Source: an uncultured Mucispirillum sp. (GTDB taxonomy: Bacteria > Chrysiogenota > Deferribacteres > Deferribacterales > Mucispirillaceae). From it: a stretch of 64,000 nucleotides of DNA. Position numbers and translations under genes: made by a program. Below are positions 1 through 64,000 of the stretch, piece by piece (position 1 is the first letter of the stretch; each line of letters opens with the position of its first letter). The notes under the pieces were generated by a model. That model worked only from the letters and a program-made list of their open reading frames with translations. It did no database searches and had not been told where the DNA came from. Where the stretch lies: the NCBI GenBank assembly GCA_944324465.1, contig CALUWI010000011.1, positions 1 to 64,000 on the forward strand, in the 5' to 3' direction.

Positions 1-20
1 TTTCTATAAGATTTTGTCAT

Positions 21-45
21 CTACTGGCATAGCCAGTAGTTTTTG
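21..45 (+). terminator. Rho-independent terminator of an upstream gene
   Basis: An 8-bp perfect inverted repeat (CTACTGGC at 21-28, GCCAGTAG at 32-39) with a 3-nt loop is followed directly by a run of five T on the plus strand. It probably ends a plus-strand gene lying left of the window. Confidence 0.65.
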
Positions 46-59
46 GTTTCGCTACGCTC

Positions 60-105
60 AACTCTCTAAAGAGTTAAAAAAATGGAACAGGTAAAAACCT
101 GTTCC
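60..105. repeat. Two further hairpins upstream of acn
   Basis: A 6-bp inverted repeat (AACTCT 60-65, AGAGTT 70-75) and a 9-bp perfect inverted repeat (GGAACAGGT 84-92, ACCTGTTCC 97-105) lie in tandem behind the terminator. An A-run between them would be a T-run on the minus strand, so the second hairpin could act as a terminator for leftward transcription. No leftward gene is seen here, and the role is unknown. The rest of the stretch to 310 is very T-rich and shows no convincing gene. Confidence 0.45.
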
Positions 106-314
106 ACTTTCTACAAAAAGGAGGGAGTTTATTTAAATGCATTACTATGCAAAAAAATACTGAAAATACTCTGTTTTATTTGTTTTCCTACTTACTATAT
201 AGGAAATATACATAACAAATGTAAAAATAAAAAGTTTTTTTATTTTTTTCTCCACAATCTCTACAAAATTCATATGATTTATTTTTTTCTTTTTATATTT
301 CCCTTATTTTTCAC

Positions 315-343
315 TTGTTTATTATGTAAAAATACTTTATAAT
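315..343 (+). promoter_or_regulatory. Sigma-70-type promoter of the acn-icd-gltA operon
   Basis: TTGTTT (315-320), a 17-bp spacer and a perfect TATAAT (338-343) give a good housekeeping promoter. Transcription would start near 350, leaving a leader of about 38 nt. An AAGGGG ribosome-binding site lies at 376-381, shortly before the ATG at 388. Confidence 0.6.
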
Positions 344-387
344 TTTTGCAAAAATAATATTAATCATACAAAAATAAGGGGATTGAT

Positions 388-2625
388 ATGTTTGAAACTT
401 TTTATAAGTCTTTCAGCCAGAAAGTAGATACTGCTAAAAATAAATTTGGCAGACCACTTACACTAACAGAGAAAATATTATATGCTCACCTTTTTCATGA
501 AAATGAATTAAAGGATTATAAACGCGGCGAAGACTATGTTAACTTTAAGCCAGACAGAGTTGCTATGCAGGATGCTACAGCACAAATGGCTTTATTACAA
601 TTTATGAATGCAGGCAAAAAGAAAGCTGCTGCAAAAGCTTCTGTTCACTGTGACCACCTTATACAAGCATATAAAGGTGCTGAAATAGACTTACCAGAAG
701 CAGAAAAAACTAATAAAGAAGTATATGAATTTCTGCAAAGCGTTGCAGCAAAATATGGTATAGATTTTTGGAAACCAGGTGCTGGTATTATTCATCAGGT
801 AGTACTTGAAAATTATGCTTTTCCTGGCGGTATGATGATTGGCACAGATTCTCACACTCCAAATGCCGGTGGCTTAACTATGGCTGCTATTGGTGTTGGC
901 GGTGCAGATGCTGCAGATGTTATGAGCGGTATGGAATGGGAATTAAAAATGCCTAAAATTATAGGTGTTAAGCTCACAGGCAGTTTAAAAGGTTTTGCTT
1001 CACCAAAAGATATAATTTTAAAACTTGCTGGTATTTTAACAGTAAAAGGCGGCACAAATTCTATTATAGAATATTTTGGCGAAGGGACATTATCACTTCC
1101 TGCAACAGGAAAATCAACAGTATGCAATATGGGTGCAGAAGTTGGTGCAACAACATCTATCTTCCCTTTTGACAGCCACACTGCTGATTACTTAAATGCT
1201 ACTGGCAGAAATGATGTGGCATCTCTTGCTGAAAAATATAAAGAATACTTAAAAGCAGATGATGAAGTTTTAAATAACCCTGAAAAATATTATGATAAAG
1301 TTATAGAAATAGATTTAGACAGCTTATCCCCTTATGTTAACGGACCATTTACTCCAGATGCTGCATCTAAAGTAAGCGAAATGGCTGCAAAAGTTACTAA
1401 GAATAACTACCCAGATAAAGTAGAAGTTGCTCTTATTGGCTCATGTACTAACTCATCATATCAGGATTTAGGAAGAGCTGCTAATTTATTAGAACAGGCT
1501 GTTGCTAAAAATATACCATTAAAAGCTGAATTAATTATTAATCCTGGCTCTATTTTAGTTTTAGAAACAGCTAAAAGAGATAAGATTATAGATACTTTTA
1601 AAAATGCTGGTGCAGTTATTATGACAAATGCCTGTGGTCCATGTATTGGTCAGTGGAAAAGAATAACTGATGATAATGAAAGAAAAAATACTATTGTAAC
1701 TACATTTAACAGAAACTTTGCAAAACGAGCAGACGGCAACCCTAACACTTATGCTTTTATAGTTTCACCAGAAATGGCTGTAGCTTATGCAATCTCTGGC
1801 AGATTAAGTTTTAATCCTGAAAAAGATACTGTTAAAGATAAAAACGGAAATGATGTAATGCTTTGTGCTCCATCATGGGATGCTTTACCAAAAGAAGGAT
1901 TTGTGAAATGTGATAAAGGCTTAATCACACCGCCAGAAAATGGAGATGATATTACTGTAAAAATAGATGCCTCATCTTCAAGGCTTCAAATATTAAAACC
2001 TTTTGCAAAATGGGACGGCTGCGACATACAAGATGCTGACCTTTTAATAAAAACAAAAGGAAAATGCACTACTGACCATATATCTATGGCAGGACCATGG
2101 TTAAAATTCAGAGGCCATTTAGAAAATATTTCTGATAATATGCTTATGGGTGCAGTAAATGCTTTTAATGATAAAACAAACAAAGTAAAAAATAACTATA
2201 CTCATGAATATTCTGCTGTTTCTGCTGCTGCAAAATATTATAGAGATAATAAAAACGGCTCTATAGTTGTTGCAGAAGAAAACTATGGCGAAGGCTCATC
2301 AAGAGAGCATGCTGCAATGGAGCCAAGATTTTTAGGTGTAAAAGCTATTATTGCAAAAAGCTTTGCAAGGATACATGAAACTAACTTAAAAAAACAAGGT
2401 ATGCTTGCCCTTACCTTCCAAAATAAAGATGACTATAATCTTGTACAGGAAGGCGATTTAATATCTATTACAGGCTTAAAAGATTTTGCGCCTAATAAAG
2501 AACTTATTGTTACTTTAAAACATACTGACGGCAAAACAGATACATTTAAAGTAAACCATACATATAATATGCAGCAGATAGAATGGTTTAAAGCAGGCTC
2601 TGCATTAAATAACTTAAAAAAATAA
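388..2625 (+). CDS. acn: Aconitate hydratase
   Basis: Converts citrate to isocitrate via cis-aconitate in the TCA cycle; cytoplasmic [4Fe-4S] enzyme. The 745-residue length and sequence style match the mitochondrial-type aconitase class rather than the longer AcnA/IRP type. Visible signatures are [11 protein letters not shown] near residue 155, and the cluster ligands in GSCTNS (Cys near 353) and ACGPCIGQW (two Cys near 416 and 419). The swivel domain is C-terminal, with [11 protein letters not shown] near 570. The start follows an AAGGGG site and a sigma-70-like promoter. It is the first gene of a three-gene operon with icd (9-nt gap) and gltA, so the whole citrate-to-2-oxoglutarate branch is expressed together. 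Confidence 0.96.
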
Positions 2626-2634
2626 TGGTGATTT

Positions 2635-3897
2635 ATGGCAAAAATTGTTAAAGAAAATAATAAATTAATAGTTCCTGATACATTAACTCTGCCATTTATT
2701 GAAGGCGATGGAGTTGGTGCAGAAATAACAAATGTATGCAAAACAATAGTAGACCATACAGTAAATACTGTTTATAAAGGTGCAAAAAAAATAGACTGGC
2801 TTGAAGTTTTAGGCGGTGAAAAAGCTTATAATAAAACTGGCAAATGGCTGCCTGAAGAAACAATGAATACTTTTAAAGAATATTTAATAGGTATTAAAGG
2901 ACCATTAACAACACCTGTTGGCGGCGGTATCAGGTCTTTAAATGTTGCATTAAGGCAGGAGCTTGATTTATTTGTATGCCTTAGACCAGTAGAATGGTTT
3001 AAAGGTGTTTCTTCTCCATTAAAAGAGCCAAATAAAGTAAATATGGTAGTTTTTAGAGAAAATACTGAAGATATATATGCAGGTATTGAATGGGAAGCCG
3101 GCACACCTGAAGCTGAAAAGTTTTATAAATTTTTACATGATGAAATGAATGTAAAAAAAGTCCGTTTTCCAGCAACATCATCTTTTGGTGTAAAACCTGT
3201 ATCAAAAGAAGGCTCATCAAGGCTTGTAAGGGCTGCTGTGCAGTATGCTATTGATAATAAAAAACCATCTGTAACATTAGTCCATAAAGGCAATATTATG
3301 AAATTTACAGAGGGCGGCTTTAAAAAATGGGGTTATGAAGTAGCTGAAACTGAGTTTGCAGATGTTACTTTTACTATGAACCAGTATAACAGCATAAAAA
3401 AAGAAAAAGGTGCAGAAGCAGCAGATAATGCTTATAAAAATGCAGTAGAAAACGGCAAAATAATTATAAAAGATAATATTGCAGATGCATTTCTTCAAAA
3501 TACATTATTAAAACCAGAAGATTATTCTGTAATTGCAACACTTAACTTAAATGGTGACTATATTTCTGACCAGCTTGCAGCTATGGTTGGCGGTATTGGT
3601 ATCGCTCCTGGAGCAAATATTAACTATAATACAGGCCATGCAATATTTGAAGCAACTCACGGAACAGCACCAGATATTGCTGGGAAAAATATAGTTAACC
3701 CATGCTCTATGCTGCTTTCTTTTGCTATGCTTTTTGAGTATATCTCTTGGCAGGAAGTAAGTGATAAAATAAAAAATGCTCTTGTAGAATCTTTTGGAAA
3801 AGGATATGCTACCCATGATTTAGCAAGGTTTATGGATAACGGTACAAGCCTTTCTACAACAGATTTTGCTGACAATATTATAAAATTAATTAAATAG
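2635..3897 (+). CDS. icd: Isocitrate dehydrogenase, probably NAD-dependent
   Basis: Oxidative decarboxylation of isocitrate to 2-oxoglutarate; cytoplasmic homodimer expected. The 420 residues align by eye with E. coli Icd along their whole length, including IEGDGVG at the N terminus, the regulatory-serine loop [13 protein letters not shown], the [11 protein letters not shown] substrate segment and the [11 protein letters not shown] segment. The coenzyme-specificity loop reads [11 protein letters not shown], where the NADP enzyme of E. coli has ATHGTAPKYAG. Asp-Ile in place of Lys-Tyr is the exchange associated with NAD preference, so NAD use is inferred. It sits 9 nt behind acn and 12 nt before gltA, as the middle gene of the operon. 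Confidence 0.95.
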
Positions 3898-3909
3898 GTG
3901 AAGTAAATA

Positions 3910-5289
3910 ATGAGTTATGATAGTTTTTCTGAAGAATGTGCTACCATCAAAGAACATTTAATTTATGATTTATCTGATGCTATGCGTGAAGCAACTACAA
4001 TGGATTTAAGTCTTTTTAAAAAATACAATGTTAAAAGAGGACTTAGAAATGAAGACGGCACAGGGGTATTAGTAGGTCTTACAAGAATTGGTAATGTTGT
4101 AGGTTATGAGAAAACAGAAGCTGGTCTTACACCTATTCCTGGTAAATTATTTTACAGAGGTATTGATGTTAATGATATGGTTCATGCTCTTTTAAAAGAA
4201 AAAAGGCTGGGATTTGAAGAAGTATCATACCTTTTATTATCAGGCAAACTGCCAAATAAACAGCAGCTTGAAGAATTTAAATGCTTAATAGCTCAAGAAA
4301 TGCCATTAGAGAAAAAAACAAGGCTGCATTTAATTGATTTAGAAGGCTCTGATATAATGAATATACTTGCAAGAACTGTTCTTGAAATGTATATATATGA
4401 TAAAAACCCAAATGATGTATCTCAAGGCAACTTAATGAGACAGTCACTTTATCTTTTATCAAAATTCCCAACAATTATATCTTATGCTTACCATGTTCTC
4501 CGTCATGCTTATAATGGCAGAACTATGCACATAAGACACCCTAGAGAAGATTTATCTATTGCAGAAAATCTTTTATTTATGATTAAAGGTGAAGAATATA
4601 CAGAGCTTGATGCCCGCACTCTTGATTTACTTTTATTATTACAGGCAGACCATGGCGGTGGTAATAACTCAACATTTACTGTTCGTGTTACAAGCTCAAC
4701 TATGACAGATACATATTCATCTATTGCTGCAGGTATAGGCTCATTAAAAGGACCACTTCATGGTGGTGCTAATTTAATGGTGGCAGATATGCTTGACCAT
4801 TTAAAAGAAAATATCAAAAAATGGGATGACCAGGATGAAATAGATGCATATTTATATAAAATACTGAATAAAGAAGTGTATAATAAAACAGGGCTTATAT
4901 ATGGTATAGGTCATGCAGTATATACTATTTCTGACCCAAGAGCAGTTCTTTTAAAAGAATTAGCAAGAGATTTAGCAAAAGAAAAAGGCAGAACAGAAGA
5001 AATGGCCTTTTTAGAATTAATTGAAGCACGCTCAATTGAAGCATTCAGCAACTTTAAAAAAGGCACAACAAAACGAGTATCCAGTAATATAGATTTCTAC
5101 TCTGGCTTTGTTTATGATATGATAGGTATACCAAAAGAAATATTTACTCCACTTTTTGCAATGGCAAGAATTGTTGGCTGGTGTGCTCATAGAAATGAAG
5201 AAATAACTTTTGCAGGCAAAAGAATTATTCGTCCGGGGTACAGCAGTATAGCACCAGAAAAACCATATATAGAAATACAAAACCGTTAA
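3910..5289 (+). CDS. gltA: Citrate synthase
   Basis: Condenses oxaloacetate and acetyl-CoA to citrate. The 459-residue protein carries the citrate-synthase catalytic segments: DHGGGNNST near residue 246, LHGGAN near 283 and GHAVYTISDPR near 333, containing the expected His residues and the catalytic Asp. The N-terminal 60 residues are an extension relative to short bacterial citrate synthases, and the whole resembles the hexapeptide-free class seen in anaerobes. It is the last gene of the acn-icd-gltA operon and is followed by a strong hairpin terminator. A 2-methylcitrate synthase is less likely given these neighbours. Confidence 0.93.
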   Translation: MSYDSFSEECATIKEHLIYDLSDAMREATTMDLSLFKKYNVKRGLRNEDGTGVLVGLTRIGNVVGYEKTEAGLTPIPGKLFYRGIDVNDMVHALLKEKRLGFEEVSYLLLSGKLPNKQQLEEFKCLIAQEMPLEKKTRLHLIDLEGSDIMNILARTVLEMYIYDKNPNDVSQGNLMRQSLYLLSKFPTIISYAYHVLRHAYNGRTMHIRHPREDLSIAENLLFMIKGEEYTELDARTLDLLLLLQADHGGGNNSTFTVRVTSSTMTDTYSSIAAGIGSLKGPLHGGANLMVADMLDHLKENIKKWDDQDEIDAYLYKILNKEVYNKTGLIYGIGHAVYTISDPRAVLLKELARDLAKEKGRTEEMAFLELIEARSIEAFSNFKKGTTKRVSSNIDFYSGFVYDMIGIPKEIFTPLFAMARIVGWCAHRNEEITFAGKRIIRPGYSSIAPEKPYIEIQNR

Positions 5290-5303
5290 AACTCATTTAT
5301 ATT

Positions 5304-5340
5304 CCCTTATAATACTTTATGTATTATAAGGGTTTTCTTT
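5304..5340 (+). terminator. Terminator of the acn-icd-gltA operon
   Basis: A perfect 12-bp inverted repeat (5304-5315 and 5321-5332) with a 5-nt loop is followed by TTTTCTTT. It lies 15 nt after the gltA stop codon. Confidence 0.85.
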
Positions 5341-5455
5341 TATATATTTAAAATATAACAACTACCCTTTTTGTATAAAATAATTATTTATTTTTTAATT
5401 CTTTTAGTATATCATATAATATATCACAATAGTATTATTATAGTATGGTGAGTTA

Positions 5456-6772
5456 ATGAATAAAGTTGCGGTTACATTTGTAATTGTTGTTATTTCTTTA
5501 GCAGTTATTATTCAGATGGATTTTTCAGCTGAAGATATTATGCCTGACATTAAACCGCAGTCAGTATCATCTGCTGATATTTATAATCAATACTCCATAG
5601 ATTACAACCTGCTTAATAACATACAGTATATTAAAGACAATTCCTTATCTTTAAGAGATAACAGACTGTTATCTGTTTTAATTACTCAGGATATGTACGG
5701 AATTAAAAAATTAATCAATAAAATTAGTTCGCCTAATATTATATATCATTACCAGACAGAAGATTACAGTGCAGCTATTCCTTTAATATTTCTAGCCATT
5801 GGCAGCGAAAATAATGAAATAATAGATGCTGTATTTGCACTTCCAAATATTAACCTTTCAGTTATTGCAAAACTTCCTATGAATGATACTGACGGCAGAA
5901 CAGTATTAACTAATGTAAGCCCGTTAGCTTATGCAGTATATATTAATAATATTTATGCGGTTGAAAAACTTATTAAGCTGGGAGTAGATGTTAACCAGAA
6001 AATGCCAACAAACAGAACAGCAGCGTTTTTTGCAAGAACAAAAGCATGTCTTGATTTATTAATTAATAATGGTGCAGATATTAATGCAAAATCACTGCCA
6101 GGCAATACTCCATTAATTCAAGCAGTTATTAGAAATAATTTAATTGTAGCTTATGAATTAATTTCCCACAAAGTAAACCCTAACCAGCATAATAAAGCAA
6201 ATGCTACCCCATTAACAATTGCAATTAATAAGAAAAATATAAATATGGTAAAAATGCTTATAGCTAATGGAGCTGATGTAAATTATTTTGCTTCAGCCAG
6301 CCAGGCTCCTCTTATGATTGCTGTTGGCAATGCAGACTTACAGATATTTAATCTTCTTATAAATATGGGTGCAGATGTTAACCATGTAAATAAACTAGGT
6401 AAAACATGTATTTATTATATGCAGGCTTTTCAAGAACAGTGGACTATATGGAGAGCTATGGTAAAAGCATTAAAAGGCAAAATAAATATAAATCATCAGG
6501 ATATAAATGGCGATACAGTGCTGCATATAAATCCTGAAAGATACTGGCTTTATAAAGAATTAAATCCAGATTTAAATATACAAAATAACCATGGTGATAC
6601 ACCGCTGCATATACTTATGCGTAAATCTGATAATACAGATATTATTCTTTCGCTGATAAAAGGCGGTGCTAAAATAGATATACAAAATAAAGATAATGAA
6701 ACAGCTTTAGATATAGCAGTCGAAAAAAACAATGAAAAAATTATAAATTTAATGAAAAATACTAACCTTTAA
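5456..6772 (+). CDS. Exported ankyrin-repeat protein
   Basis: 438 residues. The N terminus has one hydrophobic segment (residues 4-20) that fits an uncleaved signal anchor or a signal peptide, so the repeat domain probably faces the periplasm. From about residue 150 a series of ankyrin-type repeats can be read, each with a variant of the TPLxxAxxxxNxxxxxLLIxxGADVN pattern; GADIN and GADVN recur near residues 205, 275 and 310, and the last repeats end with DNETALDIAVEKNN. Ankyrin repeats bind proteins; the partner is unknown. It is a single gene behind the gltA terminator, with a GGTGAG site before ATG, and it runs convergently into tadA with an 11-bp overlap. Confidence 0.8.
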   Translation: MNKVAVTFVIVVISLAVIIQMDFSAEDIMPDIKPQSVSSADIYNQYSIDYNLLNNIQYIKDNSLSLRDNRLLSVLITQDMYGIKKLINKISSPNIIYHYQTEDYSAAIPLIFLAIGSENNEIIDAVFALPNINLSVIAKLPMNDTDGRTVLTNVSPLAYAVYINNIYAVEKLIKLGVDVNQKMPTNRTAAFFARTKACLDLLINNGADINAKSLPGNTPLIQAVIRNNLIVAYELISHKVNPNQHNKANATPLTIAINKKNINMVKMLIANGADVNYFASASQAPLMIAVGNADLQIFNLLINMGADVNHVNKLGKTCIYYMQAFQEQWTIWRAMVKALKGKININHQDINGDTVLHINPERYWLYKELNPDLNIQNNHGDTPLHILMRKSDNTDIILSLIKGGAKIDIQNKDNETALDIAVEKNNEKIINLMKNTNL

Positions 6773-7223
6773 TATTTCTCAGCTTAATAAAAAACTCTTT
6801 CATCATTTGGCTTATTTCTTCACTCATTATGCCTGATGAGTATTCTACTTTGTGATTTAATTTATTTATATCAAAAATATTAGCAACTGATGAAACACCG
6901 CCAAATTTTGGCTCATTTACTCCAAAATATACTTTATCTATTCTTGCATGTAAAATAGCTCCAGCACACATAATACATGGTTCTGCAGTAACATACAAAC
7001 AAGCACCATTTAACCGCCAGTCGCCAGTATTTTTACATGCTTCATATATGGCTTCTATTTCTGCATGGCTTAAAGGGTTTTTATTCGTTTCCTTTTTATT
7101 ATATCCTGTCCCTATTATCTTATCATCTTTAACAATAACTGCACCAACAGGAACTTCCATAATATTTAATGCTTTCTGTGCTTCTGCATATGCAAGCTGC
7201 ATATATTTTAAGTGGTTATCCAT
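6762..7223 (-). CDS. tadA: tRNA-specific adenosine deaminase
   Basis: Deaminates A34 to inosine in tRNA-Arg(ACG). The 153-residue protein has the zinc-dependent cytidine/deoxycytidylate deaminase motifs: HAE at residues 53-55 (zinc ligand His53, proton shuttle Glu55) and PCIMC at 82-86 (zinc ligands Cys83 and Cys86). The spacing and the ARIDKVYFG segment are typical of TadA rather than of guanine or cytosine deaminases. It is the last gene of a minus-strand operon and its ATG overlaps the rsmE stop by one base, implying translational coupling. Confidence 0.92.
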   Translation of the reverse strand: MDNHLKYMQLAYAEAQKALNIMEVPVGAVIVKDDKIIGTGYNKKETNKNPLSHAEIEAIYEACKNTGDWRLNGACLYVTAEPCIMCAGAILHARIDKVYFGVNEPKFGGVSSVANIFDINKLNHKVEYSSGIMSEEISQMMKEFFIKLRNIKG

Positions 7224-7912
7224 TATATAGAAAGCCTAATCATTCCTGCAAAAAGTACAGCAGCAGTTTCTGCTTTTAATATAGTATCTATTGGTGTATA
7301 TGCTTTAAAACCAGCATTTATCAAATAATTATATTCTTTATCAGTAAAACCGCCCTCTGGTCCAATTATCATAGAAATATTTTTAGAAGTAACTGCAGGC
7401 ATAGATTTTACACCCTGCCTTTCATGAAATAATATATTTTCATCTGCTAAAGGTTTTATTCTTTCTAATTTCTGAGCAGGGTGAATTTCAGCTACCACTT
7501 CTCTTTCGCACTGCATGGCAGCTTCCTTTGCTATCTGCACATATCTTTCATAAGCAGATGATTTTAAAGAATCTAAACTTCTGTTTGAAATAACAGGTAT
7601 AATATCAGTTACACCAAGCTCTGAATATTTTTCTATAATAAAATCCATATATTCTCGTTTTGCCACGCACTGATATACAGTAAACTTGTAATCAGGCTTT
7701 ATAACAGGCCGGCTTTTTAATATACGAACCTGCACACCACGCTTGCCGGCAATATAGATTTCACCTTCAGCTAAATATTCATTTGTTAATACTTCTACAA
7801 TATCGCCCTGCTCTGCACGCAGAACAGTTTTTAATTTTCTTGACTGGTTTTCATCAAGCTCTATAACAGGTGATATTTCACCATCAAAATAAACTCGTCT
7901 TAATCGTCGCAT
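7223..7912 (-). CDS. rsmE: 16S rRNA (uracil-1498-N3)-methyltransferase
   Basis: SPOUT-class methyltransferase that methylates U1498 of 16S rRNA. The 229-residue protein starts with the PUA-like segment (MRRLRRVYFDGEI) and contains the family signature IGPEGGFTDKEY in the C-terminal knot region, followed by LKAETAAVLFAGMI. Length is normal for RsmE. It overlaps the upstream phosphatase gene by 13 bp and tadA by 1 bp. Confidence 0.92.
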   Translation of the reverse strand: MRRLRRVYFDGEISPVIELDENQSRKLKTVLRAEQGDIVEVLTNEYLAEGEIYIAGKRGVQVRILKSRPVIKPDYKFTVYQCVAKREYMDFIIEKYSELGVTDIIPVISNRSLDSLKSSAYERYVQIAKEAAMQCEREVVAEIHPAQKLERIKPLADENILFHERQGVKSMPAVTSKNISMIIGPEGGFTDKEYNYLINAGFKAYTPIDTILKAETAAVLFAGMIRLSI

Positions 7913-8676
7913 TTAATTAACTCAAAAGTATAGTTGCCATTTTCATCTATAATCATAGCAGTTAATTTGCCACCATAACAGCAGCCTGTATCTATATTAA
8001 TACTTATAACTTCCCCTGCACTGTCTTTATAGATTAATGGAGAAACATTATTTAATTCTTCAGCAGTAGAATTTTTATTAACTATTGCTTCATGGCCATT
8101 TACAAGGATATAATCAAAATACATTGATTTATAAGTTTTAGTTTTTGTATGCCAAAGATAAGGATAATGCCTTGTTTTTTCTTCTTCATTACATTTTTCA
8201 TACTGCTTATTAGGCAGTGTATCAAAAAATGCAGGACCTGCATGGGATAAAAGAAACTTATGTTTTTTAGTATGTTCTATATAGTATTCTTTAAACCCGT
8301 TAAAAAATTCCATATACGGCAGAAAATACGGTGTTATTTCCCACTGAGTTTTTTTGGCAGCTTCTTCCATAGTTATACCCATAAAAGAAGCAACAGTGCT
8401 TAACCCTACTCTTTCATGCCAGATAAAATCAGGATATCTTCCTTCATTTGCTACTGAATTAATAAGCATATCTTCATGGTTGCCACGAAGGAATGTCATT
8501 AAACATTCCCCCTGCCTGTCCATTAAAAACTCTACTACTTCTTTAGAATAAAGTCCCCTGTCTACAATATCTCCAAGAAAAACTATGCGGTGTATTAAAT
8601 ATTTATCAAGCAGAGTATAGTAGAGTTTCTTTAATGTTTTTATGCTGCCATGAACATCACCAATAACAGCTAACAT
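7900..8676 (-). CDS. PPP-family metallophosphoesterase (serine/threonine phosphatase-like)
   Basis: 258 residues with the full set of calcineurin-like metal-binding motifs: GDVHG near residue 6, GDIVDRG near 36, RGNHED near 65, then SHAGP and VNGHE further on, and DTGCCYGG near the C terminus. The DTGxxxGG ending is typical of bacterial PrpA/ApaH-like members of the PPP family, so the substrate could be phosphoprotein or diadenosine tetraphosphate. It lies inside the tadA-rsmE-prmA operon, overlapping both neighbours by a few bases. Family assignment is firm; substrate is not. Confidence 0.85.
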   Translation of the reverse strand: MLAVIGDVHGSIKTLKKLYYTLLDKYLIHRIVFLGDIVDRGLYSKEVVEFLMDRQGECLMTFLRGNHEDMLINSVANEGRYPDFIWHERVGLSTVASFMGITMEEAAKKTQWEITPYFLPYMEFFNGFKEYYIEHTKKHKFLLSHAGPAFFDTLPNKQYEKCNEEEKTRHYPYLWHTKTKTYKSMYFDYILVNGHEAIVNKNSTAEELNNVSPLIYKDSAGEVISINIDTGCCYGGKLTAMIIDENGNYTFELIKCDD

Positions 8677-9449
8677 TTTTTAAGCCTCACACCAGTCCAT
8701 TCATTAATAGTTATACGCTCATCTATTATATAACCTTTACAAAGCTCATCTTTCACACTGTCAAATTCTCTATCCAGTATACCAGAATATATAACATACT
8801 CAGAAGATAATCTATTAACATTATCTTTTATAGCAAGTAACACACTGGAAATAATATTAGCACATACTATATTGTAAGATTTATCTTTTATATCTGCAAT
8901 ATCTCCAGTCCATGCATCAATATTTGAGCAGTTGTTATTTTTAATATTTTCAAGACAGTTATCAAGTGACATTGGGTCAATATCAAAAGCATCTATATGT
9001 AATGCTTTATTCATAGATGCTGCAATTGCTAAAATTCCACTGCCTGTTCCAACATCAAGAATATTTTTACCGCTGCATACTTTACTTAAAAGTCTGGCTG
9101 CAATTTTAGTTGTAGGATGAACCCCTGTTCCAAATGCAAGTGATGGATTAATATATAAAGTTCGTCTGTTATCTTCAAATGTTTTACCTTTTTCAAAAAT
9201 AAAGTAAATATCATCTGTAAGATAATCTTCCTGAATATATTCTTTCCATTTTTCCTGCCAGCCTGTTTCTTCTGTATCTTTTGACTCAAAAGGAATACCA
9301 AGCTCTTTTAAAATATCAGAAATATCATCACTTGAATAAATTAAATAAGTTTTCTGGCCTTTAAATTCTTCTTCTCCGATGAAGGCCTCTGCTTCTTCTA
9401 ATAAAAGACGAAGTGCATCGGGGAGTATTTGTAATCTGTATTCAATCAT
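8670..9449 (-). CDS. prmA: Ribosomal protein L11 methyltransferase
   Basis: Uses S-adenosylmethionine to methylate ribosomal protein L11. The 259-residue protein contains the PrmA hallmark FGTGVHPTT followed by the SAM-binding loop NILDVGTGSGILAI in the second half and the catalytic-region segment ANIISSVL. It is the first gene of the four-gene minus-strand operon. PrmA next to RsmE is a common arrangement in many bacteria, which supports the assignment. Confidence 0.9.
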   Translation of the reverse strand: MIEYRLQILPDALRLLLEEAEAFIGEEEFKGQKTYLIYSSDDISDILKELGIPFESKDTEETGWQEKWKEYIQEDYLTDDIYFIFEKGKTFEDNRRTLYINPSLAFGTGVHPTTKIAARLLSKVCSGKNILDVGTGSGILAIAASMNKALHIDAFDIDPMSLDNCLENIKNNNCSNIDAWTGDIADIKDKSYNIVCANIISSVLLAIKDNVNRLSSEYVIYSGILDREFDSVKDELCKGYIIDERITINEWTGVRLKKC

Positions 9450-9490
9450 ACTTAATTATATTGCATATAAAAAAAAGTTGCAATATATTA

Positions 9491-9519
9491 TTGAAATATA
9501 ATAGAATTCTTGTTATAGA
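9491..9519 (+). promoter_or_regulatory. Promoter suggesting a leaderless transcript
   Basis: TTGAAA (9491-9496), a 17-bp spacer and TATAGA (9514-9519) precede the ATG at 9526 by only 6 bp. No ribosome-binding site is visible before that ATG, so transcription may begin at or next to the start codon. Confidence 0.4.
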
Positions 9520-9525
9520 TACATT

Positions 9526-10281
9526 ATGAGATTATCAGTATATTGTGCAGAAAAATTTAAAATTTCAAGAAGACAGGCAAAAAATGCTTTAAAAAACGGC
9601 CTAATTTCTATTGATAAAAGCATTATTAAAAAAGATATAGAAATAACAGGCACTGAAAATATTATTGCAGATTTTAATATAAAACAGTTAGATTATAACT
9701 TATCTGACTATCTTTTATACCAAGATAATAATTATGTATTTTTATATAAACCACCATTTTTTCATTCTGAAAGACTGCATATTGATGATGATTTAACAGT
9801 AAGTGATATTTATAAAAACTTTCCAGAATACAGCCCACTTTCAAGGCTTGATTATGAAGCTGATGGCATTATAGGCATGATTAATAAAAATACACAGCTT
9901 CATAATATTTCTAAATCATACTATGCATTTGTAAATGGCGAATTTCCAGAATATATCAAACTTTCAAAAAAAATAGATGCAGATAATAAGAAAAAAGTAA
10001 AAGTATTAGATAGTAATGATACAGGCTTTCCAGCAGTTATGAAAAGAATAAAATTTAACGGCAAAATAAGCCTTATAGAAGTTACTCTTGAAAAAGCTGC
10101 AAGGCATCAGGTGCGGGCATTTTCTGCTTACTTAAATCATTCTATTATAGGTGATAAATTATATAACGGACTACCCTTTGAAAGACTCTGCCTGCACTGC
10201 TTTAAGTATACTATTAACGATAAAACTTATTACTGCCAAAATCAGACAGAATATTTTCTACAGATATATAACCAGTTTTAA
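9526..10281 (+). CDS. RluA-family RNA pseudouridine synthase
   Basis: 251 residues. The N-terminal 50 residues look like an S4 RNA-binding domain (KISRRQAKNALKNGLISID). The catalytic loop reads PLSRLDYEADGI; Asp109 matches the catalytic Asp of the usual HRLDxxTSG motif, but the His and the Thr-Ser are replaced. The C-terminal signature is present as AARHQVRAF followed by IIGDKLYNG, equivalent to GRxHQIRxH...GD..Y. The target base in rRNA or tRNA cannot be told. It is a monocistronic gene and its stop overlaps the convergent HAD gene by four bases. The divergent active-site loop is unusual but the key Asp is kept. Confidence 0.75.
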   Translation: MRLSVYCAEKFKISRRQAKNALKNGLISIDKSIIKKDIEITGTENIIADFNIKQLDYNLSDYLLYQDNNYVFLYKPPFFHSERLHIDDDLTVSDIYKNFPEYSPLSRLDYEADGIIGMINKNTQLHNISKSYYAFVNGEFPEYIKLSKKIDADNKKKVKVLDSNDTGFPAVMKRIKFNGKISLIEVTLEKAARHQVRAFSAYLNHSIIGDKLYNGLPFERLCLHCFKYTINDKTYYCQNQTEYFLQIYNQF

Positions 10282-10904
10282 TATAAATATTTTATAATAT
10301 CTTTGTGGTCATTAATAATAGGTGCATTGTGTAAATGTTTTCTATATGATAAAAAAAATGCTCCGCTTTGTTTTGCTGCATGATAATCTGTCATAGAGTC
10401 CCCTAAAAATAATACTTCTTTAGGCTCTATTTTATAGTAATCACATATTTTATATACACCCTCTGGGCTTGGTTTAGGGTTTTCCACATCTCTTGATGTT
10501 ATAAGACATGAAAAATATTCTCTAATATTAAAATAAGTTAATAAGTCAGATAAAGAACGGCCTCTGTTCGTATCTACTGCCATAAATATGCCTTTTTCTT
10601 TTAATAATTCAAGAGCAGCTGGTAAAGTATCTTCTAATATAATATCTTCAAAACCGGCAGAATATGTGCTGTTTTTTATAACATTATATATTCTTTCTTT
10701 TATTTCTGGATTTCCTTTTGATATAACATCAACTATACCATCTTCTGTGTAAGAAAGCACTATCCTTTTAAAATTTTCATCAGACCAGTCAGGTATTTCC
10801 ACGCCACTTTTTTCTGCAAGCCATGAATAATATGATATTATAGCATTATCGCTGTTTACTATTACTCCATCACAATCATATATTACTGCTTTTATCTGCC
10901 CCAT
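10278..10904 (-). CDS. HAD-superfamily phosphatase, phosphoglycolate phosphatase-like
   Basis: 208 residues with the HAD motifs in order: DCDGVIVNSD near residue 10 (nucleophile and acid/base Asp), TNRG near 113 (motif II Thr), KPSPEG near 143 (motif III Lys) and GDSMTDYHAA near 167 (motif IV acidic pair). The helical cap between motifs I and II fits the Gph/PGMB subclass. Possible substrates are phosphoglycolate, a sugar phosphate or pyrophosphate; the sequence does not decide this. Confidence 0.8.
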   Translation of the reverse strand: MGQIKAVIYDCDGVIVNSDNAIISYYSWLAEKSGVEIPDWSDENFKRIVLSYTEDGIVDVISKGNPEIKERIYNVIKNSTYSAGFEDIILEDTLPAALELLKEKGIFMAVDTNRGRSLSDLLTYFNIREYFSCLITSRDVENPKPSPEGVYKICDYYKIEPKEVLFLGDSMTDYHAAKQSGAFFLSYRKHLHNAPIINDHKDIIKYLY

Positions 10905-10982
10905 ACTATCAACCTCAAAAAATAGAATACTACTATATATAATTCTATAATTTTTTCAATAGTTTTTATAATATTATTTTTT

Positions 10983-10998
10983 TGGCATAGTTTATGCT
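10983..10998 (+). promoter_or_regulatory. Candidate sigma-54 promoter upstream of fliD
   Basis: TGGCAT-AGTTT-ATGCT has the -24 GG (10984-10985) and the -12 GC (10996-10997) at the exact 12-bp phase of the sigma-54 consensus TGGCAC-N5-TTGCW. It lies about 140 bp before fliD. Sigma-54 control of middle or late flagellar genes is well known in several phyla. A second signal, TAAA (11071-11074) and GACGAATA (11091-11098), loosely resembles a sigma-28 promoter with a 16-bp instead of a 15-bp gap. Confidence 0.5.
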
Positions 10999-11136
10999 AA
11001 TATTTAGTTGGAAAAATGTTTTCACAGCTTTGTGGAAAAAATTTCCTACTGATATAATTATGAAAATGATTAAAGTAATTCATACTTTTTGACGAATATA
11101 ATAACAAAGTATGGGTTCCTTTTATATGGAGGATAT

Positions 11137-13944
11137 ATGGAAGGCTTACGAGTAAGTGGTTTAATAAGTGGTATGGATACTGATGCTATTGTTGAATCTT
11201 ATATGACACAGGCAAAAGCACCAATTAACCGATTAAATCAACAGATAGAAGAATTAAATTATGAAAAAACCACCTATAACAGCTTTATCACAATGATAAC
11301 AGATGTTAAAAATTCCATGTTAAACTTAAAAATGGAATCCACCTTTAAAAGCAAAACTACAACATCATCTGTAGAAACAGTTGCTTCTGCTACTGCATCA
11401 ATTACTACCCCTCCTGGAACATACACATTAAAAGTAGACCAGGTTGCAGAACCTGCTTATGCTTCAAGTATATATACAAATAAAGTTGTATCTCAGGTAG
11501 GTGCTGGTATAAAAAGTTTTTCTCCATCATTTTCTCCTTATGACCAGCTTGAAGGTACACATACAGTAGATATATACACTGGCTCAAACTATGGATATAA
11601 TAATAAATGGTTTGCAAAAGATACATTTAAAGGCAATTTAAATGAAACATATATGGTTACCAATACAGGTAAAGCAGATAAAACTTTAGTTAATGGTAAC
11701 GGCGAGCTTACTCAAGATGTTAAAGGTGATTTCACTTTTGTATATAACTATAATGGCGAACAGAAAAACTTTACAATCAGCATGGATTATAAAGCAGGTA
11801 CATCGCTGAATAAACTTGCTTCTGATTTAGATTTAGAAATAAATGCAAAACTTGATGCACTTCATGGTAATAATTCTCAGCAGACTATGAAAGTAACTTT
11901 AAATTTAGATGATAATGGCTTTAATTTCTCCTTTTATGATGTAGATACTCAAAATGAGATAGAAGTATTAGGATTTGTAGATGCTGCAGATACTGGTGAC
12001 CCTAGTGACCCAAGTTATGTGCCAACACCTACTTCTAAATTTATTGATGATTTAGGGCTTAATACCAGATATAAACCTCAGTCTACAAAAGAAATAACAA
12101 ATGTAATGGTATCAACTTCTTCAGAAAAACTTGGTACAAAATTAAATTCTGCTGACCAGGGCGGTTTTTTTTCTCCTGGCAAAATAGAATTTGAAGATGG
12201 CAAAGGACCAAAAGAAGGCACTTTTAAAATTTATCAAGATTCTTCTGCAATATGCAGACCTGAAACATATACTACATTCTACGGGGATAAATTTGATAAA
12301 ATAGCAAATGCAAACCCTGCTATAGAAAAAGAAGAAATTGATAACTGGCTTAATACTAAAATTGGTTCAAAAACTTCTGCTGGTAATACTTTTTTTGATG
12401 ACGGCACTGTGTTTGAAGATTTAAATGGTGAATTTTATATTAACGGTGTTAAAATAGAAATCACAGACTATAAACAGCTTACCCCAAATGAACTTATGGC
12501 TAAAATAAACGGCTCTGGTGCTGGTGTTACCATGACTTATGATTATGATAACAACAGATTCCAAATAAGTAATAATACTGGTGGTGCTGTTGAATTAACT
12601 CTTGGAAATGACAGAGATACATCAAAATTCTTTGATATTTTTAAAGTAGGCTTAAATAGTGGTGCAACTTATGTTCGAGGACAGAATAAAGGAACACTTA
12701 ATACTTCTACTACAATATCTAAACTTGACCCTTCTTTTACATACCCTGTAAAAAGCGGTACATTTACTATTAATGGTGTATCTATTTATGTAGATATTAA
12801 TAATGACAGTATAGATGATGTAATAAGCAAAGTAAATAAATCTGGTGCTGGAGTTACTATGACTTATGACTCTACAACAGATAAATTTTCTTTAACAAGT
12901 ACAAATGGAGAAAGAATAAAAGTTGGCGGTCCAAATGATACTTCTACATTCCTTTTATCAACAGGTCTTCTTTATATGCAGACTACTGAACAAACAATAG
13001 GAACAGAAGGAAAAGACGCTGTATTCTCTATGAATGGTGTTAAATATACAAGAGATAGTAATGAAATAAGTGATGTTGTACCTGGTATGTCTTTCACTAT
13101 AAATACAACAGGAACTACTGTATTTAATGTAAAAATAGATACAGATAAGGCAGTAACAGCGCTGGCTGAATTTGCTTCAAAATATAACACATTAATTAAT
13201 GCTTTAAACCCAACAGAAATTGCTTACAATGATGAATTAAGGGACAATTATGGTGAGCCGTTAACTGATGATAAAAAAGCATCTATGAGTGAAGATGAAA
13301 TAAAAAAATATCAAGAAAACTATGAAAAAGTGCAGTATTATGACCTTGTAACTAGAAGTTCTGAATTAAAAGCATTAAAAACAAGCATTCGTTCTCAGTT
13401 AACAACTACTATTAATTCAGAAAACAGTAAATATTCATCTATTACTGAAGTAGGCATCACTATTGCAGGAAGTGATACAAGAGATATTACTGTTACAAAA
13501 TTAGGTCTTTTATTTGATGTATCTACTGACCCAGAAGAACTGGCAGAATATATAAAAGAAAACAGTGAGTTTGTATCAATTTTATCAGAAAACCCTGATG
13601 ATGTTTATAACTTTTTTGCTGACAGCAAAACAGTATATGAAACTGGAACTGACGGTAAAGAAACAAGTAAAATAGTAAATATCGGCTGGGCAAAAGTTTA
13701 CAGTGATTTTCTTGATACAAATATTAACTCTACATCTGCATTGTATAAAAAAACAAGTACTAACGGTACAATTGAATCTGAGATTTCTTCATTAAAAGAA
13801 CAAGTAGAATCACAGACTAATAGAGTAGAAATGTATCTTGAAAGGTTATATGCTCAGTTTACTGCAATGGAAGAAAGATTATCTACCCTGCAGCAAAGCT
13901 CAAGTTATTTAAGTAATTTAAGCACTAATAGTGCTTCAAAATAA
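11137..13944 (+). CDS. fliD: Flagellar hook-associated protein 2 (filament cap)
   Basis: Forms the cap at the tip of the growing flagellar filament and guides flagellin folding; exported by the flagellar type III system. The start is the ATG at 11137, which has GGAGG at 11128-11132; an in-frame ATG at 11089 lacks such a site. The 935-residue protein opens with the FliD signature VSGLISGMDTDAIVESYM followed by a coiled-coil region. The middle holds at least two IN-type repeats, near residues 434-490 and 544-600, each containing INGV and SGAGVTMTYD. The C terminus is again coiled coil. It is much longer than the E. coli protein (about 470), mainly through the expanded middle. fliS follows 20 nt downstream. 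Confidence 0.92.
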   Translation: MEGLRVSGLISGMDTDAIVESYMTQAKAPINRLNQQIEELNYEKTTYNSFITMITDVKNSMLNLKMESTFKSKTTTSSVETVASATASITTPPGTYTLKVDQVAEPAYASSIYTNKVVSQVGAGIKSFSPSFSPYDQLEGTHTVDIYTGSNYGYNNKWFAKDTFKGNLNETYMVTNTGKADKTLVNGNGELTQDVKGDFTFVYNYNGEQKNFTISMDYKAGTSLNKLASDLDLEINAKLDALHGNNSQQTMKVTLNLDDNGFNFSFYDVDTQNEIEVLGFVDAADTGDPSDPSYVPTPTSKFIDDLGLNTRYKPQSTKEITNVMVSTSSEKLGTKLNSADQGGFFSPGKIEFEDGKGPKEGTFKIYQDSSAICRPETYTTFYGDKFDKIANANPAIEKEEIDNWLNTKIGSKTSAGNTFFDDGTVFEDLNGEFYINGVKIEITDYKQLTPNELMAKINGSGAGVTMTYDYDNNRFQISNNTGGAVELTLGNDRDTSKFFDIFKVGLNSGATYVRGQNKGTLNTSTTISKLDPSFTYPVKSGTFTINGVSIYVDINNDSIDDVISKVNKSGAGVTMTYDSTTDKFSLTSTNGERIKVGGPNDTSTFLLSTGLLYMQTTEQTIGTEGKDAVFSMNGVKYTRDSNEISDVVPGMSFTINTTGTTVFNVKIDTDKAVTALAEFASKYNTLINALNPTEIAYNDELRDNYGEPLTDDKKASMSEDEIKKYQENYEKVQYYDLVTRSSELKALKTSIRSQLTTTINSENSKYSSITEVGITIAGSDTRDITVTKLGLLFDVSTDPEELAEYIKENSEFVSILSENPDDVYNFFADSKTVYETGTDGKETSKIVNIGWAKVYSDFLDTNINSTSALYKKTSTNGTIESEISSLKEQVESQTNRVEMYLERLYAQFTAMEERLSTLQQSSSYLSNLSTNSASK

Positions 13945-13964
13945 ATAAAATAGGAGAAGAATAA

Positions 13965-14393
13965 ATGCAAACAGCCTACCAAAATTATAAAAAGCAAGAA
14001 GTTGAAGGTGCTACAAAAGGTAAAATTGTAGTACTGCTTTTTGAAGGAACAATTAAGTTTTTACGCAAAGCATCTAAAGCTATTGATGAAAACAATATTC
14101 AAGAAGCACATAATAATATTGTAAAAGCAGAAAACATTTTATATGAATTAATGTCTACTTTAAATATGGATGCTGGAGAAATTGCTGATAACCTTATGCG
14201 TCTTTATGACTTTATGATTTGGCAGCTTATTGAAGCAAACAGAGATAAAGATAAAAATAAAGTAGAATCTGTTATTGAGCTTTTACTGCCACTTTGCGAT
14301 GCATGGAAACAAATTGTAGAAAAAGACAATATTTCTGTAGTAAAAACTCCAGTAAACAGAGAACAGGTTAAATCAATTAACTTTGCTGGATAA
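13965..14393 (+). CDS. fliS: Flagellin export chaperone
   Basis: Cytoplasmic chaperone that binds the flagellin C terminus before secretion. The 142-residue all-helical protein begins with the typical QTAYQNYK segment, then KIVVLLFEGTIKFLRKA, ANNxxV-type and LNMDxGEIADNLMRLYDFM segments characteristic of FliS. It follows fliD by 20 nt, with an AGGAGAAG ribosome-binding site, as in most flagellar loci. Confidence 0.93.
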   Translation: MQTAYQNYKKQEVEGATKGKIVVLLFEGTIKFLRKASKAIDENNIQEAHNNIVKAENILYELMSTLNMDAGEIADNLMRLYDFMIWQLIEANRDKDKNKVESVIELLLPLCDAWKQIVEKDNISVVKTPVNREQVKSINFAG

Positions 14394-14447
14394 TTTTTTT
14401 ATAGACATATTTAAAATAAAAATATATGCTTATTTATAAGGAAAAAT

Positions 14448-14777
14448 ATGAGTGCATTTGATGTTATACTGCAGCAGTGTGAAACGCAGGCAGAGAAATT
14501 ATGCTTTATTGAAATGGATGATAAATATACTGATGAAATAGATATTTTTAATAATTATTTTGTTCAGTTAAAACAGATTATAGAACATGATAAATCATGT
14601 GAACCGGAAAAAAAAGTTGGCAGATTATCAGAACTGTTACAAACATTTATAAAGCGTATTCAAGATGAACAGGCGGCAACACAAGAAAAAATTAATAATC
14701 TTAATAAAAATAGAAGCATGGTAGGCTATGGTGCAGTAAAATATCAATTTGCTCATAGAATAAATAGGAGATATTAA
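14448..14777 (+). CDS. Small helical protein, FliT-like flagellar chaperone candidate
   Basis: 109 residues, charged and predicted helical throughout, with no signal peptide. No strong motif is recognisable. The size, the helical make-up, the Tyr/Lys-rich tail (NRSMVGYGAVKY) and the place directly after fliS match FliT, the chaperone of the FliD cap protein. This is inferred mainly from context. A tight AAGGAAA ribosome-binding site precedes the ATG. The DUF1820-like gene follows 9 nt downstream. Confidence 0.5.
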   Translation: MSAFDVILQQCETQAEKLCFIEMDDKYTDEIDIFNNYFVQLKQIIEHDKSCEPEKKVGRLSELLQTFIKRIQDEQAATQEKINNLNKNRSMVGYGAVKYQFAHRINRRY

Positions 14778-14786
14778 TATTTAAAT

Positions 14787-15077
14787 ATGGCAAAAGAATT
14801 ATACAAGATTACTATTATAGATGAAGATAAAGAACACACTACTCTTTATGCTACAAGCGTTACTCAGGCAGATTTTTTAGGTTTTATTGAAATATCAGGA
14901 ATAGAATTTCCAAATCAGTCTGATATTATTCTTACACCGGGTGAAGATAAAGCCCACTCTCTTTTTAAAGATACAAAGCGTATAATTATCTCTGGTAATT
15001 ATATTATCCGCATAGAAGAATTAAAAGAAGATAAAAAAGCACAAATAATTAATATTTTTGATTCGGTTAAAAATTAA
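14787..15077 (+). CDS. DUF1820-family small protein
   Basis: 96-residue soluble protein. From memory of the family, the pattern YKI...YATSVTQADFLGFIEIS...F and the later ...KRIIISGNYIIRIEEL matches DUF1820 (proteobacterial form: YAR.V.QSD..GF.EI.......VPMHAIVRIDEV). The function of that family is not known. Its position after fliD-fliS suggests co-expression with late flagellar genes, or simply a transcriptional link to lptF, whose ATG is one base beyond its stop. Confidence 0.6.
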   Translation: MAKELYKITIIDEDKEHTTLYATSVTQADFLGFIEISGIEFPNQSDIILTPGEDKAHSLFKDTKRIIISGNYIIRIEELKEDKKAQIINIFDSVKN

Positions 15078-15078
15078 A

Positions 15079-16125
15079 ATGAATTTAGTCCAAAAATATA
15101 TTATTAAAGAGATTATTCCTTTTTTTGTAATAGGTAATCTTTTCTTTATGTTTTTGCTTTTAATGGAAAGAATGGTTACACTGGCAGACCTTTTCTTTTC
15201 TAAAAATGTTCCTTTAATTTTACTTGTAGAAACAATAATTTACCTGCTCCCTTCTATATTTTTCATGACAATTCCACTTGCTGGTCTTCTTGCAACATTA
15301 ATAGCTTTCAGCAGATTATCAGCAGACTCTGAATTAATATCAATGAAAGCAATAGGTGCAAGTAATAAAATATTAATTAAACCGCTTATTGCTGTAGGTA
15401 TTTTTGCTGCTGTTATAAACCTTGCAATGGGAGTATATTTTGTAGAAAAAGGCTCTACATTAGCATATAATAACTTAAACAAAATAGTAGAAAATATTTC
15501 CATTAAAGACTTAAAAGCAAATGAAATATATGAGCAGATTCCAGGCATATTGCTCTTTGTAAAAAATAAAGTAAGCGATACTTCTTTTGATGACATGATA
15601 ATGATACAAACAAAAGAAAAGCTTATTATAAATGCAGCTCATGCAAAAATTACACCAACAGATAATAAAAGTATGGAAATGATTTTTTATAACGGCACTT
15701 TCACTATGGAAGATACTCAAGGCAAATTATCTACAGTTGGGTTTGAAAATATGTCTATTAATCTGCCACTGAATATTAATATTGCGAAAGCTGTAAATTC
15801 GCCTATGACTATGAGTATTGGACAGCTTATTGAAAACAGTGATAACCCAAAAGTATTATTTGAACTTCATAAAAGATTTTCCACTCCCCTTTCAGCTATT
15901 GTTATGATATTATTTGGCTTTTCTCTTGGTGTATTTTTATCAAGAAGCGGTAAATCAGTTGGTATATTAATATCTATAGGACTTGCCTTTTTATATAATG
16001 CTTTAATGCTTTATTTTGAAAACAGTGCTGGCTCTATTCCAATAAATCCTGCCCTTTCTGCATGGATACCATTATTTGTTTTTATTCTTTTACTTATTTA
16101 CTCATTAAAACGCTCTTTTAAATAA
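15079..16125 (+). CDS. lptF: Lipopolysaccharide export permease, LptF/LptG family
   Basis: Inner-membrane permease subunit that, with LptB, extracts lipopolysaccharide for transport to the outer membrane. The 348-residue form starts at the ATG at 15079; a TTG at 15058 would overlap the preceding gene and has no better ribosome-binding site. Three hydrophobic segments at the N terminus, with the family segment [11 protein letters not shown] near residue 90, are followed by a periplasmic beta-rich domain (about 120-265) and three C-terminal membrane segments starting with [16 protein letters not shown]. Whether it is LptF or LptG cannot be settled. Its presence shows a diderm cell with LPS or lipooligosaccharide. 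Confidence 0.85.
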
Positions 16126-16202
16126 ATTTAAGTAAATTATACCTTGAAAATTATTTTTATATAATATACACTCAATTTGCTAAATTATTTTTGGAGGCAA
16201 TA

Positions 16203-17282
16203 ATGAATAAAGTTGCAGTATTATCTGGTGACGGTATCGGCCCAGAAGTGATGGCAGAAGCACTTAAAGTGCTTGATGTTATAGCAAAAAAATACAATCA
16301 TACATTTGAATTTAAAGAAGGATATGTTGGCGGCATAGCTTATGATAAAACAGGCACACCACTTCCTGAAGAAACTATCAAACTTTGTGAAAATTCTGAT
16401 GCAGTGCTTTTTGGCTCTGTAGGCGGTCCTAAATGGGAAAGTCTGCCACCAGAAAAACAGCCAGAAAGAGGAGCATTACTTCCTTTAAGAAAACATTTTA
16501 ATTTATTTGCAAATCTGCGTCCTGTTAAAATATTCCCTAGCCTTTCTCATGCAAGCTCACTTAAACATGAACTTGTAAAAGACGGCATAGATATTATATT
16601 TTTCAGAGAATTAACTGGCGGTATTTATTTTGGTCAGCCAAAAAAAATTGCAGAAGACGGCAAATCTGCTGTTGATACAATGGCATATAAAGAAGAAGAA
16701 ATTAAAAGAATTGCTGTTAAAGCTTTTGAAGCAGCTAGACTTCGTAATAAAAAAGTATGCAGTGTAGATAAAGCTAATGTTTTAATGACAAGTATTTTAT
16801 GGAGAAAAATAGTTACAGAACTTCATGAAAAAGAATATTCTGATATTGAATTAAGCCATATGTTTGTTGATAATGCAGCTATGCAGCTTGTTCGCTGGCC
16901 TGCACAATTTGATGTTATCTTAACAGAAAATATGTTTGGCGATATTTTAAGCGATGAGGCAGCTATGCTTTCAGGCTCTCTTGGTATGCTTCCATCAGCA
17001 TCTATTAACGAAAGCGGCTTTGGTTTATATGAACCAATAGGCGGTTCTGCTCCAGATATTGCAGGGCAAGGTATTGCTAACCCTATTGCTCAAATTCTTT
17101 CTGCTGCATTAATGCTGCGTTACAGTTTTAAACTTGATACTGAAGCAAAAGCAATAGAAAATGCTGTTGCTGATACTTTAGCTGCAAATATCCGCACTCG
17201 TGATATTGCTGGCGAATCAAAAGATGTAAAAATTGTTTCTACATCTGAAATGGGTAACGAAATTATCAGCAGAATTAAATAA
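16203..17282 (+). CDS. leuB: 3-isopropylmalate dehydrogenase
   Basis: Oxidises 3-isopropylmalate with NAD in leucine biosynthesis. The 359-residue protein starts at 16203, because GGAGG at 16193-16197 points to this ATG and not to the in-frame TTG at 16191. It carries [11 protein letters not shown] at the N terminus, [14 protein letters not shown], the [12 protein letters not shown] substrate loop that separates IPMDH from isocitrate dehydrogenase, and [14 protein letters not shown] in the NAD-binding site. leuA, leuC and leuD are not in the window, so leuB stands apart from them. The PAP2 gene begins two bases after its stop. Confidence 0.94.
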
Positions 17283-17283
17283 T

Positions 17284-17997
17284 ATGATTAAAAATATATT
17301 CACCTTATTAAAAGAATATATAATAGAACATAAAGTATTTCTGGCACTTTTTATAGTGCTGGGAATACTTGCATACAAGTTCTCTTATATAGATATTCTT
17401 ATTACAAATCTTTTTTATAACGAAAATGGTTTTTATCTTGCAAATAATACATTTGGACTTATCATATATGAAGGAGCATACTATTTAACTATTGCTGTTG
17501 TTATTCTGCTTTTTATTATGCTGCTTTTAAATATATTTAAAAATATGAAACCATTCGGGCTGCCAAGGAAAGCAATTATATTTTTTATTGTTGTAGTTAT
17601 TATGGCACCAGGTATTGTTGTAAACAGCATATTAAAAGACCATGTGGGAAGACCTCGCCCAGCTCATATTACTGAGTATGGCGGTACAGCAGTTTTTCAG
17701 CCACCTTTTGTTATATCTGACCAATGTGATAAAAACTGCTCATTTGTTTCAGGTCATGCATCGTTTGCATTTACATTTATGGCTATAGGGCTTCTTTTTA
17801 GAAAAAGATTAAGACATATTATATGCACATCTGGCTTTCTTTTTGGTGCATTAGTTGGCTTTGTAAGAATTTTTCAGGGAAGGCATTTTTTTACAGATGT
17901 AGTATTTGCATTCTTTTTTACATGGCTTACTATTACATTAATTTATAAATTCTTCTACCCTAACGATGAACTGCCGGACACAATTCAAAAAAATTAA
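17284..17997 (+). CDS. Membrane PAP2-family phosphatase
   Basis: 237 residues, about six membrane segments. The three acid-phosphatase motifs are visible: KDHVGRPRP (K-x6-RP) near residue 118, SFVSGH near 157 (usual PSGH, here with Val) and VRIFQGRHFFTD near 198 (R-x5-H-x3-D). Such enzymes dephosphorylate undecaprenyl pyrophosphate, phosphatidylglycerophosphate or lipid A; the Asp-Gln-Cys segment before SGH is similar to lipid A phosphatases, but this is weak evidence. The start at 17284 sits two bases behind the leuB stop, so translation is probably coupled. Confidence 0.82.
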   Translation: MIKNIFTLLKEYIIEHKVFLALFIVLGILAYKFSYIDILITNLFYNENGFYLANNTFGLIIYEGAYYLTIAVVILLFIMLLLNIFKNMKPFGLPRKAIIFFIVVVIMAPGIVVNSILKDHVGRPRPAHITEYGGTAVFQPPFVISDQCDKNCSFVSGHASFAFTFMAIGLLFRKRLRHIICTSGFLFGALVGFVRIFQGRHFFTDVVFAFFFTWLTITLIYKFFYPNDELPDTIQKN

Positions 17998-18425
17998 ATA
18001 GACATTCCGTCTGATGTGTTATCAGATGGAGTATTATTATCTAGTGTTTGATTATCATTTAATATACTTTCATTATCCATTGTCATATTATCATTTGTTA
18101 TATTATCAATGGTATTATTATCAGTATTAGACATATTATCATCAGAAGTAACTGTTGAATTTTCACTGCTGTTATTACTTACATTATCTGATATGTTATC
18201 TTTAATATAACTATTCTCCATTACATTTTTTTCTTTTTCAGCAGCTTTGCTGGCAGCAATATTTTCTTCTTCGCTTTCAAGAACTTTTTTTATGCCGCTG
18301 TTAAGAGAGCTGTCTACATTGTCTATTAAGCCAAATCCATTAAATTTATCAAATATAAATGCGCCTGCAACTATTAAAATAAAAATTGAGCCAAAAACTA
18401 TTATTGTAGATACTATGTTTTTCAT
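17994..18425 (-). CDS. Membrane-anchored protein with an Asp/Asn-rich tail
   Basis: 143 residues of unknown function. A single hydrophobic segment (residues 5-26) anchors the protein; residues 27-65 are charged and helical. From about residue 70 to the end the sequence is almost only Asn, Asp, Ser, Thr, Met and Ile in a degenerate DN-x(3-5)-DN pattern, with no fold recognisable. The DNA shows the matching run of ATTATC-like hexamers. It may be a disordered spacer or a divalent-cation-binding tail. It lies 12 nt behind proC with an AAGGTGGG ribosome-binding site, so it is expressed with that operon. Confidence 0.6.
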   Translation of the reverse strand: MKNIVSTIIVFGSIFILIVAGAFIFDKFNGFGLIDNVDSSLNSGIKKVLESEEENIAASKAAEKEKNVMENSYIKDNISDNVSNNSSENSTVTSDDNMSNTDNNTIDNITNDNMTMDNESILNDNQTLDNNTPSDNTSDGMSI

Positions 18426-18437
18426 AAATTACCCACC

Positions 18438-19229
18438 TTACTTTTTTGAAAATAATAATGTTTTTTCGTATGCTTTATATAATGCAGAAATAACTGCACC
18501 TCTGACACCTTTTGATTCTAACTCTGCCAGTCCTTCTATTGTAGAGCCTGCTGGTGATGTAACTTTATCTTTTAAAACAGCAGGATGAGTTCCTGTATTA
18601 TATACCATCCCACCAGAGCCCTGCACTGCCATTGCAGATAATGATATGGCAAGTTCTCGTGGAAGTCCCATTCTAACACCTGCATCACTCATAGCTTCTA
18701 TTATCTGATATATATATGCTGGAGAACAGCCTGTTAATGATGATACTGCATCTATTTTACTTTCATCAATCTCTATAAACATACCTAATTTAGAAAAAAT
18801 AGATTGAAAAAAAGTTTTATCATTTTCTGCAATATTTGCACCGTACACATAGGCTAAAACACCTTCGCATATCTGAACAGGTGTATTTGGCATAGTCCTT
18901 ATTATTTTAAGCCTTGTATTAACATTTTCCATATCACTAACACTTATTCCTGCAGCAACTGAAACTATAACTTTATCAGCAAGTTCGTTTTGATACAGCT
19001 CTAAAGTATTAAGTAAAGCATAAGGTTTAACTGCAAGCAGGATAATACTGCTGTTTTTTATTACATCTATATTTTCTGCTGCAGCAACACCATATTTTGA
19101 TGATAATTTTTCAGCTTTGCTTTTATTGTAATTTGATACAATTATATCTTTGCTATCTAATGTTTTTGATTTTAAAATACCTGCAATCATGGCTTCTGCC
19201 ATATTGCCCGCCCCTATTATACCTAACAT
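18438..19229 (-). CDS. proC: Pyrroline-5-carboxylate reductase
   Basis: Last step of proline biosynthesis, reducing pyrroline-5-carboxylate with NAD(P)H. The start at 19229 is supported by AAGGAG nine bases upstream and gives 263 residues beginning MLGIIGAGNMAEAMIAG, the Rossmann loop. LAVKP near residue 70, RTMPNTP near 115 and the C-terminal ProC signature SPAGSTIEGLAELESKGVR are all present. Its ATG overlaps the stop of the preceding alpha/beta-hydrolase gene in a TAATG junction. Confidence 0.93.
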   Translation of the reverse strand: MLGIIGAGNMAEAMIAGILKSKTLDSKDIIVSNYNKSKAEKLSSKYGVAAAENIDVIKNSSIILLAVKPYALLNTLELYQNELADKVIVSVAAGISVSDMENVNTRLKIIRTMPNTPVQICEGVLAYVYGANIAENDKTFFQSIFSKLGMFIEIDESKIDAVSSLTGCSPAYIYQIIEAMSDAGVRMGLPRELAISLSAMAVQGSGGMVYNTGTHPAVLKDKVTSPAGSTIEGLAELESKGVRGAVISALYKAYEKTLLFSKK

Positions 19230-20038
19230 TATACTAATTTCTCCTTTATCCATTCTGTAATATCGCTGATAATTTTCACTGAATGTCTTTCTGTTAAAAT
19301 ATGTTTTACATTATACTGCTTATTATTATATTTATATATTGTTTTATCTTTTGATGCCATATCCTGAACTTTTTTTACTGCCTCTTTTGGTGATATTAAT
19401 ACATCTTTTTCAGAAACAGCAAGTAAAACTGGTACATTTATATCTTTTACATAGTTTGATACTTCATCTTGCAGCAGTTTAAGCTGATAAGTCTGTTCAG
19501 TTGGAAAAACAGGATAATTATATTCTATTTCTTTTAAATGCCTTGGTACATTTTTTATAATTTTTCTTATATATTTTATAAGAAAGAAGCCTGGAATATT
19601 TACTTTATAGGCAGGTGCTAAAAGTGCAAGGCAGTGGCATTTATTAAATTTTGCTACAGCTGTTGCCAGTAATCCACCATTAGACTGCCCCACAATACAT
19701 ATTTTTGAGCAGAATGATGCAAGAGTATTATAGCCTGCAGAAATACTGTCATACCAGTCTAAATAAGTAGTTTTATAAAAATTATCAAGTGTGCATCCAT
19801 GTCCTGCGACTCTTACTACATATACACTGATATCGTATTTTTCAAGTTCATAAGCAAGTGGAAGCAGTTCATCTGGTGCTGCTGCAAATCCATGGATTAA
19901 AAGTACTCCTTTATCTGAATGTCTGCGAAAATATGGTTTATTACCAACACCTGATGCACCAGCACTTTCAGCTTTTAATAAATCAAATTCGTAAATTTCT
20001 TCTGCTGTTTTTTCTATTTTATTAAATGGATGCAGCAA
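19229..20038 (-). CDS. Alpha/beta-hydrolase (carboxylesterase or monoacylglycerol-lipase type)
   Basis: 269 residues, cytoplasmic. The oxyanion segment LLIHGFAAAPDEL is near residue 47, the nucleophile elbow GQSNGG near 118 (catalytic Ser), SEKDVLI near 213 (acid) and ERHSVKI near 253 (His). Together these form a complete triad in the order expected for Est30/YvaK-like carboxylesterases. The substrate is unknown. It sits 4 nt after the RNase Z-like gene and overlaps proC. Confidence 0.8.
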   Translation of the reverse strand: MLHPFNKIEKTAEEIYEFDLLKAESAGASGVGNKPYFRRHSDKGVLLIHGFAAAPDELLPLAYELEKYDISVYVVRVAGHGCTLDNFYKTTYLDWYDSISAGYNTLASFCSKICIVGQSNGGLLATAVAKFNKCHCLALLAPAYKVNIPGFFLIKYIRKIIKNVPRHLKEIEYNYPVFPTEQTYQLKLLQDEVSNYVKDINVPVLLAVSEKDVLISPKEAVKKVQDMASKDKTIYKYNNKQYNVKHILTERHSVKIISDITEWIKEKLV

Positions 20039-20042
20039 TGTT

Positions 20043-21047
20043 TCACCTGTTTAATTCTAATTTTATTATTTTATCCATATCTAAATCAGCATATAGTTCC
20101 TGAAAAAAGATATCTCTCATTCTATCATATTTTGGTGCAAAATGACCAAATGATACATACTCAGTATTTGAGTTTTTATATACTGCTTTTGATACACCTA
20201 TTGATAAATGTTTCTTTTCTATTGCATGTATTACATCATTATTCATAAAAACAGACTCTATTAATAATATATGGCTGTCTTTTGCGAGCTTTACTGCCTT
20301 TTTATAATTAGAAAAGCTTGGTGCTATATCTGTAATATATGTAATATCCTGACATGCAGGATATTCAGCAAGTTTTTCTGCTAATTCATTAATATAATAC
20401 TGCTTACTGCCTGATACTGTATCAACATTTATCGTATCATTACTGCTGTTATTTAATAACGCTTCTTTTAATAATTTAACCCATGGACCTTTTTTAAAAC
20501 CATATTCTTCCATTTTATCTTTATTAATAGATATACGCTTTGGTTCTTTTACTCTGTAACCTATTGATGTTATACCATGGTCAAAAAATTCATACTCTAA
20601 ATAAAAATCATCATTTAATACAAGATGATTATTATTTACGGTAAAAGTATCTTCTTTAAAGCCATTTTTTGCAGCAAATTCTGCCCCTTTCATACCCTGC
20701 TCTGAAAGTTCAATGGCTGCAAAAGTAATATCATAATCATATATTAAATTCCATGTGTAGCTTGCAAGTTTTCCTTTCATATTATTAATAAACCCTTCTG
20801 GTCCAAAGAAAGTAAAAGTGTTGCCAGAAAGCAAAGCAGTTCTTAAAAACCTGTCAAACCCGCTGAAATGGTCTATATGAGTATGGCTTATAAATACATG
20901 GGAAATATCATTTATTTCTGAATTATCAATATTTCCAAGTCTTCCGCAGTCAAAAAGCAGTGCTTTTTTCATATATACATTTCTAACAAATATACCGCTG
21001 TCATCAAATGGAGAATTAAGCCTTCTTATTGTATAGTTTGATTTCAT
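20043..21047 (-). CDS. Metallo-beta-lactamase-fold hydrolase, RNase Z-like
   Basis: 334 residues. The metal-binding motif ISHTHIDHFSGFDR near residue 53 is the HxHxDH signature with the DHFSG/DH.G form seen in RNase Z and related phosphodiesterases. LLIESVF and SFGHFAPKYD supply later acidic and His ligands. The insert region is longer than in canonical tRNase Z, so it may process RNA or cleave a cyclic nucleotide. It overlaps the APH-AAA gene by 4 bp. Confidence 0.7.
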   Translation of the reverse strand: MKSNYTIRRLNSPFDDSGIFVRNVYMKKALLFDCGRLGNIDNSEINDISHVFISHTHIDHFSGFDRFLRTALLSGNTFTFFGPEGFINNMKGKLASYTWNLIYDYDITFAAIELSEQGMKGAEFAAKNGFKEDTFTVNNNHLVLNDDFYLEYEFFDHGITSIGYRVKEPKRISINKDKMEEYGFKKGPWVKLLKEALLNNSSNDTINVDTVSGSKQYYINELAEKLAEYPACQDITYITDIAPSFSNYKKAVKLAKDSHILLIESVFMNNDVIHAIEKKHLSIGVSKAVYKNSNTEYVSFGHFAPKYDRMRDIFFQELYADLDMDKIIKLELNR

Positions 21048-22588
21048 TTTATTAAAAATTTCTTTATTTCCTCTATATTATCATCTACATTGCCAGTTGT
21101 AATAATTTTTAAATCAGCTTTTGGCATATTGGCTGTTTCTCTTTGCTTTTCAGCAATTTCTATTCTACCGTCAGTTACTGTATTTGATTTTTCTCTTTTT
21201 GCAAGCCTTGCAGTAATAACATTTTTTGGAGCATCAAATTCTATAAATGTAATTTTACCAGTATTATGTTTTAAATATTCATCTAAATATTCTTTTTTAG
21301 TAAAAGATGCATCTACAATACTCATTCTGCCTACTTTATGTTTTTCTTCTACATACTGACCTAGTTTATTATAAAGTTTTAAAGAATTTTCATGAGAATA
21401 TATACCTGTACCCCAGTCAATATACTGCCTGTCTGTAATCTCCATTCCTTCAAGCTGTTTTCTAACTGCATCAGAAACAAATAATGCAGCAGGAAATCTT
21501 TTAGCAAAAGCAGCAGCATTTTTTGACTTGCCAGTTCCCATTAATCCAAAAAATACAAGGTTATTATGTTCCATAGATTTTGCATAGAATAATGACATAT
21601 CAATTAATTTTTTTATTTCATTAACTTTTGTGTCATATAATTCCCATGATTTATCTTTACCGTCAACTAAAAAGCATGTTACTTTTGCTCTTACATAAGC
21701 AAGGTAGCACCTGTAATAGTTTATTAATTTTAAACTTAATTCATCATTAAAAACAGATAAAAAGCCAGATAAAAAGCCGTCTGCTAAATCTGTTCTGCCC
21801 ATGCTGTCAAGCTCCATAGATAAAAATGATGCTTCTGAAATTACATCATTAAAGCGGAACCTTTTATTAAATTCTATACAGTCTATTAAGCCTACAGTTT
21901 CATCATCATTAAAATAAATATGCTCAAGCCTTAAATCACCATGACCATTTTTAATATATCCTTCTTCTGCTCTTTTAAGAAAAACATTTTTATTTTCTTC
22001 AAGAAAAGCAAGAGTTTTAGACATAATATAATCATAGCTTTCTTTATCAATTAATGATGACACATATTTTTCAGTCTGATTAAAATTTTCAACAGCATTA
22101 AATTTTACAACATCAAAATGAGTATCAAATTCTTCATCTTTTGGGGCAGGCTCTAAATTTTTAAAAAGTAAAGCCACCTGGCTGCCAATACGCTGCATAT
22201 CCTGCACAGAAATAAGCCCTTTTTCTATTCTTGCCTGCAGAAAATTTTCATCTTTAATGCGTTTCATTTTTAATACATATTCAACAGCAGTTAAAGAATT
22301 TTCAACAGGTACAAGAGCAAAATCTTTTTCATTCTGTCTTACTATTTTAAGAACTTCTATATATATGTCTTTTGAAAATCTGTCATTTAAATCTTTTTCT
22401 AAAATGCTGTACATTTTTCTGCTTTTTGCAAGCCTGTAATCAAGAAAGCCAAAATCTACCGGCTTTTTAATTTTATAAACATATTCATCGCCTATAACAG
22501 CATAAGAAATATGTGTTTCTTTTACAATTTGTGCTCCTGTAATATTTTTTACAATAATAACTGAAGCTGGAAAATCCTGATTGCTCAT
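21044..22588 (-). CDS. Fusion of an aminoglycoside-phosphotransferase-like kinase and a P-loop kinase-like ATPase
   Basis: 514 residues with two parts. Residues 1-320 resemble the APH/choline-kinase fold, with YKIKKPVDFGFLDY near residue 38 and the catalytic-loop equivalent GHGDLRLEHIYF followed by LIDCIEFN (metal-binding Asp). Residues 340-510 are a P-loop domain with Walker A GLMGTGKSK and a C-terminal part like gluconate or chloramphenicol phosphotransferase kinases. This COG2187-COG0645 type fusion is widespread and uncharacterised; true antibiotic resistance is not implied. It is followed by an overlapping RNase Z-like gene. Confidence 0.72.
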   Translation of the reverse strand: MSNQDFPASVIIVKNITGAQIVKETHISYAVIGDEYVYKIKKPVDFGFLDYRLAKSRKMYSILEKDLNDRFSKDIYIEVLKIVRQNEKDFALVPVENSLTAVEYVLKMKRIKDENFLQARIEKGLISVQDMQRIGSQVALLFKNLEPAPKDEEFDTHFDVVKFNAVENFNQTEKYVSSLIDKESYDYIMSKTLAFLEENKNVFLKRAEEGYIKNGHGDLRLEHIYFNDDETVGLIDCIEFNKRFRFNDVISEASFLSMELDSMGRTDLADGFLSGFLSVFNDELSLKLINYYRCYLAYVRAKVTCFLVDGKDKSWELYDTKVNEIKKLIDMSLFYAKSMEHNNLVFFGLMGTGKSKNAAAFAKRFPAALFVSDAVRKQLEGMEITDRQYIDWGTGIYSHENSLKLYNKLGQYVEEKHKVGRMSIVDASFTKKEYLDEYLKHNTGKITFIEFDAPKNVITARLAKREKSNTVTDGRIEIAEKQRETANMPKADLKIITTGNVDDNIEEIKKFLIK

Positions 22589-22611
22589 AACTTAACCCTT
22601 TATCTTAATTT

Positions 22612-23019
22612 TTATTTTATGCACATTCTTAAATATAAAATACCTGTATCATTATCAAGAAAGCTGTCTATTTCTACAGCATCACTTATTACTGTATTAG
22701 AAAGCTGCCTTGATGATGATGTTATATCTTTTGAAACATTTACCTGCTTATTATTCCTGCTTTCTACATTATTTTTTACTTCCAATTCGTTAGCAATACT
22801 TATTTCAACAGCTTTTGAAAGTTCAGATAATGTATTCATTCTTGCAATTTTTTTCTGCAGTGATAAATTACTGTTTTTTGGTGCAGAGCCTGCTGCACAG
22901 TAAGAATATCCCTGCATATCAGGCATTAATACCCATTGTGGCAGATTATCTGCATAAGATAATCTTGGTAATAATAAGAATATTATACTTATATAAAAAA
23001 AGAAATAAATAATTTTCAT
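22612..23019 (-). CDS. Periplasmic LPP20-like protein, short form
   Basis: 135 residues. Residues 1-23 form a signal peptide ending in SYADN, with no lipobox Cys. The mature part begins with LPQWV...GYSYCAAGSAP, the same P-x-W-V...G-x-G-x-A start seen in the two following LPP20-like genes, and a helical segment rich in Ala, Glu and Asn follows. The C terminus ends in a beta-strand (ILYLRMCI). It is the last of three related envelope proteins encoded in tandem and probably arose by duplication. Family membership is inferred by eye. Confidence 0.5.
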   Translation of the reverse strand: MKIIYFFFYISIIFLLLPRLSYADNLPQWVLMPDMQGYSYCAAGSAPKNSNLSLQKKIARMNTLSELSKAVEISIANELEVKNNVESRNNKQVNVSKDITSSSRQLSNTVISDAVEIDSFLDNDTGILYLRMCIK

Positions 23020-23053
23020 AAAACCCTCTTTATATTATATAACAGGTTTTAAA

Positions 23054-23494
23054 TTATTCTGCAATCATATATACATACATTTCTTTACTTACAGGATGTA
23101 CCCAGATTTCTTTAATGTATGCTTTAACATTTTGCTGAGTTTGATAGCTGGAAATATTTTTTGAAGTAGTATCTGGCAGTTTTGTATTGTTTGAAGATTT
23201 AGAAGATACAAGCATTATAGAATTAACAAGTACACCTTTTTGACGGGCGATATCTTCTAATGCTCTTTTTGAAGCAAGCTCTTTTTGACCTGCATAGCCA
23301 TTGATATGTGCAGCACAGTAACCAACACCGCCTATTACACCATTTTTAGAAGGATTAGTTACCCATTCAGGAATTTGAATATTAGATGCTAAACCACTGC
23401 TGCTGTGTTTAGATGCACAGCCAAAAATAAAAATAAAACAAAAAGAAAAAATGAAAAAGGCGGATAAAATCCGCCTGTTAATTTTAATATCCAT
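23054..23494 (-). CDS. LPP20-like lipoprotein
   Basis: 146 residues. A long hydrophobic N terminus (residues 9-25) ends in the lipobox FGC at Cys26, so the protein is likely lipidated and sorted to the outer membrane. The mature part has IPEWVTNP...GGVGYCA, a helical Ala/Lys/Arg-rich stretch (KELASKRALEDIARQKG), and a final strand EIWVHPVSKEMYVYMIA. This pattern is that of LPP20/FlgP-type lipoproteins. It overlaps the end of the upstream related gene by 11 bp. Confidence 0.6.
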   Translation of the reverse strand: MDIKINRRILSAFFIFSFCFIFIFGCASKHSSSGLASNIQIPEWVTNPSKNGVIGGVGYCAAHINGYAGQKELASKRALEDIARQKGVLVNSIMLVSSKSSNNTKLPDTTSKNISSYQTQQNVKAYIKEIWVHPVSKEMYVYMIAE

Positions 23495-24083
23495 CTAACT
23501 GGTTATTAGGTGTATTCATTACTTTTTCAATTTGCTCATCCATCTCTTTTAAAGCATTTTTAGCTTGAATTTGCTGCCATAATGCTTGTTCATTACGGTA
23601 GCTAGATGTGATTTGAGCTTTAATATCTTCTTCCATAGCTGGAGCATCTGCTACAACAAGTATAAATAATTCATTACATTCAGAAGATATCCATGTTTCT
23701 TTTGCTTTTGAACCAGTTAATGTCTGGTTTGCTAACTGACGAGAAACATTTGCAGATACTTTATCTACTGTTTGAGCATCGCCGATACCAGTAGTTTGAG
23801 TAAAGTTTTTCACCATATTGCTTACTTTTAACTGCAGCATACGAGCAATTTCATCTCTACCGTTTGCCATTGCTTCAGTTCTTGCAAAAGAAAGTCCAGC
23901 ATTACCAATTTGAGCACTGCCAACTGCAGAAAGACCGCCTTCAGCTCCGCCCATAATTACCCATGATGGTGCATCTTTGTAGCACTTATTAAACTGAGCA
24001 GCTGAAACTGCTGTATTTTTTGAACCACAACCAGCAACAGCTAATGCTGTTATTACTAAAACAAGTAATAAGAATTTTTTCAT
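23484..24083 (-). CDS. LPP20-like lipoprotein, FlgP-type
   Basis: 199 residues. The signal peptide ends in the lipobox VAGC (Cys19). The mature protein has APSWVIMGG...SAVGSAQIG, then a helix ARTEAMANGRDEIARMLQLKV, a Gln/Thr-rich stretch and a strand ELFILVVADAP, followed by a C-terminal coiled coil. FlgP of Campylobacter and Vibrio, an outer-membrane flagellar disk lipoprotein, belongs to this LPP20 family. The ribosome-binding site is GGAGGAATT. It lies about 50 nt downstream of the FlgT-like gene. Confidence 0.65.
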   Translation of the reverse strand: MKKFLLLVLVITALAVAGCGSKNTAVSAAQFNKCYKDAPSWVIMGGAEGGLSAVGSAQIGNAGLSFARTEAMANGRDEIARMLQLKVSNMVKNFTQTTGIGDAQTVDKVSANVSRQLANQTLTGSKAKETWISSECNELFILVVADAPAMEEDIKAQITSSYRNEQALWQQIQAKNALKEMDEQIEKVMNTPNNQLDGY

Positions 24084-24134
24084 ATAATTCCTCCATATAC
24101 TTAAATATAACTACTTTTTTGTTATATTCAATGT

Positions 24135-25226
24135 TTATTTTCTGATAATAAGTTCATTATCACTTAGTTTTGTTACTTTATATTTATTATCCCTTTCTAA
24201 AAAAACAGCTAAATAATATGCTTTATCAGGATAATCTACTATTAAAGATGAATCATCCTGTTCTTTTACCTGTAAAACAAAAGGAATATTTTTTAAGTCA
24301 TTTTTCAGCTGACTTAAATCATCAATTGCAGTATTTGCCCCAGTTAAAACTATTCTTATTGATTTATAATTATCTCCAAGCACTTTTTCAGATACTTGAG
24401 AAACAAGTTTTACTGCGGTATTATTTGCCATACTTTTATATATATTCACAGCGGCGTTATTCAGTGTCGCTCCCTGAGACCTTGCTGAAAAAAATCCACT
24501 GTTTAATATTTTTATTTTATTATTCTGCTTTTCAATGAGCTTCCAGTTAAGCTCACCAGATACTAGCTTAAAAGAAACAGTGCCGTAACCAACATTATTC
24601 CCCATATCTATAATAGATAGTTTTCCAAGCAAAATGTTCCTGCAAACTGCATTTTTTATTAAATTATCTACATTTTTATATGTAGTATTGTTAAATGCTG
24701 CATTAAAATTGCCTGTTGTAATCTGGCTGTAATCAATTAAATTAACATTAAAACCCTTTTCTTCCAGCTGGCTTATAACAGCAGAACTAAATGACTGGTT
24801 AAATAATAAGCTGTTACTTTCAGGCATACTTCCTGCAATCATTACACAAATTGATGTATCGCTTGATAATCCGTCAATAAGATTTTCTGCCTTTTCTGGA
24901 ATAACATCAGCTTTAATTTTTATAATATATTTATTATCTTTTACAGTTTCTTCTATTATATTATAAGATTTAATAGTTGCAGAAAGCTCTGTTTTTACAG
25001 CCTCATCTGCAAGCTCTGCATTATTGATAATAGTATCTATCTTGATTTTTGCAGGACTTACTGTTTCTACTGCAGTCCATTTTGCTCTTGATAAAGCCAT
25101 TGCTTTTGCTGATGCTTTATCATCATTTACTATTAATGCTTCTCCAACTGTTTCTATCTCAACAGCAAAAACAGTGCCAGCAGCTAAAACAAAAAGTAAT
25201 AATAAAAATATTTTAAACTTAATCAC
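24135..25226 (-). CDS. Periplasmic protein with FlgT-like N-terminal domain
   Basis: 363 residues. Residues 1-21 are a Sec signal peptide (cleavage near FAVE). Residues 22-110 (VEIETVGEALIVNDDKASAK, then AL-rich helix and KYIIKIKADVIPE) match the layout of the FlgT N-terminal domain: strand, helix with Ala-Lys repeats, and strand with a V-x-I-x-A-D-V-x-P end. Residues 120-260 resemble a middle alpha/beta domain; the rest is a beta-rich tail. FlgT forms the H-ring of the Vibrio flagellar motor. The match is by pattern only. It overlaps the upstream uracil-DNA glycosylase gene by 8 bp. Confidence 0.45.
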   Translation of the reverse strand: MIKFKIFLLLLFVLAAGTVFAVEIETVGEALIVNDDKASAKAMALSRAKWTAVETVSPAKIKIDTIINNAELADEAVKTELSATIKSYNIIEETVKDNKYIIKIKADVIPEKAENLIDGLSSDTSICVMIAGSMPESNSLLFNQSFSSAVISQLEEKGFNVNLIDYSQITTGNFNAAFNNTTYKNVDNLIKNAVCRNILLGKLSIIDMGNNVGYGTVSFKLVSGELNWKLIEKQNNKIKILNSGFFSARSQGATLNNAAVNIYKSMANNTAVKLVSQVSEKVLGDNYKSIRIVLTGANTAIDDLSQLKNDLKNIPFVLQVKEQDDSSLIVDYPDKAYYLAVFLERDNKYKVTKLSDNELIIRK

Positions 25227-25947
25227 CTGACTTTGGCACCTCTAAGCCTAACTCTTTCATTACAACCTGCAAATCCTGCCATGCTTCACGCTTTTTAGAC
25301 GGGTTGCGTAAAAGATATGCTGGGTGGAATGTAGGAAGAACTTTATACCCGTAAAAATCCTGCCATGTGCCACGCAGCTTACTTATTCCAAGCTTTACTT
25401 TACCTTCTGGCTGAAGTAAAAAATTAAGAGATATAGAGCCAAGACACACAATAATCTCTGGATTAATTATTTGTATCTGACTTCTTAAATATCCAATACA
25501 TGCCTGAGCTTCTTCCATTAATGGGTCGCGGTTTGAAGGCGGTCTGCATTTTACTATATTTGCAATATATACCTGCTGCCTTGAAAGTCCCATAGCATTA
25601 ATCATTTTAGTTAAAAGCTGGCCGCTTCTGCCAACAAAGGGAAGTCCTTGAGCATCTTCATCTGCCCCAGGTCCTTCACCAATAAACATTAACCTTGTAT
25701 CAGCATTGCCATCACCAAAAACAATATTTGTTCTAGTGGAAGCAAGACCGCATTTATTACATTCTGCAAAACTTGCTTTTAATTTTTCAAGCCTTTCCTG
25801 CTTTGATAAATTACTGTCATTTACTATATTAGCTTCCATATTAGTATTTATATTATTTTCTATGATGTTATTTTCTTTTTTTTCCTGTTTCATTATATCA
25901 TCTATACCTAGCAAAGAAGAAGCTGGATTATTAAAAAATGAACTCAT
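25219..25947 (-). CDS. Type-4 uracil-DNA glycosylase
   Basis: Removes uracil from DNA in base-excision repair; [4Fe-4S] enzyme. The start at 25947 is chosen because AAAGGTGG sits five bases before this ATG; an in-frame ATG five codons earlier has none. The 242-residue protein has an Asn-rich N-terminal tail of about 50 residues, then CNKC (cluster), FIGEGPGADEDAQGLPFVG (active site), KCRPPSNRDP and ACIGYL (further cluster Cys) and the C-terminal TFHPAYLLRNP motif. This order is that of family-4 UDG. The tail is an unusual addition. Confidence 0.9.
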   Translation of the reverse strand: MSSFFNNPASSLLGIDDIMKQEKKENNIIENNINTNMEANIVNDSNLSKQERLEKLKASFAECNKCGLASTRTNIVFGDGNADTRLMFIGEGPGADEDAQGLPFVGRSGQLLTKMINAMGLSRQQVYIANIVKCRPPSNRDPLMEEAQACIGYLRSQIQIINPEIIVCLGSISLNFLLQPEGKVKLGISKLRGTWQDFYGYKVLPTFHPAYLLRNPSKKREAWQDLQVVMKELGLEVPKSGD

Positions 25948-26160
25948 TAAACCACCTTTCATTTTTGTTATATTATATTATTATTCACTAATTAGCAACT
26001 AAAAAATACAGCAATTTCTTATTGTAATATTAACAAAAAAAGAACTTTTTCCTATATGTATTTTTTAAAAATATAAATAATATGCCTCTGCTTTAATGAA
26101 CTGCATTTATTATACATTAATATTTACTATTTACAACTAAAATTTAAAAACAACTTATTA

Positions 26161-26190
26161 TTGACAATGTTATTAAAAATATTATATAGT
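26161..26190 (+). promoter_or_regulatory. Promoter of the FmdE-ABC transporter operon
   Basis: A perfect -35 box TTGACA (26161-26166), an 18-bp spacer and TATAGT (26185-26190). Transcription would start near 26197, and GGAGAG at 26218-26223 precedes the ATG at 26229. No clear operator repeat is seen; the 25948-26160 gap is otherwise AT-rich and featureless. Confidence 0.6.
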
Positions 26191-26228
26191 AGCACAGATA
26201 TAAAATATCGTGTTACTGGAGAGAGTTT

Positions 26229-26738
26229 ATGAATAATAGTTTATGGGAAAAAGCAGCAGAATTTCATGGTCATAAATGTCCTGGTCTTGCTATTGGTTAT
26301 AAAGTCAGCCTTCTTGCATTAAAGCACCTTGAGATAAAAGATGATATTAATGATGAAGATATTGTATGTATTGCAGAAACAGATGCCTGTGGTGTAGATG
26401 CTGTACAGGTTATATTAAAAGCTACTGTTGGAACAGGTGCTATGCGTATTATGTATACAGGCAAGCAGGCTTTTAATATTTTTAATCGTAAAAATGATAA
26501 AAAAGCCAGATTTGTATTAAATGATATGCAGAACTTTAATAGTAAAAAAGAAAGAATGGAATATATTTTATCAGCTGATGAAGAAAAACTTTTCACTATT
26601 AAAGAAGTAAAAATGGACTTTCCTGAAAAAGCAAAAATATTTAATTCATATATATGTGCTGAATGTGGTGAAAAAACTGCAGAAAATGCAGTGTCTTTAA
26701 TTAATGGCAGATATGTATGCAATTCATGTAAAGGTTAA
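26229..26738 (+). CDS. FmdE-family protein with C-terminal zinc ribbon
   Basis: 169 residues. The N-terminal domain has GHKCPGLAIGYK near residue 14 and AETDACGVDAVQ near 52, the conserved Cys/His-containing segments of the FmdE family. Residues 140-168 contain CAECGEK...YVCNSCKG, a treble-clef-like zinc ribbon. FmdE was first seen with molybdenum formylmethanofuran dehydrogenase; in bacteria its role is unknown and it often accompanies metal-chelate ABC importers. Here it is the first gene of an operon with such an importer, 2 nt before the binding-protein gene. Confidence 0.8.
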   Translation: MNNSLWEKAAEFHGHKCPGLAIGYKVSLLALKHLEIKDDINDEDIVCIAETDACGVDAVQVILKATVGTGAMRIMYTGKQAFNIFNRKNDKKARFVLNDMQNFNSKKERMEYILSADEEKLFTIKEVKMDFPEKAKIFNSYICAECGEKTAENAVSLINGRYVCNSCKG

Positions 26739-26740
26739 TT

Positions 26741-27916
26741 ATGAAAAAGCTGTTTATAATTTTATTTATTTTATCATCTATGCCATGTTTTGCATATACT
26801 GTTACAGATATGCGTGGCAAACAAATCAATATACCAGATAACTTAAAAAGAGTAGCCACAATAGATGATGGATTTATTGAAGGTGTTATGACTCATCTTG
26901 GAGTTATAGATAAAGTAAGTGCCATAGGCTCATGGAGTATGAAGCGGGATTATAAATATACTTACGAAACAACAGACGGCAAAACATATACAGCTAAAGG
27001 TGTAAATACAATGAAGTATCTGCATCCATGGCTTAATAATATACCATGCTTTAATTCTCCACAAGGGGATATTTTAAATTATGAAACACTTGCAAAAGCA
27101 GACCCTCAGTTAGTTATATTAAGGGTTGGAGACTGCACAATATCAGGCGGCTCTTATTTTAGAGGCGGCGACCCTGCTCAGCTTGAAAAAGCAATTAATA
27201 TGATAGAATCTTTAGATATTCCGTTAGTTGTGTTATTCTCACCTACTTATTACGGCAAAGCAGACCTTTCATCTATGAAAGAAGAATTGCGAGTTTTAGG
27301 TGATGTATTTAAGCAGAGAGATAAAGCATTAAAGCTGTATGACTATTTAAATGAAACAGAAATAATGGTAAGAAACAGAACTAAAGATATAAAAGAAAAA
27401 CCCACTGTTTTATATTTTGGGTTAAACTCTGCGGCAAGAAAACAAGGCGGCTCTGGTATGGTGTCAGGAATAAATACCCCAGAATCATATATTATAGAAA
27501 ATATAGTTAATGCAAAAAATGCATATACTGGTAAAGGAAATAATATTATATTAAGCGGCGAGCAGGTCTATGCAATAGACCCAGATGTTATACTTTTGCC
27601 AACACAAAACGGGTATCACCCTGCAAATGAACTGTTAAAAGCACCTTATTACCAGAACTTAAGCCAGTTAAAAGCTGTGCAGAATAAGCGTGTGTATGCT
27701 CTGCCATGGACTCCTATGAACTGCTCCCGCAGAGTAGAATATCCACTTGATATATTAATTATTGCAAAAGCTGCCTATCCTGAACTTTTTAAAGATATTA
27801 AAGTGCATCAGTTTGCTTTAGATTTTTATAAAAAAGTATATAATGTAGATGATAAAACTGCAAAAGCACTACGCAGTGAACAGCTGCTTGACTGGACAGT
27901 AGAAAATGATTTCTAA
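26741..27916 (+). CDS. ABC importer substrate-binding protein (FecB/BtuF class)
   Basis: 391 residues. Residues 1-18 are a signal peptide (cleavage after CFAYT or so), without a clear lipobox. The mature part begins VTDMRGKQINIPDNLKRVATIDDG, the standard first strand of periplasmic-binding-protein class III. It is longer than average BtuF and has insertions near residues 70-130. The ligand is unknown: a metal chelate, heme or a corrinoid is plausible. The gene's 3' end overlaps the permease start by 11 bp. Confidence 0.82.
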   Translation: MKKLFIILFILSSMPCFAYTVTDMRGKQINIPDNLKRVATIDDGFIEGVMTHLGVIDKVSAIGSWSMKRDYKYTYETTDGKTYTAKGVNTMKYLHPWLNNIPCFNSPQGDILNYETLAKADPQLVILRVGDCTISGGSYFRGGDPAQLEKAINMIESLDIPLVVLFSPTYYGKADLSSMKEELRVLGDVFKQRDKALKLYDYLNETEIMVRNRTKDIKEKPTVLYFGLNSAARKQGGSGMVSGINTPESYIIENIVNAKNAYTGKGNNIILSGEQVYAIDPDVILLPTQNGYHPANELLKAPYYQNLSQLKAVQNKRVYALPWTPMNCSRRVEYPLDILIIAKAAYPELFKDIKVHQFALDFYKKVYNVDDKTAKALRSEQLLDWTVENDF

Positions 27917-28934
27917 TATATTAGAAGATAAAAGAAAAATTATTATTTTACTGCTTATAATAATACTTTTTTGTGCAATACTTTTTGCTTTAATCTCTGG
28001 TAATTCAGAACTTTCCCCAAAAACAGTCTTAAATATTATAATATATAAACTAACAGGCTTCAGCTTTGACGAAGTGTCAAAAAGAGATATGGCTATTGTG
28101 TGGAATATGAGAATGCCACGAGTTATAATGGCAATACTTGCAGGGGTTGCACTTTCTACTGCAGGTGCTTTATATCAAGGATGTTTTAGAAATCCGCTTG
28201 TAGAACCATTTATACTTGGTGCATCAAGTGGTGCGAGCTTTGGTGCTGCTCTTGCAATCGTTTTCCCTGCCCTTTTTCTTCCTGTTCAAATAAGTGCATT
28301 TATATTTGCATTATTTGCTGTACTTTCTTCATATATGCTTGCAAGGCAGAAAGGTGAAATAAATACCGTTGGTCTTGTGCTGTCTGGTGTAATCATTGGC
28401 TCTATTTTTTCAGCACTTGTTTCCATTATGAAATATTTATCAGAAGATACTCAGCTTAGAGAAATAACTTTCTGGATGATGGGCGGCTTATATCATGCTT
28501 CATGGAATGACATATATGTAAATGCTTTTGTAATATTATTATGCTTTATAATATCATGGATTTTTGCATGGAAATTAAACCTGTTATCTATTGGTGATGA
28601 AGATGCAAAAACATTAGGAATAAATCCTGACACATATAAAACTATTTTTATAATAACAGCCACATTAATGACTGCAGTATGTGTTTCAAGTGTTGGTATT
28701 ATAGCATGGGTTGGTTTAATGATGCCACATGCTGCAAGACTTCTTACAGGCCCTGATAATAGATATGTTATACCTATTGCAAGCCTTGGCGGTGCAGTAT
28801 ATTTATTAATATGCGATACTATTGCAAGAACATTAACTGCTGGAGAAATACCTATTGGAATTATTACATCAATAATAGGTGCACCATTTTTAATATGGAT
28901 ACTCCGTGCAAAAAGCGGCAGACTGTTTAATTAG
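27906..28934 (+). CDS. ABC importer permease (FecCD/BtuC family)
   Basis: 342 residues with about ten membrane segments. Family signatures are RMPRVIMAILAGVALSTAGALYQGCFRNPLVEPFILG (shown here in part: RVIMAILAGVALSTAG) near residue 60, GEINTVGLVLSGVIIGS near 155, and the ATPase-contact segment AKTLGINPDTYKT near 235. It forms a homodimeric channel with the neighbouring ATPase. It lies between the binding protein and the ATPase genes. Confidence 0.92.
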   Translation: MISNILEDKRKIIILLLIIILFCAILFALISGNSELSPKTVLNIIIYKLTGFSFDEVSKRDMAIVWNMRMPRVIMAILAGVALSTAGALYQGCFRNPLVEPFILGASSGASFGAALAIVFPALFLPVQISAFIFALFAVLSSYMLARQKGEINTVGLVLSGVIIGSIFSALVSIMKYLSEDTQLREITFWMMGGLYHASWNDIYVNAFVILLCFIISWIFAWKLNLLSIGDEDAKTLGINPDTYKTIFIITATLMTAVCVSSVGIIAWVGLMMPHAARLLTGPDNRYVIPIASLGGAVYLLICDTIARTLTAGEIPIGIITSIIGAPFLIWILRAKSGRLFN

Positions 28935-28941
28935 GTGATAT

Positions 28942-29703
28942 ATGCTTGAAATTAAAAACTTAAACTTTTACTACGGCGATAATCATATTTTAAAAAATAT
29001 ATCATTTAGTGCAGAAAGTTGCAGTTTATGGGGATTAATGGGACCTAATGGCAGCGGTAAGACTACTTTTTTTAAGTGTATATTAGGTCTTTTAAAGCAC
29101 ACAGGAAGCCAGATTAAAATAAATAATATAGATTTAAAAAAAATAAATACTCCAAAACTTGCAAAACTTATATCTTATGTTCCACAGGAACATAAACCAC
29201 CCTTTCCTTTTACTGTTAGAGAAATAGTTTTAATGGGCAGGTCGCCACATATGGGTGGTATCTTTGGGTTAAAAAAAGAAGACTATAATGAAGCAGAAAA
29301 AGCAATAGATATGGTAGATATTGCTGATATTGCAGATAAACCTGTTACAGCATTAAGCGGTGGTCAAAGACAGCTTACTTTAATAGCACGCTCTATTGCA
29401 CAAAATTCTCCAGTTATGATACTTGATGAGCCTACAAGTGCTCTTGATTTTAATAACCAAATCAATATATGGAAAATATTAAAAAAACTTGCAGAATCAG
29501 GTAAACTTATTATTGCATGCAGCCACGACCCTAATCATCTTTTATGGTTTGCAGAAAATACACTTGTTATAAAAAATGGTGAGATACTGGCAAGCGGTAA
29601 AACTGAAGATATTATTACAAACAGACTGTTAAAAGAAATATATGGCAGTGAATATAATATTTTAAATAACGGCAGCAACAAAATTATACAACCTGTTCTA
29701 TAA
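28942..29703 (+). CDS. ABC importer ATPase (FecE/BtuD family)
   Basis: 253 residues. Walker A GPNGSGKTT near residue 35, Q-loop YVPQEH near 80, ABC signature ALSGGQRQ near 137, Walker B VMILDEPTSAL near 157 and the H-loop CSHDPNH near 192 are all present. FPFTVREIVLMGRSPH after the Q-loop is typical for iron-siderophore/B12 importers. It lies 7 nt after the permease and closes the operon. Confidence 0.93.
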   Translation: MLEIKNLNFYYGDNHILKNISFSAESCSLWGLMGPNGSGKTTFFKCILGLLKHTGSQIKINNIDLKKINTPKLAKLISYVPQEHKPPFPFTVREIVLMGRSPHMGGIFGLKKEDYNEAEKAIDMVDIADIADKPVTALSGGQRQLTLIARSIAQNSPVMILDEPTSALDFNNQINIWKILKKLAESGKLIIACSHDPNHLLWFAENTLVIKNGEILASGKTEDIITNRLLKEIYGSEYNILNNGSNKIIQPVL

Positions 29704-29773
29704 ATTATTAATTTAGATATTGACTAATTAATTGTTTTATAATTAAATAGCCCTACATATTTTTGGAGGTCTT

Positions 29774-30379
29774 ATGAATAAAGGCAGGTTATATATAATT
29801 TCAGCACCTAGTGGTGCAGGTAAATCCACATTATGCTCTATGCTTATAAATAAATATCCTGCTGTACAATATTCTATTTCATATACTACACGAGCACCCA
29901 GAGGAAATGAAGTAAATGGCAGAGAATATTTTTTCATAGATAAAGATACTTTTAAACAAATGATAGATAATAATGACTTTTTAGAATGGGCAGAAGTACA
30001 TGGTAATTACTACGGCACATCTAAGCAGCAGATAAATAATGCTTTAAATGAAGGCATAGATATATTTTTAGATATTGACCCACAGGGAGCAATGCAGTTA
30101 AAAGAAAAACTTGACCATATTGCTACTTTTATATTTATTGCTGCCCCTAGCCTTGCAGAACTTAAATCAAGACTTGAAAACAGAGGCACTGATAAAACAG
30201 AAAATATTGCATTAAGATTAGAAAATGCAAAAAAAGAAGTTGAATATTTTAAAAAATATGATTATTTAATAATTAATGATGCTAGTGATGAAGCATTTAA
30301 ACAGTTAGAAACAATCTATCTGGCAGAAAAACTTAGAACTAACCAGTATAATAATGTAAATGAATTTATGAATATATAA
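29774..30379 (+). CDS. gmk: Guanylate kinase
   Basis: Phosphorylates GMP to GDP. The 201-residue protein has the P-loop SAPSGAGKSTLC near residue 10, the GMP-binding YTTRAPRGNEVNGREYFF near 37, HGNYYGTS near 77 and the LID segment RLENRGTDKTENIALRLENAK (only part quoted here: RLENRGTDKTE). A GGAGGT site precedes the ATG. rpoZ follows 13 nt downstream, a conserved pair in many bacteria. TTGACT at 29720-29725 may be the -35 box, but the -10 box is unclear. Confidence 0.94.
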   Translation: MNKGRLYIISAPSGAGKSTLCSMLINKYPAVQYSISYTTRAPRGNEVNGREYFFIDKDTFKQMIDNNDFLEWAEVHGNYYGTSKQQINNALNEGIDIFLDIDPQGAMQLKEKLDHIATFIFIAAPSLAELKSRLENRGTDKTENIALRLENAKKEVEYFKKYDYLIINDASDEAFKQLETIYLAEKLRTNQYNNVNEFMNI

Positions 30380-30392
30380 TAAGGAGATTACA

Positions 30393-30632
30393 ATGGCATT
30401 TTTAGACATTGAAAGAGTTATTAACCAAAAAGATATGGATAGCAGATTTAAACTTGTGCATTTAGCAGCACTTCGTGCTAGAGAGTTAAACAATCCTGAT
30501 GAAAATACTATTTTAGCTGATTTAAAACCAGGCGAAAAAGTAACATCAAAAGCATTAACTGATATTGTACGCAACAGAGTTAAATTTGTTGAAATAGAAG
30601 ATACTCCAGAAGAAACAGAAGAAAATAATTAA
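30393..30632 (+). CDS. rpoZ: RNA polymerase omega subunit
   Basis: 79 residues. Omega assists assembly of the RNA polymerase core by clamping the beta-prime subunit. The sequence FKLVHLAALRARELNN and the following KPGEKVTSKALTDIVRNRVKF match the conserved helices of the omega family. It is co-transcribed with gmk and followed by a hairpin terminator. Confidence 0.92.
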   Translation: MAFLDIERVINQKDMDSRFKLVHLAALRARELNNPDENTILADLKPGEKVTSKALTDIVRNRVKFVEIEDTPEETEENN

Positions 30633-30658
30633 TATTATATTAAAATTAATGTAATTTA

Positions 30659-30690
30659 TACCCTGCCATATGAGGCAGGGTATTTTTATG
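30659..30690 (+). terminator. Terminator between convergent rpoZ and pfkA
   Basis: TACCCTGCC (30659-30667) and GGCAGGGTA (30674-30682) form a 9-bp stem followed by a T-run (TTTTTAT) on the plus strand. It sits 27 nt after the rpoZ stop and 4 nt before the pfkA stop, so it can serve both genes. Confidence 0.8.
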
Positions 30691-31645
30691 CTAAATCGTC
30701 AAGCAGTTTAATTATGTTGTTATTTAATTCGTGCTTTTTAGAAAATACTTCTTCGTAAGGCACAAATTCTATTTTATTGCCCTGCAGTCCTGTCATAACT
30801 GCAGTTTTTCCACTATTAAGACCATAAACAGCTGCTGCCCCCATACGAGAGCCAAGAACCCTGTCAAAATATGATGGAAAACCGCCACGCTGAACATGGC
30901 CTAAAACTGTTATTCTTGCATCAAATGTGCCTGCTTCCTGCAGTTTTTTACCAAATTCATAAGCTGAGCCTGCACCTTCTGCAACAATTAAAATATTTCT
31001 TGTTTTACCATCAAGTGCTCTTTTTTTAAATTTAGCGGCAATACTTTCTAAATCAGGCTTAACTTCTGGAATAATTACTGCATCAGCTCCTGTTGCAATG
31101 CCTGCCATAACAGCAAGATAGCCGCAGTGTCTGCCCATTACTTCTATTACAAATGTTCTACCATGGGAGCTTGCTGTATTATTTATCATATCTACAGAAT
31201 CCATTATTACATTTAATGCAGTATCTACTCCTAATGATACATCTGTGCCATAAATATCGTTATCAATAGAACCAGGTATACCTACAGACTTTATTCCAAA
31301 TTTTTCATCAAGAACTTTTGCACCGCTTAATGAACCATCGCCGCCAATAACAACTAAGCCTTCAATGCCGAATTTTTCTAAATTTGCAACAGCTTTTTTC
31401 TGACCTTCTTCTGTTCTAAATTCCTGACTTCTGGCAGTCTGCAGAATAGTGCCGCCTCTGCCTATAATATTTGATACATCAGAATGTTTTAATTCAAAAA
31501 TGCTGCCTTCTATCATTCCCTTATAGCCTGATAATATACCATAAGGTGTCATACCACAGTTTAAAGCCGCTCTAACTGCTGCTCTAATAGCACCATTCAT
31601 ACCTGGACTGTCACCACCACTTGTCATAATACCTATTTTTTTCAT
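30686..31645 (-). CDS. pfkA: 6-phosphofructokinase, ATP-dependent
   Basis: Phosphorylates fructose 6-phosphate in glycolysis. The 319 residues match bacterial PfkA in length. GGDSPGMNGAIRAAVR is at the N terminus, GGDGSLSGA near residue 100 and PGSIDND near 123. The residues after GGD and before SIDND are Gly in both places, as in ATP enzymes; pyrophosphate-dependent enzymes have Asp and Lys there. IEVMGRHCGYLA and GHVQRGG also fit. It stands alone on the minus strand. Confidence 0.94.
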   Translation of the reverse strand: MKKIGIMTSGGDSPGMNGAIRAAVRAALNCGMTPYGILSGYKGMIEGSIFELKHSDVSNIIGRGGTILQTARSQEFRTEEGQKKAVANLEKFGIEGLVVIGGDGSLSGAKVLDEKFGIKSVGIPGSIDNDIYGTDVSLGVDTALNVIMDSVDMINNTASSHGRTFVIEVMGRHCGYLAVMAGIATGADAVIIPEVKPDLESIAAKFKKRALDGKTRNILIVAEGAGSAYEFGKKLQEAGTFDARITVLGHVQRGGFPSYFDRVLGSRMGAAAVYGLNSGKTAVMTGLQGNKIEFVPYEEVFSKKHELNNNIIKLLDDLA

Positions 31646-31745
31646 TTTGACTTACACCATTTTTATATTTTTTTTATATATATACAATAAAAAAAAATAT
31701 TTTAAAACTATTAAATATATTTTTTAAACAATATTATAATTTTTA

Positions 31746-31775
31746 TTGACTTTAATAATAATTATTATTATTATC
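31746..31775 (+). promoter_or_regulatory. sodC promoter with overlapping Fur-like box
   Basis: TTGACT (31746-31751), 17-bp spacer and TATTAT (31769-31774) form a promoter. The 19-bp segment 31757-31775 agrees with the Fur consensus GATAATGATAATCATTATC at 15 of 19 positions and covers the -10 region, so binding would block transcription. AT-rich composition raises the chance of such matches. Confidence 0.4.
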
Positions 31776-31792
31776 ATGCTAAGGAGGATAAA

Positions 31793-32353
31793 ATGAAAAA
31801 ATTAATTCTTTCATTAATGCTTTTATCAGCATGTTCAATTACTGCTTTTGCAGCAGACTCAAAAGATGGGATTTATGACCCAAGAAAAGAAAAAAATAAT
31901 ATTATTGTAAAAATGGAACTGCTTGATAAAAATAAAAACAAGTATATAGGTGACATTGTTATAACAGAATCACCTTATGGATTAGTTTTCACACCATTTA
32001 TTAAAGGTAATATTAGTGAAGGACTCCATGGATTTCATATTCATGTTAACCCTGACTGTGGTCCTGATGAAAAAGGTGTATTAGGTATGAAAGCAGGCGG
32101 ACACTGGGACCCTGCTAAAACAAATAAACATTCTTTCCCATGGGATAATAATGGACATAGAGGAGACCTGCCAGCTTTATATTTTGATAGTAAAGGCATA
32201 ACATCTAATCCTGTTCTTGCTCCAAAGCTTAAATCATTAAATGAAGTAAAAAATCATTCATTAATGATACATATTGGCGGAGATAATCACCATGATGTTC
32301 CTAATGCATTAGGCGGTGGCGGTGCAAGAGTTGCCTGTGGTGTTATAAAATAA
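31793..32353 (+). CDS. sodC: Copper-zinc superoxide dismutase, exported
   Basis: Detoxifies superoxide in the periplasm. The 186-residue precursor has an N-terminal signal sequence; FAAD fits signal peptidase I, but LSAC at residues 11-14 could also act as a lipobox. All metal ligands are visible: GFHIH, GGHWDP (bridging His), KH, GHRGD (zinc His and Asp) and MIHIGGDN (copper His); the disulfide Cys in NPDCG and ACGV are present. AAGGAGG stands before the ATG. A periplasmic Cu-Zn SOD fits a microaerophilic or host-associated bacterium exposed to phagocyte oxidants. Confidence 0.93.
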   Translation: MKKLILSLMLLSACSITAFAADSKDGIYDPRKEKNNIIVKMELLDKNKNKYIGDIVITESPYGLVFTPFIKGNISEGLHGFHIHVNPDCGPDEKGVLGMKAGGHWDPAKTNKHSFPWDNNGHRGDLPALYFDSKGITSNPVLAPKLKSLNEVKNHSLMIHIGGDNHHDVPNALGGGGARVACGVIK

Positions 32354-32428
32354 CAGCTTGAAATAATATTTTTTAAAATTTTTACAAAATTTATAAAAGT
32401 ATTTAGTTAACATTTTATATAACTTTTA

Positions 32429-32466
32429 TAAAAACATGCCCTGTTTATATAGTAAACAGGGCATAA
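32429..32466 (-). terminator. Terminator of the glp operon (possibly bidirectional)
   Basis: An 11-bp perfect stem (TGCCCTGTTTA at 32437-32447, TAAACAGGGCA at 32453-32463) with a 5-nt loop. On the minus strand it is followed by TGTTTTTAT, so it ends the glpABC-glpK operon; it lies between the convergent sodC and glpK genes and may also stop sodC transcription. Confidence 0.75.
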
Positions 32467-32476
32467 TTTATATATA

Positions 32477-33970
32477 TTATTCTTCTACCCAGCTTTGAGC
32501 CCGTTTAACAGCTTTATGCCATTCGTAAAGCTGTTTTTCTCTGCGTTCTTCTGACATTTGCGGTTCAAAGCATCTGTCTAATTTCCACATAGAGCGTACT
32601 TCTTCTTCACTGCTCCAGAAATTAACTGCTAAACCAGCAAGATATGCAGCACCTAATGCTGTTGTTTCTGTAATTACAGGGCGTTCTACTACAACATTAA
32701 GCATATCTGCCTGGCACTGCATAAGCATATTATTACGGCTTGCTCCACCATCTACTCTTAATGTGCTCATTTTCATACCAGCATCTTTTTCCATACAGCG
32801 AACTATATCTAATGACTGATATGCAATAGACTCTAAACCAGCACGAGCAATATGTGCTTTAGTTGTACCTCTTGTAATACCAACTATTGTACCTCTTGCA
32901 TAAGGGTCCCAGTATGGAGCTCCAAGGCCTGTAAATGCTGGCACAATATATACCCCGCCATTATCAGGAACAGATTTGCCAAGAGCTTCAGTATCTGAAG
33001 TATTTTTAATAATCTGCAAACCATCTCTAAGCCACTGAACAACAGCACCGCCTATATATACAGAACCTTCAAAAGCATAGTGAAGCCCTCTGCCAGAATC
33101 CCATGCTACTGTAGTAAGCAGATTATTTGCACTTAATTTATGCATTTTACCAGTATTCATAAGCAGGAAGCAGCCTGTACCGTATGTATTTTTTGCCATA
33201 CCTTCTTTAGTGCAGGCATTACCATAAGTTGCAGCCTGCTGGTCACCAGCATCTCCAGCTATTGGTATAGGCGAGCCTAAAAATTCAGGGTGCATTTCGC
33301 CCATTACACCAGAAGAAGGCATAACTTTTGGTAAAAGTGATTCAGGAATATCAAAAAGTTCTAATAATTCTTTATCCCACATACCAGTATTAATATTAAA
33401 AAGTAATGTTCTGCTGGCATTTGATGGGTCTGTAGCATGAACAGAACCTTTTGTAAAATTCCAAATAAGCCATGTATCTATATTACCAAACAGTAAATCG
33501 CCTTTTTCCGCTAATTCTCTTGCACCTTTCACATTATCAAGTATCCATTTAATTTTAGTGCCTGAAAAATATGAATCTAAAATAAGTCCTGTTTTTTCTC
33601 TAATTAAATCAGTTTTCCCCTCTGCTTTTAATTTATCGCAGTATGCTGATGTTCTTCTATCCTGCCAAACAATAGCATTGTATATTGGAGCACCAGTTTT
33701 TTTATTCCATACAACAGTTGTTTCCCTTTGGTTAGTAATACCTATAGCTGCTATATCTTTAGATGATATACCTGCATTTTTCACACATTCTCTCACAACT
33801 GATGATTGAGTATCAAATATTTCATTAGGGTTATGCTCTACCCAGCCATCCTGTGGAAAAATCTGAGAAAATTCCTGCTGAGCTATCTGAACTATATTAC
33901 TTTCCCTGTCAAATAATATAGCTCTTGAGCTTGTTGTTCCTTGGTCTAATGCTAAAACATATTTTCCCAT
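32477..33970 (-). CDS. glpK: Glycerol kinase
   Basis: Phosphorylates glycerol to sn-glycerol 3-phosphate. The 497-residue protein has [15 protein letters not shown] at the N terminus, NQRETTVVW near residue 80, and the FGGY-family signature region with [12 protein letters not shown] and [17 protein letters not shown]. Length matches E. coli GlpK (502). AAGGAGG lies upstream of the ATG. It is the last gene of the operon, directly after the unknown membrane protein. Confidence 0.96.
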
Positions 33971-33990
33971 AAACTTGTGCCTCCTTAATG

Positions 33991-34974
33991 TTAAATTATG
34001 AAAGAAAATAATATATTAATAAACAGAGTATTTATAGCAATTGAAAATGCAGGTGGGTCAATGTGGTTGCCACCATGGTTCCAGAAAACTCTTGCACCAA
34101 ATTCCTGTACTGCCATACCCATAATACCGCCTAAAATACCGAAAAGGATTGCTGTATTTGCTCCAACAAGCGGCTCTGTATGTAAAAACATTAATGCACC
34201 AACAAGGCTTATTGCATGTGTAACAGGTACTTTTCCTGTTGCTCCCTGACCTAAAGCCATCATTGTAAGCATAATACCAGAGATACCCCATGTGAAAAAC
34301 AAAGGAACAGTCCATGCAAGGCTTGCATTGATTTGCCCGCTTTCAACTAATGGACGAAGAACAGATAATGTGCCTGCTGCAATTGCTGCAGAAACACCAC
34401 CCATAGATATACCAATCATCATAAGAAGTGGTTTTGGTGTCATATAACCGCACCATGATAATTCGTAGTGATTTGTTCCAAAAATACCATGTTTTTGGAT
34501 AGATTCCCTGCTTCCAAAAATGCTTTCTTTTAAAAATAATACACGAGAAAGCAGTGATAATATAACAATAGAAATCGCACCAGTATCACCTAACTGAATA
34601 TAAGGTATTTTTGATAATAACATTGCAAAATAAAAAGAAATAACAGCTGTTATGCCGCCAACAAATAAAACATCCCAGGAAGTCCCCATAAGCGGAGTAA
34701 CAATATCCTTAGCATTATTAGTTGGGTGATTTTTTCTAACACCGTGGGAATAAGTGGCTGCAACTACACCCGATAAGAAGCCACCTGCTGCAGGTCCAAA
34801 AATTGGCCCTAATGCAACCTGCATTAAAATAAAATCCGAGCCGCCTGCTAATACTACTAATGCACCCATTACTGCAATAATTGTACATAAAATAAATGCC
34901 CATAATGCACCTATACTTGCACCGAATATACCGCCGCAAAAAGCATAGATAATAGTAACCATAACACTACTCAT
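33991..34974 (-). CDS. Polytopic membrane protein of unknown family in the glp operon
   Basis: 327 residues with about eight to nine hydrophobic segments. It is not an aquaporin-type GlpF, since no NPA motifs are present, and not a major-facilitator GlpT, since it is too short and lacks the typical loop motif. It is rich in Gly and Ala in the membrane, with a cytoplasmic loop (about 80-100) containing [12 protein letters not shown] and a C-terminal [11 protein letters not shown]. Position between glpC and glpK is where a glycerol or glycerol-3-phosphate entry protein is expected, so a transport role is inferred. A GAGGAGGT site precedes the ATG. Confidence 0.65.
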
Positions 34975-35063
34975 GAGAACCTCCTCAAATTTTTTTATTT
35001 ATTGATTACATCTTACTCTATATCCTCTCCTTAATTCCAAATCCTATACTTTTATAAATTATA

Positions 35064-36260
35064 TTATTTATTTTCTACTAATTTTCTAATAACAGTAACT
35101 GGGTGATAAGCTCTCTGACCTGTTCCATGTTTAATCTGTGCCTGACATGTGCCACATTCAGTTGTAACTATCTCACATTTGCTGTTTTTAATTGTATCAA
35201 ACAGTTCTTTACCTACTTCCATACCTATTTGATATTTTTCTTTTTTAAATCCATAACTGCCAGAAATACCACAGCATCCAGCCTGTGCATTCTGCACTTT
35301 ACTGCCAGTAAGTTTTTCTATTAAATCTATACTTGGCAGTCCTATACCTTGAGCTCTTAAATGGCATGGAGAATGGTATATAATTGATTTTTCAGAAGTT
35401 TTGCCTGCAAAGCTCAATTCACCCCGTTCTACACAACCCATAAGAAATTCCTGAGCATCCATTACACCGCCTTTGTAGCTGTCATACACAACTTCTGGAA
35501 ACATTTCAGGCACATCTTTTTTAAACATTAAAGCACAGCTTGGACAGCCTGTAACAACAGGAATACCTTTTTCCTGATATTCTTTAATTACTGCCACATT
35601 TTTTGCTGCATTTTTTGCTGCATCTTTCATAAAGCCGTTAGATACAAGCGGCAGACCGCAGCATGCAAACTGTTCTGGAACTATTACTTCATATCCTGCC
35701 TGATTAAATATCCATATCATATCTAAACCGATAGAATAATCATAATCATCAACATAACAGCCTGGGAAATAAACTATTTTTTTATCTAATTTTGGCTGCT
35801 GTAATTTTTTATAAACAAGCCTGAAATGTTTATCAAACTTAGGTATTGGTGCTTTTTTAGAAATACCTATTGCATCAAGTAAAAGCCTTGTTGCAGGGTT
35901 ATGCATACCAAAATTTTTCATCCATGTAGGAATATATTTAAATACATCAGCTAAAAAACCGCCATGACTTAATACCCAGTCACGAAGTTTGCCACCATTT
36001 TTCTCTGTATATTCGCACCTTGCAACCATATTAAGTGTAGATATAGCAACACCCTGCGGGCAGGCTATATCACAGTTTTTACAGTTTGCACAGTAATGCA
36101 GTGATTCTTCTTCTGCTACATCTAAAAGTCTAAACCTTTCATAAGCTGGGCCTATTAACCTTGGTCCTAAAAAATTAGGTGTAACTTTTGCTACAGGACA
36201 GTGTACCTGGCATATTGTGCATGCTATACATTTATCAGGATTTATATGTTCTGATGACAT
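35064..36260 (-). CDS. glpC: Anaerobic glycerol-3-phosphate dehydrogenase subunit C
   Basis: Iron-sulfur subunit that anchors GlpAB at the membrane and passes electrons to quinones. The 398-residue protein has two [4Fe-4S] ferredoxin motifs, CIACTICQVHCPVA near residue 11 and CANCKNCDIACPQG near 57, followed by two CCG domains (CCGLP near 205 and CCGISGSYG near 328). The order glpA-glpB-glpC is the same as in E. coli. About 90 nt separate it from the downstream membrane-protein gene. Confidence 0.93.
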   Translation of the reverse strand: MSSEHINPDKCIACTICQVHCPVAKVTPNFLGPRLIGPAYERFRLLDVAEEESLHYCANCKNCDIACPQGVAISTLNMVARCEYTEKNGGKLRDWVLSHGGFLADVFKYIPTWMKNFGMHNPATRLLLDAIGISKKAPIPKFDKHFRLVYKKLQQPKLDKKIVYFPGCYVDDYDYSIGLDMIWIFNQAGYEVIVPEQFACCGLPLVSNGFMKDAAKNAAKNVAVIKEYQEKGIPVVTGCPSCALMFKKDVPEMFPEVVYDSYKGGVMDAQEFLMGCVERGELSFAGKTSEKSIIYHSPCHLRAQGIGLPSIDLIEKLTGSKVQNAQAGCCGISGSYGFKKEKYQIGMEVGKELFDTIKNSKCEIVTTECGTCQAQIKHGTGQRAYHPVTVIRKLVENK

Positions 36261-36275
36261 AGTAACTTCTCCTTT

Positions 36276-37544
36276 CTATTTACTTGCTAATGCTGATAAT
36301 GCAGCAGTATAACCTGTTGAGCAGGCTACTCCATAACCTGATTTTTCAGTTGGAAAATCATAATCTGCTAAAGTATTTCCTGCAAAAAATACATTATCAT
36401 ATAAAGGACTGCCTTTACTGTCTAAGGCCTGCAGTTTGCTGTTTACTTTCACACCAAATCTTGTAAAAAGATGGCTGCCAAAAACATTTTTATCTGACCT
36501 TTCTTCAACAGAAACTGGTGAATCTATTGGTATATTAAAAATTGTTTCATATACCTTGTCTGGTGTAGATGCAATACCGCCACCTATTATACCACCTGTT
36601 GCAATAATAAACTTATCCGCAGTATATTCTGTTTCTAAAGCACCAGCTATATTATTATGCAGTGCTATTACACTTTTACATTTACCATTTTCTATAACTG
36701 CTCTTTGAACATTACAGTTTTCAATAAATTTCACATTTAATTTTTTAGCTTCATTTATTAAAGCATTTCTCAGCCTGTATCCGCCAACACCTGGTGGAAT
36801 AGATACTGCTTCAACTACAATAAAACCAAGATTTTGCAGTTCTTTAAAGTTTTTAGTATAGTTTACAGTACCGCATATTGGTGGAATAATAACTGCATCA
36901 TAACCAGCAGCAGTTTTTGAAAGCTCACTTTTAAGCCAGTTAAAACCTTCTTCTTTATCAACATAGCGAGCTAAATCAAGGCTGTTAAGCACTCTGTGAG
37001 TTTTACCGAATGGAGATTTTAATAATGCAGAATTTATCTCTGCATCAGCAAATACTTTATACTGTTTAGCCTGTTTCACTGCCAGTGCAGGCTGAGCATC
37101 TTTTAAATATTCAACACCTGCAAAAAGTATTTTTTTAGCTTTTAATATTCTTGAAGCATTATTTGATTCACTGCATATATAAGTAGGCTTTGTTGTTCCT
37201 GCAATAGAAACTGCAGTTTGATTAAGCCCTTCTTCATTCATTTTAATTTCATATCCATTAGATGTAGATATTTCTACAAGACTTGCAAAAGCATTTTTTA
37301 TATTTTCTGCACCTATAATATTATATGGATGCTCTTTGCCAAGCTCTGATAAATGATTAAATGGATTATCTGTAATTTTTTTACCATTAACATATCCTAA
37401 GAAATCAACAGCACCGCTGCCTATTGAAATAACACCAGCACCTTCAGATAATACACTTACAGATGCCCCTGATTTAGCAGCTGTAACAGCAGCCATAAGA
37501 CCTGCCATACCTGCTCCAACAACTAATACATCACTATGCCTCAT
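36276..37544 (-). CDS. glpB: Anaerobic glycerol-3-phosphate dehydrogenase subunit B
   Basis: Second flavin-containing subunit of the GlpABC complex. The start at 37544 is taken because GGAG lies six bases upstream; TTG and ATG codons at 37559 and 37556 are alternatives. The 422 residues (E. coli GlpB has 419) begin with the dinucleotide-binding segment DVLVVGAGMAGLMAAVTAAKSG and end with EKSGYGVACSTGYTAALSA. The start lies within the end of glpA, so translation is coupled. Confidence 0.92.
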   Translation of the reverse strand: MRHSDVLVVGAGMAGLMAAVTAAKSGASVSVLSEGAGVISIGSGAVDFLGYVNGKKITDNPFNHLSELGKEHPYNIIGAENIKNAFASLVEISTSNGYEIKMNEEGLNQTAVSIAGTTKPTYICSESNNASRILKAKKILFAGVEYLKDAQPALAVKQAKQYKVFADAEINSALLKSPFGKTHRVLNSLDLARYVDKEEGFNWLKSELSKTAAGYDAVIIPPICGTVNYTKNFKELQNLGFIVVEAVSIPPGVGGYRLRNALINEAKKLNVKFIENCNVQRAVIENGKCKSVIALHNNIAGALETEYTADKFIIATGGIIGGGIASTPDKVYETIFNIPIDSPVSVEERSDKNVFGSHLFTRFGVKVNSKLQALDSKGSPLYDNVFFAGNTLADYDFPTEKSGYGVACSTGYTAALSALASK

Positions 37545-39138
37545 AACCTTCTCCATCAAAATTAAGTGTAGAAAGATAAATTGCTCTTGTAAGCTCAGCC
37601 TCTCTTAACTGACCGCTCCATAATGCAGGACGAAGTCCATTCCACCTTTCTTGTAAAAAGTTTTTAATATTATCTGAAGGTTTTAGCTTCATTTCTATAT
37701 TTTCATTTTCTAATGCGGCTATTGCTCTTAATGAGCAGAAAGTACCTTGACATGTTCCCATACCAAGCCTTGTTCTAAGCCTTATATCATTTAAGTAATA
37801 TGATGCACTATCTTGAGCTACATATTTGATTTCTGATAATGTTACCATTTCACATTCGCATACAAGCTCATTTTTCTCGTTGCTTTTTTCTATATTATCA
37901 AGCACTTTGTCAAAATCTGCACCAATCCTGTCTGCAACAATATTAACTGCACCTTGTGGAAAATATTTTTTTGCTTTACTTACAGTGCTTTCTGATACAT
38001 CTGGAATAATAGGTTCATCTGCTGTACGGCATTTAGCAGTAACACCAGCCATATTTGCAACTACATCACTTACTTTTTCAGCCATAAGCCTGTATGTAGT
38101 AAGTTTACCGCCAAATATTGAAACAAAACCAGAAAGTCCTTCATCTGTGTGGTTAACAATATTAAAGTTACGGCTTGCAGACCTGCCTGCCCCTTTTGCA
38201 CCATAAAGTGGACGAGTTCCCGCAAAAGCACGAAGTATTCTATAGTCATCTACATGTGGGAAAACTACTCTGCCTATATCTAAAAGTCGTTTTACTTCCT
38301 GACTTGTAGGTGTTTTATCATCTGGAGTATCTGCTTCTGCAGATGTAGTACCTAAAATTGTAACAGAACCATGTGGAACAAAAATATCACCGTCTGAGCT
38401 TTTATGCAGTCTGTTAATTACTCTTGATGTAAACCTGTGATTAAAAACAACCAGTGTTCCTCTATCTGGAGAGATAGGAAGTGGAGCAAGACCAGAAAGA
38501 GCAACCATTTCTCCAGCCCATGAGCCTGAAGCATTTACTATATAATCACAGCCAAACTCAACTATCTCATTTGTAACTTTATTTAAGGCTTTTACACCTT
38601 TAACTTTACCGCTTTCAGTAATTATTTCTACTACTTTATGATATGTATATAATTCACCGCCATATCTTCTTGCACTCATAGCATTCTGCCAAACAAGACG
38701 GAAACCATCTATACAAGAATCTGGCACTCTATAAACTTTAGAAATATCTCTTGAAAGATTTGGTTCTAACTTAAAAGCTTCTTCTAATGAAATCTCCTTA
38801 GTTTTAATACCTGCTGTTTTACATCCTTCCAGCCATTTTGGTGCAAATTCTTTATCATCTTCTGGTGTCTGCACAAAAAAGCCTTCTGTTAATTCAACAC
38901 AATGTTTGCCAATCTTACGAAGAATCATATTTTCTTCAATACATTCCTTTGCTGATTCATTATCATTAACAGCATATCTAGCACCACTGTGCAGCAAACC
39001 ATGGAAACGAGAACTTGTGCCGTATGCTAAGCCGCCCTGCTCAAGCATTATTGCAGGTATACCACGCATACTTAAATCCCGCAGAACACCACTGCCTGTT
39101 GCACCGCCACCTATAATTATAACTGTGGTAGATATCAT
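37534..39138 (-). CDS. glpA: Anaerobic glycerol-3-phosphate dehydrogenase subunit A
   Basis: Catalytic FAD subunit oxidising glycerol 3-phosphate to dihydroxyacetone phosphate. The 534-residue protein has the FAD loop IIGGGATGSGVLRD at the N terminus, RFHGLLHSGARYA near residue 45 and GGKLTTYRLMAE near 350. The C-terminal 130 residues carry a BFD-like [2Fe-2S] domain with CECE near 440 and GTCQGTFC near 480. It is the first gene of the operon glpA-glpB-glpC-unknown permease-glpK. Electrons would go to a fumarate or nitrate respiratory chain. Confidence 0.94.
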   Translation of the reverse strand: MISTTVIIIGGGATGSGVLRDLSMRGIPAIMLEQGGLAYGTSSRFHGLLHSGARYAVNDNESAKECIEENMILRKIGKHCVELTEGFFVQTPEDDKEFAPKWLEGCKTAGIKTKEISLEEAFKLEPNLSRDISKVYRVPDSCIDGFRLVWQNAMSARRYGGELYTYHKVVEIITESGKVKGVKALNKVTNEIVEFGCDYIVNASGSWAGEMVALSGLAPLPISPDRGTLVVFNHRFTSRVINRLHKSSDGDIFVPHGSVTILGTTSAEADTPDDKTPTSQEVKRLLDIGRVVFPHVDDYRILRAFAGTRPLYGAKGAGRSASRNFNIVNHTDEGLSGFVSIFGGKLTTYRLMAEKVSDVVANMAGVTAKCRTADEPIIPDVSESTVSKAKKYFPQGAVNIVADRIGADFDKVLDNIEKSNEKNELVCECEMVTLSEIKYVAQDSASYYLNDIRLRTRLGMGTCQGTFCSLRAIAALENENIEMKLKPSDNIKNFLQERWNGLRPALWSGQLREAELTRAIYLSTLNFDGEGYEA

Positions 39139-39463
39139 AATAGAACCTCACTTACACAATTTTCTAACAGTGTTTATTTTATATTACTTTTTAGAAATAA
39201 GCAAGTATTTTTTATTAAATTATAACACAATTATAATAAAACCACATATTACAGTAAGACACAGAATAACTTATTGTATATAAAGATAATTTTTACAAAC
39301 TAAAGACTATTATTATGCTTTAGATACTTAATTAAAATGATTAACATACACTTTTTATTTATTTTTAAAAAAGGATAAAATTTGTATAAAATAAAACATA
39401 GTTTATATATATAAATAATTATTTTAAAATATTATAACAATTTTTAATAATGTTATATTATAA
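39139..39463. other. Intergenic region between pbpC and glpA
   Basis: 325 bp of very AT-rich DNA. It must hold the leftward promoter of the glp operon, but no convincing -35/-10 pair is seen. An inverted repeat TTTCTAA (39161-39167) and TTAGAAA (39191-39197) could be an operator. At 39433-39457 a weak 7-bp AT hairpin followed by T-rich minus-strand DNA may terminate pbpC. No small gene is apparent. Confidence 0.4.
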
Positions 39464-41788
39464 TTAATTATATAATAGTGTAACTTTAAAATTAACTGAG
39501 GATGACCTGCCTAAATTATCTGTTACTGTTAATTTATGGCTGCCAAGAACAGGTTTCCAGAAAAATGGTGTATTAATATCTGATGAGCCAGCAAACCTGT
39601 TATCTATAAAATAATAAAGAATTTCCGCATCACTGTCAGATGATACAATAAAAGCTATATCTTTTTTATTATCATTATATATACTGTATGTAGACATACT
39701 TACAGGACTTAAAATCTGCGGCGGGTTGCCTGTATTTGCAGTTATGCTGATTTTACAGCCCGGCATAAATTTAGGCGGCTGCTGTTTTTGTATGCCTGAC
39801 TTTTTAAACAGCTTATTTATATCTGACGGCCAGAATTCATATACTTTCATTTCTGTTGTATCTTTATCATAATAGCATGCTCTTAAACCAGTTTTTTTAT
39901 CTATTGGAACAGCTCTAAAAACATCTGTTACTTTAATAGGTGAAATACCTGGAATAAAATATCCTTTTTCAAGATTTGTACAGTACTTATTAGGCAAATC
40001 CCCTGTTGGAGCACATATATCTACTTCCTTAATATTAAGCATTTCATCTGGCTTTTGTTTCTCATATACTACATTTTCATTATACTTTAATGCGGAAGCT
40101 ATATTAAAAAACAGTGTTCCAGCAGAAGTTCTGCCTAAAAATGCAGGGTTTCCTGTACCGTCAAAATTGCCTACCCAGCAAACTAATACATAATCACCAA
40201 GAATTCCTGCTGTCCAGGCATCTTTAAAGGCATAAGATGTTCCTGTTTTCCATGCTATATAATCATTATCAAAAACTGATGAAGGCTTAGGGTTATAGTA
40301 AAGCATATCAACAGTTAAAAATGCAGCCTCTTTTGAAAACATACGGTAACTGTCATCTTCGCATTTTAAATCCTTAAAATAATTTATACATTTTTCTTCG
40401 CCAAGATTTGCAAGTCCTGCATACATTTTTACAACATTTTCCATAGTTACTTCAAAACCGCCTATGGCAAGAGCTGTGCCGTAGTATTCTTCTGGCTGCA
40501 GATTTTCTATACCTGAATAGTATAATAAATCATAAAAAGATGATTTTGGCAGCTTTGTTAAAAGCTCAATAGCAGGAATATTTCTTGAATGAACAAGGGC
40601 ATCCCTTGCAAATAAAGGGCCCATAAAGCCTCTGTCTGAATTTTCAGGCGAATATGCTCCATACTGTTTTGGTGCATCTTTCATCATAGATTTTGGATGT
40701 ATCAGACCTTTTTCAATAGCTAATCCAAAGATAAAAGGCTTTAATGCAGAGCCGGGAGAACGCATTGCCTCTACTCCATTTACCTGCCCAAATATTTCAC
40801 TATTAAAATAATCTGCAGAACCTATATAAGATACTACTTCCATAGTTTTATAATTCAGCAGCATTACAGCCGCATTATTTATACCTTTAGTTTTATTATT
40901 AATAATGTATTCAGATACTGTATTTTCTAAAAGCCTTTGTTTACGCATATCTATTGTAGAATATACACTGCCCCTTATACCACGGCTTAATATATAATCA
41001 GTAAAATGCGGTGCTGCAAAGGGGAGATTTTTTGGATGCCTGACAGATACTTCCATATCTAAAAGTGATGATAATGATGCATCTTCTGGATGATTTTTAA
41101 GCCAAATAGGAAAAATTCGTTTTCTGCTTTCTATACCCTGCTGCATTCCAATTTTACTTGTAGGCACTCTTTTAGAAGGATTTTGCGGTATAACTGCTAA
41201 AGTTATACTTTCAAATAAAGTAATATCTTTAGCATTTACATTAAAATATATTAAAGAGGCAGCTTCTGCCCCTTCTATATTATGACCATAGGGAGCAAGG
41301 TTTAAATATGCTTCTAATATTTCATTTTTATTATGTCTTATTTCTAATATTACAGCATAAAAAATCTGCTTTAATTTTCCAGGAATTGTTTTTGAATTAA
41401 TATTATATTTTAGCCTTGCAAGCTGCATAGTAATAGTAGAAGCACCAAGTGGTCTGCTGTCATTTTTTATAAGAGAAAGAAAGGCTCTAAACAATGCAGC
41501 AGGGTTTACTCCAAAATGATAATAAAACCACCTGTCTTCATATAAAAGCACTGCATCTCGCAATTTAGGCGATATTTCATTAAGCGGCTTATATACCCTG
41601 TATATACCGTCATTAGCTAATGTAAGCCTCATTAAGTTATTATCTTTATCATATATGGCTGTTGAAAAGCTCACATTTTCAAGTATTGGCTTTGCAGTTA
41701 TCTTTAATAAAAGCACTGTAAATATTAATATGGCTGATATTAAGATAACTGCATTAAATAATAAGTTTTTAAATTTATTCTGCTTCAT
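39464..41788 (-). CDS. pbpC: Penicillin-binding protein 1C
   Basis: Bifunctional peptidoglycan glycosyltransferase/transpeptidase-like protein of the inner membrane. The 774-residue protein has one N-terminal membrane segment (residues 9-29), the GT51 motif EDRWFYYHFGVNP (Glu84) and RPLGASTITMQLARL near 115, the transpeptidase SxxK in SPGSALKP near 345, and KTGTSYAFKDAW near 508. A C-terminal beta-rich extension is typical of PBP1C. Its start overlaps the alpha-2-macroglobulin gene by 14 bp; this pairing is the same as E. coli yfhM-pbpC. Confidence 0.92.
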   Translation of the reverse strand: MKQNKFKNLLFNAVILISAILIFTVLLLKITAKPILENVSFSTAIYDKDNNLMRLTLANDGIYRVYKPLNEISPKLRDAVLLYEDRWFYYHFGVNPAALFRAFLSLIKNDSRPLGASTITMQLARLKYNINSKTIPGKLKQIFYAVILEIRHNKNEILEAYLNLAPYGHNIEGAEAASLIYFNVNAKDITLFESITLAVIPQNPSKRVPTSKIGMQQGIESRKRIFPIWLKNHPEDASLSSLLDMEVSVRHPKNLPFAAPHFTDYILSRGIRGSVYSTIDMRKQRLLENTVSEYIINNKTKGINNAAVMLLNYKTMEVVSYIGSADYFNSEIFGQVNGVEAMRSPGSALKPFIFGLAIEKGLIHPKSMMKDAPKQYGAYSPENSDRGFMGPLFARDALVHSRNIPAIELLTKLPKSSFYDLLYYSGIENLQPEEYYGTALAIGGFEVTMENVVKMYAGLANLGEEKCINYFKDLKCEDDSYRMFSKEAAFLTVDMLYYNPKPSSVFDNDYIAWKTGTSYAFKDAWTAGILGDYVLVCWVGNFDGTGNPAFLGRTSAGTLFFNIASALKYNENVVYEKQKPDEMLNIKEVDICAPTGDLPNKYCTNLEKGYFIPGISPIKVTDVFRAVPIDKKTGLRACYYDKDTTEMKVYEFWPSDINKLFKKSGIQKQQPPKFMPGCKISITANTGNPPQILSPVSMSTYSIYNDNKKDIAFIVSSDSDAEILYYFIDNRFAGSSDINTPFFWKPVLGSHKLTVTDNLGRSSSVNFKVTLLYN

Positions 41789-44700
41789 TTATTACAAAAG
41801 TAAATGAATTGCCTGTTGCATTAATATCTCTATTATATAAGCTCTCTGCATAAGCCGGCGGCACTGTAAATGTTCCTGATGATAAAAGTTTTATTTTGTA
41901 AGTTACTGTATTATCATAACCTTTAGGAATATTTAAATATATAATTGCTCTATCTTCCCTAAATTCATGGCTTTCATAAGCTCTTGGTACATTTACTCCA
42001 GATTGAGTTAATATTTCTGTTCCACCTGGCACTAAATCAGTAATTGCAGTTATTGCACTGTTACTTGTCATATTACCTTTCTGTTTAATTCTTAATGATA
42101 CAGTAACTTCATCGCCTTGTTTACCTTGTGTTATTTTATTACCGTTTTTATCATAGAAAGATTTTGTAATCTCTATGCCGTTTGATGTTTGAGCCGGAAT
42201 ATTTTTATCAAAGCCGCTTGTTGTAACATAATAATAGTAACCTAATTTATTTGCTTTATCAAAAGATACATTAATGTTTTTTATATCTTTAGAAAATACA
42301 GCTTTATTTTTATTATTTTCATCAACTGATACACCTTTTCCTTCATCAGCATATAAAGGTGTGCTGTCATTACCTGTGCTTATTCCATAAAGGGCAGCAA
42401 GAGCAAATGCACTTGAGAATGAATTATAATATCCATCATTAATATCCTGCAGAATTTTGTTAACAAACCCGCTTTCTTTTTCAACAAGTTTTGGTGCATG
42501 TCTTCCTGTTAAATATATATATCTTGAAATATTTGTAAGTGAATCATAAAAATCACCATAAAATAAGTATTTAATATATGATGGTTTAGATGACTGTAAA
42601 AGTTCATAACCTTTAGTTTCATTTTTATAAAGAATATATGCTGCACCCATATAGGAAGCTACAAGTGATTGTTCCCAGTCTTTATAGCTTTTCGAGCAGT
42701 ATTCTTCAAGTACATTTAATGCTCTTGAATTTACTGTGCCTGTTCTTGCAAGCAGATATACTGCATAAGCAATATTATCTGCATCATAATGGCTGTATGG
42801 TCTATCAGAAGCTATACTTTTAAGAAATTCCAATGCATTATTATATAAACTTTCAGGCACATTAAAGCCTAACTCTCTTGCATCAATTAAAAGCTGAGTT
42901 GCATATATTGCTGGTAAGTTATAAACATAATTTCCACCGCTCCAGTATGTAAACCCACTTACACCTTTTTGGCGTTTAGTAAGCTCACGAATATATGCAT
43001 TAAATACATCCTGCACTTCTTTTGTATTAATAGTGTCATTTGTAGCGGCAAATATTACTACTGGATATATTTTACTTGTAATCTGCTCTGTACAGCCATA
43101 AGGATAGTTTTGCAGATAATTACCTATTCCAGATACTGCCGTTAATGGATTAGAAGATACTGCCACTTCTCTTTTAACAGCAAAGTCATACATATCTCTA
43201 TTATTAACTTTAATAGATGATTTATTTCCAGTAAACGAGCCTATTTGAATATTAGTTCTGTATGGTACAGCAGGTCTTACAGATGATGTTACTTTTGCTT
43301 TTATTATATCTTTAATATCAGCAGCTTTTGCTTCTAATACAACTTCTGCACTGCCTAACTCATCAAGTACTTCCACATCAAATAAAACAAGAGCTTCACC
43401 GCCATTTTTAATGGATACAGTTTTTGTAGTTTCCCCTTTAATTGATAAATGTTTTGATGGTTTTGCAGTTACTGTAATTGTTGCATTATCTTTACCTTCT
43501 ATTAAGTTTGTAATACCTACTGATAATTTAAATTTATCACCTGATACTGCTGCATAAGGCATATTAGGTGTCATAATTATTGGAGCTCGTGAAATAAAAG
43601 CTGTTTCTGTACTGCCTACAGCTTCATCAGATACTGCTACAGCCATAATTTTCATAGAGCCGTTAAAATGTTCTGGTATTTGAATAGTTTCAGTTTTCTT
43701 TTCACCTTTCTTTACATCTATAATATGTGACCAGTGGGCAACAGGTTTTTCCACAACTCTTGCAAAAGGGTTAAGTTTTCTTGCAACCATATCTGCCATA
43801 ACAGCATTTTCACCGCCACCAATACCAGAAAGTTCGCTTAATATTTTATAATCTGGCAGAATTAAGTCCGCTGTCTGTTTAGTAGTTACTAATAAAGCAA
43901 TTTTCTGCATAAAGAAATCAAGTGGGTTAGGAAGTTTATAACCTGCCACCTGCAGTATACCTTCATCTACTCCATATACTATAATTTTTCCTGATTTATC
44001 TGCAGAATATTCCACATCTACACTGCTGCCAGGAAGCACAACTTCTGGAGTTTTAAGGTTAATATTTATTTTATATTTTGATTTATCAATACTAAATGGT
44101 GCTACAGCATAACTTAATGGTTTTGAATAAATATCTTTAGATGCAATATCTCTTACAAATGCTACGTTTATATAACCATTGCCTTTTAATTCTTCTGGCA
44201 CTTTGATTGTTTCTATTATAGTATTTGTATCTGCTTTAAACCATTTATATGCATATACTTTTTCTTTTTCAATAGTAATTAAGCCATAACCAGAATAAGG
44301 GGCTGTAATATTCATTTTTATTGTATCGCCTGCTTTATATTCAGCTTTATCAAGTTTTAAAGCAAGCTCTGCTTCTTTTGCAAGTGATGTATCTATAGTT
44401 TCACTGCCTGAAACAAAATATTCTACTTTCCCTATAACTGTATTATCTTTATCTACTATTTCATATACCATATCACCATTAACAGATGTAGGAAGTAATA
44501 TATTTGAGCCTTTATCACTTATAGATATTGGCCCGCTGTTTACAACATTATATCTTTTAATTGTGCTGTATCTGTATCTGCCGCTGTAATCTTTAATATA
44601 CTGGTTAACATAAGTTATTCTTGACAGTCTGTATTTTAAGTTATCAAGAGCAATTTTATTAAGGTTGCTGTCTACTGCTATAAAGTTAACATTAGCACTT

Positions 44701-47558
44701 TCATTTAAATCTAAATAATAAAGATAGCTGTCAGTATAGTACCCTACTAAATAATCAGCTGGAGAAACTTTTATACTTTTATAACCAGTAACACCATCAC
44801 CACTGCCTTTTTCAAATACTTCACCGCTAAATTCAAGAAGGTATGTACCTTTTACAAAATCATTAAATAAATTTGATAAATTATATTCAGTATATCCATT
44901 ATTATCAGTCTGTTTTTCATTAAGTTCTGGTTTATATGGTTTACGAATATAGCTGCCGTTTTCTACATAAGGGTCTGTAAATCTGTAACCTTTATATTCT
45001 GGAAAATAATAAGCAGATGGTGTAAATGTAACATCAGCTTTTACACGCCTTTGTGCAGCAGGTGTGCCAAACATATTATCAGCTTTTATTTTTGCAGTAA
45101 TGTTATCAGTTTTAATCCAGCCTTTTACATTTTTATTATTAAATGACACATCAACACGAATAGTATCAGTATCAAATTCTTTTAACTCAAAGGATACACT
45201 GCCAAGAGATACATCTTTATCGCCACTATTATTTAAAAGATAAATTATTGCTGTATAATAACCTGTTGTAAAATAGCTTTGTGTTTCAACATCTAAATCT
45301 AAAAAGCCTGAGTTATCAAGAGAATATTTTTCACTTAAAACAACTTCATTTTTTGGAGATTTTACAGTTATCTCAACAGGAATACCTGATAAATCTTTTT
45401 TCCAGCCTGCATCTTTTATAATAGAAGCGATATGAACAGTTTCACCAGGTCTGTATATACCCCTGTCTGTAAACATCATTGCTTTTAACGAATCTGCACT
45501 GCTGAGATATTCACCGCCAATATCAAATTTAGAATATTCAATATTTCTTTGATATGTAAGCGGAATATATGTAAAATCATCATCTTTTTTAGCAGTTACA
45601 GCAATAGGTATATTTCTATCATCTTCATCTTCAGATATTTCATATTTAAAATGACCATTACCGTCTGTCTGACCAGAAATAATCGAAAGTCCATTTTTTG
45701 CTATTACTTCAACTTTTGCATTTTTTACAGGCTCGCCTTTTGATATGGAAGCAACAAAAACATCTACCTGATTATTTTTGTTTTCTTTTGCTATCATATA
45801 CATATCAGTAACAAGTATAAACCTTGATGTTTCTATATAATTACTGGAACTATTACCGTAATATTCATCTTCATATTCATCATAATAATAATCCTCATCG
45901 TAATATATATTTTTATAAATTCTTTTACCAGATGCATCTAAACCGTCCGCTTTCACATAATAGAGACCAGGTTTTGCACCAAGATATTCTTCTAAATTCA
46001 TAGTAGCATAGCTTGGCATAACTCTGTCATTTGAAGCAAGTGGAAGTTTTGCTTTTTTATATTCAGCAAAGTTTGATGTATCCATTGTATATCTATCTTT
46101 AAATGTAACATCACCTAAACCAGAACTGTTTGTAAAATTAATTATATGCTGCACCTGTTCTGGAAGTATTCTGCCCACTTCTACATTTAATGCATTTAAG
46201 CCTCTTGTTTCAAATGTAACCATTTTCTGACTTTTAAGAGAAAGCAGAGAGCCCTGCTGCATAATACTTACTGTCTGCGGAAGTCTGCGTAATGTTATCC
46301 TTTCTTTATATTCATTATTAAATGATTTTCCTGATACTGAATTAAGGGTGTTTTTAATAACAAAATAAAAGCTTTTTTCTTCATCATACTTTTTATCATC
46401 ATATGCATCTACATAAAAGGAAAGAACTGTATCAGCATTATTTCCTGTATAGATTGGTGTCATAGTTACTCTGCTTTTTACATCATCATTTGAATATAAA
46501 AATGCCTCTACTTCATCATGATTATAAAAAAGACCACTTTGCTGCACCATATCAGACATATTTACTGGCAGAGAAAATGTTACTGTAAGCACATTTCTTG
46601 GGTTTCCTTTTTCATCATTTGTAATAAAAGCCCTTACATCATCTACAAAGAAGGATTTTTTCTCAAGGATTTTATTTATCACATAAGAATGAGATATTTC
46701 ATATTCCAGTTTTCTGCTGCCGTCAGCACTTGAAATTTTTGGAAGTGTAAAATTTAAAACAATATCATTATCTGTAAACATTTTAAATTTAGATGACTTA
46801 ATAACAGCACCATAACCATTTTTATCAAATGTTACTTTAAATGGTATTTCCTGCCCTGCTAATGTTAACTTAGCCTCTTTTTTAAACTGTTTTTGGTCAA
46901 ATAAATAATTAAAAAGAATATGCAGAGAGTATTCTCTTTCTTCATTATCAAAATCATTATTAATATATTCTGAATTTATTTTAAATGTAAAAGGGTCAGT
47001 TTTAAAAGAAAATTTATTATTAGAAAGTATATAATAATCATTAAAAACTGTTTTATCAATAGTTACAGTGTATTTTGTATCTGCAGTCCATTCCTGCTGT
47101 GGAGTAAAAAGTAAAGATTTATTATTTTTTAATGTCCATTTACCTTTTATTTTTGGCTCTATTTGTATATATTTTTCTATATTTTCTGCCATACTCTCTT
47201 TAAATGCAGGATTTGCAGAATCAGAAGAAAATACAATTTTTACCATAGAGGATGGTAATGAAATATTACTGTTTGATGGTTTTTCAACATTGTATGTTAA
47301 TAATGTTTTATTTTTTACTGCTGTTTCTTTACTGTTTTTTACAGCACCACTTTTTGTAATATCAACCTGCTGATTAGGGTTATTAGACATTTTAGATGTC
47401 TTTTCATTCTGGCTATCATCCTGCTGTTTACTTTCAGACTGCTGTGCAGTATTTACTGTTTCCAAAGATGCACCATTTTGCTCATCACTATTTTTACATG
47501 CAGATAATGCAAAAATAACTACTAATGTTAAAAATAAACTTAACAATAATTTTTTCAT
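41775..47558 (-). CDS. Bacterial alpha-2-macroglobulin lipoprotein
   Basis: 1,927 residues, larger than E. coli YfhM (1,653). The N terminus is a lipoprotein signal ending in LSAC (Cys21), followed by a Gln/Ser/Asn-rich linker and many macroglobulin-type beta domains. A DEDYYYDEYEDEYYG acidic-tyrosine segment occurs near residue 565. The thioester motif PYGCTEQ (CTEQ, near residue 1,487) is intact, so covalent trapping of proteases is expected; a bait region should lie before it. It acts in the periplasm together with PBP1C, thought to repair peptidoglycan after envelope breach. It begins 22 nt after the chemoreceptor stop. Confidence 0.9.
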   Translation of the reverse strand: MKKLLLSLFLTLVVIFALSACKNSDEQNGASLETVNTAQQSESKQQDDSQNEKTSKMSNNPNQQVDITKSGAVKNSKETAVKNKTLLTYNVEKPSNSNISLPSSMVKIVFSSDSANPAFKESMAENIEKYIQIEPKIKGKWTLKNNKSLLFTPQQEWTADTKYTVTIDKTVFNDYYILSNNKFSFKTDPFTFKINSEYINNDFDNEEREYSLHILFNYLFDQKQFKKEAKLTLAGQEIPFKVTFDKNGYGAVIKSSKFKMFTDNDIVLNFTLPKISSADGSRKLEYEISHSYVINKILEKKSFFVDDVRAFITNDEKGNPRNVLTVTFSLPVNMSDMVQQSGLFYNHDEVEAFLYSNDDVKSRVTMTPIYTGNNADTVLSFYVDAYDDKKYDEEKSFYFVIKNTLNSVSGKSFNNEYKERITLRRLPQTVSIMQQGSLLSLKSQKMVTFETRGLNALNVEVGRILPEQVQHIINFTNSSGLGDVTFKDRYTMDTSNFAEYKKAKLPLASNDRVMPSYATMNLEEYLGAKPGLYYVKADGLDASGKRIYKNIYYDEDYYYDEYEDEYYGNSSSNYIETSRFILVTDMYMIAKENKNNQVDVFVASISKGEPVKNAKVEVIAKNGLSIISGQTDGNGHFKYEISEDEDDRNIPIAVTAKKDDDFTYIPLTYQRNIEYSKFDIGGEYLSSADSLKAMMFTDRGIYRPGETVHIASIIKDAGWKKDLSGIPVEITVKSPKNEVVLSEKYSLDNSGFLDLDVETQSYFTTGYYTAIIYLLNNSGDKDVSLGSVSFELKEFDTDTIRVDVSFNNKNVKGWIKTDNITAKIKADNMFGTPAAQRRVKADVTFTPSAYYFPEYKGYRFTDPYVENGSYIRKPYKPELNEKQTDNNGYTEYNLSNLFNDFVKGTYLLEFSGEVFEKGSGDGVTGYKSIKVSPADYLVGYYTDSYLYYLDLNESANVNFIAVDSNLNKIALDNLKYRLSRITYVNQYIKDYSGRYRYSTIKRYNVVNSGPISISDKGSNILLPTSVNGDMVYEIVDKDNTVIGKVEYFVSGSETIDTSLAKEAELALKLDKAEYKAGDTIKMNITAPYSGYGLITIEKEKVYAYKWFKADTNTIIETIKVPEELKGNGYINVAFVRDIASKDIYSKPLSYAVAPFSIDKSKYKININLKTPEVVLPGSSVDVEYSADKSGKIIVYGVDEGILQVAGYKLPNPLDFFMQKIALLVTTKQTADLILPDYKILSELSGIGGGENAVMADMVARKLNPFARVVEKPVAHWSHIIDVKKGEKKTETIQIPEHFNGSMKIMAVAVSDEAVGSTETAFISRAPIIMTPNMPYAAVSGDKFKLSVGITNLIEGKDNATITVTAKPSKHLSIKGETTKTVSIKNGGEALVLFDVEVLDELGSAEVVLEAKAADIKDIIKAKVTSSVRPAVPYRTNIQIGSFTGNKSSIKVNNRDMYDFAVKREVAVSSNPLTAVSGIGNYLQNYPYGCTEQITSKIYPVVIFAATNDTINTKEVQDVFNAYIRELTKRQKGVSGFTYWSGGNYVYNLPAIYATQLLIDARELGFNVPESLYNNALEFLKSIASDRPYSHYDADNIAYAVYLLARTGTVNSRALNVLEEYCSKSYKDWEQSLVASYMGAAYILYKNETKGYELLQSSKPSYIKYLFYGDFYDSLTNISRYIYLTGRHAPKLVEKESGFVNKILQDINDGYYNSFSSAFALAALYGISTGNDSTPLYADEGKGVSVDENNKNKAVFSKDIKNINVSFDKANKLGYYYYVTTSGFDKNIPAQTSNGIEITKSFYDKNGNKITQGKQGDEVTVSLRIKQKGNMTSNSAITAITDLVPGGTEILTQSGVNVPRAYESHEFREDRAIIYLNIPKGYDNTVTYKIKLLSSGTFTVPPAYAESLYNRDINATGNSFTFVINEAE

Positions 47559-47580
47559 ACTTACCTCATTATATTATATA

Positions 47581-49626
47581 TTAAAATTCTTTACTACTTG
47601 CATCATTCATAATATCTGTTGAAATTTGGTTTACTTTATCAGATACTTCTTTTGTAGAAACTGCAACATTTAATGTACTTTCAGTAACTGCCTGCAGCTC
47701 TAAAATAGATGTATGCATAGCCTGCATTTCATCAGTTTGAGCAGTTATTGCAGAGTCCATATCATTTATTGCATCAACTAATGCATTTGTGTTAGATGAA
47801 ATTTCCTGTAAATTTTTCTGAGTTCTTTCTGCCAGTTTTCTTACTTCATCTGCTACTACTGCAAAGCCTCTGCCATGTTCTCCAGCACGGGCTGCCTCTA
47901 TTGCTGCATTTAATGCAAGTAAATCAGTTTGGTCTGCAACATCATGAATTACATCTATAATATTTCGTATAGCTTCAGAATGTTCTACCACATCTTTTGC
48001 CCTGATATTTACAAGCTCCATAGATTTATTTAAATGCTCTAATGATATAATATTTTTATCAAGATGTGTAGACTGTGTTTCTGCACTTGACTGCAGAGTA
48101 TCTACATGGTTTTTCAATTCATTTGAAGCACCCATTAAGTTTTCACAAGTATTCATAGAAGTATGCAGCATTTCTCTAATCCTGCTTCCCATAAGATTAA
48201 TACCGTTAATAACAGCTAATAACTCACCTTCTAAAAAGCCTGCATCTATATCATCTCTAAAATCGTTAGCAGAATATTTTTCTACAACAGCTAAAATATT
48301 CTGCATAGTTGCACTTAAATTAGCAAAAGTATCATTGATATTATCTTTTAAGCTGTTTAATGCAGGATTATGGGTAGAAGCATTTATTGCAACATTTAAA
48401 TAACCCTGCTTAACCTGTGCAGAAACTTTTAATGATTCTTCTATTAAGTTATTATCCTCTTTTAATTCTTCATGAAGTTTTCTCATCTGCTCATTAATAG
48501 CATTAGATATTTCCATAAGTTCATCTTTTCCGCTTGGTTTATATACTGTTACTTCGTTTTCTGATTTATGGCTTATATAGTCAAAAAATTTAAATATAGA
48601 TGTAGTTAATTTATGAAGCGGTATAACAACAGCCATTCTTATAACAATATTTACTGTAGTAAAAAATATTAAAATAAAAATAATAATACCTGTAAACATA
48701 ATTGTGCGTAAAAGTAAAATATCTTTAATATAATCATCTTCTAATGCACTAATAATTATATTCCAGCCTAAATCTTTATTATATATATCTTTAGCTATAA
48801 ATTTTTTATTATCATAATTATATAAAAATACATTATTTTCTTTTATTTTATCAGCAAACGGAAGACTGCTTGGTTTTCCTTGAAATTTTGTACCCATAGT
48901 AAAAACATCATTACCTTTATCTACAGCCATTACATATCCATTTGTACCTATTTTAATATTACCTACACTTTCTTTTAAAACTTCATAAGCCGGCTTTAAA
49001 TTATAACCTATAAACAATATACCTGTTACATTATTACTGGCATCTTTTACCGGGTCATAAAAAGTAAGGTAATCATTTCCAAATAATGTGGCTTTACCTA
49101 TATATGTTTTTCCTTCTAATGCCAGTTTATATGCTGGGTGGTTATGGTCTAATTTTGTCCATATAGCCCTTTTGCCTGAAGTATCTTTTAAAGAAGTTGT
49201 TACACGAATAAAATCCTGCCCATCTCTTGCAAAAATTGTAGCAATATCACCTGTTGTATTGGAAAATCTATCAAGTACATCAGTTTCACCTGTAATTAAA
49301 TTATCGTATAAATAATATGCAGGATAACCTTGTTCAGTTTTGCCGCGAATATCAAATTCAGTATAGCTTCCATAGTATGATTCTAAAAAGTATTTAAATA
49401 CTCCCATAGAATTTTCACTATTTTTTTTAAGCTGCCCGAGAAGATTATCAAAAGAGCTTTCCACTAAATATCCAGCCTGCTCAATACTTAATTTTGCACT
49501 GTTCTCTGCACTTTTTGAAGCATAAATACTTATAATAATGAATAATGCAACTACAAGTACAAGTATAATAGGTGCATTAATGATTATCATTTTTTTTGAT
49601 ATTGATGCACTTTTTAGATTAAACAT
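47581..49626 (-). CDS. Methyl-accepting chemotaxis protein with Cache sensor
   Basis: 681 residues. Start at 49626 is supported by GGTGGAG next to the ATG; the longer reading frame upstream lacks one. Layout: first membrane segment (about 15-38), periplasmic sensor of the fused Cache_3-Cache_2 type ([18 protein letters not shown] and [19 protein letters not shown]), second membrane segment (about 305-330), then a linker with two HAMP-like parts, and the signalling tip [40 protein letters not shown] (only part matters: [14 protein letters not shown]). The middle segment style resembles epsilonproteobacterial receptors. Ligand is unknown; no C-terminal CheR pentapeptide is present. Confidence 0.88.
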
Positions 49627-49914
49627 ACTCCACCCCTTATGGTACAAAAAACTATACCACTTTTCTAATATATAATGGATATAAAAATAATACAATCATT
49701 TTATAATCATAATAAATTACTGTGATTTAAATAATAAATTATAAAATATATGATGAATTGATTATTTTTCTATAATTTTTATTGTAAAAAAATGAAATAA
49801 TCCTATTATTTATACATTTTAATTATACATTAAAATTTCTCCCTGCTAAAAAATACTAGAATTTATTATATAAATAGTTTATTGTATTTCTTGAAAAATA
49901 TTATGGAGAGTTTT

Positions 49915-50889
49915 ATGACAGCAAAAGATGCCTTAAATCTTGTAAAAGAAGATATTGAAAAAGTGGAACAGTTTTTAAAAGATGATATAAAAACATCTGT
50001 TCCTTTAATAAATGAAGTAATTTTATATCTGCTTTCAAGCGGCGGCAAAAGGCTTCGCCCTGTATTTCTTGCATTATCTGCCAGAATGTGCGGTTATAAA
50101 GGGGAAAATATACCTGCAATGAGTGCTGTTATAGAATACATTCATACTGCAACACTGCTGCATGATGATATTATTGACGGAGCAAAATACAGAAGAAAAC
50201 GCCCTACTGCTAACAGCCTGTATGGGAATGATATAGCTGTTTTATGCGGTGATTTTTTATACTCAAGAAGTTATATTACATTAACAGAATATGGTGCAAA
50301 ACAAGTGCAGATGATACTTTCTTCTGCTGCTCTTACAATGAGTGAAGGTGAAGTAATACAGCTTTTAAAAACAGGTGATATTAACTTAACTTTTGATGAT
50401 TATATACAGATTATTACCCGTAAAACAGCAGTACTTTTCTCTGCTGCATGTGAAATTGGCGGCAGACTTGCAGAAGTAAGTGAAGAAAAAATCAAAGCCT
50501 TAAAAGATTTTGGCTATTATTTAGGGCTTAGTTTCCAAATGACTGATGATATTTTAGACTATATGGGTAACCCAGAAATAACTGGCAAAAAGAACGGTAC
50601 AGATTTATTTGAAGGAAAACTTACACTGCCTGTTATTAAAACATTAGAAAAAGCTGATGAAAATGAAAAAAATATTATTACAGAAATGTTTAAGAAAAAA
50701 GAAAGAAATGATGATGATTTAAAAATTTTAAAAGATATTATGGTAAAATACGATATTGAAAAAATATCTGAAAAAACAGCTGATGAATATATCAATAAAT
50801 CTCTCAGCTCTCTTGATATTTTTGAAGATAATGATTATAGAAAAGCACTTATTGCATTAGCACTTGCAATGGTTGGTAGAACTGCATAA
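49915..50889 (+). CDS. Polyprenyl diphosphate synthase (octaprenyl/heptaprenyl type)
   Basis: Builds long-chain prenyl diphosphate for the menaquinone or ubiquinone side chain. The start at 49915 follows GGAGAG at 49905-49910 and gives 324 residues. The two Asp-rich motifs are LLHDDIIDGAKYRRKRPTAN near residue 80 (first motif DDxxD) and QMTDDILDYMG near 210; GGKRLRPVF near 43 is also typical. The chain length is not certain. It is followed by apbE 15 nt downstream. Confidence 0.88.
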   Translation: MTAKDALNLVKEDIEKVEQFLKDDIKTSVPLINEVILYLLSSGGKRLRPVFLALSARMCGYKGENIPAMSAVIEYIHTATLLHDDIIDGAKYRRKRPTANSLYGNDIAVLCGDFLYSRSYITLTEYGAKQVQMILSSAALTMSEGEVIQLLKTGDINLTFDDYIQIITRKTAVLFSAACEIGGRLAEVSEEKIKALKDFGYYLGLSFQMTDDILDYMGNPEITGKKNGTDLFEGKLTLPVIKTLEKADENEKNIITEMFKKKERNDDDLKILKDIMVKYDIEKISEKTADEYINKSLSSLDIFEDNDYRKALIALALAMVGRTA

Positions 50890-50904
50890 GTAATTTATAA
50901 TAAA

Positions 50905-51846
50905 ATGAAAAAAGCTGTATTAACTATCATTGTATGCTGCATTATATCTGCCTGCTCTAAAGAGAAATTTGTTACATATCACTTTTTCTCTTTAGGCACT
51001 ATTATAGATATTACAATACAGGAAAAGTATGCAGACTATTTGCCAGAAATTAATAAGTATATTAACCAGTTATCATATATAATTCTTGCAGATGAAAAAA
51101 AGATAAATACTGCACCTGTTAATGAAAAAATATATATTTCAAAAGAAACTATTGAAATATATAAAAAATCTATTTTTTATTACAATATAAGCCATAAATA
51201 TGACCCGTCATCTTATACTGTATCTTCCTTATATGGTTTTCCAGAAGGAAAATATCATATACCTGCTGAAAAAGATATAATTAATGCAAAATCAAATGCT
51301 GGGTTTGATAAACTTGTATTCAACAATAACTATCTTATTAAAAAAAGCAGCCTGCTTATTGACTTTAGTGCTAATGCTAAAGGATATATAGTTGATAAAA
51401 CAGCAGAATATATGAAAAATTTATCAATAGATAATTTCATAATTAATGCTGGTGGCGATTTATATATTTCTGGTAAAAAAAATAAAAAATATTTCAATAC
51501 AGGCATAACTAATCCAGATAATAAAACAATGCCGCTGAGTATTGTAAATATTGAAAATATGGCTCTTGCAACAAGCGGTAATTACGAAAGATATTTTATA
51601 GAAAATAATAAATATATAAATCACATTTTTGAAGGCGTTACTTTTGAGCCTGTAAATAATTATAAATCTGTAAGTGTAATAGCAGAAAATACAGAAAAAG
51701 CTGACGGATTTGCCACACTTTTTTATCTTTTGGATATGAATGATATAACAAACTATTGTAAAAAGTTTAATATTGCTGTATTAATATTGACAAATAACCA
51801 TAAAATTGTCAAACTTTGTAATTGGGAAAAATATGAAAAACTATAA
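50905..51846 (+). CDS. apbE: FAD:protein FMN transferase, lipoprotein
   Basis: Attaches FMN covalently to a Thr of flavoproteins such as NqrB/NqrC or RnfD/RnfG. The 313-residue protein has a signal sequence with lipobox ISAC (Cys12 region), FFSLGTIIDITI near residue 30, DFSANAKGYIVDKTAEYM near 155 and NAGGDLYISG near 183, all ApbE landmarks. Lipidation places it on the periplasmic side of a membrane. It overlaps the maf start by 14 bp. Confidence 0.88.
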   Translation: MKKAVLTIIVCCIISACSKEKFVTYHFFSLGTIIDITIQEKYADYLPEINKYINQLSYIILADEKKINTAPVNEKIYISKETIEIYKKSIFYYNISHKYDPSSYTVSSLYGFPEGKYHIPAEKDIINAKSNAGFDKLVFNNNYLIKKSSLLIDFSANAKGYIVDKTAEYMKNLSIDNFIINAGGDLYISGKKNKKYFNTGITNPDNKTMPLSIVNIENMALATSGNYERYFIENNKYINHIFEGVTFEPVNNYKSVSVIAENTEKADGFATLFYLLDMNDITNYCKKFNIAVLILTNNHKIVKLCNWEKYEKL

Positions 51847-52417
51847 ATTTATTTTAGCAAGTGCTTCTCCTAGAAGAAAGGAACTTTTATCTATATATGT
51901 AAAAGATTTTAAAATTATGCCTGCTGATATTGATGAAACTGTTCCTGATAATATTGCATTAGAAGATGCACCATTATATACTGCAAAAGAAAAAGCTGCT
52001 GCAGTATTTAATAAACTTAATGAAGATGAAATAATCATTACTGCAGATACTATTGTAATGCTTGATAATAAAATATATGGCAAACCTAAAGATAAACTTG
52101 ATGCATATAATATGATAAAAACATTATCTGGTAAAACTCATCAGGTTATAACTGGCGTTTGCTGTTACAATAAAGATAAACAGATTAATATTGAATTTTC
52201 TGATGTTACAAATGTATCTTTTACAGATATAAGTGATGAAATAATAGAAAAATATCTGGAAAATGCAGAATATATTGATAAAGCTGGTGCTTATGCTGTG
52301 CAGGGACTTGCTTCTATGTTTGTAGAAAAAATAGAGGGCAGCTATGATAATGTTGTAGGGCTTCCTATGGGCAGACTTGCACGGAATTTAATAAAGTATA
52401 AAATAAATTTATTTTAA
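51833..52417 (+). CDS. maf: Maf-family nucleotide pyrophosphatase
   Basis: House-cleaning nucleoside triphosphate pyrophosphatase. The ATG at 51833 gives 194 residues starting with KFILASASPRRKELL, the Maf signature; an upstream frame start lies deep in apbE. ADTIV near residue 68 and KIEGSYDNVVGLPM near 165 indicate the YhdE subgroup, which hydrolyses dTTP and UTP. It overlaps apbE and precedes the acyl-CoA ligase by 14 nt. Confidence 0.9.
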   Translation: MKNYKFILASASPRRKELLSIYVKDFKIMPADIDETVPDNIALEDAPLYTAKEKAAAVFNKLNEDEIIITADTIVMLDNKIYGKPKDKLDAYNMIKTLSGKTHQVITGVCCYNKDKQINIEFSDVTNVSFTDISDEIIEKYLENAEYIDKAGAYAVQGLASMFVEKIEGSYDNVVGLPMGRLARNLIKYKINLF

Positions 52418-52431
52418 AACAGGAGGTTTTT

Positions 52432-53973
52432 ATGCTTGAGAGAAATCTTTATAATATGCTTTATGAAAACACTAAAAAATTCCCAAAAAGAACTTTTATT
52501 TATTTTGAAGAAAAAAAATATACATATACAGAAGGTTTTAAAATAATAAATCAAATGGCTGCCTTCATGCAGAAAAAAGGTGTAAAAAAAGGCGATAAAG
52601 TCATTATTATGCTTGGCAACTCTCCAGAATTTGTTTTATCAGTATTTGCTGTATTTGCCTGTGGTGCAATAGCTATTCCTATAAACACATTTTTTAAAGG
52701 ACATGAAGCATCATATATAGTAGAAAACAGTGAAGCCCTGTTTATGATTACAGAAGGACAGTTTGAAGCAGTAGTAGAAGAAGTAAGAGTTCAGTGTAAA
52801 AAAGTGCAGGAAATATTTACTTTTGATAATACAATAGTAAATACTCTTAACTTTTATGACTATATAGGAAATATGCCTGATGCACCTATTGAATGTAAAG
52901 CATCTGTTCATGATTTAGCATTATTTATATATACATCAGGTACTACAGGACACCCAAAAGGTGCTATGCTTTCCCATTATAACTTGCTTGAAAATGCAAA
53001 AAGCTGCTCTAAAATGATTAATGCAAACCATAAAGATAAATTTTTAATATTACTTCCAATGTTCCATACATATACTTTTACAACATGTATCATATATCCT
53101 GTAAGCATAGGAAGTACACTGATTATTCTCCGTTCTGTAATGGATATGAAAAAAGAAAGTTTTAAAAAAATTCTGGTATTCCAAAGACCTACAATTATGC
53201 TTGGTGTGCCGCAGATTTACTCTGTTATGGCAAAATCTCCAATGCCAAAATGGTTTATTAAACTGCTCTACCCTATTAAAATACATATTTCAGGTGGTGC
53301 TGCACTTCCTGCAGAAATATTTGACCAGTTTAAGAAAAAATTTGGTATTAATGTTATTGAAGGTTATGGACTTTCAGAAGCATCTCCAGTTGTTGCATTA
53401 AACCCACTTAATAAGCAGAAACAAGGTACTGTTGGTGTAACACTTCCAAATGTTCAGGCAAAAGTTATAGGACCAGATGAAACAGAACTGCCAAGAGGGC
53501 AAGTTGGCGAATTAATTATTAAAGGACCTAATGTTATGCAGGGATACTGGCACATGCCGCAGGCTACAGATGATGCCATAAAAAACGGCTGGCTTTTTAC
53601 AGGTGATTTTGCCACTATGGACGAAGAAGGATATATTACAATAGTAGACAGGAAAAAAGACTTAATCATTGTTAAAGGTATGAATGTTTACCCTAGAGAA
53701 GTAGAAGAAGTTATTTATAAATATCCAGGCGTTGATGCTGTTGCAGTTATCGGTATCCCATCTATTGAGCAGGGAGAAATTATTGCTGCATATATTCAGG
53801 CAAAAGAAAATGAAACTATTGATGAAAAAGATTTACGGAACTATCTGGCAAAACATTTAGCAAACTTTAAACTGCCACGCATTATTAAAGTTATAGAAGA
53901 TATTCCGCTGACTGCTACAGGAAAAGTTCTTAAACGAGAACTTAAAGAGCTTGTTAAAAACGGCAAAATTTAA
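52432..53973 (+). CDS. Long-chain acyl-CoA ligase (AMP-forming)
   Basis: Activates fatty acids with ATP and CoA. The 513-residue ANL enzyme has the P-loop IYTSGTTGHPKGAMLSH near residue 165, EGYGLSEASPV near 310, the TGDFATMDEEGYITIVDRKKD hinge (quoted motif: GDFATMDEEGYITIVDRK) near 385 and the catalytic Lys in TATGKVLKREL near 500. AGGAGG precedes the ATG. The acyl-chain preference is not known. Its stop overlaps the priA start by one base. Confidence 0.88.
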   Translation: MLERNLYNMLYENTKKFPKRTFIYFEEKKYTYTEGFKIINQMAAFMQKKGVKKGDKVIIMLGNSPEFVLSVFAVFACGAIAIPINTFFKGHEASYIVENSEALFMITEGQFEAVVEEVRVQCKKVQEIFTFDNTIVNTLNFYDYIGNMPDAPIECKASVHDLALFIYTSGTTGHPKGAMLSHYNLLENAKSCSKMINANHKDKFLILLPMFHTYTFTTCIIYPVSIGSTLIILRSVMDMKKESFKKILVFQRPTIMLGVPQIYSVMAKSPMPKWFIKLLYPIKIHISGGAALPAEIFDQFKKKFGINVIEGYGLSEASPVVALNPLNKQKQGTVGVTLPNVQAKVIGPDETELPRGQVGELIIKGPNVMQGYWHMPQATDDAIKNGWLFTGDFATMDEEGYITIVDRKKDLIIVKGMNVYPREVEEVIYKYPGVDAVAVIGIPSIEQGEIIAAYIQAKENETIDEKDLRNYLAKHLANFKLPRIIKVIEDIPLTATGKVLKRELKELVKNGKI

Positions 53974-55922
53974 TGGAAAAATCATATTATAATATACTTC
54001 TTCCTGTTCCTACGGAGGGAGTATATACTTATTTTTCAGAAGGAATATTAAATACTGGCGAAAGAGTTATTGTTCCTTTTGGAAAAAGAGAAATTACAGG
54101 TATTGTTCTTGAAAAAATAGAAAAGCCTGATTTTGAATGTAAAGAAATCATTATGTGCTGCGATGATGCACCACTTTTTTCTAAAGAATATATTACATTT
54201 CTTAAAAATATTGCATCATACTATACATGTCCTTTAGGGCTTGTACTGCATGGTGTGTTATCTGAAAAAATATTAAATATAGAAATATCAGATATTGAGC
54301 CTGTAAAAAGCCACCCAGTTAAAGAGATTACTCTTACTAAAGAACAGCAGGCAATAGCAGACAGTATTCAATTAAATACATACTGCTGCCACTTAATAAA
54401 AGGGATTACAGGAAGCGGTAAAACAGAAATTTATCAGGAAGCTGCAAAAAAAGTAATAGCAAGTGGTAAACAGGTTTTATATATTGTGCCAGAAATATCA
54501 TTAACACAGCAGCTTATTGAAAGGCTTGCATACAGGCTGGGTGTTGAGCCATCTATATATCATTATAAACTTACAGATAAAGCACGAAAAAAACACTTTT
54601 CAGATTTTGCAGCTGGTAATTCTAAATTTATGCTTGGTGCAAGAAGTGCATTATTTGTGCCTGCAAAAAATATAGGGCTGATTATAGTTGATGAAGAACA
54701 TGAAAGTTCATATAAGCAGGATGAATCACCCTCATATCACCTGCGTGATATGGCAGTAATGTATGCTAATATTTTAAATATACCAATCATTTTAGGAAGT
54801 GCTACCCCGTCTGTAGAATCTATGCATAATGCAGAAAGCGGCAAATATGTTCTTCATACACTTCTTGAAAGACCAAACCATGCCACTCTGCCTGAAATTG
54901 AAATTATAGATATGAAAACAACCAATCTTATAGGTTCTATGATTGCAGAACCTGTATATGATGAACTTTCAAATATTGTAAAGCGTAACGAACAGGCTAT
55001 TATACTGCTTAATAGAAAAGGATATTCTACATACCTATACTGCCAGCAGTGCGGAGCTTTAGCAGACTGTGTTAACTGCTCTGTTAGTCTTGTATCATTT
55101 AAATCAAAAAATAAAGCAATATGCAGATACTGTAATACTGAATATGATAACCTTACATGTTCTGTATGCGGCTCAAAAATATTTAAAGAATACGGATATG
55201 GCACAGAAAAAGTAGAAGAATTTTTAGAATCAATGTTTCCAGATAAAGTAATACGCATAGATACTGAAAGTGTTTCTTCTATTAAAACATTAAATAAAAA
55301 CTTAAAAAAATTTGAAAATAAAGAAGCAAATATTTTAGTAGGTACTCAGTTAATTGCAAAAGGACTTCATTTTCCAGAAGTAACTTTTGTTGGTGTTTTA
55401 GGAATAGATAACTTAATGGCACTGCCGGATTTTAGAGCAATGGAAAAAGCATACCAGCTTTTAGTGCAGGTTTCAGGGCGGGCAGGCAGAGAACATTTAA
55501 GCGGAAAAGTATATATACAGACAATGAACCCAGAAGCTCCAGTATTTAATATGCTTGACAGCTCTGATTTAGAATTTTATAAATGGGAGTTAAGCAGAAG
55601 AAATATAACCCAGTATCCGCCATTTACAAAACTGGCAAGGCTTATTTTTAGCTATATTAATCAGGAAGAATGTTATAATACTGCAAAAATTACAGCAAAC
55701 ACTTTAAAATCACTAAAAGAAACAGCAAATCTTACCATATATGGTCCAAAAGATGCCACTCTTGCAAAACTGCAGAACAAATACAGATATGAAATATTAA
55801 TAAAATCTGTAACAAACAGTGACTTGAATAGGGCCCTTATAATCGCACAGCAGATATTTAATAAATGCAAAAAAGGTGCTATGCGGTTAAAAATAGATAA
55901 AGACCCTTATTTTATGATGTAG
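53973..55922 (+). CDS. priA: Primosomal replication-restart helicase
   Basis: Superfamily-2 DNA helicase that reloads the replisome at stalled forks. The 649-residue protein has an N-terminal DNA-binding part, Walker A GITGSGKTEIY near residue 145, DEEH in IVDEEHESSYK near 238, LGSATPS near 270, a zinc-binding insertion with Cys pairs CQQCGALADCVNC and CRYCN...CSVCGS (350-410), and GTQLIAKGLHFPEV near 455. It is somewhat shorter than E. coli PriA (732). Convergent with coaBC, one base apart. Confidence 0.94.
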   Translation: MEKSYYNILLPVPTEGVYTYFSEGILNTGERVIVPFGKREITGIVLEKIEKPDFECKEIIMCCDDAPLFSKEYITFLKNIASYYTCPLGLVLHGVLSEKILNIEISDIEPVKSHPVKEITLTKEQQAIADSIQLNTYCCHLIKGITGSGKTEIYQEAAKKVIASGKQVLYIVPEISLTQQLIERLAYRLGVEPSIYHYKLTDKARKKHFSDFAAGNSKFMLGARSALFVPAKNIGLIIVDEEHESSYKQDESPSYHLRDMAVMYANILNIPIILGSATPSVESMHNAESGKYVLHTLLERPNHATLPEIEIIDMKTTNLIGSMIAEPVYDELSNIVKRNEQAIILLNRKGYSTYLYCQQCGALADCVNCSVSLVSFKSKNKAICRYCNTEYDNLTCSVCGSKIFKEYGYGTEKVEEFLESMFPDKVIRIDTESVSSIKTLNKNLKKFENKEANILVGTQLIAKGLHFPEVTFVGVLGIDNLMALPDFRAMEKAYQLLVQVSGRAGREHLSGKVYIQTMNPEAPVFNMLDSSDLEFYKWELSRRNITQYPPFTKLARLIFSYINQEECYNTAKITANTLKSLKETANLTIYGPKDATLAKLQNKYRYEILIKSVTNSDLNRALIIAQQIFNKCKKGAMRLKIDKDPYFMM

Positions 55923-55923
55923 A

Positions 55924-57135
55924 TTATTGATTTTTTTCACTGTGCAGTATAGCACTTTCTGCTAAAATAATTTTAGCTATATCCTGCTTGCTCTGTTTGC
56001 CTGTATGAGTAACATTACCATTTGCAAAAAATAATGTCATTTCATTATCCATACTGTCAAAACCAATATCTTTGCGAGAAACATCGTTTGCAGCTATAAT
56101 ATCAGCTTTTTTCTTTTCAAGTTTTTGTTTTGCATATTCTTCCATATTATCAGTTTCTGCAGCAAAGCCAACTAACACCTGGTTTTCTTTTTTATGACTT
56201 CCTGCATAGCTTAAAATATCCTTCGTTTTTTGAAGGTGCAGCACTAATTCATCATCATTCTTTTTAATTTTTTTATTTTCATAAACTGGTGAATAATCTG
56301 CAACAGCTGCAGCCATAATGATAATATCTGCTTCATCATAAAAAGAAAGAAATGCATTATACATATCTTCTGCACTTACTACTTTTTGTATGTTTGGTAT
56401 ATCTGATTTTATATTTACTTCCCCAGATATTAAAATAACATTTGCTCCCATTTTATAGGCTTCTTCAGCAAGAGCATATCCCATTTTCCCGCTTGATTTA
56501 TTTGTTATATATCTTACAGGGTCAATATATTCTTTTGTAGGACCTGCAGTAATTAATATAGTAAGACCAGCAAGTATATCATTTTCTATTTTTAAAGATA
56601 AATCATTTTTATTATTTAAAATATTTAAAACTTTTTCAGCAATTATATCTGGCTCCTGCATTTTACCTTCCCCTTCCGTCTGACATGCAAGCAGACCAGA
56701 TGCAGGAAGTATCATGTGAATACCTTTTGACTGCAGACTTTTAATATTTTCCTGCACTATAATATTATTATACATATTAGTATTCATAGCTGGAGCTAAT
56801 ACGAGAGGACATTTTAAAGCAAGTATAGTAGATAAAAGCTCATTATCAGCAATACCTGCATTGATTTTGCCAATAATATTTGCTGTAGCTGGTGCTATAA
56901 TACAAATATCTGCCCATGATGCATAATCTATATGGCTTATAGGGGTGGGAGTATAATCTTCCCTTAATACTGGGTTTAATGATAATGCTTCAAATGTAGT
57001 ATGACCAACAAAACTTTCAGCTTTTTTAGTCATCATTACTTTAACATTATGCCCTGCTCTCACAAATTCTCTAACAAGATATGCACTTTTATAAGCAGCT
57101 ATGCCGCCTGTAACACCAACTAAAATATTACTCAT
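55924..57135 (-). CDS. coaBC: Bifunctional phosphopantothenoylcysteine decarboxylase/synthetase
   Basis: Two consecutive steps of coenzyme A biosynthesis. The 403-residue protein begins with the flavoprotein half (VGVTGGIAAYKSAYL; catalytic His in SHIDYASWAD near residue 68; PAMNTNMY near 115; LACQTEGEGKM near 150). The synthetase half starts near 190 with ITAGPTKEYIDPVRYITNKS (motif ITAGPTKEYIDPV) and KMGYALAEEA. It lies downstream of the slipin gene, separated by a terminator. Confidence 0.94.
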   Translation of the reverse strand: MSNILVGVTGGIAAYKSAYLVREFVRAGHNVKVMMTKKAESFVGHTTFEALSLNPVLREDYTPTPISHIDYASWADICIIAPATANIIGKINAGIADNELLSTILALKCPLVLAPAMNTNMYNNIIVQENIKSLQSKGIHMILPASGLLACQTEGEGKMQEPDIIAEKVLNILNNKNDLSLKIENDILAGLTILITAGPTKEYIDPVRYITNKSSGKMGYALAEEAYKMGANVILISGEVNIKSDIPNIQKVVSAEDMYNAFLSFYDEADIIIMAAAVADYSPVYENKKIKKNDDELVLHLQKTKDILSYAGSHKKENQVLVGFAAETDNMEEYAKQKLEKKKADIIAANDVSRKDIGFDSMDNEMTLFFANGNVTHTGKQSKQDIAKIILAESAILHSEKNQ

Positions 57136-57154
57136 ATAACTTCTTCCTTATACA

Positions 57155-57190
57155 AAAGAGCCCTTTCGCTTAAAAGCAAAAGGGCTTATT
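57155..57190 (-). terminator. Terminator of the slipin gene
   Basis: A 12-bp stem with one wobble pair (AGCCCTTTCGCT 57159-57170, AGCAAAAGGGCT 57175-57186), loop of 4 nt. On the minus strand it is followed by CTTTTG. It separates the slipin gene from coaBC. Confidence 0.75.
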
Positions 57191-57194
57191 ATTT

Positions 57195-57947
57195 TTATTT
57201 GCCTGTAATCGCCTTAATTAAATCAATAGGTATTGGAATAATTGTTGATTTATTATTATCTTTTGATGTCATCTCTGATAATGTCTGCAAATAACGCAGC
57301 TGCAGAGTAACAGGGTTTTCACCCATAATACGGGAAGCCTCTGCAAGTTTTTCAGCAGCCTGATATTCACCTTCTGCTAAAATAATTTTTGCCCTTCTTT
57401 CCCTTTCTGATTCTGCCTGACGGCTCATAGCTTTCTGCATTTCAACAGGTAAATCAATATGTTTAATTTCTACAGCAGCTATTTTTACACCCCAAGGGTC
57501 TGTCTGTGCATCTATAATAGACTGCATTTCTTTATTAATTTTTTCCCTGCTTGATAATAAATCATCAAGTTCAAACTGACCAATAATGCTTCTTAATGTA
57601 GTTTGAGAAATCTGGCTTGTAGCATAGTAAACATCATCTACTTCTAATATAGATTTCTCTGGTGAAAGCACTTTAAAATAAACAACTGCATTAACTTTTA
57701 CTGAAACATTATCTTTAGTAATAATATCTTGTGGAGGAACATCCATAACGATAGTCCTCATATTTACTTTTACCATTTGTTCTAATATAGGAATTAAGAT
57801 AATTAAACCAGGACCTCTAACACCAGCATAGCGTCCAAGTCTAAATACAACTGCTCTTTCATATTCCTGTAAAATTTTAATACTTGAAAAAAGTAAAAAG
57901 ATAATTAGTAATGCAAACACTACCATTACTGATAAAGATGCAAACAT
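57195..57947 (-). CDS. Slipin (stomatin/prohibitin-family membrane protein)
   Basis: 250 residues. Start at 57947 follows AAGGAG; a TTG five codons earlier is unsupported. One N-terminal membrane hairpin (residues 6-25) is followed by the SPFH/band-7 domain ([20 protein letters not shown] and [16 protein letters not shown]) and a coiled coil ([28 protein letters not shown]; quoted here in part). Slipins assemble large rings around membrane proteases and often pair with NfeD; no nfeD gene is adjacent. The function here is therefore unassigned beyond membrane organisation. Confidence 0.88.
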
Positions 57948-58049
57948 AAACTCTCCTTGCAATATTATTATAAAATTGCTATATTCAAAAGTAATATATA
58001 GTTATAGCAAAATATTTCATTTTTTGCAATTAATATTATTGGAGCGAAT

Positions 58050-58922
58050 ATGACTAAAAGTATGACAGGATTTGGAAAATACAGCAAATCCACAGAAAAA
58101 TACGATATTTCTATTGAAATAAAATCTGTTAACAGCAAATATTTTGATATTAATTTTAGACTGCCAAAATCTGTTTCAGCACTTGAAATTACACTCCGTC
58201 AGCCATTACAGGATATACTTATCAGAGGCAAAATAGATGTGCGTATTGAAATAAATATGCATACTATTACAAAATATCCTTCTTTAAATACAGAACTTGT
58301 TAAAGTTTACAGAGAAATTTTTGCAAAAATTGCAAAAGAAGCAGATATTGAAGATAAACCAAAACTTGACCATTTTCTTAGAATGCCAGATGTGGTGGAT
58401 TATATTAATGATGAATCAATGGAAGAAGAACTTGAAAAAATCACTTATGAAGCTGTTATAGAATGTGCTAAAAAGCTGGATGAAATGAGGCAGAAAGAAG
58501 GTATAGCCTTAGAAAAAGATATTACTGCAAGACTTAATAATTTAGAGAAAAATGTTACTTTAATTGAAAATGCAAAAGAAGATGTTTTTGAAATCTGGAA
58601 AAATAAATTCATTAAGCGTATGCAGGATATGGGAGTAGATGCAAACTATGAAGAAAGAATTGTGCAGGAAGCATCTATTATGGGCGAAAAGGCTGATATT
58701 ACAGAAGAAATTACTAGACTAAAATCTCATATTATACAGTTTAAGCATATAATAGCAGAAGAATATCCTGTTGGTAAAAAACTTGATTTCTTAAGCCAGG
58801 AAATACACAGAGAACTTAATACTATTGCATCTAAAAGCTCTAAACAGGAAATTATCTCTACTGTAGTTGAATCAAAAGCAGAATCAGACAGGATTAGAGA
58901 ACAGATTCAAAATATTATATAA
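58050..58922 (+). CDS. yicC: YicC-family endoribonuclease
   Basis: 290 residues. MTKSMTGFGK at the start, EIKSVNSKYFDINFRLPK near residue 25, and the C-terminal GKKLDFLSQEIHRELNTIASKS identify the YicC/YloC family, shown in E. coli and others to be an RNA-degrading enzyme affecting small RNAs. GGAG precedes the ATG. YicC is often placed beside gmk; here gmk lies 28 kb away. The gene stands alone between divergent slipin and a convergent Sel1 gene. Confidence 0.88.
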   Translation: MTKSMTGFGKYSKSTEKYDISIEIKSVNSKYFDINFRLPKSVSALEITLRQPLQDILIRGKIDVRIEINMHTITKYPSLNTELVKVYREIFAKIAKEADIEDKPKLDHFLRMPDVVDYINDESMEEELEKITYEAVIECAKKLDEMRQKEGIALEKDITARLNNLEKNVTLIENAKEDVFEIWKNKFIKRMQDMGVDANYEERIVQEASIMGEKADITEEITRLKSHIIQFKHIIAEEYPVGKKLDFLSQEIHRELNTIASKSSKQEIISTVVESKAESDRIREQIQNII

Positions 58923-58928
58923 TTACTA

Positions 58929-58960
58929 AAAAATATAAGCGGGGCAGATACCCCGCTTAA
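58929..58960 (-). terminator. Terminator between yicC and the Sel1-repeat gene
   Basis: AAGCGGGG (58937-58944) and CCCCGCTT (58951-58958) form an 8-bp GC-rich stem. The T-run is on the minus strand (ATATTTTTTAG), so it serves mainly the leftward Sel1 gene, although it also lies 14 nt after the yicC stop. Confidence 0.7.
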
Positions 58961-59093
58961 AATTAAAATGCTTTCGATTAAATATATAAAAAATCATATC
59001 ATATTATATAAAATAACCTGCCGGAGAGTATTAAAAATTTTTTAACAGCATAATTATATACAGTAAAATTTTATACTAAACAAATATTATATT

Positions 59094-59594
59094 TTATTTA
59101 TCTGACTTTTCAGTTTCCTGCTTTATTACTATTTTTTTATTTCTATGGTCTAATATTATATTATTTGTTTTATATCCTCTTTCTATTGCAGTTTTGCAGT
59201 ATTCATAGGCTTTTTTATCATTTTTTTTCACACCTGCCCCGTCATAATACATAAGACCGATTATAAAATATGCAGGCACAAACCCAACATCTTTTGAACG
59301 CTCAAAATAATCATAAGCCATTCTGTAATCTTTTTCTACACCTATGCCGTAAAGATACATATAACCTAAGTCATATAAAGCATGAGAATGGTTTTTATCT
59401 GCAGCGATTTCAAGCCAGTATTTTGCTTTTTCATAATCCTGCTCTACCCCTTCTCCATTAAGATATCTTGCACCTATTCTAAATGCAGCTCCGCTATTGC
59501 CAATATTTGCAAGTTTTAAATCATTTTCTAAACTTTGGTTAGCATAAACGATTACAGGGATAAAAATAAATAGTAGTAAAAATTTCCTTAACAT
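59094..59594 (-). CDS. Exported Sel1-repeat protein
   Basis: 166 residues. A signal peptide (residues 1-18, cleavage after VYA) leads a series of three Sel1-type helical repeats: AAFRIGARYLNGEGVEQDYEKA near residue 35 (quoted in part: ARYLNGEGVEQDYEKA), ALYDLGYMYLYGIGVEKDYRMA near 71 and AYFIIGLMYYDGAGVKKNDKKA near 107. Such repeats bind other proteins; in pathogens and commensals Sel1 proteins often act in the periplasm in host interaction or envelope control. Partner unknown. Confidence 0.85.
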   Translation of the reverse strand: MLRKFLLLFIFIPVIVYANQSLENDLKLANIGNSGAAFRIGARYLNGEGVEQDYEKAKYWLEIAADKNHSHALYDLGYMYLYGIGVEKDYRMAYDYFERSKDVGFVPAYFIIGLMYYDGAGVKKNDKKAYEYCKTAIERGYKTNNIILDHRNKKIVIKQETEKSDK

Positions 59595-59608
59595 ATGTAA
59601 ACCTTTTT

Positions 59609-59624
59609 TGGCATTTCATTTGCT
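59609..59624 (+). promoter_or_regulatory. Candidate sigma-54 promoter
   Basis: TGGCAT-TTCAT-TTGCT matches the sigma-54 consensus TGGCAC-N5-TTGCW at every core position except one pyrimidine exchange, with GG at 59610-59611 and GC at 59622-59623, exactly 12 bp apart. Transcription would start near 59635, just before the GGAGG site and ATG of the 38-codon gene at 59653. It diverges from the Sel1 gene. Confidence 0.6.
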
Positions 59625-59652
59625 ATATAAAAATTATATTTTGGAGGATATT

Positions 59653-59769
59653 ATGAAAATAAATACTTTAGCATTTGCATCAATATTTTTACTGCTTGCA
59701 GCACTTACAAACACAACAATCATAGAACATTTAAGTTATTTAATACAAGAATTAACGAAAATGTGGTAG
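59653..59769 (+). CDS. 38-residue putative membrane microprotein
   Basis: A short gene with a strong GGAGG site (59643-59647) spaced six bases from the ATG. It encodes 38 residues: MKIN, a hydrophobic stretch TLAFASIFLLLAALT (residues 5-19), then a polar tail ending in KMW. The hydrophobic part could be a membrane segment or a signal peptide. It has its own sigma-54-like promoter. No homologue is recognised. A random short ORF with such a well-placed ribosome-binding site and promoter is unlikely but not excluded. Confidence 0.5.
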   Translation: MKINTLAFASIFLLLAALTNTTIIEHLSYLIQELTKMW

Positions 59770-59827
59770 TTTATTCCGCATTATAAAAACTTGTTTTTAT
59801 TAAGCTGGCAGTAATATTTAAGTATTA

Positions 59828-60340
59828 TTATTCTATAGTATTTTCAGGTGTTTCACCAGTATTATTATCTGGCACTTCCTGTGGTTCATTTCTGTATTCA
59901 AATTTTAACTGGTGATATTTTATTTCACCAACAGTATCTTCAATATTATCTAAATTATAATAAAACATCAGTCTTATAGAACCAGAAGCACCTTCTGTTG
60001 CATTATCACTCATTTTAATACTTACTGTACAAAAGCCGTTATATGCAGCTTCCGATAAACAGTCTACAGGATTAAATGGAGGATTATTTTCAAAAACACT
60101 TCCATAATTTGCCGTTTTATTATCAATTCCTAAAGGTGTAAGGTCGGAAGAAGAAAAGTGAAGTTTAAATTTTAATACATCGCCACGATTTTTATCTTGA
60201 AACTGCAAAGTATTAGACGGTTCAACAGTTAGCCCTATAGTATTATTTATATCTGAATAATCAAAATGCGTTCCTTCACTGTCAGCGCATGCATTTAAAA
60301 AAAGTGACACTAATACTATAAATACAATATTTCTAAACAT
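59828..60340 (-). CDS. Hypothetical lipoprotein
   Basis: 170 residues. The N terminus is a lipoprotein signal ending in LNAC (Cys18). The mature part looks like a beta-sandwich: alternating strands such as IGLTVEPSNTLQF, KFKLHF, GFCTVSIKMS and GSIRLMFYYN, with two Cys (CLSEAAYNGFC) likely to form a disulfide. The C-terminal 20 residues are acidic and Pro/Asn-rich. No family is recognised. It is probably an outer-membrane or periplasmic lipoprotein. A GGGAAG site precedes the ATG, and a terminator of the upstream gene lies 24 nt away. Confidence 0.6.
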   Translation of the reverse strand: MFRNIVFIVLVSLFLNACADSEGTHFDYSDINNTIGLTVEPSNTLQFQDKNRGDVLKFKLHFSSSDLTPLGIDNKTANYGSVFENNPPFNPVDCLSEAAYNGFCTVSIKMSDNATEGASGSIRLMFYYNLDNIEDTVGEIKYHQLKFEYRNEPQEVPDNNTGETPENTIE

Positions 60341-60363
60341 TAACTTCCCTGAATAAATAAATA

Positions 60364-60386
60364 GGAAAGGGTTTATAACCCTTTCC
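60364..60386 (-). terminator. Terminator downstream of the 114-residue protein gene
   Basis: A 10-bp perfect stem (GGAAAGGGTT 60364-60373, AACCCTTTCC 60377-60386) with a 3-nt loop lies 4 nt after the stop codon of the gene at 60390-60734. The minus-strand continuation is T-rich (CTATTTATTTATT). Confidence 0.65.
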
Positions 60387-60389
60387 TTC

Positions 60390-60734
60390 TTATTTTATGT
60401 AACTTGTATTATCTGGTAAAAATTTTGAAACTATTATATTATCATTAGATGCTGATAATTCATATAATTTTTTTTCTGAAGCAGCGATGCTTTCATCATG
60501 AGATACAAGTCTTATCATTTCATTGCTAAGAATATCTGCAATATCTGCAGATGAAGCATACATAACATCTTTTAACTGCCAAACATCTCCAGCTTCAAAT
60601 GCTTTTTCAACTCCAATATTCGATAAAACTTTGCTGAAAATCGCCTCTTTTTTCTCAAGATAACCAGCAGGTGCATTTTTACAGCTGCCTAATTTAGCTA
60701 TCACATAAAAGCTGTGAGTTTCATGAACGAACAT
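60390..60734 (-). CDS. Hypothetical cytoplasmic protein, 114 residues
   Basis: Not recognised. No signal peptide or membrane segment. The N-terminal half (FYVIAKLGSCKNAPAGYLEKK, in part FYVIAKLGSC) looks alpha/beta, the second half is helical with EKAFEAGDVWQLKDVMYAS and a Ser/Asn-rich end. AAGGGG lies before the ATG. It has its own terminator and sits 76 nt downstream of trpB, so it is probably a separate unit. Confidence 0.55.
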   Translation of the reverse strand: MFVHETHSFYVIAKLGSCKNAPAGYLEKKEAIFSKVLSNIGVEKAFEAGDVWQLKDVMYASSADIADILSNEMIRLVSHDESIAASEKKLYELSASNDNIIVSKFLPDNTSYIK

Positions 60735-60810
60735 ATAAAAACCCCTTTTGTATAAATAATGATAAAGATAGTATATTTTTTTACATTTTGCAATGCTTAT
60801 TTATACATTT

Positions 60811-62031
60811 TTAGTTTTTTATTTCGTTTGATAAAAATTCAACCCACTCATTCTTATTAAAAACTGGTGCTGTAATGAAAATATCTTTATCTCCTCTGCC
60901 GCTCATATTAACAATAACAGCTTTATCTTTTGGCATAGATGGTGCTGTTTTTAAAAGCTCTGCAAGAGCATGAGATGATTCAAGAGCAAATAAAATACCT
61001 TCATGTTTTGCAACTAACTGCAGTGCATTAATTACTTCCTCATCTTTTGCAGATGTCATAGTAAGCCTGCCAGATTCTTTTAAGTATGCAAGTTCAGGTC
61101 CAACACCTGGATAATCAAGACCTGCTGATATAGAATGTGTTGGCAGCACATCACCATTGCTGTCTAATAAAAATTTACTTTTATATCCATGGTGGATACC
61201 TGTTTCTGCTCCAGAGTTTGGTGCAAGTCTTTTAGCATGTTCACCTGGTTTATCGCCTATTCCGCCGCCTTCTACACCAATTAACTGAACTTTTTCATCA
61301 TCTAAAAAGCCTGAAAAAATACCCATAGCATTAGAGCCGCCGCCTACTGCTGCAATAACTGCTGCTACATCGAGACCGCTTTCCTGAGCCTGTTGTTTTG
61401 CTTCTCTGCCTATAACTGACTGAAACTCTCTAACTATTGCAGGAAATGGTGCTGGACCTACGGCTGAGCCTAATAAATAATGAGTATCTTTTAATGATTT
61501 AATCCAAAAACCTAATGCTTCATCTACTGCATCTGCTAAACCTTTATTACCTGATTCAACAGATACAACATTTGCTCCAAACATCTGCATAGTTAATACA
61601 TTTGGATGCTGGCGTTTCACATCTACTGCACCCATATAAACATCACAGCCAAGTCCAAGTTTTGCAGCAGCTGATGCAGTTGCCACACCATGCTGACCTG
61701 CCCCTGTTTCAGCTACAACTTTCTTTTTACCCATTCTTTTTGCAAGAAGGCACTGACCTACTGCATTGTTAATTTTATGAGCCCCAGTGTGAGCAAGCCC
61801 TTCGCATTTAAAAAATATTTTTGCTCCACCAAGTTTTTTTGTTAAATTTTCTGCATAATAAAGTGGTGTTGGCCTGCCAATAAATGTTTTTTGTAAATAT
61901 GCCAGTTCATCTAAAAAACTTTTATCATTCATTGCTGATAAAAATGCTGCTTCAAGTTCATCAAGAGCAGGCTGCAGCATTTCTGGTACATAGCTGCCGC
62001 CAAATTCACCATAAGTTTTTGAATATCTCAT
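60811..62031 (-). CDS. trpB: Tryptophan synthase beta subunit
   Basis: PLP enzyme joining indole and serine to tryptophan. The start at 62031 follows GAGGTG; an ATG four codons earlier has no site. The 406 residues (E. coli TrpB 397) begin YGEFGGSYVPEML, contain the PLP Lys in HTGAHKINNAVGQCLLAKRMG (motif AHKINNAVGQ) near residue 85, ETGAGQHGVAT near 108 and the phosphate-binding GGGSNAMG near 230. All catalytic motifs are intact. trpA, normally the next gene, is absent; the following gene is unrelated. The upstream gene is a degenerate TrpC/TrpF-like frame. Confidence 0.93.
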   Translation of the reverse strand: MRYSKTYGEFGGSYVPEMLQPALDELEAAFLSAMNDKSFLDELAYLQKTFIGRPTPLYYAENLTKKLGGAKIFFKCEGLAHTGAHKINNAVGQCLLAKRMGKKKVVAETGAGQHGVATASAAAKLGLGCDVYMGAVDVKRQHPNVLTMQMFGANVVSVESGNKGLADAVDEALGFWIKSLKDTHYLLGSAVGPAPFPAIVREFQSVIGREAKQQAQESGLDVAAVIAAVGGGSNAMGIFSGFLDDEKVQLIGVEGGGIGDKPGEHAKRLAPNSGAETGIHHGYKSKFLLDSNGDVLPTHSISAGLDYPGVGPELAYLKESGRLTMTSAKDEEVINALQLVAKHEGILFALESSHALAELLKTAPSMPKDKAVIVNMSGRGDKDIFITAPVFNKNEWVEFLSNEIKN

Positions 62032-62045
62032 TATACACCTCATAT

Positions 62046-63146
62046 TTATTGTTTGTATTTTATTTTTTTAATCATTTCAGTAATTTTATCTACTGTATTA
62101 TATTTTTTAACATCAAATTCTATAAGTTCCACTTTGTATTCTTTTATTATGCTCATTATATCACTGTCCTCCTGCAAGGACAGCCAAAGTGGATTATGAA
62201 TTTCTGTATTATTTTTTACAACATCAACACTATCTATCATAAATGGTTCTACAAAAGTATTTTTAGTATTTACTAATGAATATCTTTTATAAGTATTTGC
62301 AGTGTATTTCTGCATATTTGTATTATCTTCAATACAGTCTGCAAGTCCCTTTTCTATTAATGATAATGCTTCATCTATCATGCTGCTGTCATAAACTTCT
62401 AATACTTTTACACAGCATTGATTTTTCATATTTTCAAGCATACTTATAATATTACTTTTATTGTGTTTGTCAAATAAAAACCCTGTCATATCAATATCTT
62501 TTTTAATACATACAGCAAGTTCATCATTATCTGCTATATTTTTAGCTTTTAATAATGGGCGGATAGACGATTTTTTCATATAAAGTTTTGATAAATAATT
62601 TGTAGATTTAATACTTTCATCTACATCAAAACTTTCTGCATTAATATAGTTTTCAGAATAAACACCTGCAAACCCATACTCTAAAATATGCTGCATAGAA
62701 ATACCGTCATTTGAGCAGTTTAAAAGGCATAAGGCATCCCAGTCTATAAGCATTTTTAAAATATATGGGTTTACATTGTTTACAGAAATATCATCGCTGC
62801 CTAATATTAATATTTCAGCTTTCACACTGCGAACTTTAGCTATATCATTCACACTTGATGCTTTATATAATATATCTGTACCTTGTTTTTTAGACTGTTC
62901 ATGAATCTGTATAATCTGCTGTTTGGAATGTTCTGAAACATTTATTATAATGCCGTCTGCATTTAATGAATTATTTATACCTTTTTGAAGTTTAATAACA
63001 TCTTTACTGCATAAAGAATTATCATCAACAATAACTGCTGATAAAATATTTTCAGGAATCATATCTGCAAGCTGACTGCTGCATATAATATTTGAATTTC
63101 TTGTTTTTATTGTATTTAGTAAATTTGATTTATTTTGTAATAACAT
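62046..63146 (-). CDS. Degenerate TrpC-TrpF-like fusion protein
   Basis: The start at 63146 follows AAGGTG and gives 366 residues. The first 200 residues follow the order of indoleglycerol-phosphate synthase strands (NADGIIINV, ILILGSDDIS, CSNDGIS, EYGFAGVYSENYINAESFD) and the next 150 that of phosphoribosylanthranilate isomerase (RPLLKAKNIADNDELAVCIK where the active enzyme has RPLVKICG..., DMTGFLFD). The catalytic motifs EIKxASPS, KDF and KICG are lost and the N terminus is shorter by tens of residues. Yet the frame is intact, 15 nt before trpB. A relic or a repurposed protein are both possible. Homology is read by eye. Confidence 0.4.
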   Translation of the reverse strand: MLLQNKSNLLNTIKTRNSNIICSSQLADMIPENILSAVIVDDNSLCSKDVIKLQKGINNSLNADGIIINVSEHSKQQIIQIHEQSKKQGTDILYKASSVNDIAKVRSVKAEILILGSDDISVNNVNPYILKMLIDWDALCLLNCSNDGISMQHILEYGFAGVYSENYINAESFDVDESIKSTNYLSKLYMKKSSIRPLLKAKNIADNDELAVCIKKDIDMTGFLFDKHNKSNIISMLENMKNQCCVKVLEVYDSSMIDEALSLIEKGLADCIEDNTNMQKYTANTYKRYSLVNTKNTFVEPFMIDSVDVVKNNTEIHNPLWLSLQEDSDIMSIIKEYKVELIEFDVKKYNTVDKITEMIKKIKYKQ

Positions 63147-63490
63147 AACGCACCTTTTTCTATCATAAAAATTAAAATCAACATAAGCATTTAGCTTAGT
63201 TTTGCCTGTAAAAAAATATAAAATTGTAGTGTTAAGATATAATGGTATTATTTGACGCTGGAGCGCCAAAAATAGATAGAAAAATATTGTGCGGAAAATT
63301 GTCCGTTGAAAGAATAATCAGAAAGTAGTGTTTGGTTTACTAATCTAATATCCATAATAGGTACATATATTACAAAAAAAATCACTTGTCAATATATAAA
63401 ATTATTTTTTTAAATAATCACCCTGCTGTAGTTTTTACATATAAGATTTTTGTTGTATTTTTCATTAAATTGATATATAAGAACTTTACT
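63147..63490. other. Intergenic region between the TrpC/F-like gene and tRNA-Gly
   Basis: 344 bp. It holds a 20-bp near-palindrome at 63251-63270 (two mismatched ends of a CGCT-GG-AGCG core), a short hairpin CGGA/TCCG at 63292-63305, and a possible tRNA promoter TTGTTG (63450-63455), 18 bp, TATATA (63474-63479). The palindrome lies about 105 bp upstream of the TrpC/F-like start codon and may be an operator or part of an attenuator. No T-box or leader peptide was recognised. Confidence 0.45.
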
Positions 63491-63563
63491 GCGGGCATAG
63501 CTCAGCTGGTAGAGTGGAAGCTTCCCAAGCTTTAGGTCACGGGTTCAAGTCCCGCTGCCCGCT
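63491..63563 (+). tRNA. tRNA-Gly (anticodon CCC)
   Basis: A 73-nt cloverleaf. Acceptor stem GCGGGCA (63491-63497) pairs with TGCCCGC (63556-63562), discriminator T at 63563. D arm GCTC...GAGT with loop AGCTGGTA, anticodon loop TTCCCAA (anticodon CCC), T loop TTCAAGT. The outer T-stem pair is A49-C65, a mismatch. No CCA is encoded. A possible promoter lies upstream at 63450-63479. Confidence 0.95.
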
Positions 63564-63662
63564 TTTCTTTTTTATTTTATCATTTTTCTTTATTATAAAC
63601 TTTAAATTGATTTAATACTATTTTATCTGTATAATGGAAAAACTTATATGAGGTATCATTTG

Positions 63663-63848
63663 ATGATAGATAAAGAACTTTTAGACATATTAGTATGCCC
63701 TAAATGTAAAGGGAATATTAAACTGCACAGCAGTGAAAAATATATTATATGCGAAAAATGTGATTTGGCGTACTATATTGATGAAAATATGCCTGTTATG
63801 CTTATAGATAAAGCTGTAACTATAGAAGAAGCTGATAAGGATAAATAG
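63663..63848 (+). CDS. Trm112/YcaR-family small zinc-ribbon-like protein
   Basis: 61 residues from the ATG at 63663, which has a GAGGT site eight bases upstream; an in-frame ATG at 63648 would add five residues. MIDKELLDILVCPKCKGNI near the start, ICEKCDLAYYI and MPVMLIDKA match the UPF0434/Trm112-like family, with the first CPKC and later CEKC pairs able to bind zinc. In E. coli YcaR lies in an LPS gene operon; the role is uncertain. It is followed 3 nt later by the partial nnrE-like gene. Confidence 0.85.
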   Translation: MIDKELLDILVCPKCKGNIKLHSSEKYIICEKCDLAYYIDENMPVMLIDKAVTIEEADKDK

Positions 63849-63851
63849 TAT

Positions 63852-64000
63852 ATGTATATATTAAACAGCAAAGACATATATAAAATGGAAGAAGCTGTTA
63901 AAAGAGATTATAATATTTCTGAAATAGTCCTTATGGAAAATGCTGGAACTGCTCTTTTTGATTTTATAAAAAATAAAGCTGATAAAAAAAGTAAGATACT
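63852..64000 (+). CDS. nnr: NAD(P)H-hydrate epimerase domain, partial (bifunctional Nnr)
   Basis: Only the first 49 residues are in the window; the gene runs off the right edge. MYILNSKDIYKMEEAVKRDY followed by SEIVLMENAGTALFDFI (the LMExAG motif) is the start of the YjeF/NnrE N-terminal domain, which repairs damaged NAD(P)HX. Whether the C-terminal dehydratase domain is fused cannot be seen. It begins 3 nt after the Trm112-like gene. Confidence 0.8.
   Translation, partial: MYILNSKDIYKMEEAVKRDYNISEIVLMENAGTALFDFIKNKADKKSKI

Follow-up and report, generated by a model that had tools for sequence, protein, structure and literature searches.

Does a -24/-12 promoter lying directly ahead of a frame of only 38 codons, too short for routine annotation, mark a genuine and regulated membrane peptide gene and, if so, what might such a peptide do? 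The question arises in a window of 64,000 nucleotides, the whole stretch of DNA analysed here, taken from contig 11 of a 2.42-Mb, 31-contig Mucispirillum genome (Deferribacterota), for which an initial annotation had proposed that a sigma-54-like promoter directly drives a small membrane peptide.

A sigma-54 promoter directly ahead of a 38-codon frame

Direct reading of the interval confirmed the exact promoter phase claimed in the initial annotation (GG-N10-GC, the spacing demanded by sigma-54), the single difference from TGGCACNNNNNTTGCW being located at the sixth base (TGGCAC in the consensus). The predicted transcription start at 59635 lies 18 nt ahead of the ATG at 59653, as had been estimated, and the GGAGG site announced between the two is indeed present, 5 nt before the start codon (Table 1). 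The frame itself extends over 59653-59766 (38 codons) and is closed by a TAG at 59767-59769. A longer frame of 53 amino acids, opening at TTG 59608, was discounted because it begins 5' of the predicted transcript; moreover, it is the ATG at 59653 that relatives conserve. On the upstream side, 14 bp separate the start codon of the divergent sel1 gene from the -24 element, and on the downstream side, a Pfam search with the convergent lipoprotein-like gene returned no match.

Table 1. Features of the peptide locus in the window
Feature	Position	Strand	Basis
Sigma-54 promoter TGGCATTTCATTTGCT, TGGCAT-N5-TTGCT (-24/-12 elements)	59609..59624	+	Read directly; exact phase
Predicted +1, 12 nt past the C of the -12 element (C59623)	59635	+	Promoter geometry
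Shine-Dalgarno GGAGG, 5 nt ahead of ATG	59643..59647	+	Read directly
Peptide gene MKINTLAFASIFLLLAALTNTTIIEHLSYLIQELTKMW, 38 aa, stop included	59653..59769	+	Conservation, selection
Codons 5-19, hydrophobic membrane-spanning core (predicted)	59665..59709	+	Kyte-Doolittle, sister-genus comparison
Codons 20-38, predicted amphipathic helix, invariant KMW at end	59710..59766	+	Hydrophobic moment, model, alignment
Divergent Sel1-repeat protein, 166 aa, apparent signal sequence	59094..59594	-	
Convergent lipoprotein-like gene, family unassigned, 170 aa	59828..60340	-	

Sigma-54-like elements are common when matched loosely, the window containing 50 such matches at two mismatches with 35 expected. 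The exact pattern TGGCAYN5TTGCW, to which the -24/-12 elements of the peptide promoter and their flanks conform, was found 26 times genome-wide, compared to none for a reversed-pattern control. A combined pattern of promoter and spaced peptide codons matched once each in nine out of 46 genomes of the order (control, 0), namely eight Mucispirillum genomes and a single genome of a sister genus, none of the other genomes of the order giving a match. The association of promoter and peptide is not a chance observation, and we regard the promoter together with its translated frame as almost certainly real.

The promoter and the peptide are conserved in Mucispirillum

The peptide frame is present, as a single copy and with no insertion or deletion over its 114 nt, in eight of the ten genomes of the genus, including those of M. 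schaedleri and Candidatus M. faecigallinarum, and in each of these eight it adjoins sel1, an arrangement shared with the sister genus. No specified promoter base varies among the same eight genomes, and all of these bases are also present in the sister genus; in the eight-genome alignment, oriented by gene, the surrounding spacer has diverged in length (56-72 nt) as well as in sequence. The two genomes devoid of the locus are only 86% and 75% complete and contain no orthologue of sel1 either, their best Sel1 matches having been rejected as orthologues, so that loss and missing sequence are indistinguishable there.

Within the eight genomes, dN/dS values mostly range from 0.1 to 0.45 and 18 residues are invariant, the C-terminal KMW being among them, and the ribosome site reads GGAGG or AGAGGTGA in every relative; the frame is thus both under purifying selection at the protein level and preceded by a ribosome site, as for a translated small protein. 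The single hydrophobic stretch noted initially recurs as a core in all homologues (15-residue Kyte-Doolittle mean of 2.07-2.58), each of which carries one helix of the membrane-spanning type and is predicted to be membrane-located. In Mucispirillum, the sequence following this core is amphipathic (hydrophobic moment 0.46-0.55), and a structure model, constituting weak evidence for a chain of 38 residues, places residues 2-37 in one continuous helix (mean pLDDT 84, pTM 0.39).

The peptide matched none of the Pfam and NCBIfam models, and its profile returned only insignificant matches in the PDB; an Rfam search of the peptide region yielded a sub-threshold chance match, and no copy was found on plasmids. 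A profile search of the other genera of the order did not return any convincing homologue, and those weak profile matches outside the two genera whose loci were examined had no sigma-54 site and were judged to be noise. The known range of the peptide is narrow, comprising two genera of Deferribacterota. These observations illustrate that reading promoter and frame jointly can recover genuine genes of fewer than 50 residues, which may be overlooked by annotation, in a gut phylum that has received little study.

A shorter variant in a sister genus

The sister genus belongs to the same family and is represented by one genome (G011), which is visibly richer in G+C. Its sel1 orthologue shows 57% identity, the order sel1, peptide, lipoprotein is the same, and Band-7 and yicC genes are found upstream, as they are in the window, an insertion lying in between. 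Beside sel1 we identified the promoter TGGCATAAAAATTGCT, the ribosome site GCGAGGTG and a frame of 23 codons, MTGKTFVFFTIFAILAIITNSIS, directly after which the convergent lipoprotein homologue is found. The encoded 23-residue peptide is identical to a Mucispirillum peptide at up to 12 of its 23 positions, a value equalled by 6 of 200,000 composition shuffles; it keeps the start, the hydrophobic core and the TN(S/T) following it, codons 20-38 being nearly all absent.

These shared elements, based on one sister-genus genome, suggest a conserved unit composed of the promoter, the ribosome site and the membrane core. The amphipathic tail would be dispensable or genus-specific, having been either added in Mucispirillum or lost in the sister genus, and this natural 23-residue variant may thus already point to the essential part of the peptide. 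As promoter and peptide are preserved among relatives, even in the sister genus, the micropeptide is very probably real and regulated.

The sigma-54 gene set and its candidate activators

The initial annotation would have given up its reading in the absence of rpoN or of a conserved promoter and frame in close relatives. Neither situation applies, since rpoN is present in the genome and promoter and frame are conserved in eight of ten Mucispirillum genomes as well as in the sister genus; to read the locus as encoding a small membrane protein under regulation therefore appears right. Eight domain matches to sigma-54 activators included three full ones, namely a NifA-like protein, a FlgR/FlbD-like protein encoded behind a histidine kinase and an NtrX-like protein also encoded behind a kinase, these names being approximate because the best-scoring models fall below their curated cut-offs. 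The sigma-54 contact motif of the NtrX-like protein reads GAYTGS instead of GAFTGA, which makes its activity with sigma-54 uncertain.

Sigma-54 sites with a gene close downstream precede flgB, flgD, flgH, flgI, flgM, lpxC and a type III glutamine synthetase gene (FlgH and FlgM confirmed by Pfam, the other names being read from the sequences); gltB also belongs to the set, and further sites precede several small or unassigned genes. Two sites stand in tandem ahead of flgB, 53 bp apart (L037/L038). The genome of the sister genus contains 16 sigma-54 sites in an overlapping set, some of which are expected by chance because the control gives 5, and the two genera largely share this gene set, which includes flgB, flgH, flgI, flgM, lpxC, several small genes and the peptide gene. 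The envelope, nitrogen or flagellar response suggested at the outset can hence be narrowed: flagellar genes make up most of the set, in which lpxC and glutamine synthetase are also represented.

An enhancer-binding site had likewise been anticipated upstream of the promoter. A dyad and k-mer search upstream of 18 sigma-54 promoters provided A/T-rich words only and no shared motif, and the strongest window of synonymous conservation within sel1 was no better than shuffled sequences (P 0.62), so that neither approach located such a site. The promoter of the type III glutamine synthetase gene (L043, site at 1501) carries upstream TTTTACAA/TTGTAAAA dyads, a plausible activator site that is absent from the peptide promoter.

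Possible roles of the peptide

On balance, we favour a model in which the locus forms a sigma-54 unit with one gene, and in which the inner-membrane micropeptide encoded there probably assists or regulates a membrane complex. RpoN-polymerase would wait in the closed state at 59609-59624 until an enhancer-binding activator, most likely the FlgR- or the NtrX-like one, opens the promoter, and the short leader and strong ribosome site would then give rise to the 38-residue peptide. The latter would be inserted into the inner membrane as one helix, with the positive N terminus on the inside and the amphipathic tail lying along the far membrane face, the membrane helix presumably being the essential part. 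We infer that the peptide most likely serves as an accessory to, or a regulator of, a larger membrane complex produced under the same flagellar/envelope programme. Its gene provides a short and testable member of the sigma-54 regulon in a mucus-dwelling gut bacterium.

Small single-helix regulators or subunits of the inner membrane are known, as exemplified by CydX, KdpF, AcrZ, MgtR and MgtS. The peptide resembles this class in its size (approximately 30-50 residues), its one membrane helix and the fact that mainly the helix is conserved, and differs from it in its sigma-54 promoter, its failure to match any tested family and its restriction to two genera of Deferribacterota. PspD and PspG, small membrane proteins of the PspF/sigma-54 phage-shock system, are likewise under sigma-54 control; however, the peptide has neither psp-type neighbours nor a Pfam or NCBIfam match, and none of the three activators had PspF as its best-scoring model. 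By analogy, the peptide may work like other small regulated membrane proteins.

Two sharper versions of this favoured model, which are not exclusive alternatives to it, differ in the programme that the peptide would serve. Most of the sigma-54 sites with a nameable gene precede flagellar genes (flgB, flgD, flgH, flgI, flgM), the peptide promoter is of the same -24/-12 type as those of flgB, flgH, flgI and flgM, and the genome encodes a FlgS/FlgR-like pair, a system governing the sigma-54 flagellar class genes in Campylobacter (PMC11187230). The peptide might accordingly be a FlgR-class flagellar part or a regulator of flagellar assembly or of the motor in the inner membrane; we hold this as a tentative possibility, since it is encoded as a stand-alone micropeptide outside any flagellar cluster, lacks a convincing homologue in other genera of the order, shares its sigma-54 set with the non-flagellar lpxC, glutamine synthetase and gltB genes, and has no enhancer in common with the other promoters searched. 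Somewhat more doubtful still is the idea that the peptide participates with lpxC in an envelope response of the NtrX type, in which it would tune an envelope enzyme or a protease. The sigma-54 promoter of lpxC in both genera, the NtrX-like activator behind its kinase, the exported appearance of both neighbours of the peptide gene and the effect of NtrYX on the envelope in Rhodobacter (PMC7240162) are consistent with such a role, whereas the GAYTGS motif, the lack of a shared site in the dyad and k-mer search and the finding that NtrX of Rhodobacter lacks a binding site ahead of lpxC (PMC7240162) argue against it. The most specific form that we would venture, and a speculative one, is a micropeptide from a previously unrecognised family in which nothing but a membrane helix of about 20 residues is essential. 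A sigma-54 promoter of its own would tie this micropeptide to a combined flagellar and lipid A programme shared by Mucispirillum and the sister genus, and it would regulate an inner-membrane enzyme or protease belonging to that programme.

Other explanations would assign the locus to a different class altogether. Type I toxins are small, hydrophobic and formed by a single helix, as is the peptide, and a membrane-damaging activity of this kind might be envisaged; it is nevertheless improbable because inheritance is single-copy, syntenic and under purifying selection across species, with a fixed chromosomal place, a sigma-54 promoter of its own and no plasmid copies, and a simple consensus scan of the minus strand opposite the frame, a weak test, detected no sigma-70-like site. 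It is still less probable that the hydrophobic part serves as a signal sequence for a secreted product consisting of the tail: the positive N terminus followed by a hydrophobic stretch does resemble a signal sequence, but no good signal-peptidase site was seen by eye and the sister form ends directly past the core, leaving no product. The least probable reading takes the transcript as a regulatory RNA with an incidental frame. It would fit the short single-gene sigma-54 transcript, and a sigma-54-promoted RNA is predicted elsewhere in the genome (see below), yet codon-wise purifying selection, 114 nt free of indels in eight genomes, the maintained ribosome site and the retention of the peptide core by a genus whose base composition differs greatly all speak for the protein.

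A sigma-54-promoted small RNA candidate

The small RNA candidate maps to 148575-148675 on the minus strand of contig 1 (L039/G000), with its sigma-54 site at 148660-148675 on the same strand. The predicted 78-nt RNA consists of three hairpins and a terminator and displays GGA motifs in or by the hairpin loops, one of which, ACAGGAUGU, resembles the CsrA-binding consensus. A covariance model built from two sequences matched 29 of the 46 genomes of the order; after discounting G016 and G023, which match by terminator hairpins only, and considering G032 as weak, the RNA is present in about 26 of the 46 Deferribacterales genomes and shows compensatory pairs (homologues L148-L174). In members from the Mucispirillum family, TGGCAYN5TTGCT precedes the match by 23-25 nt, more distant members having a weaker -24/-12-like element, and no Rfam family matched the site.

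A csrA gene, which could encode a possible partner of this RNA, adjoins fliW downstream of flagellar hook-associated genes (L178 2077-2797, G000 contig 9; read from the sequences), and the RNA may have a CsrA-sequestering role. The FlgL-like hook-filament junction protein encoded nearby (L178 2819-7417) is unusually large, with 1532 residues.
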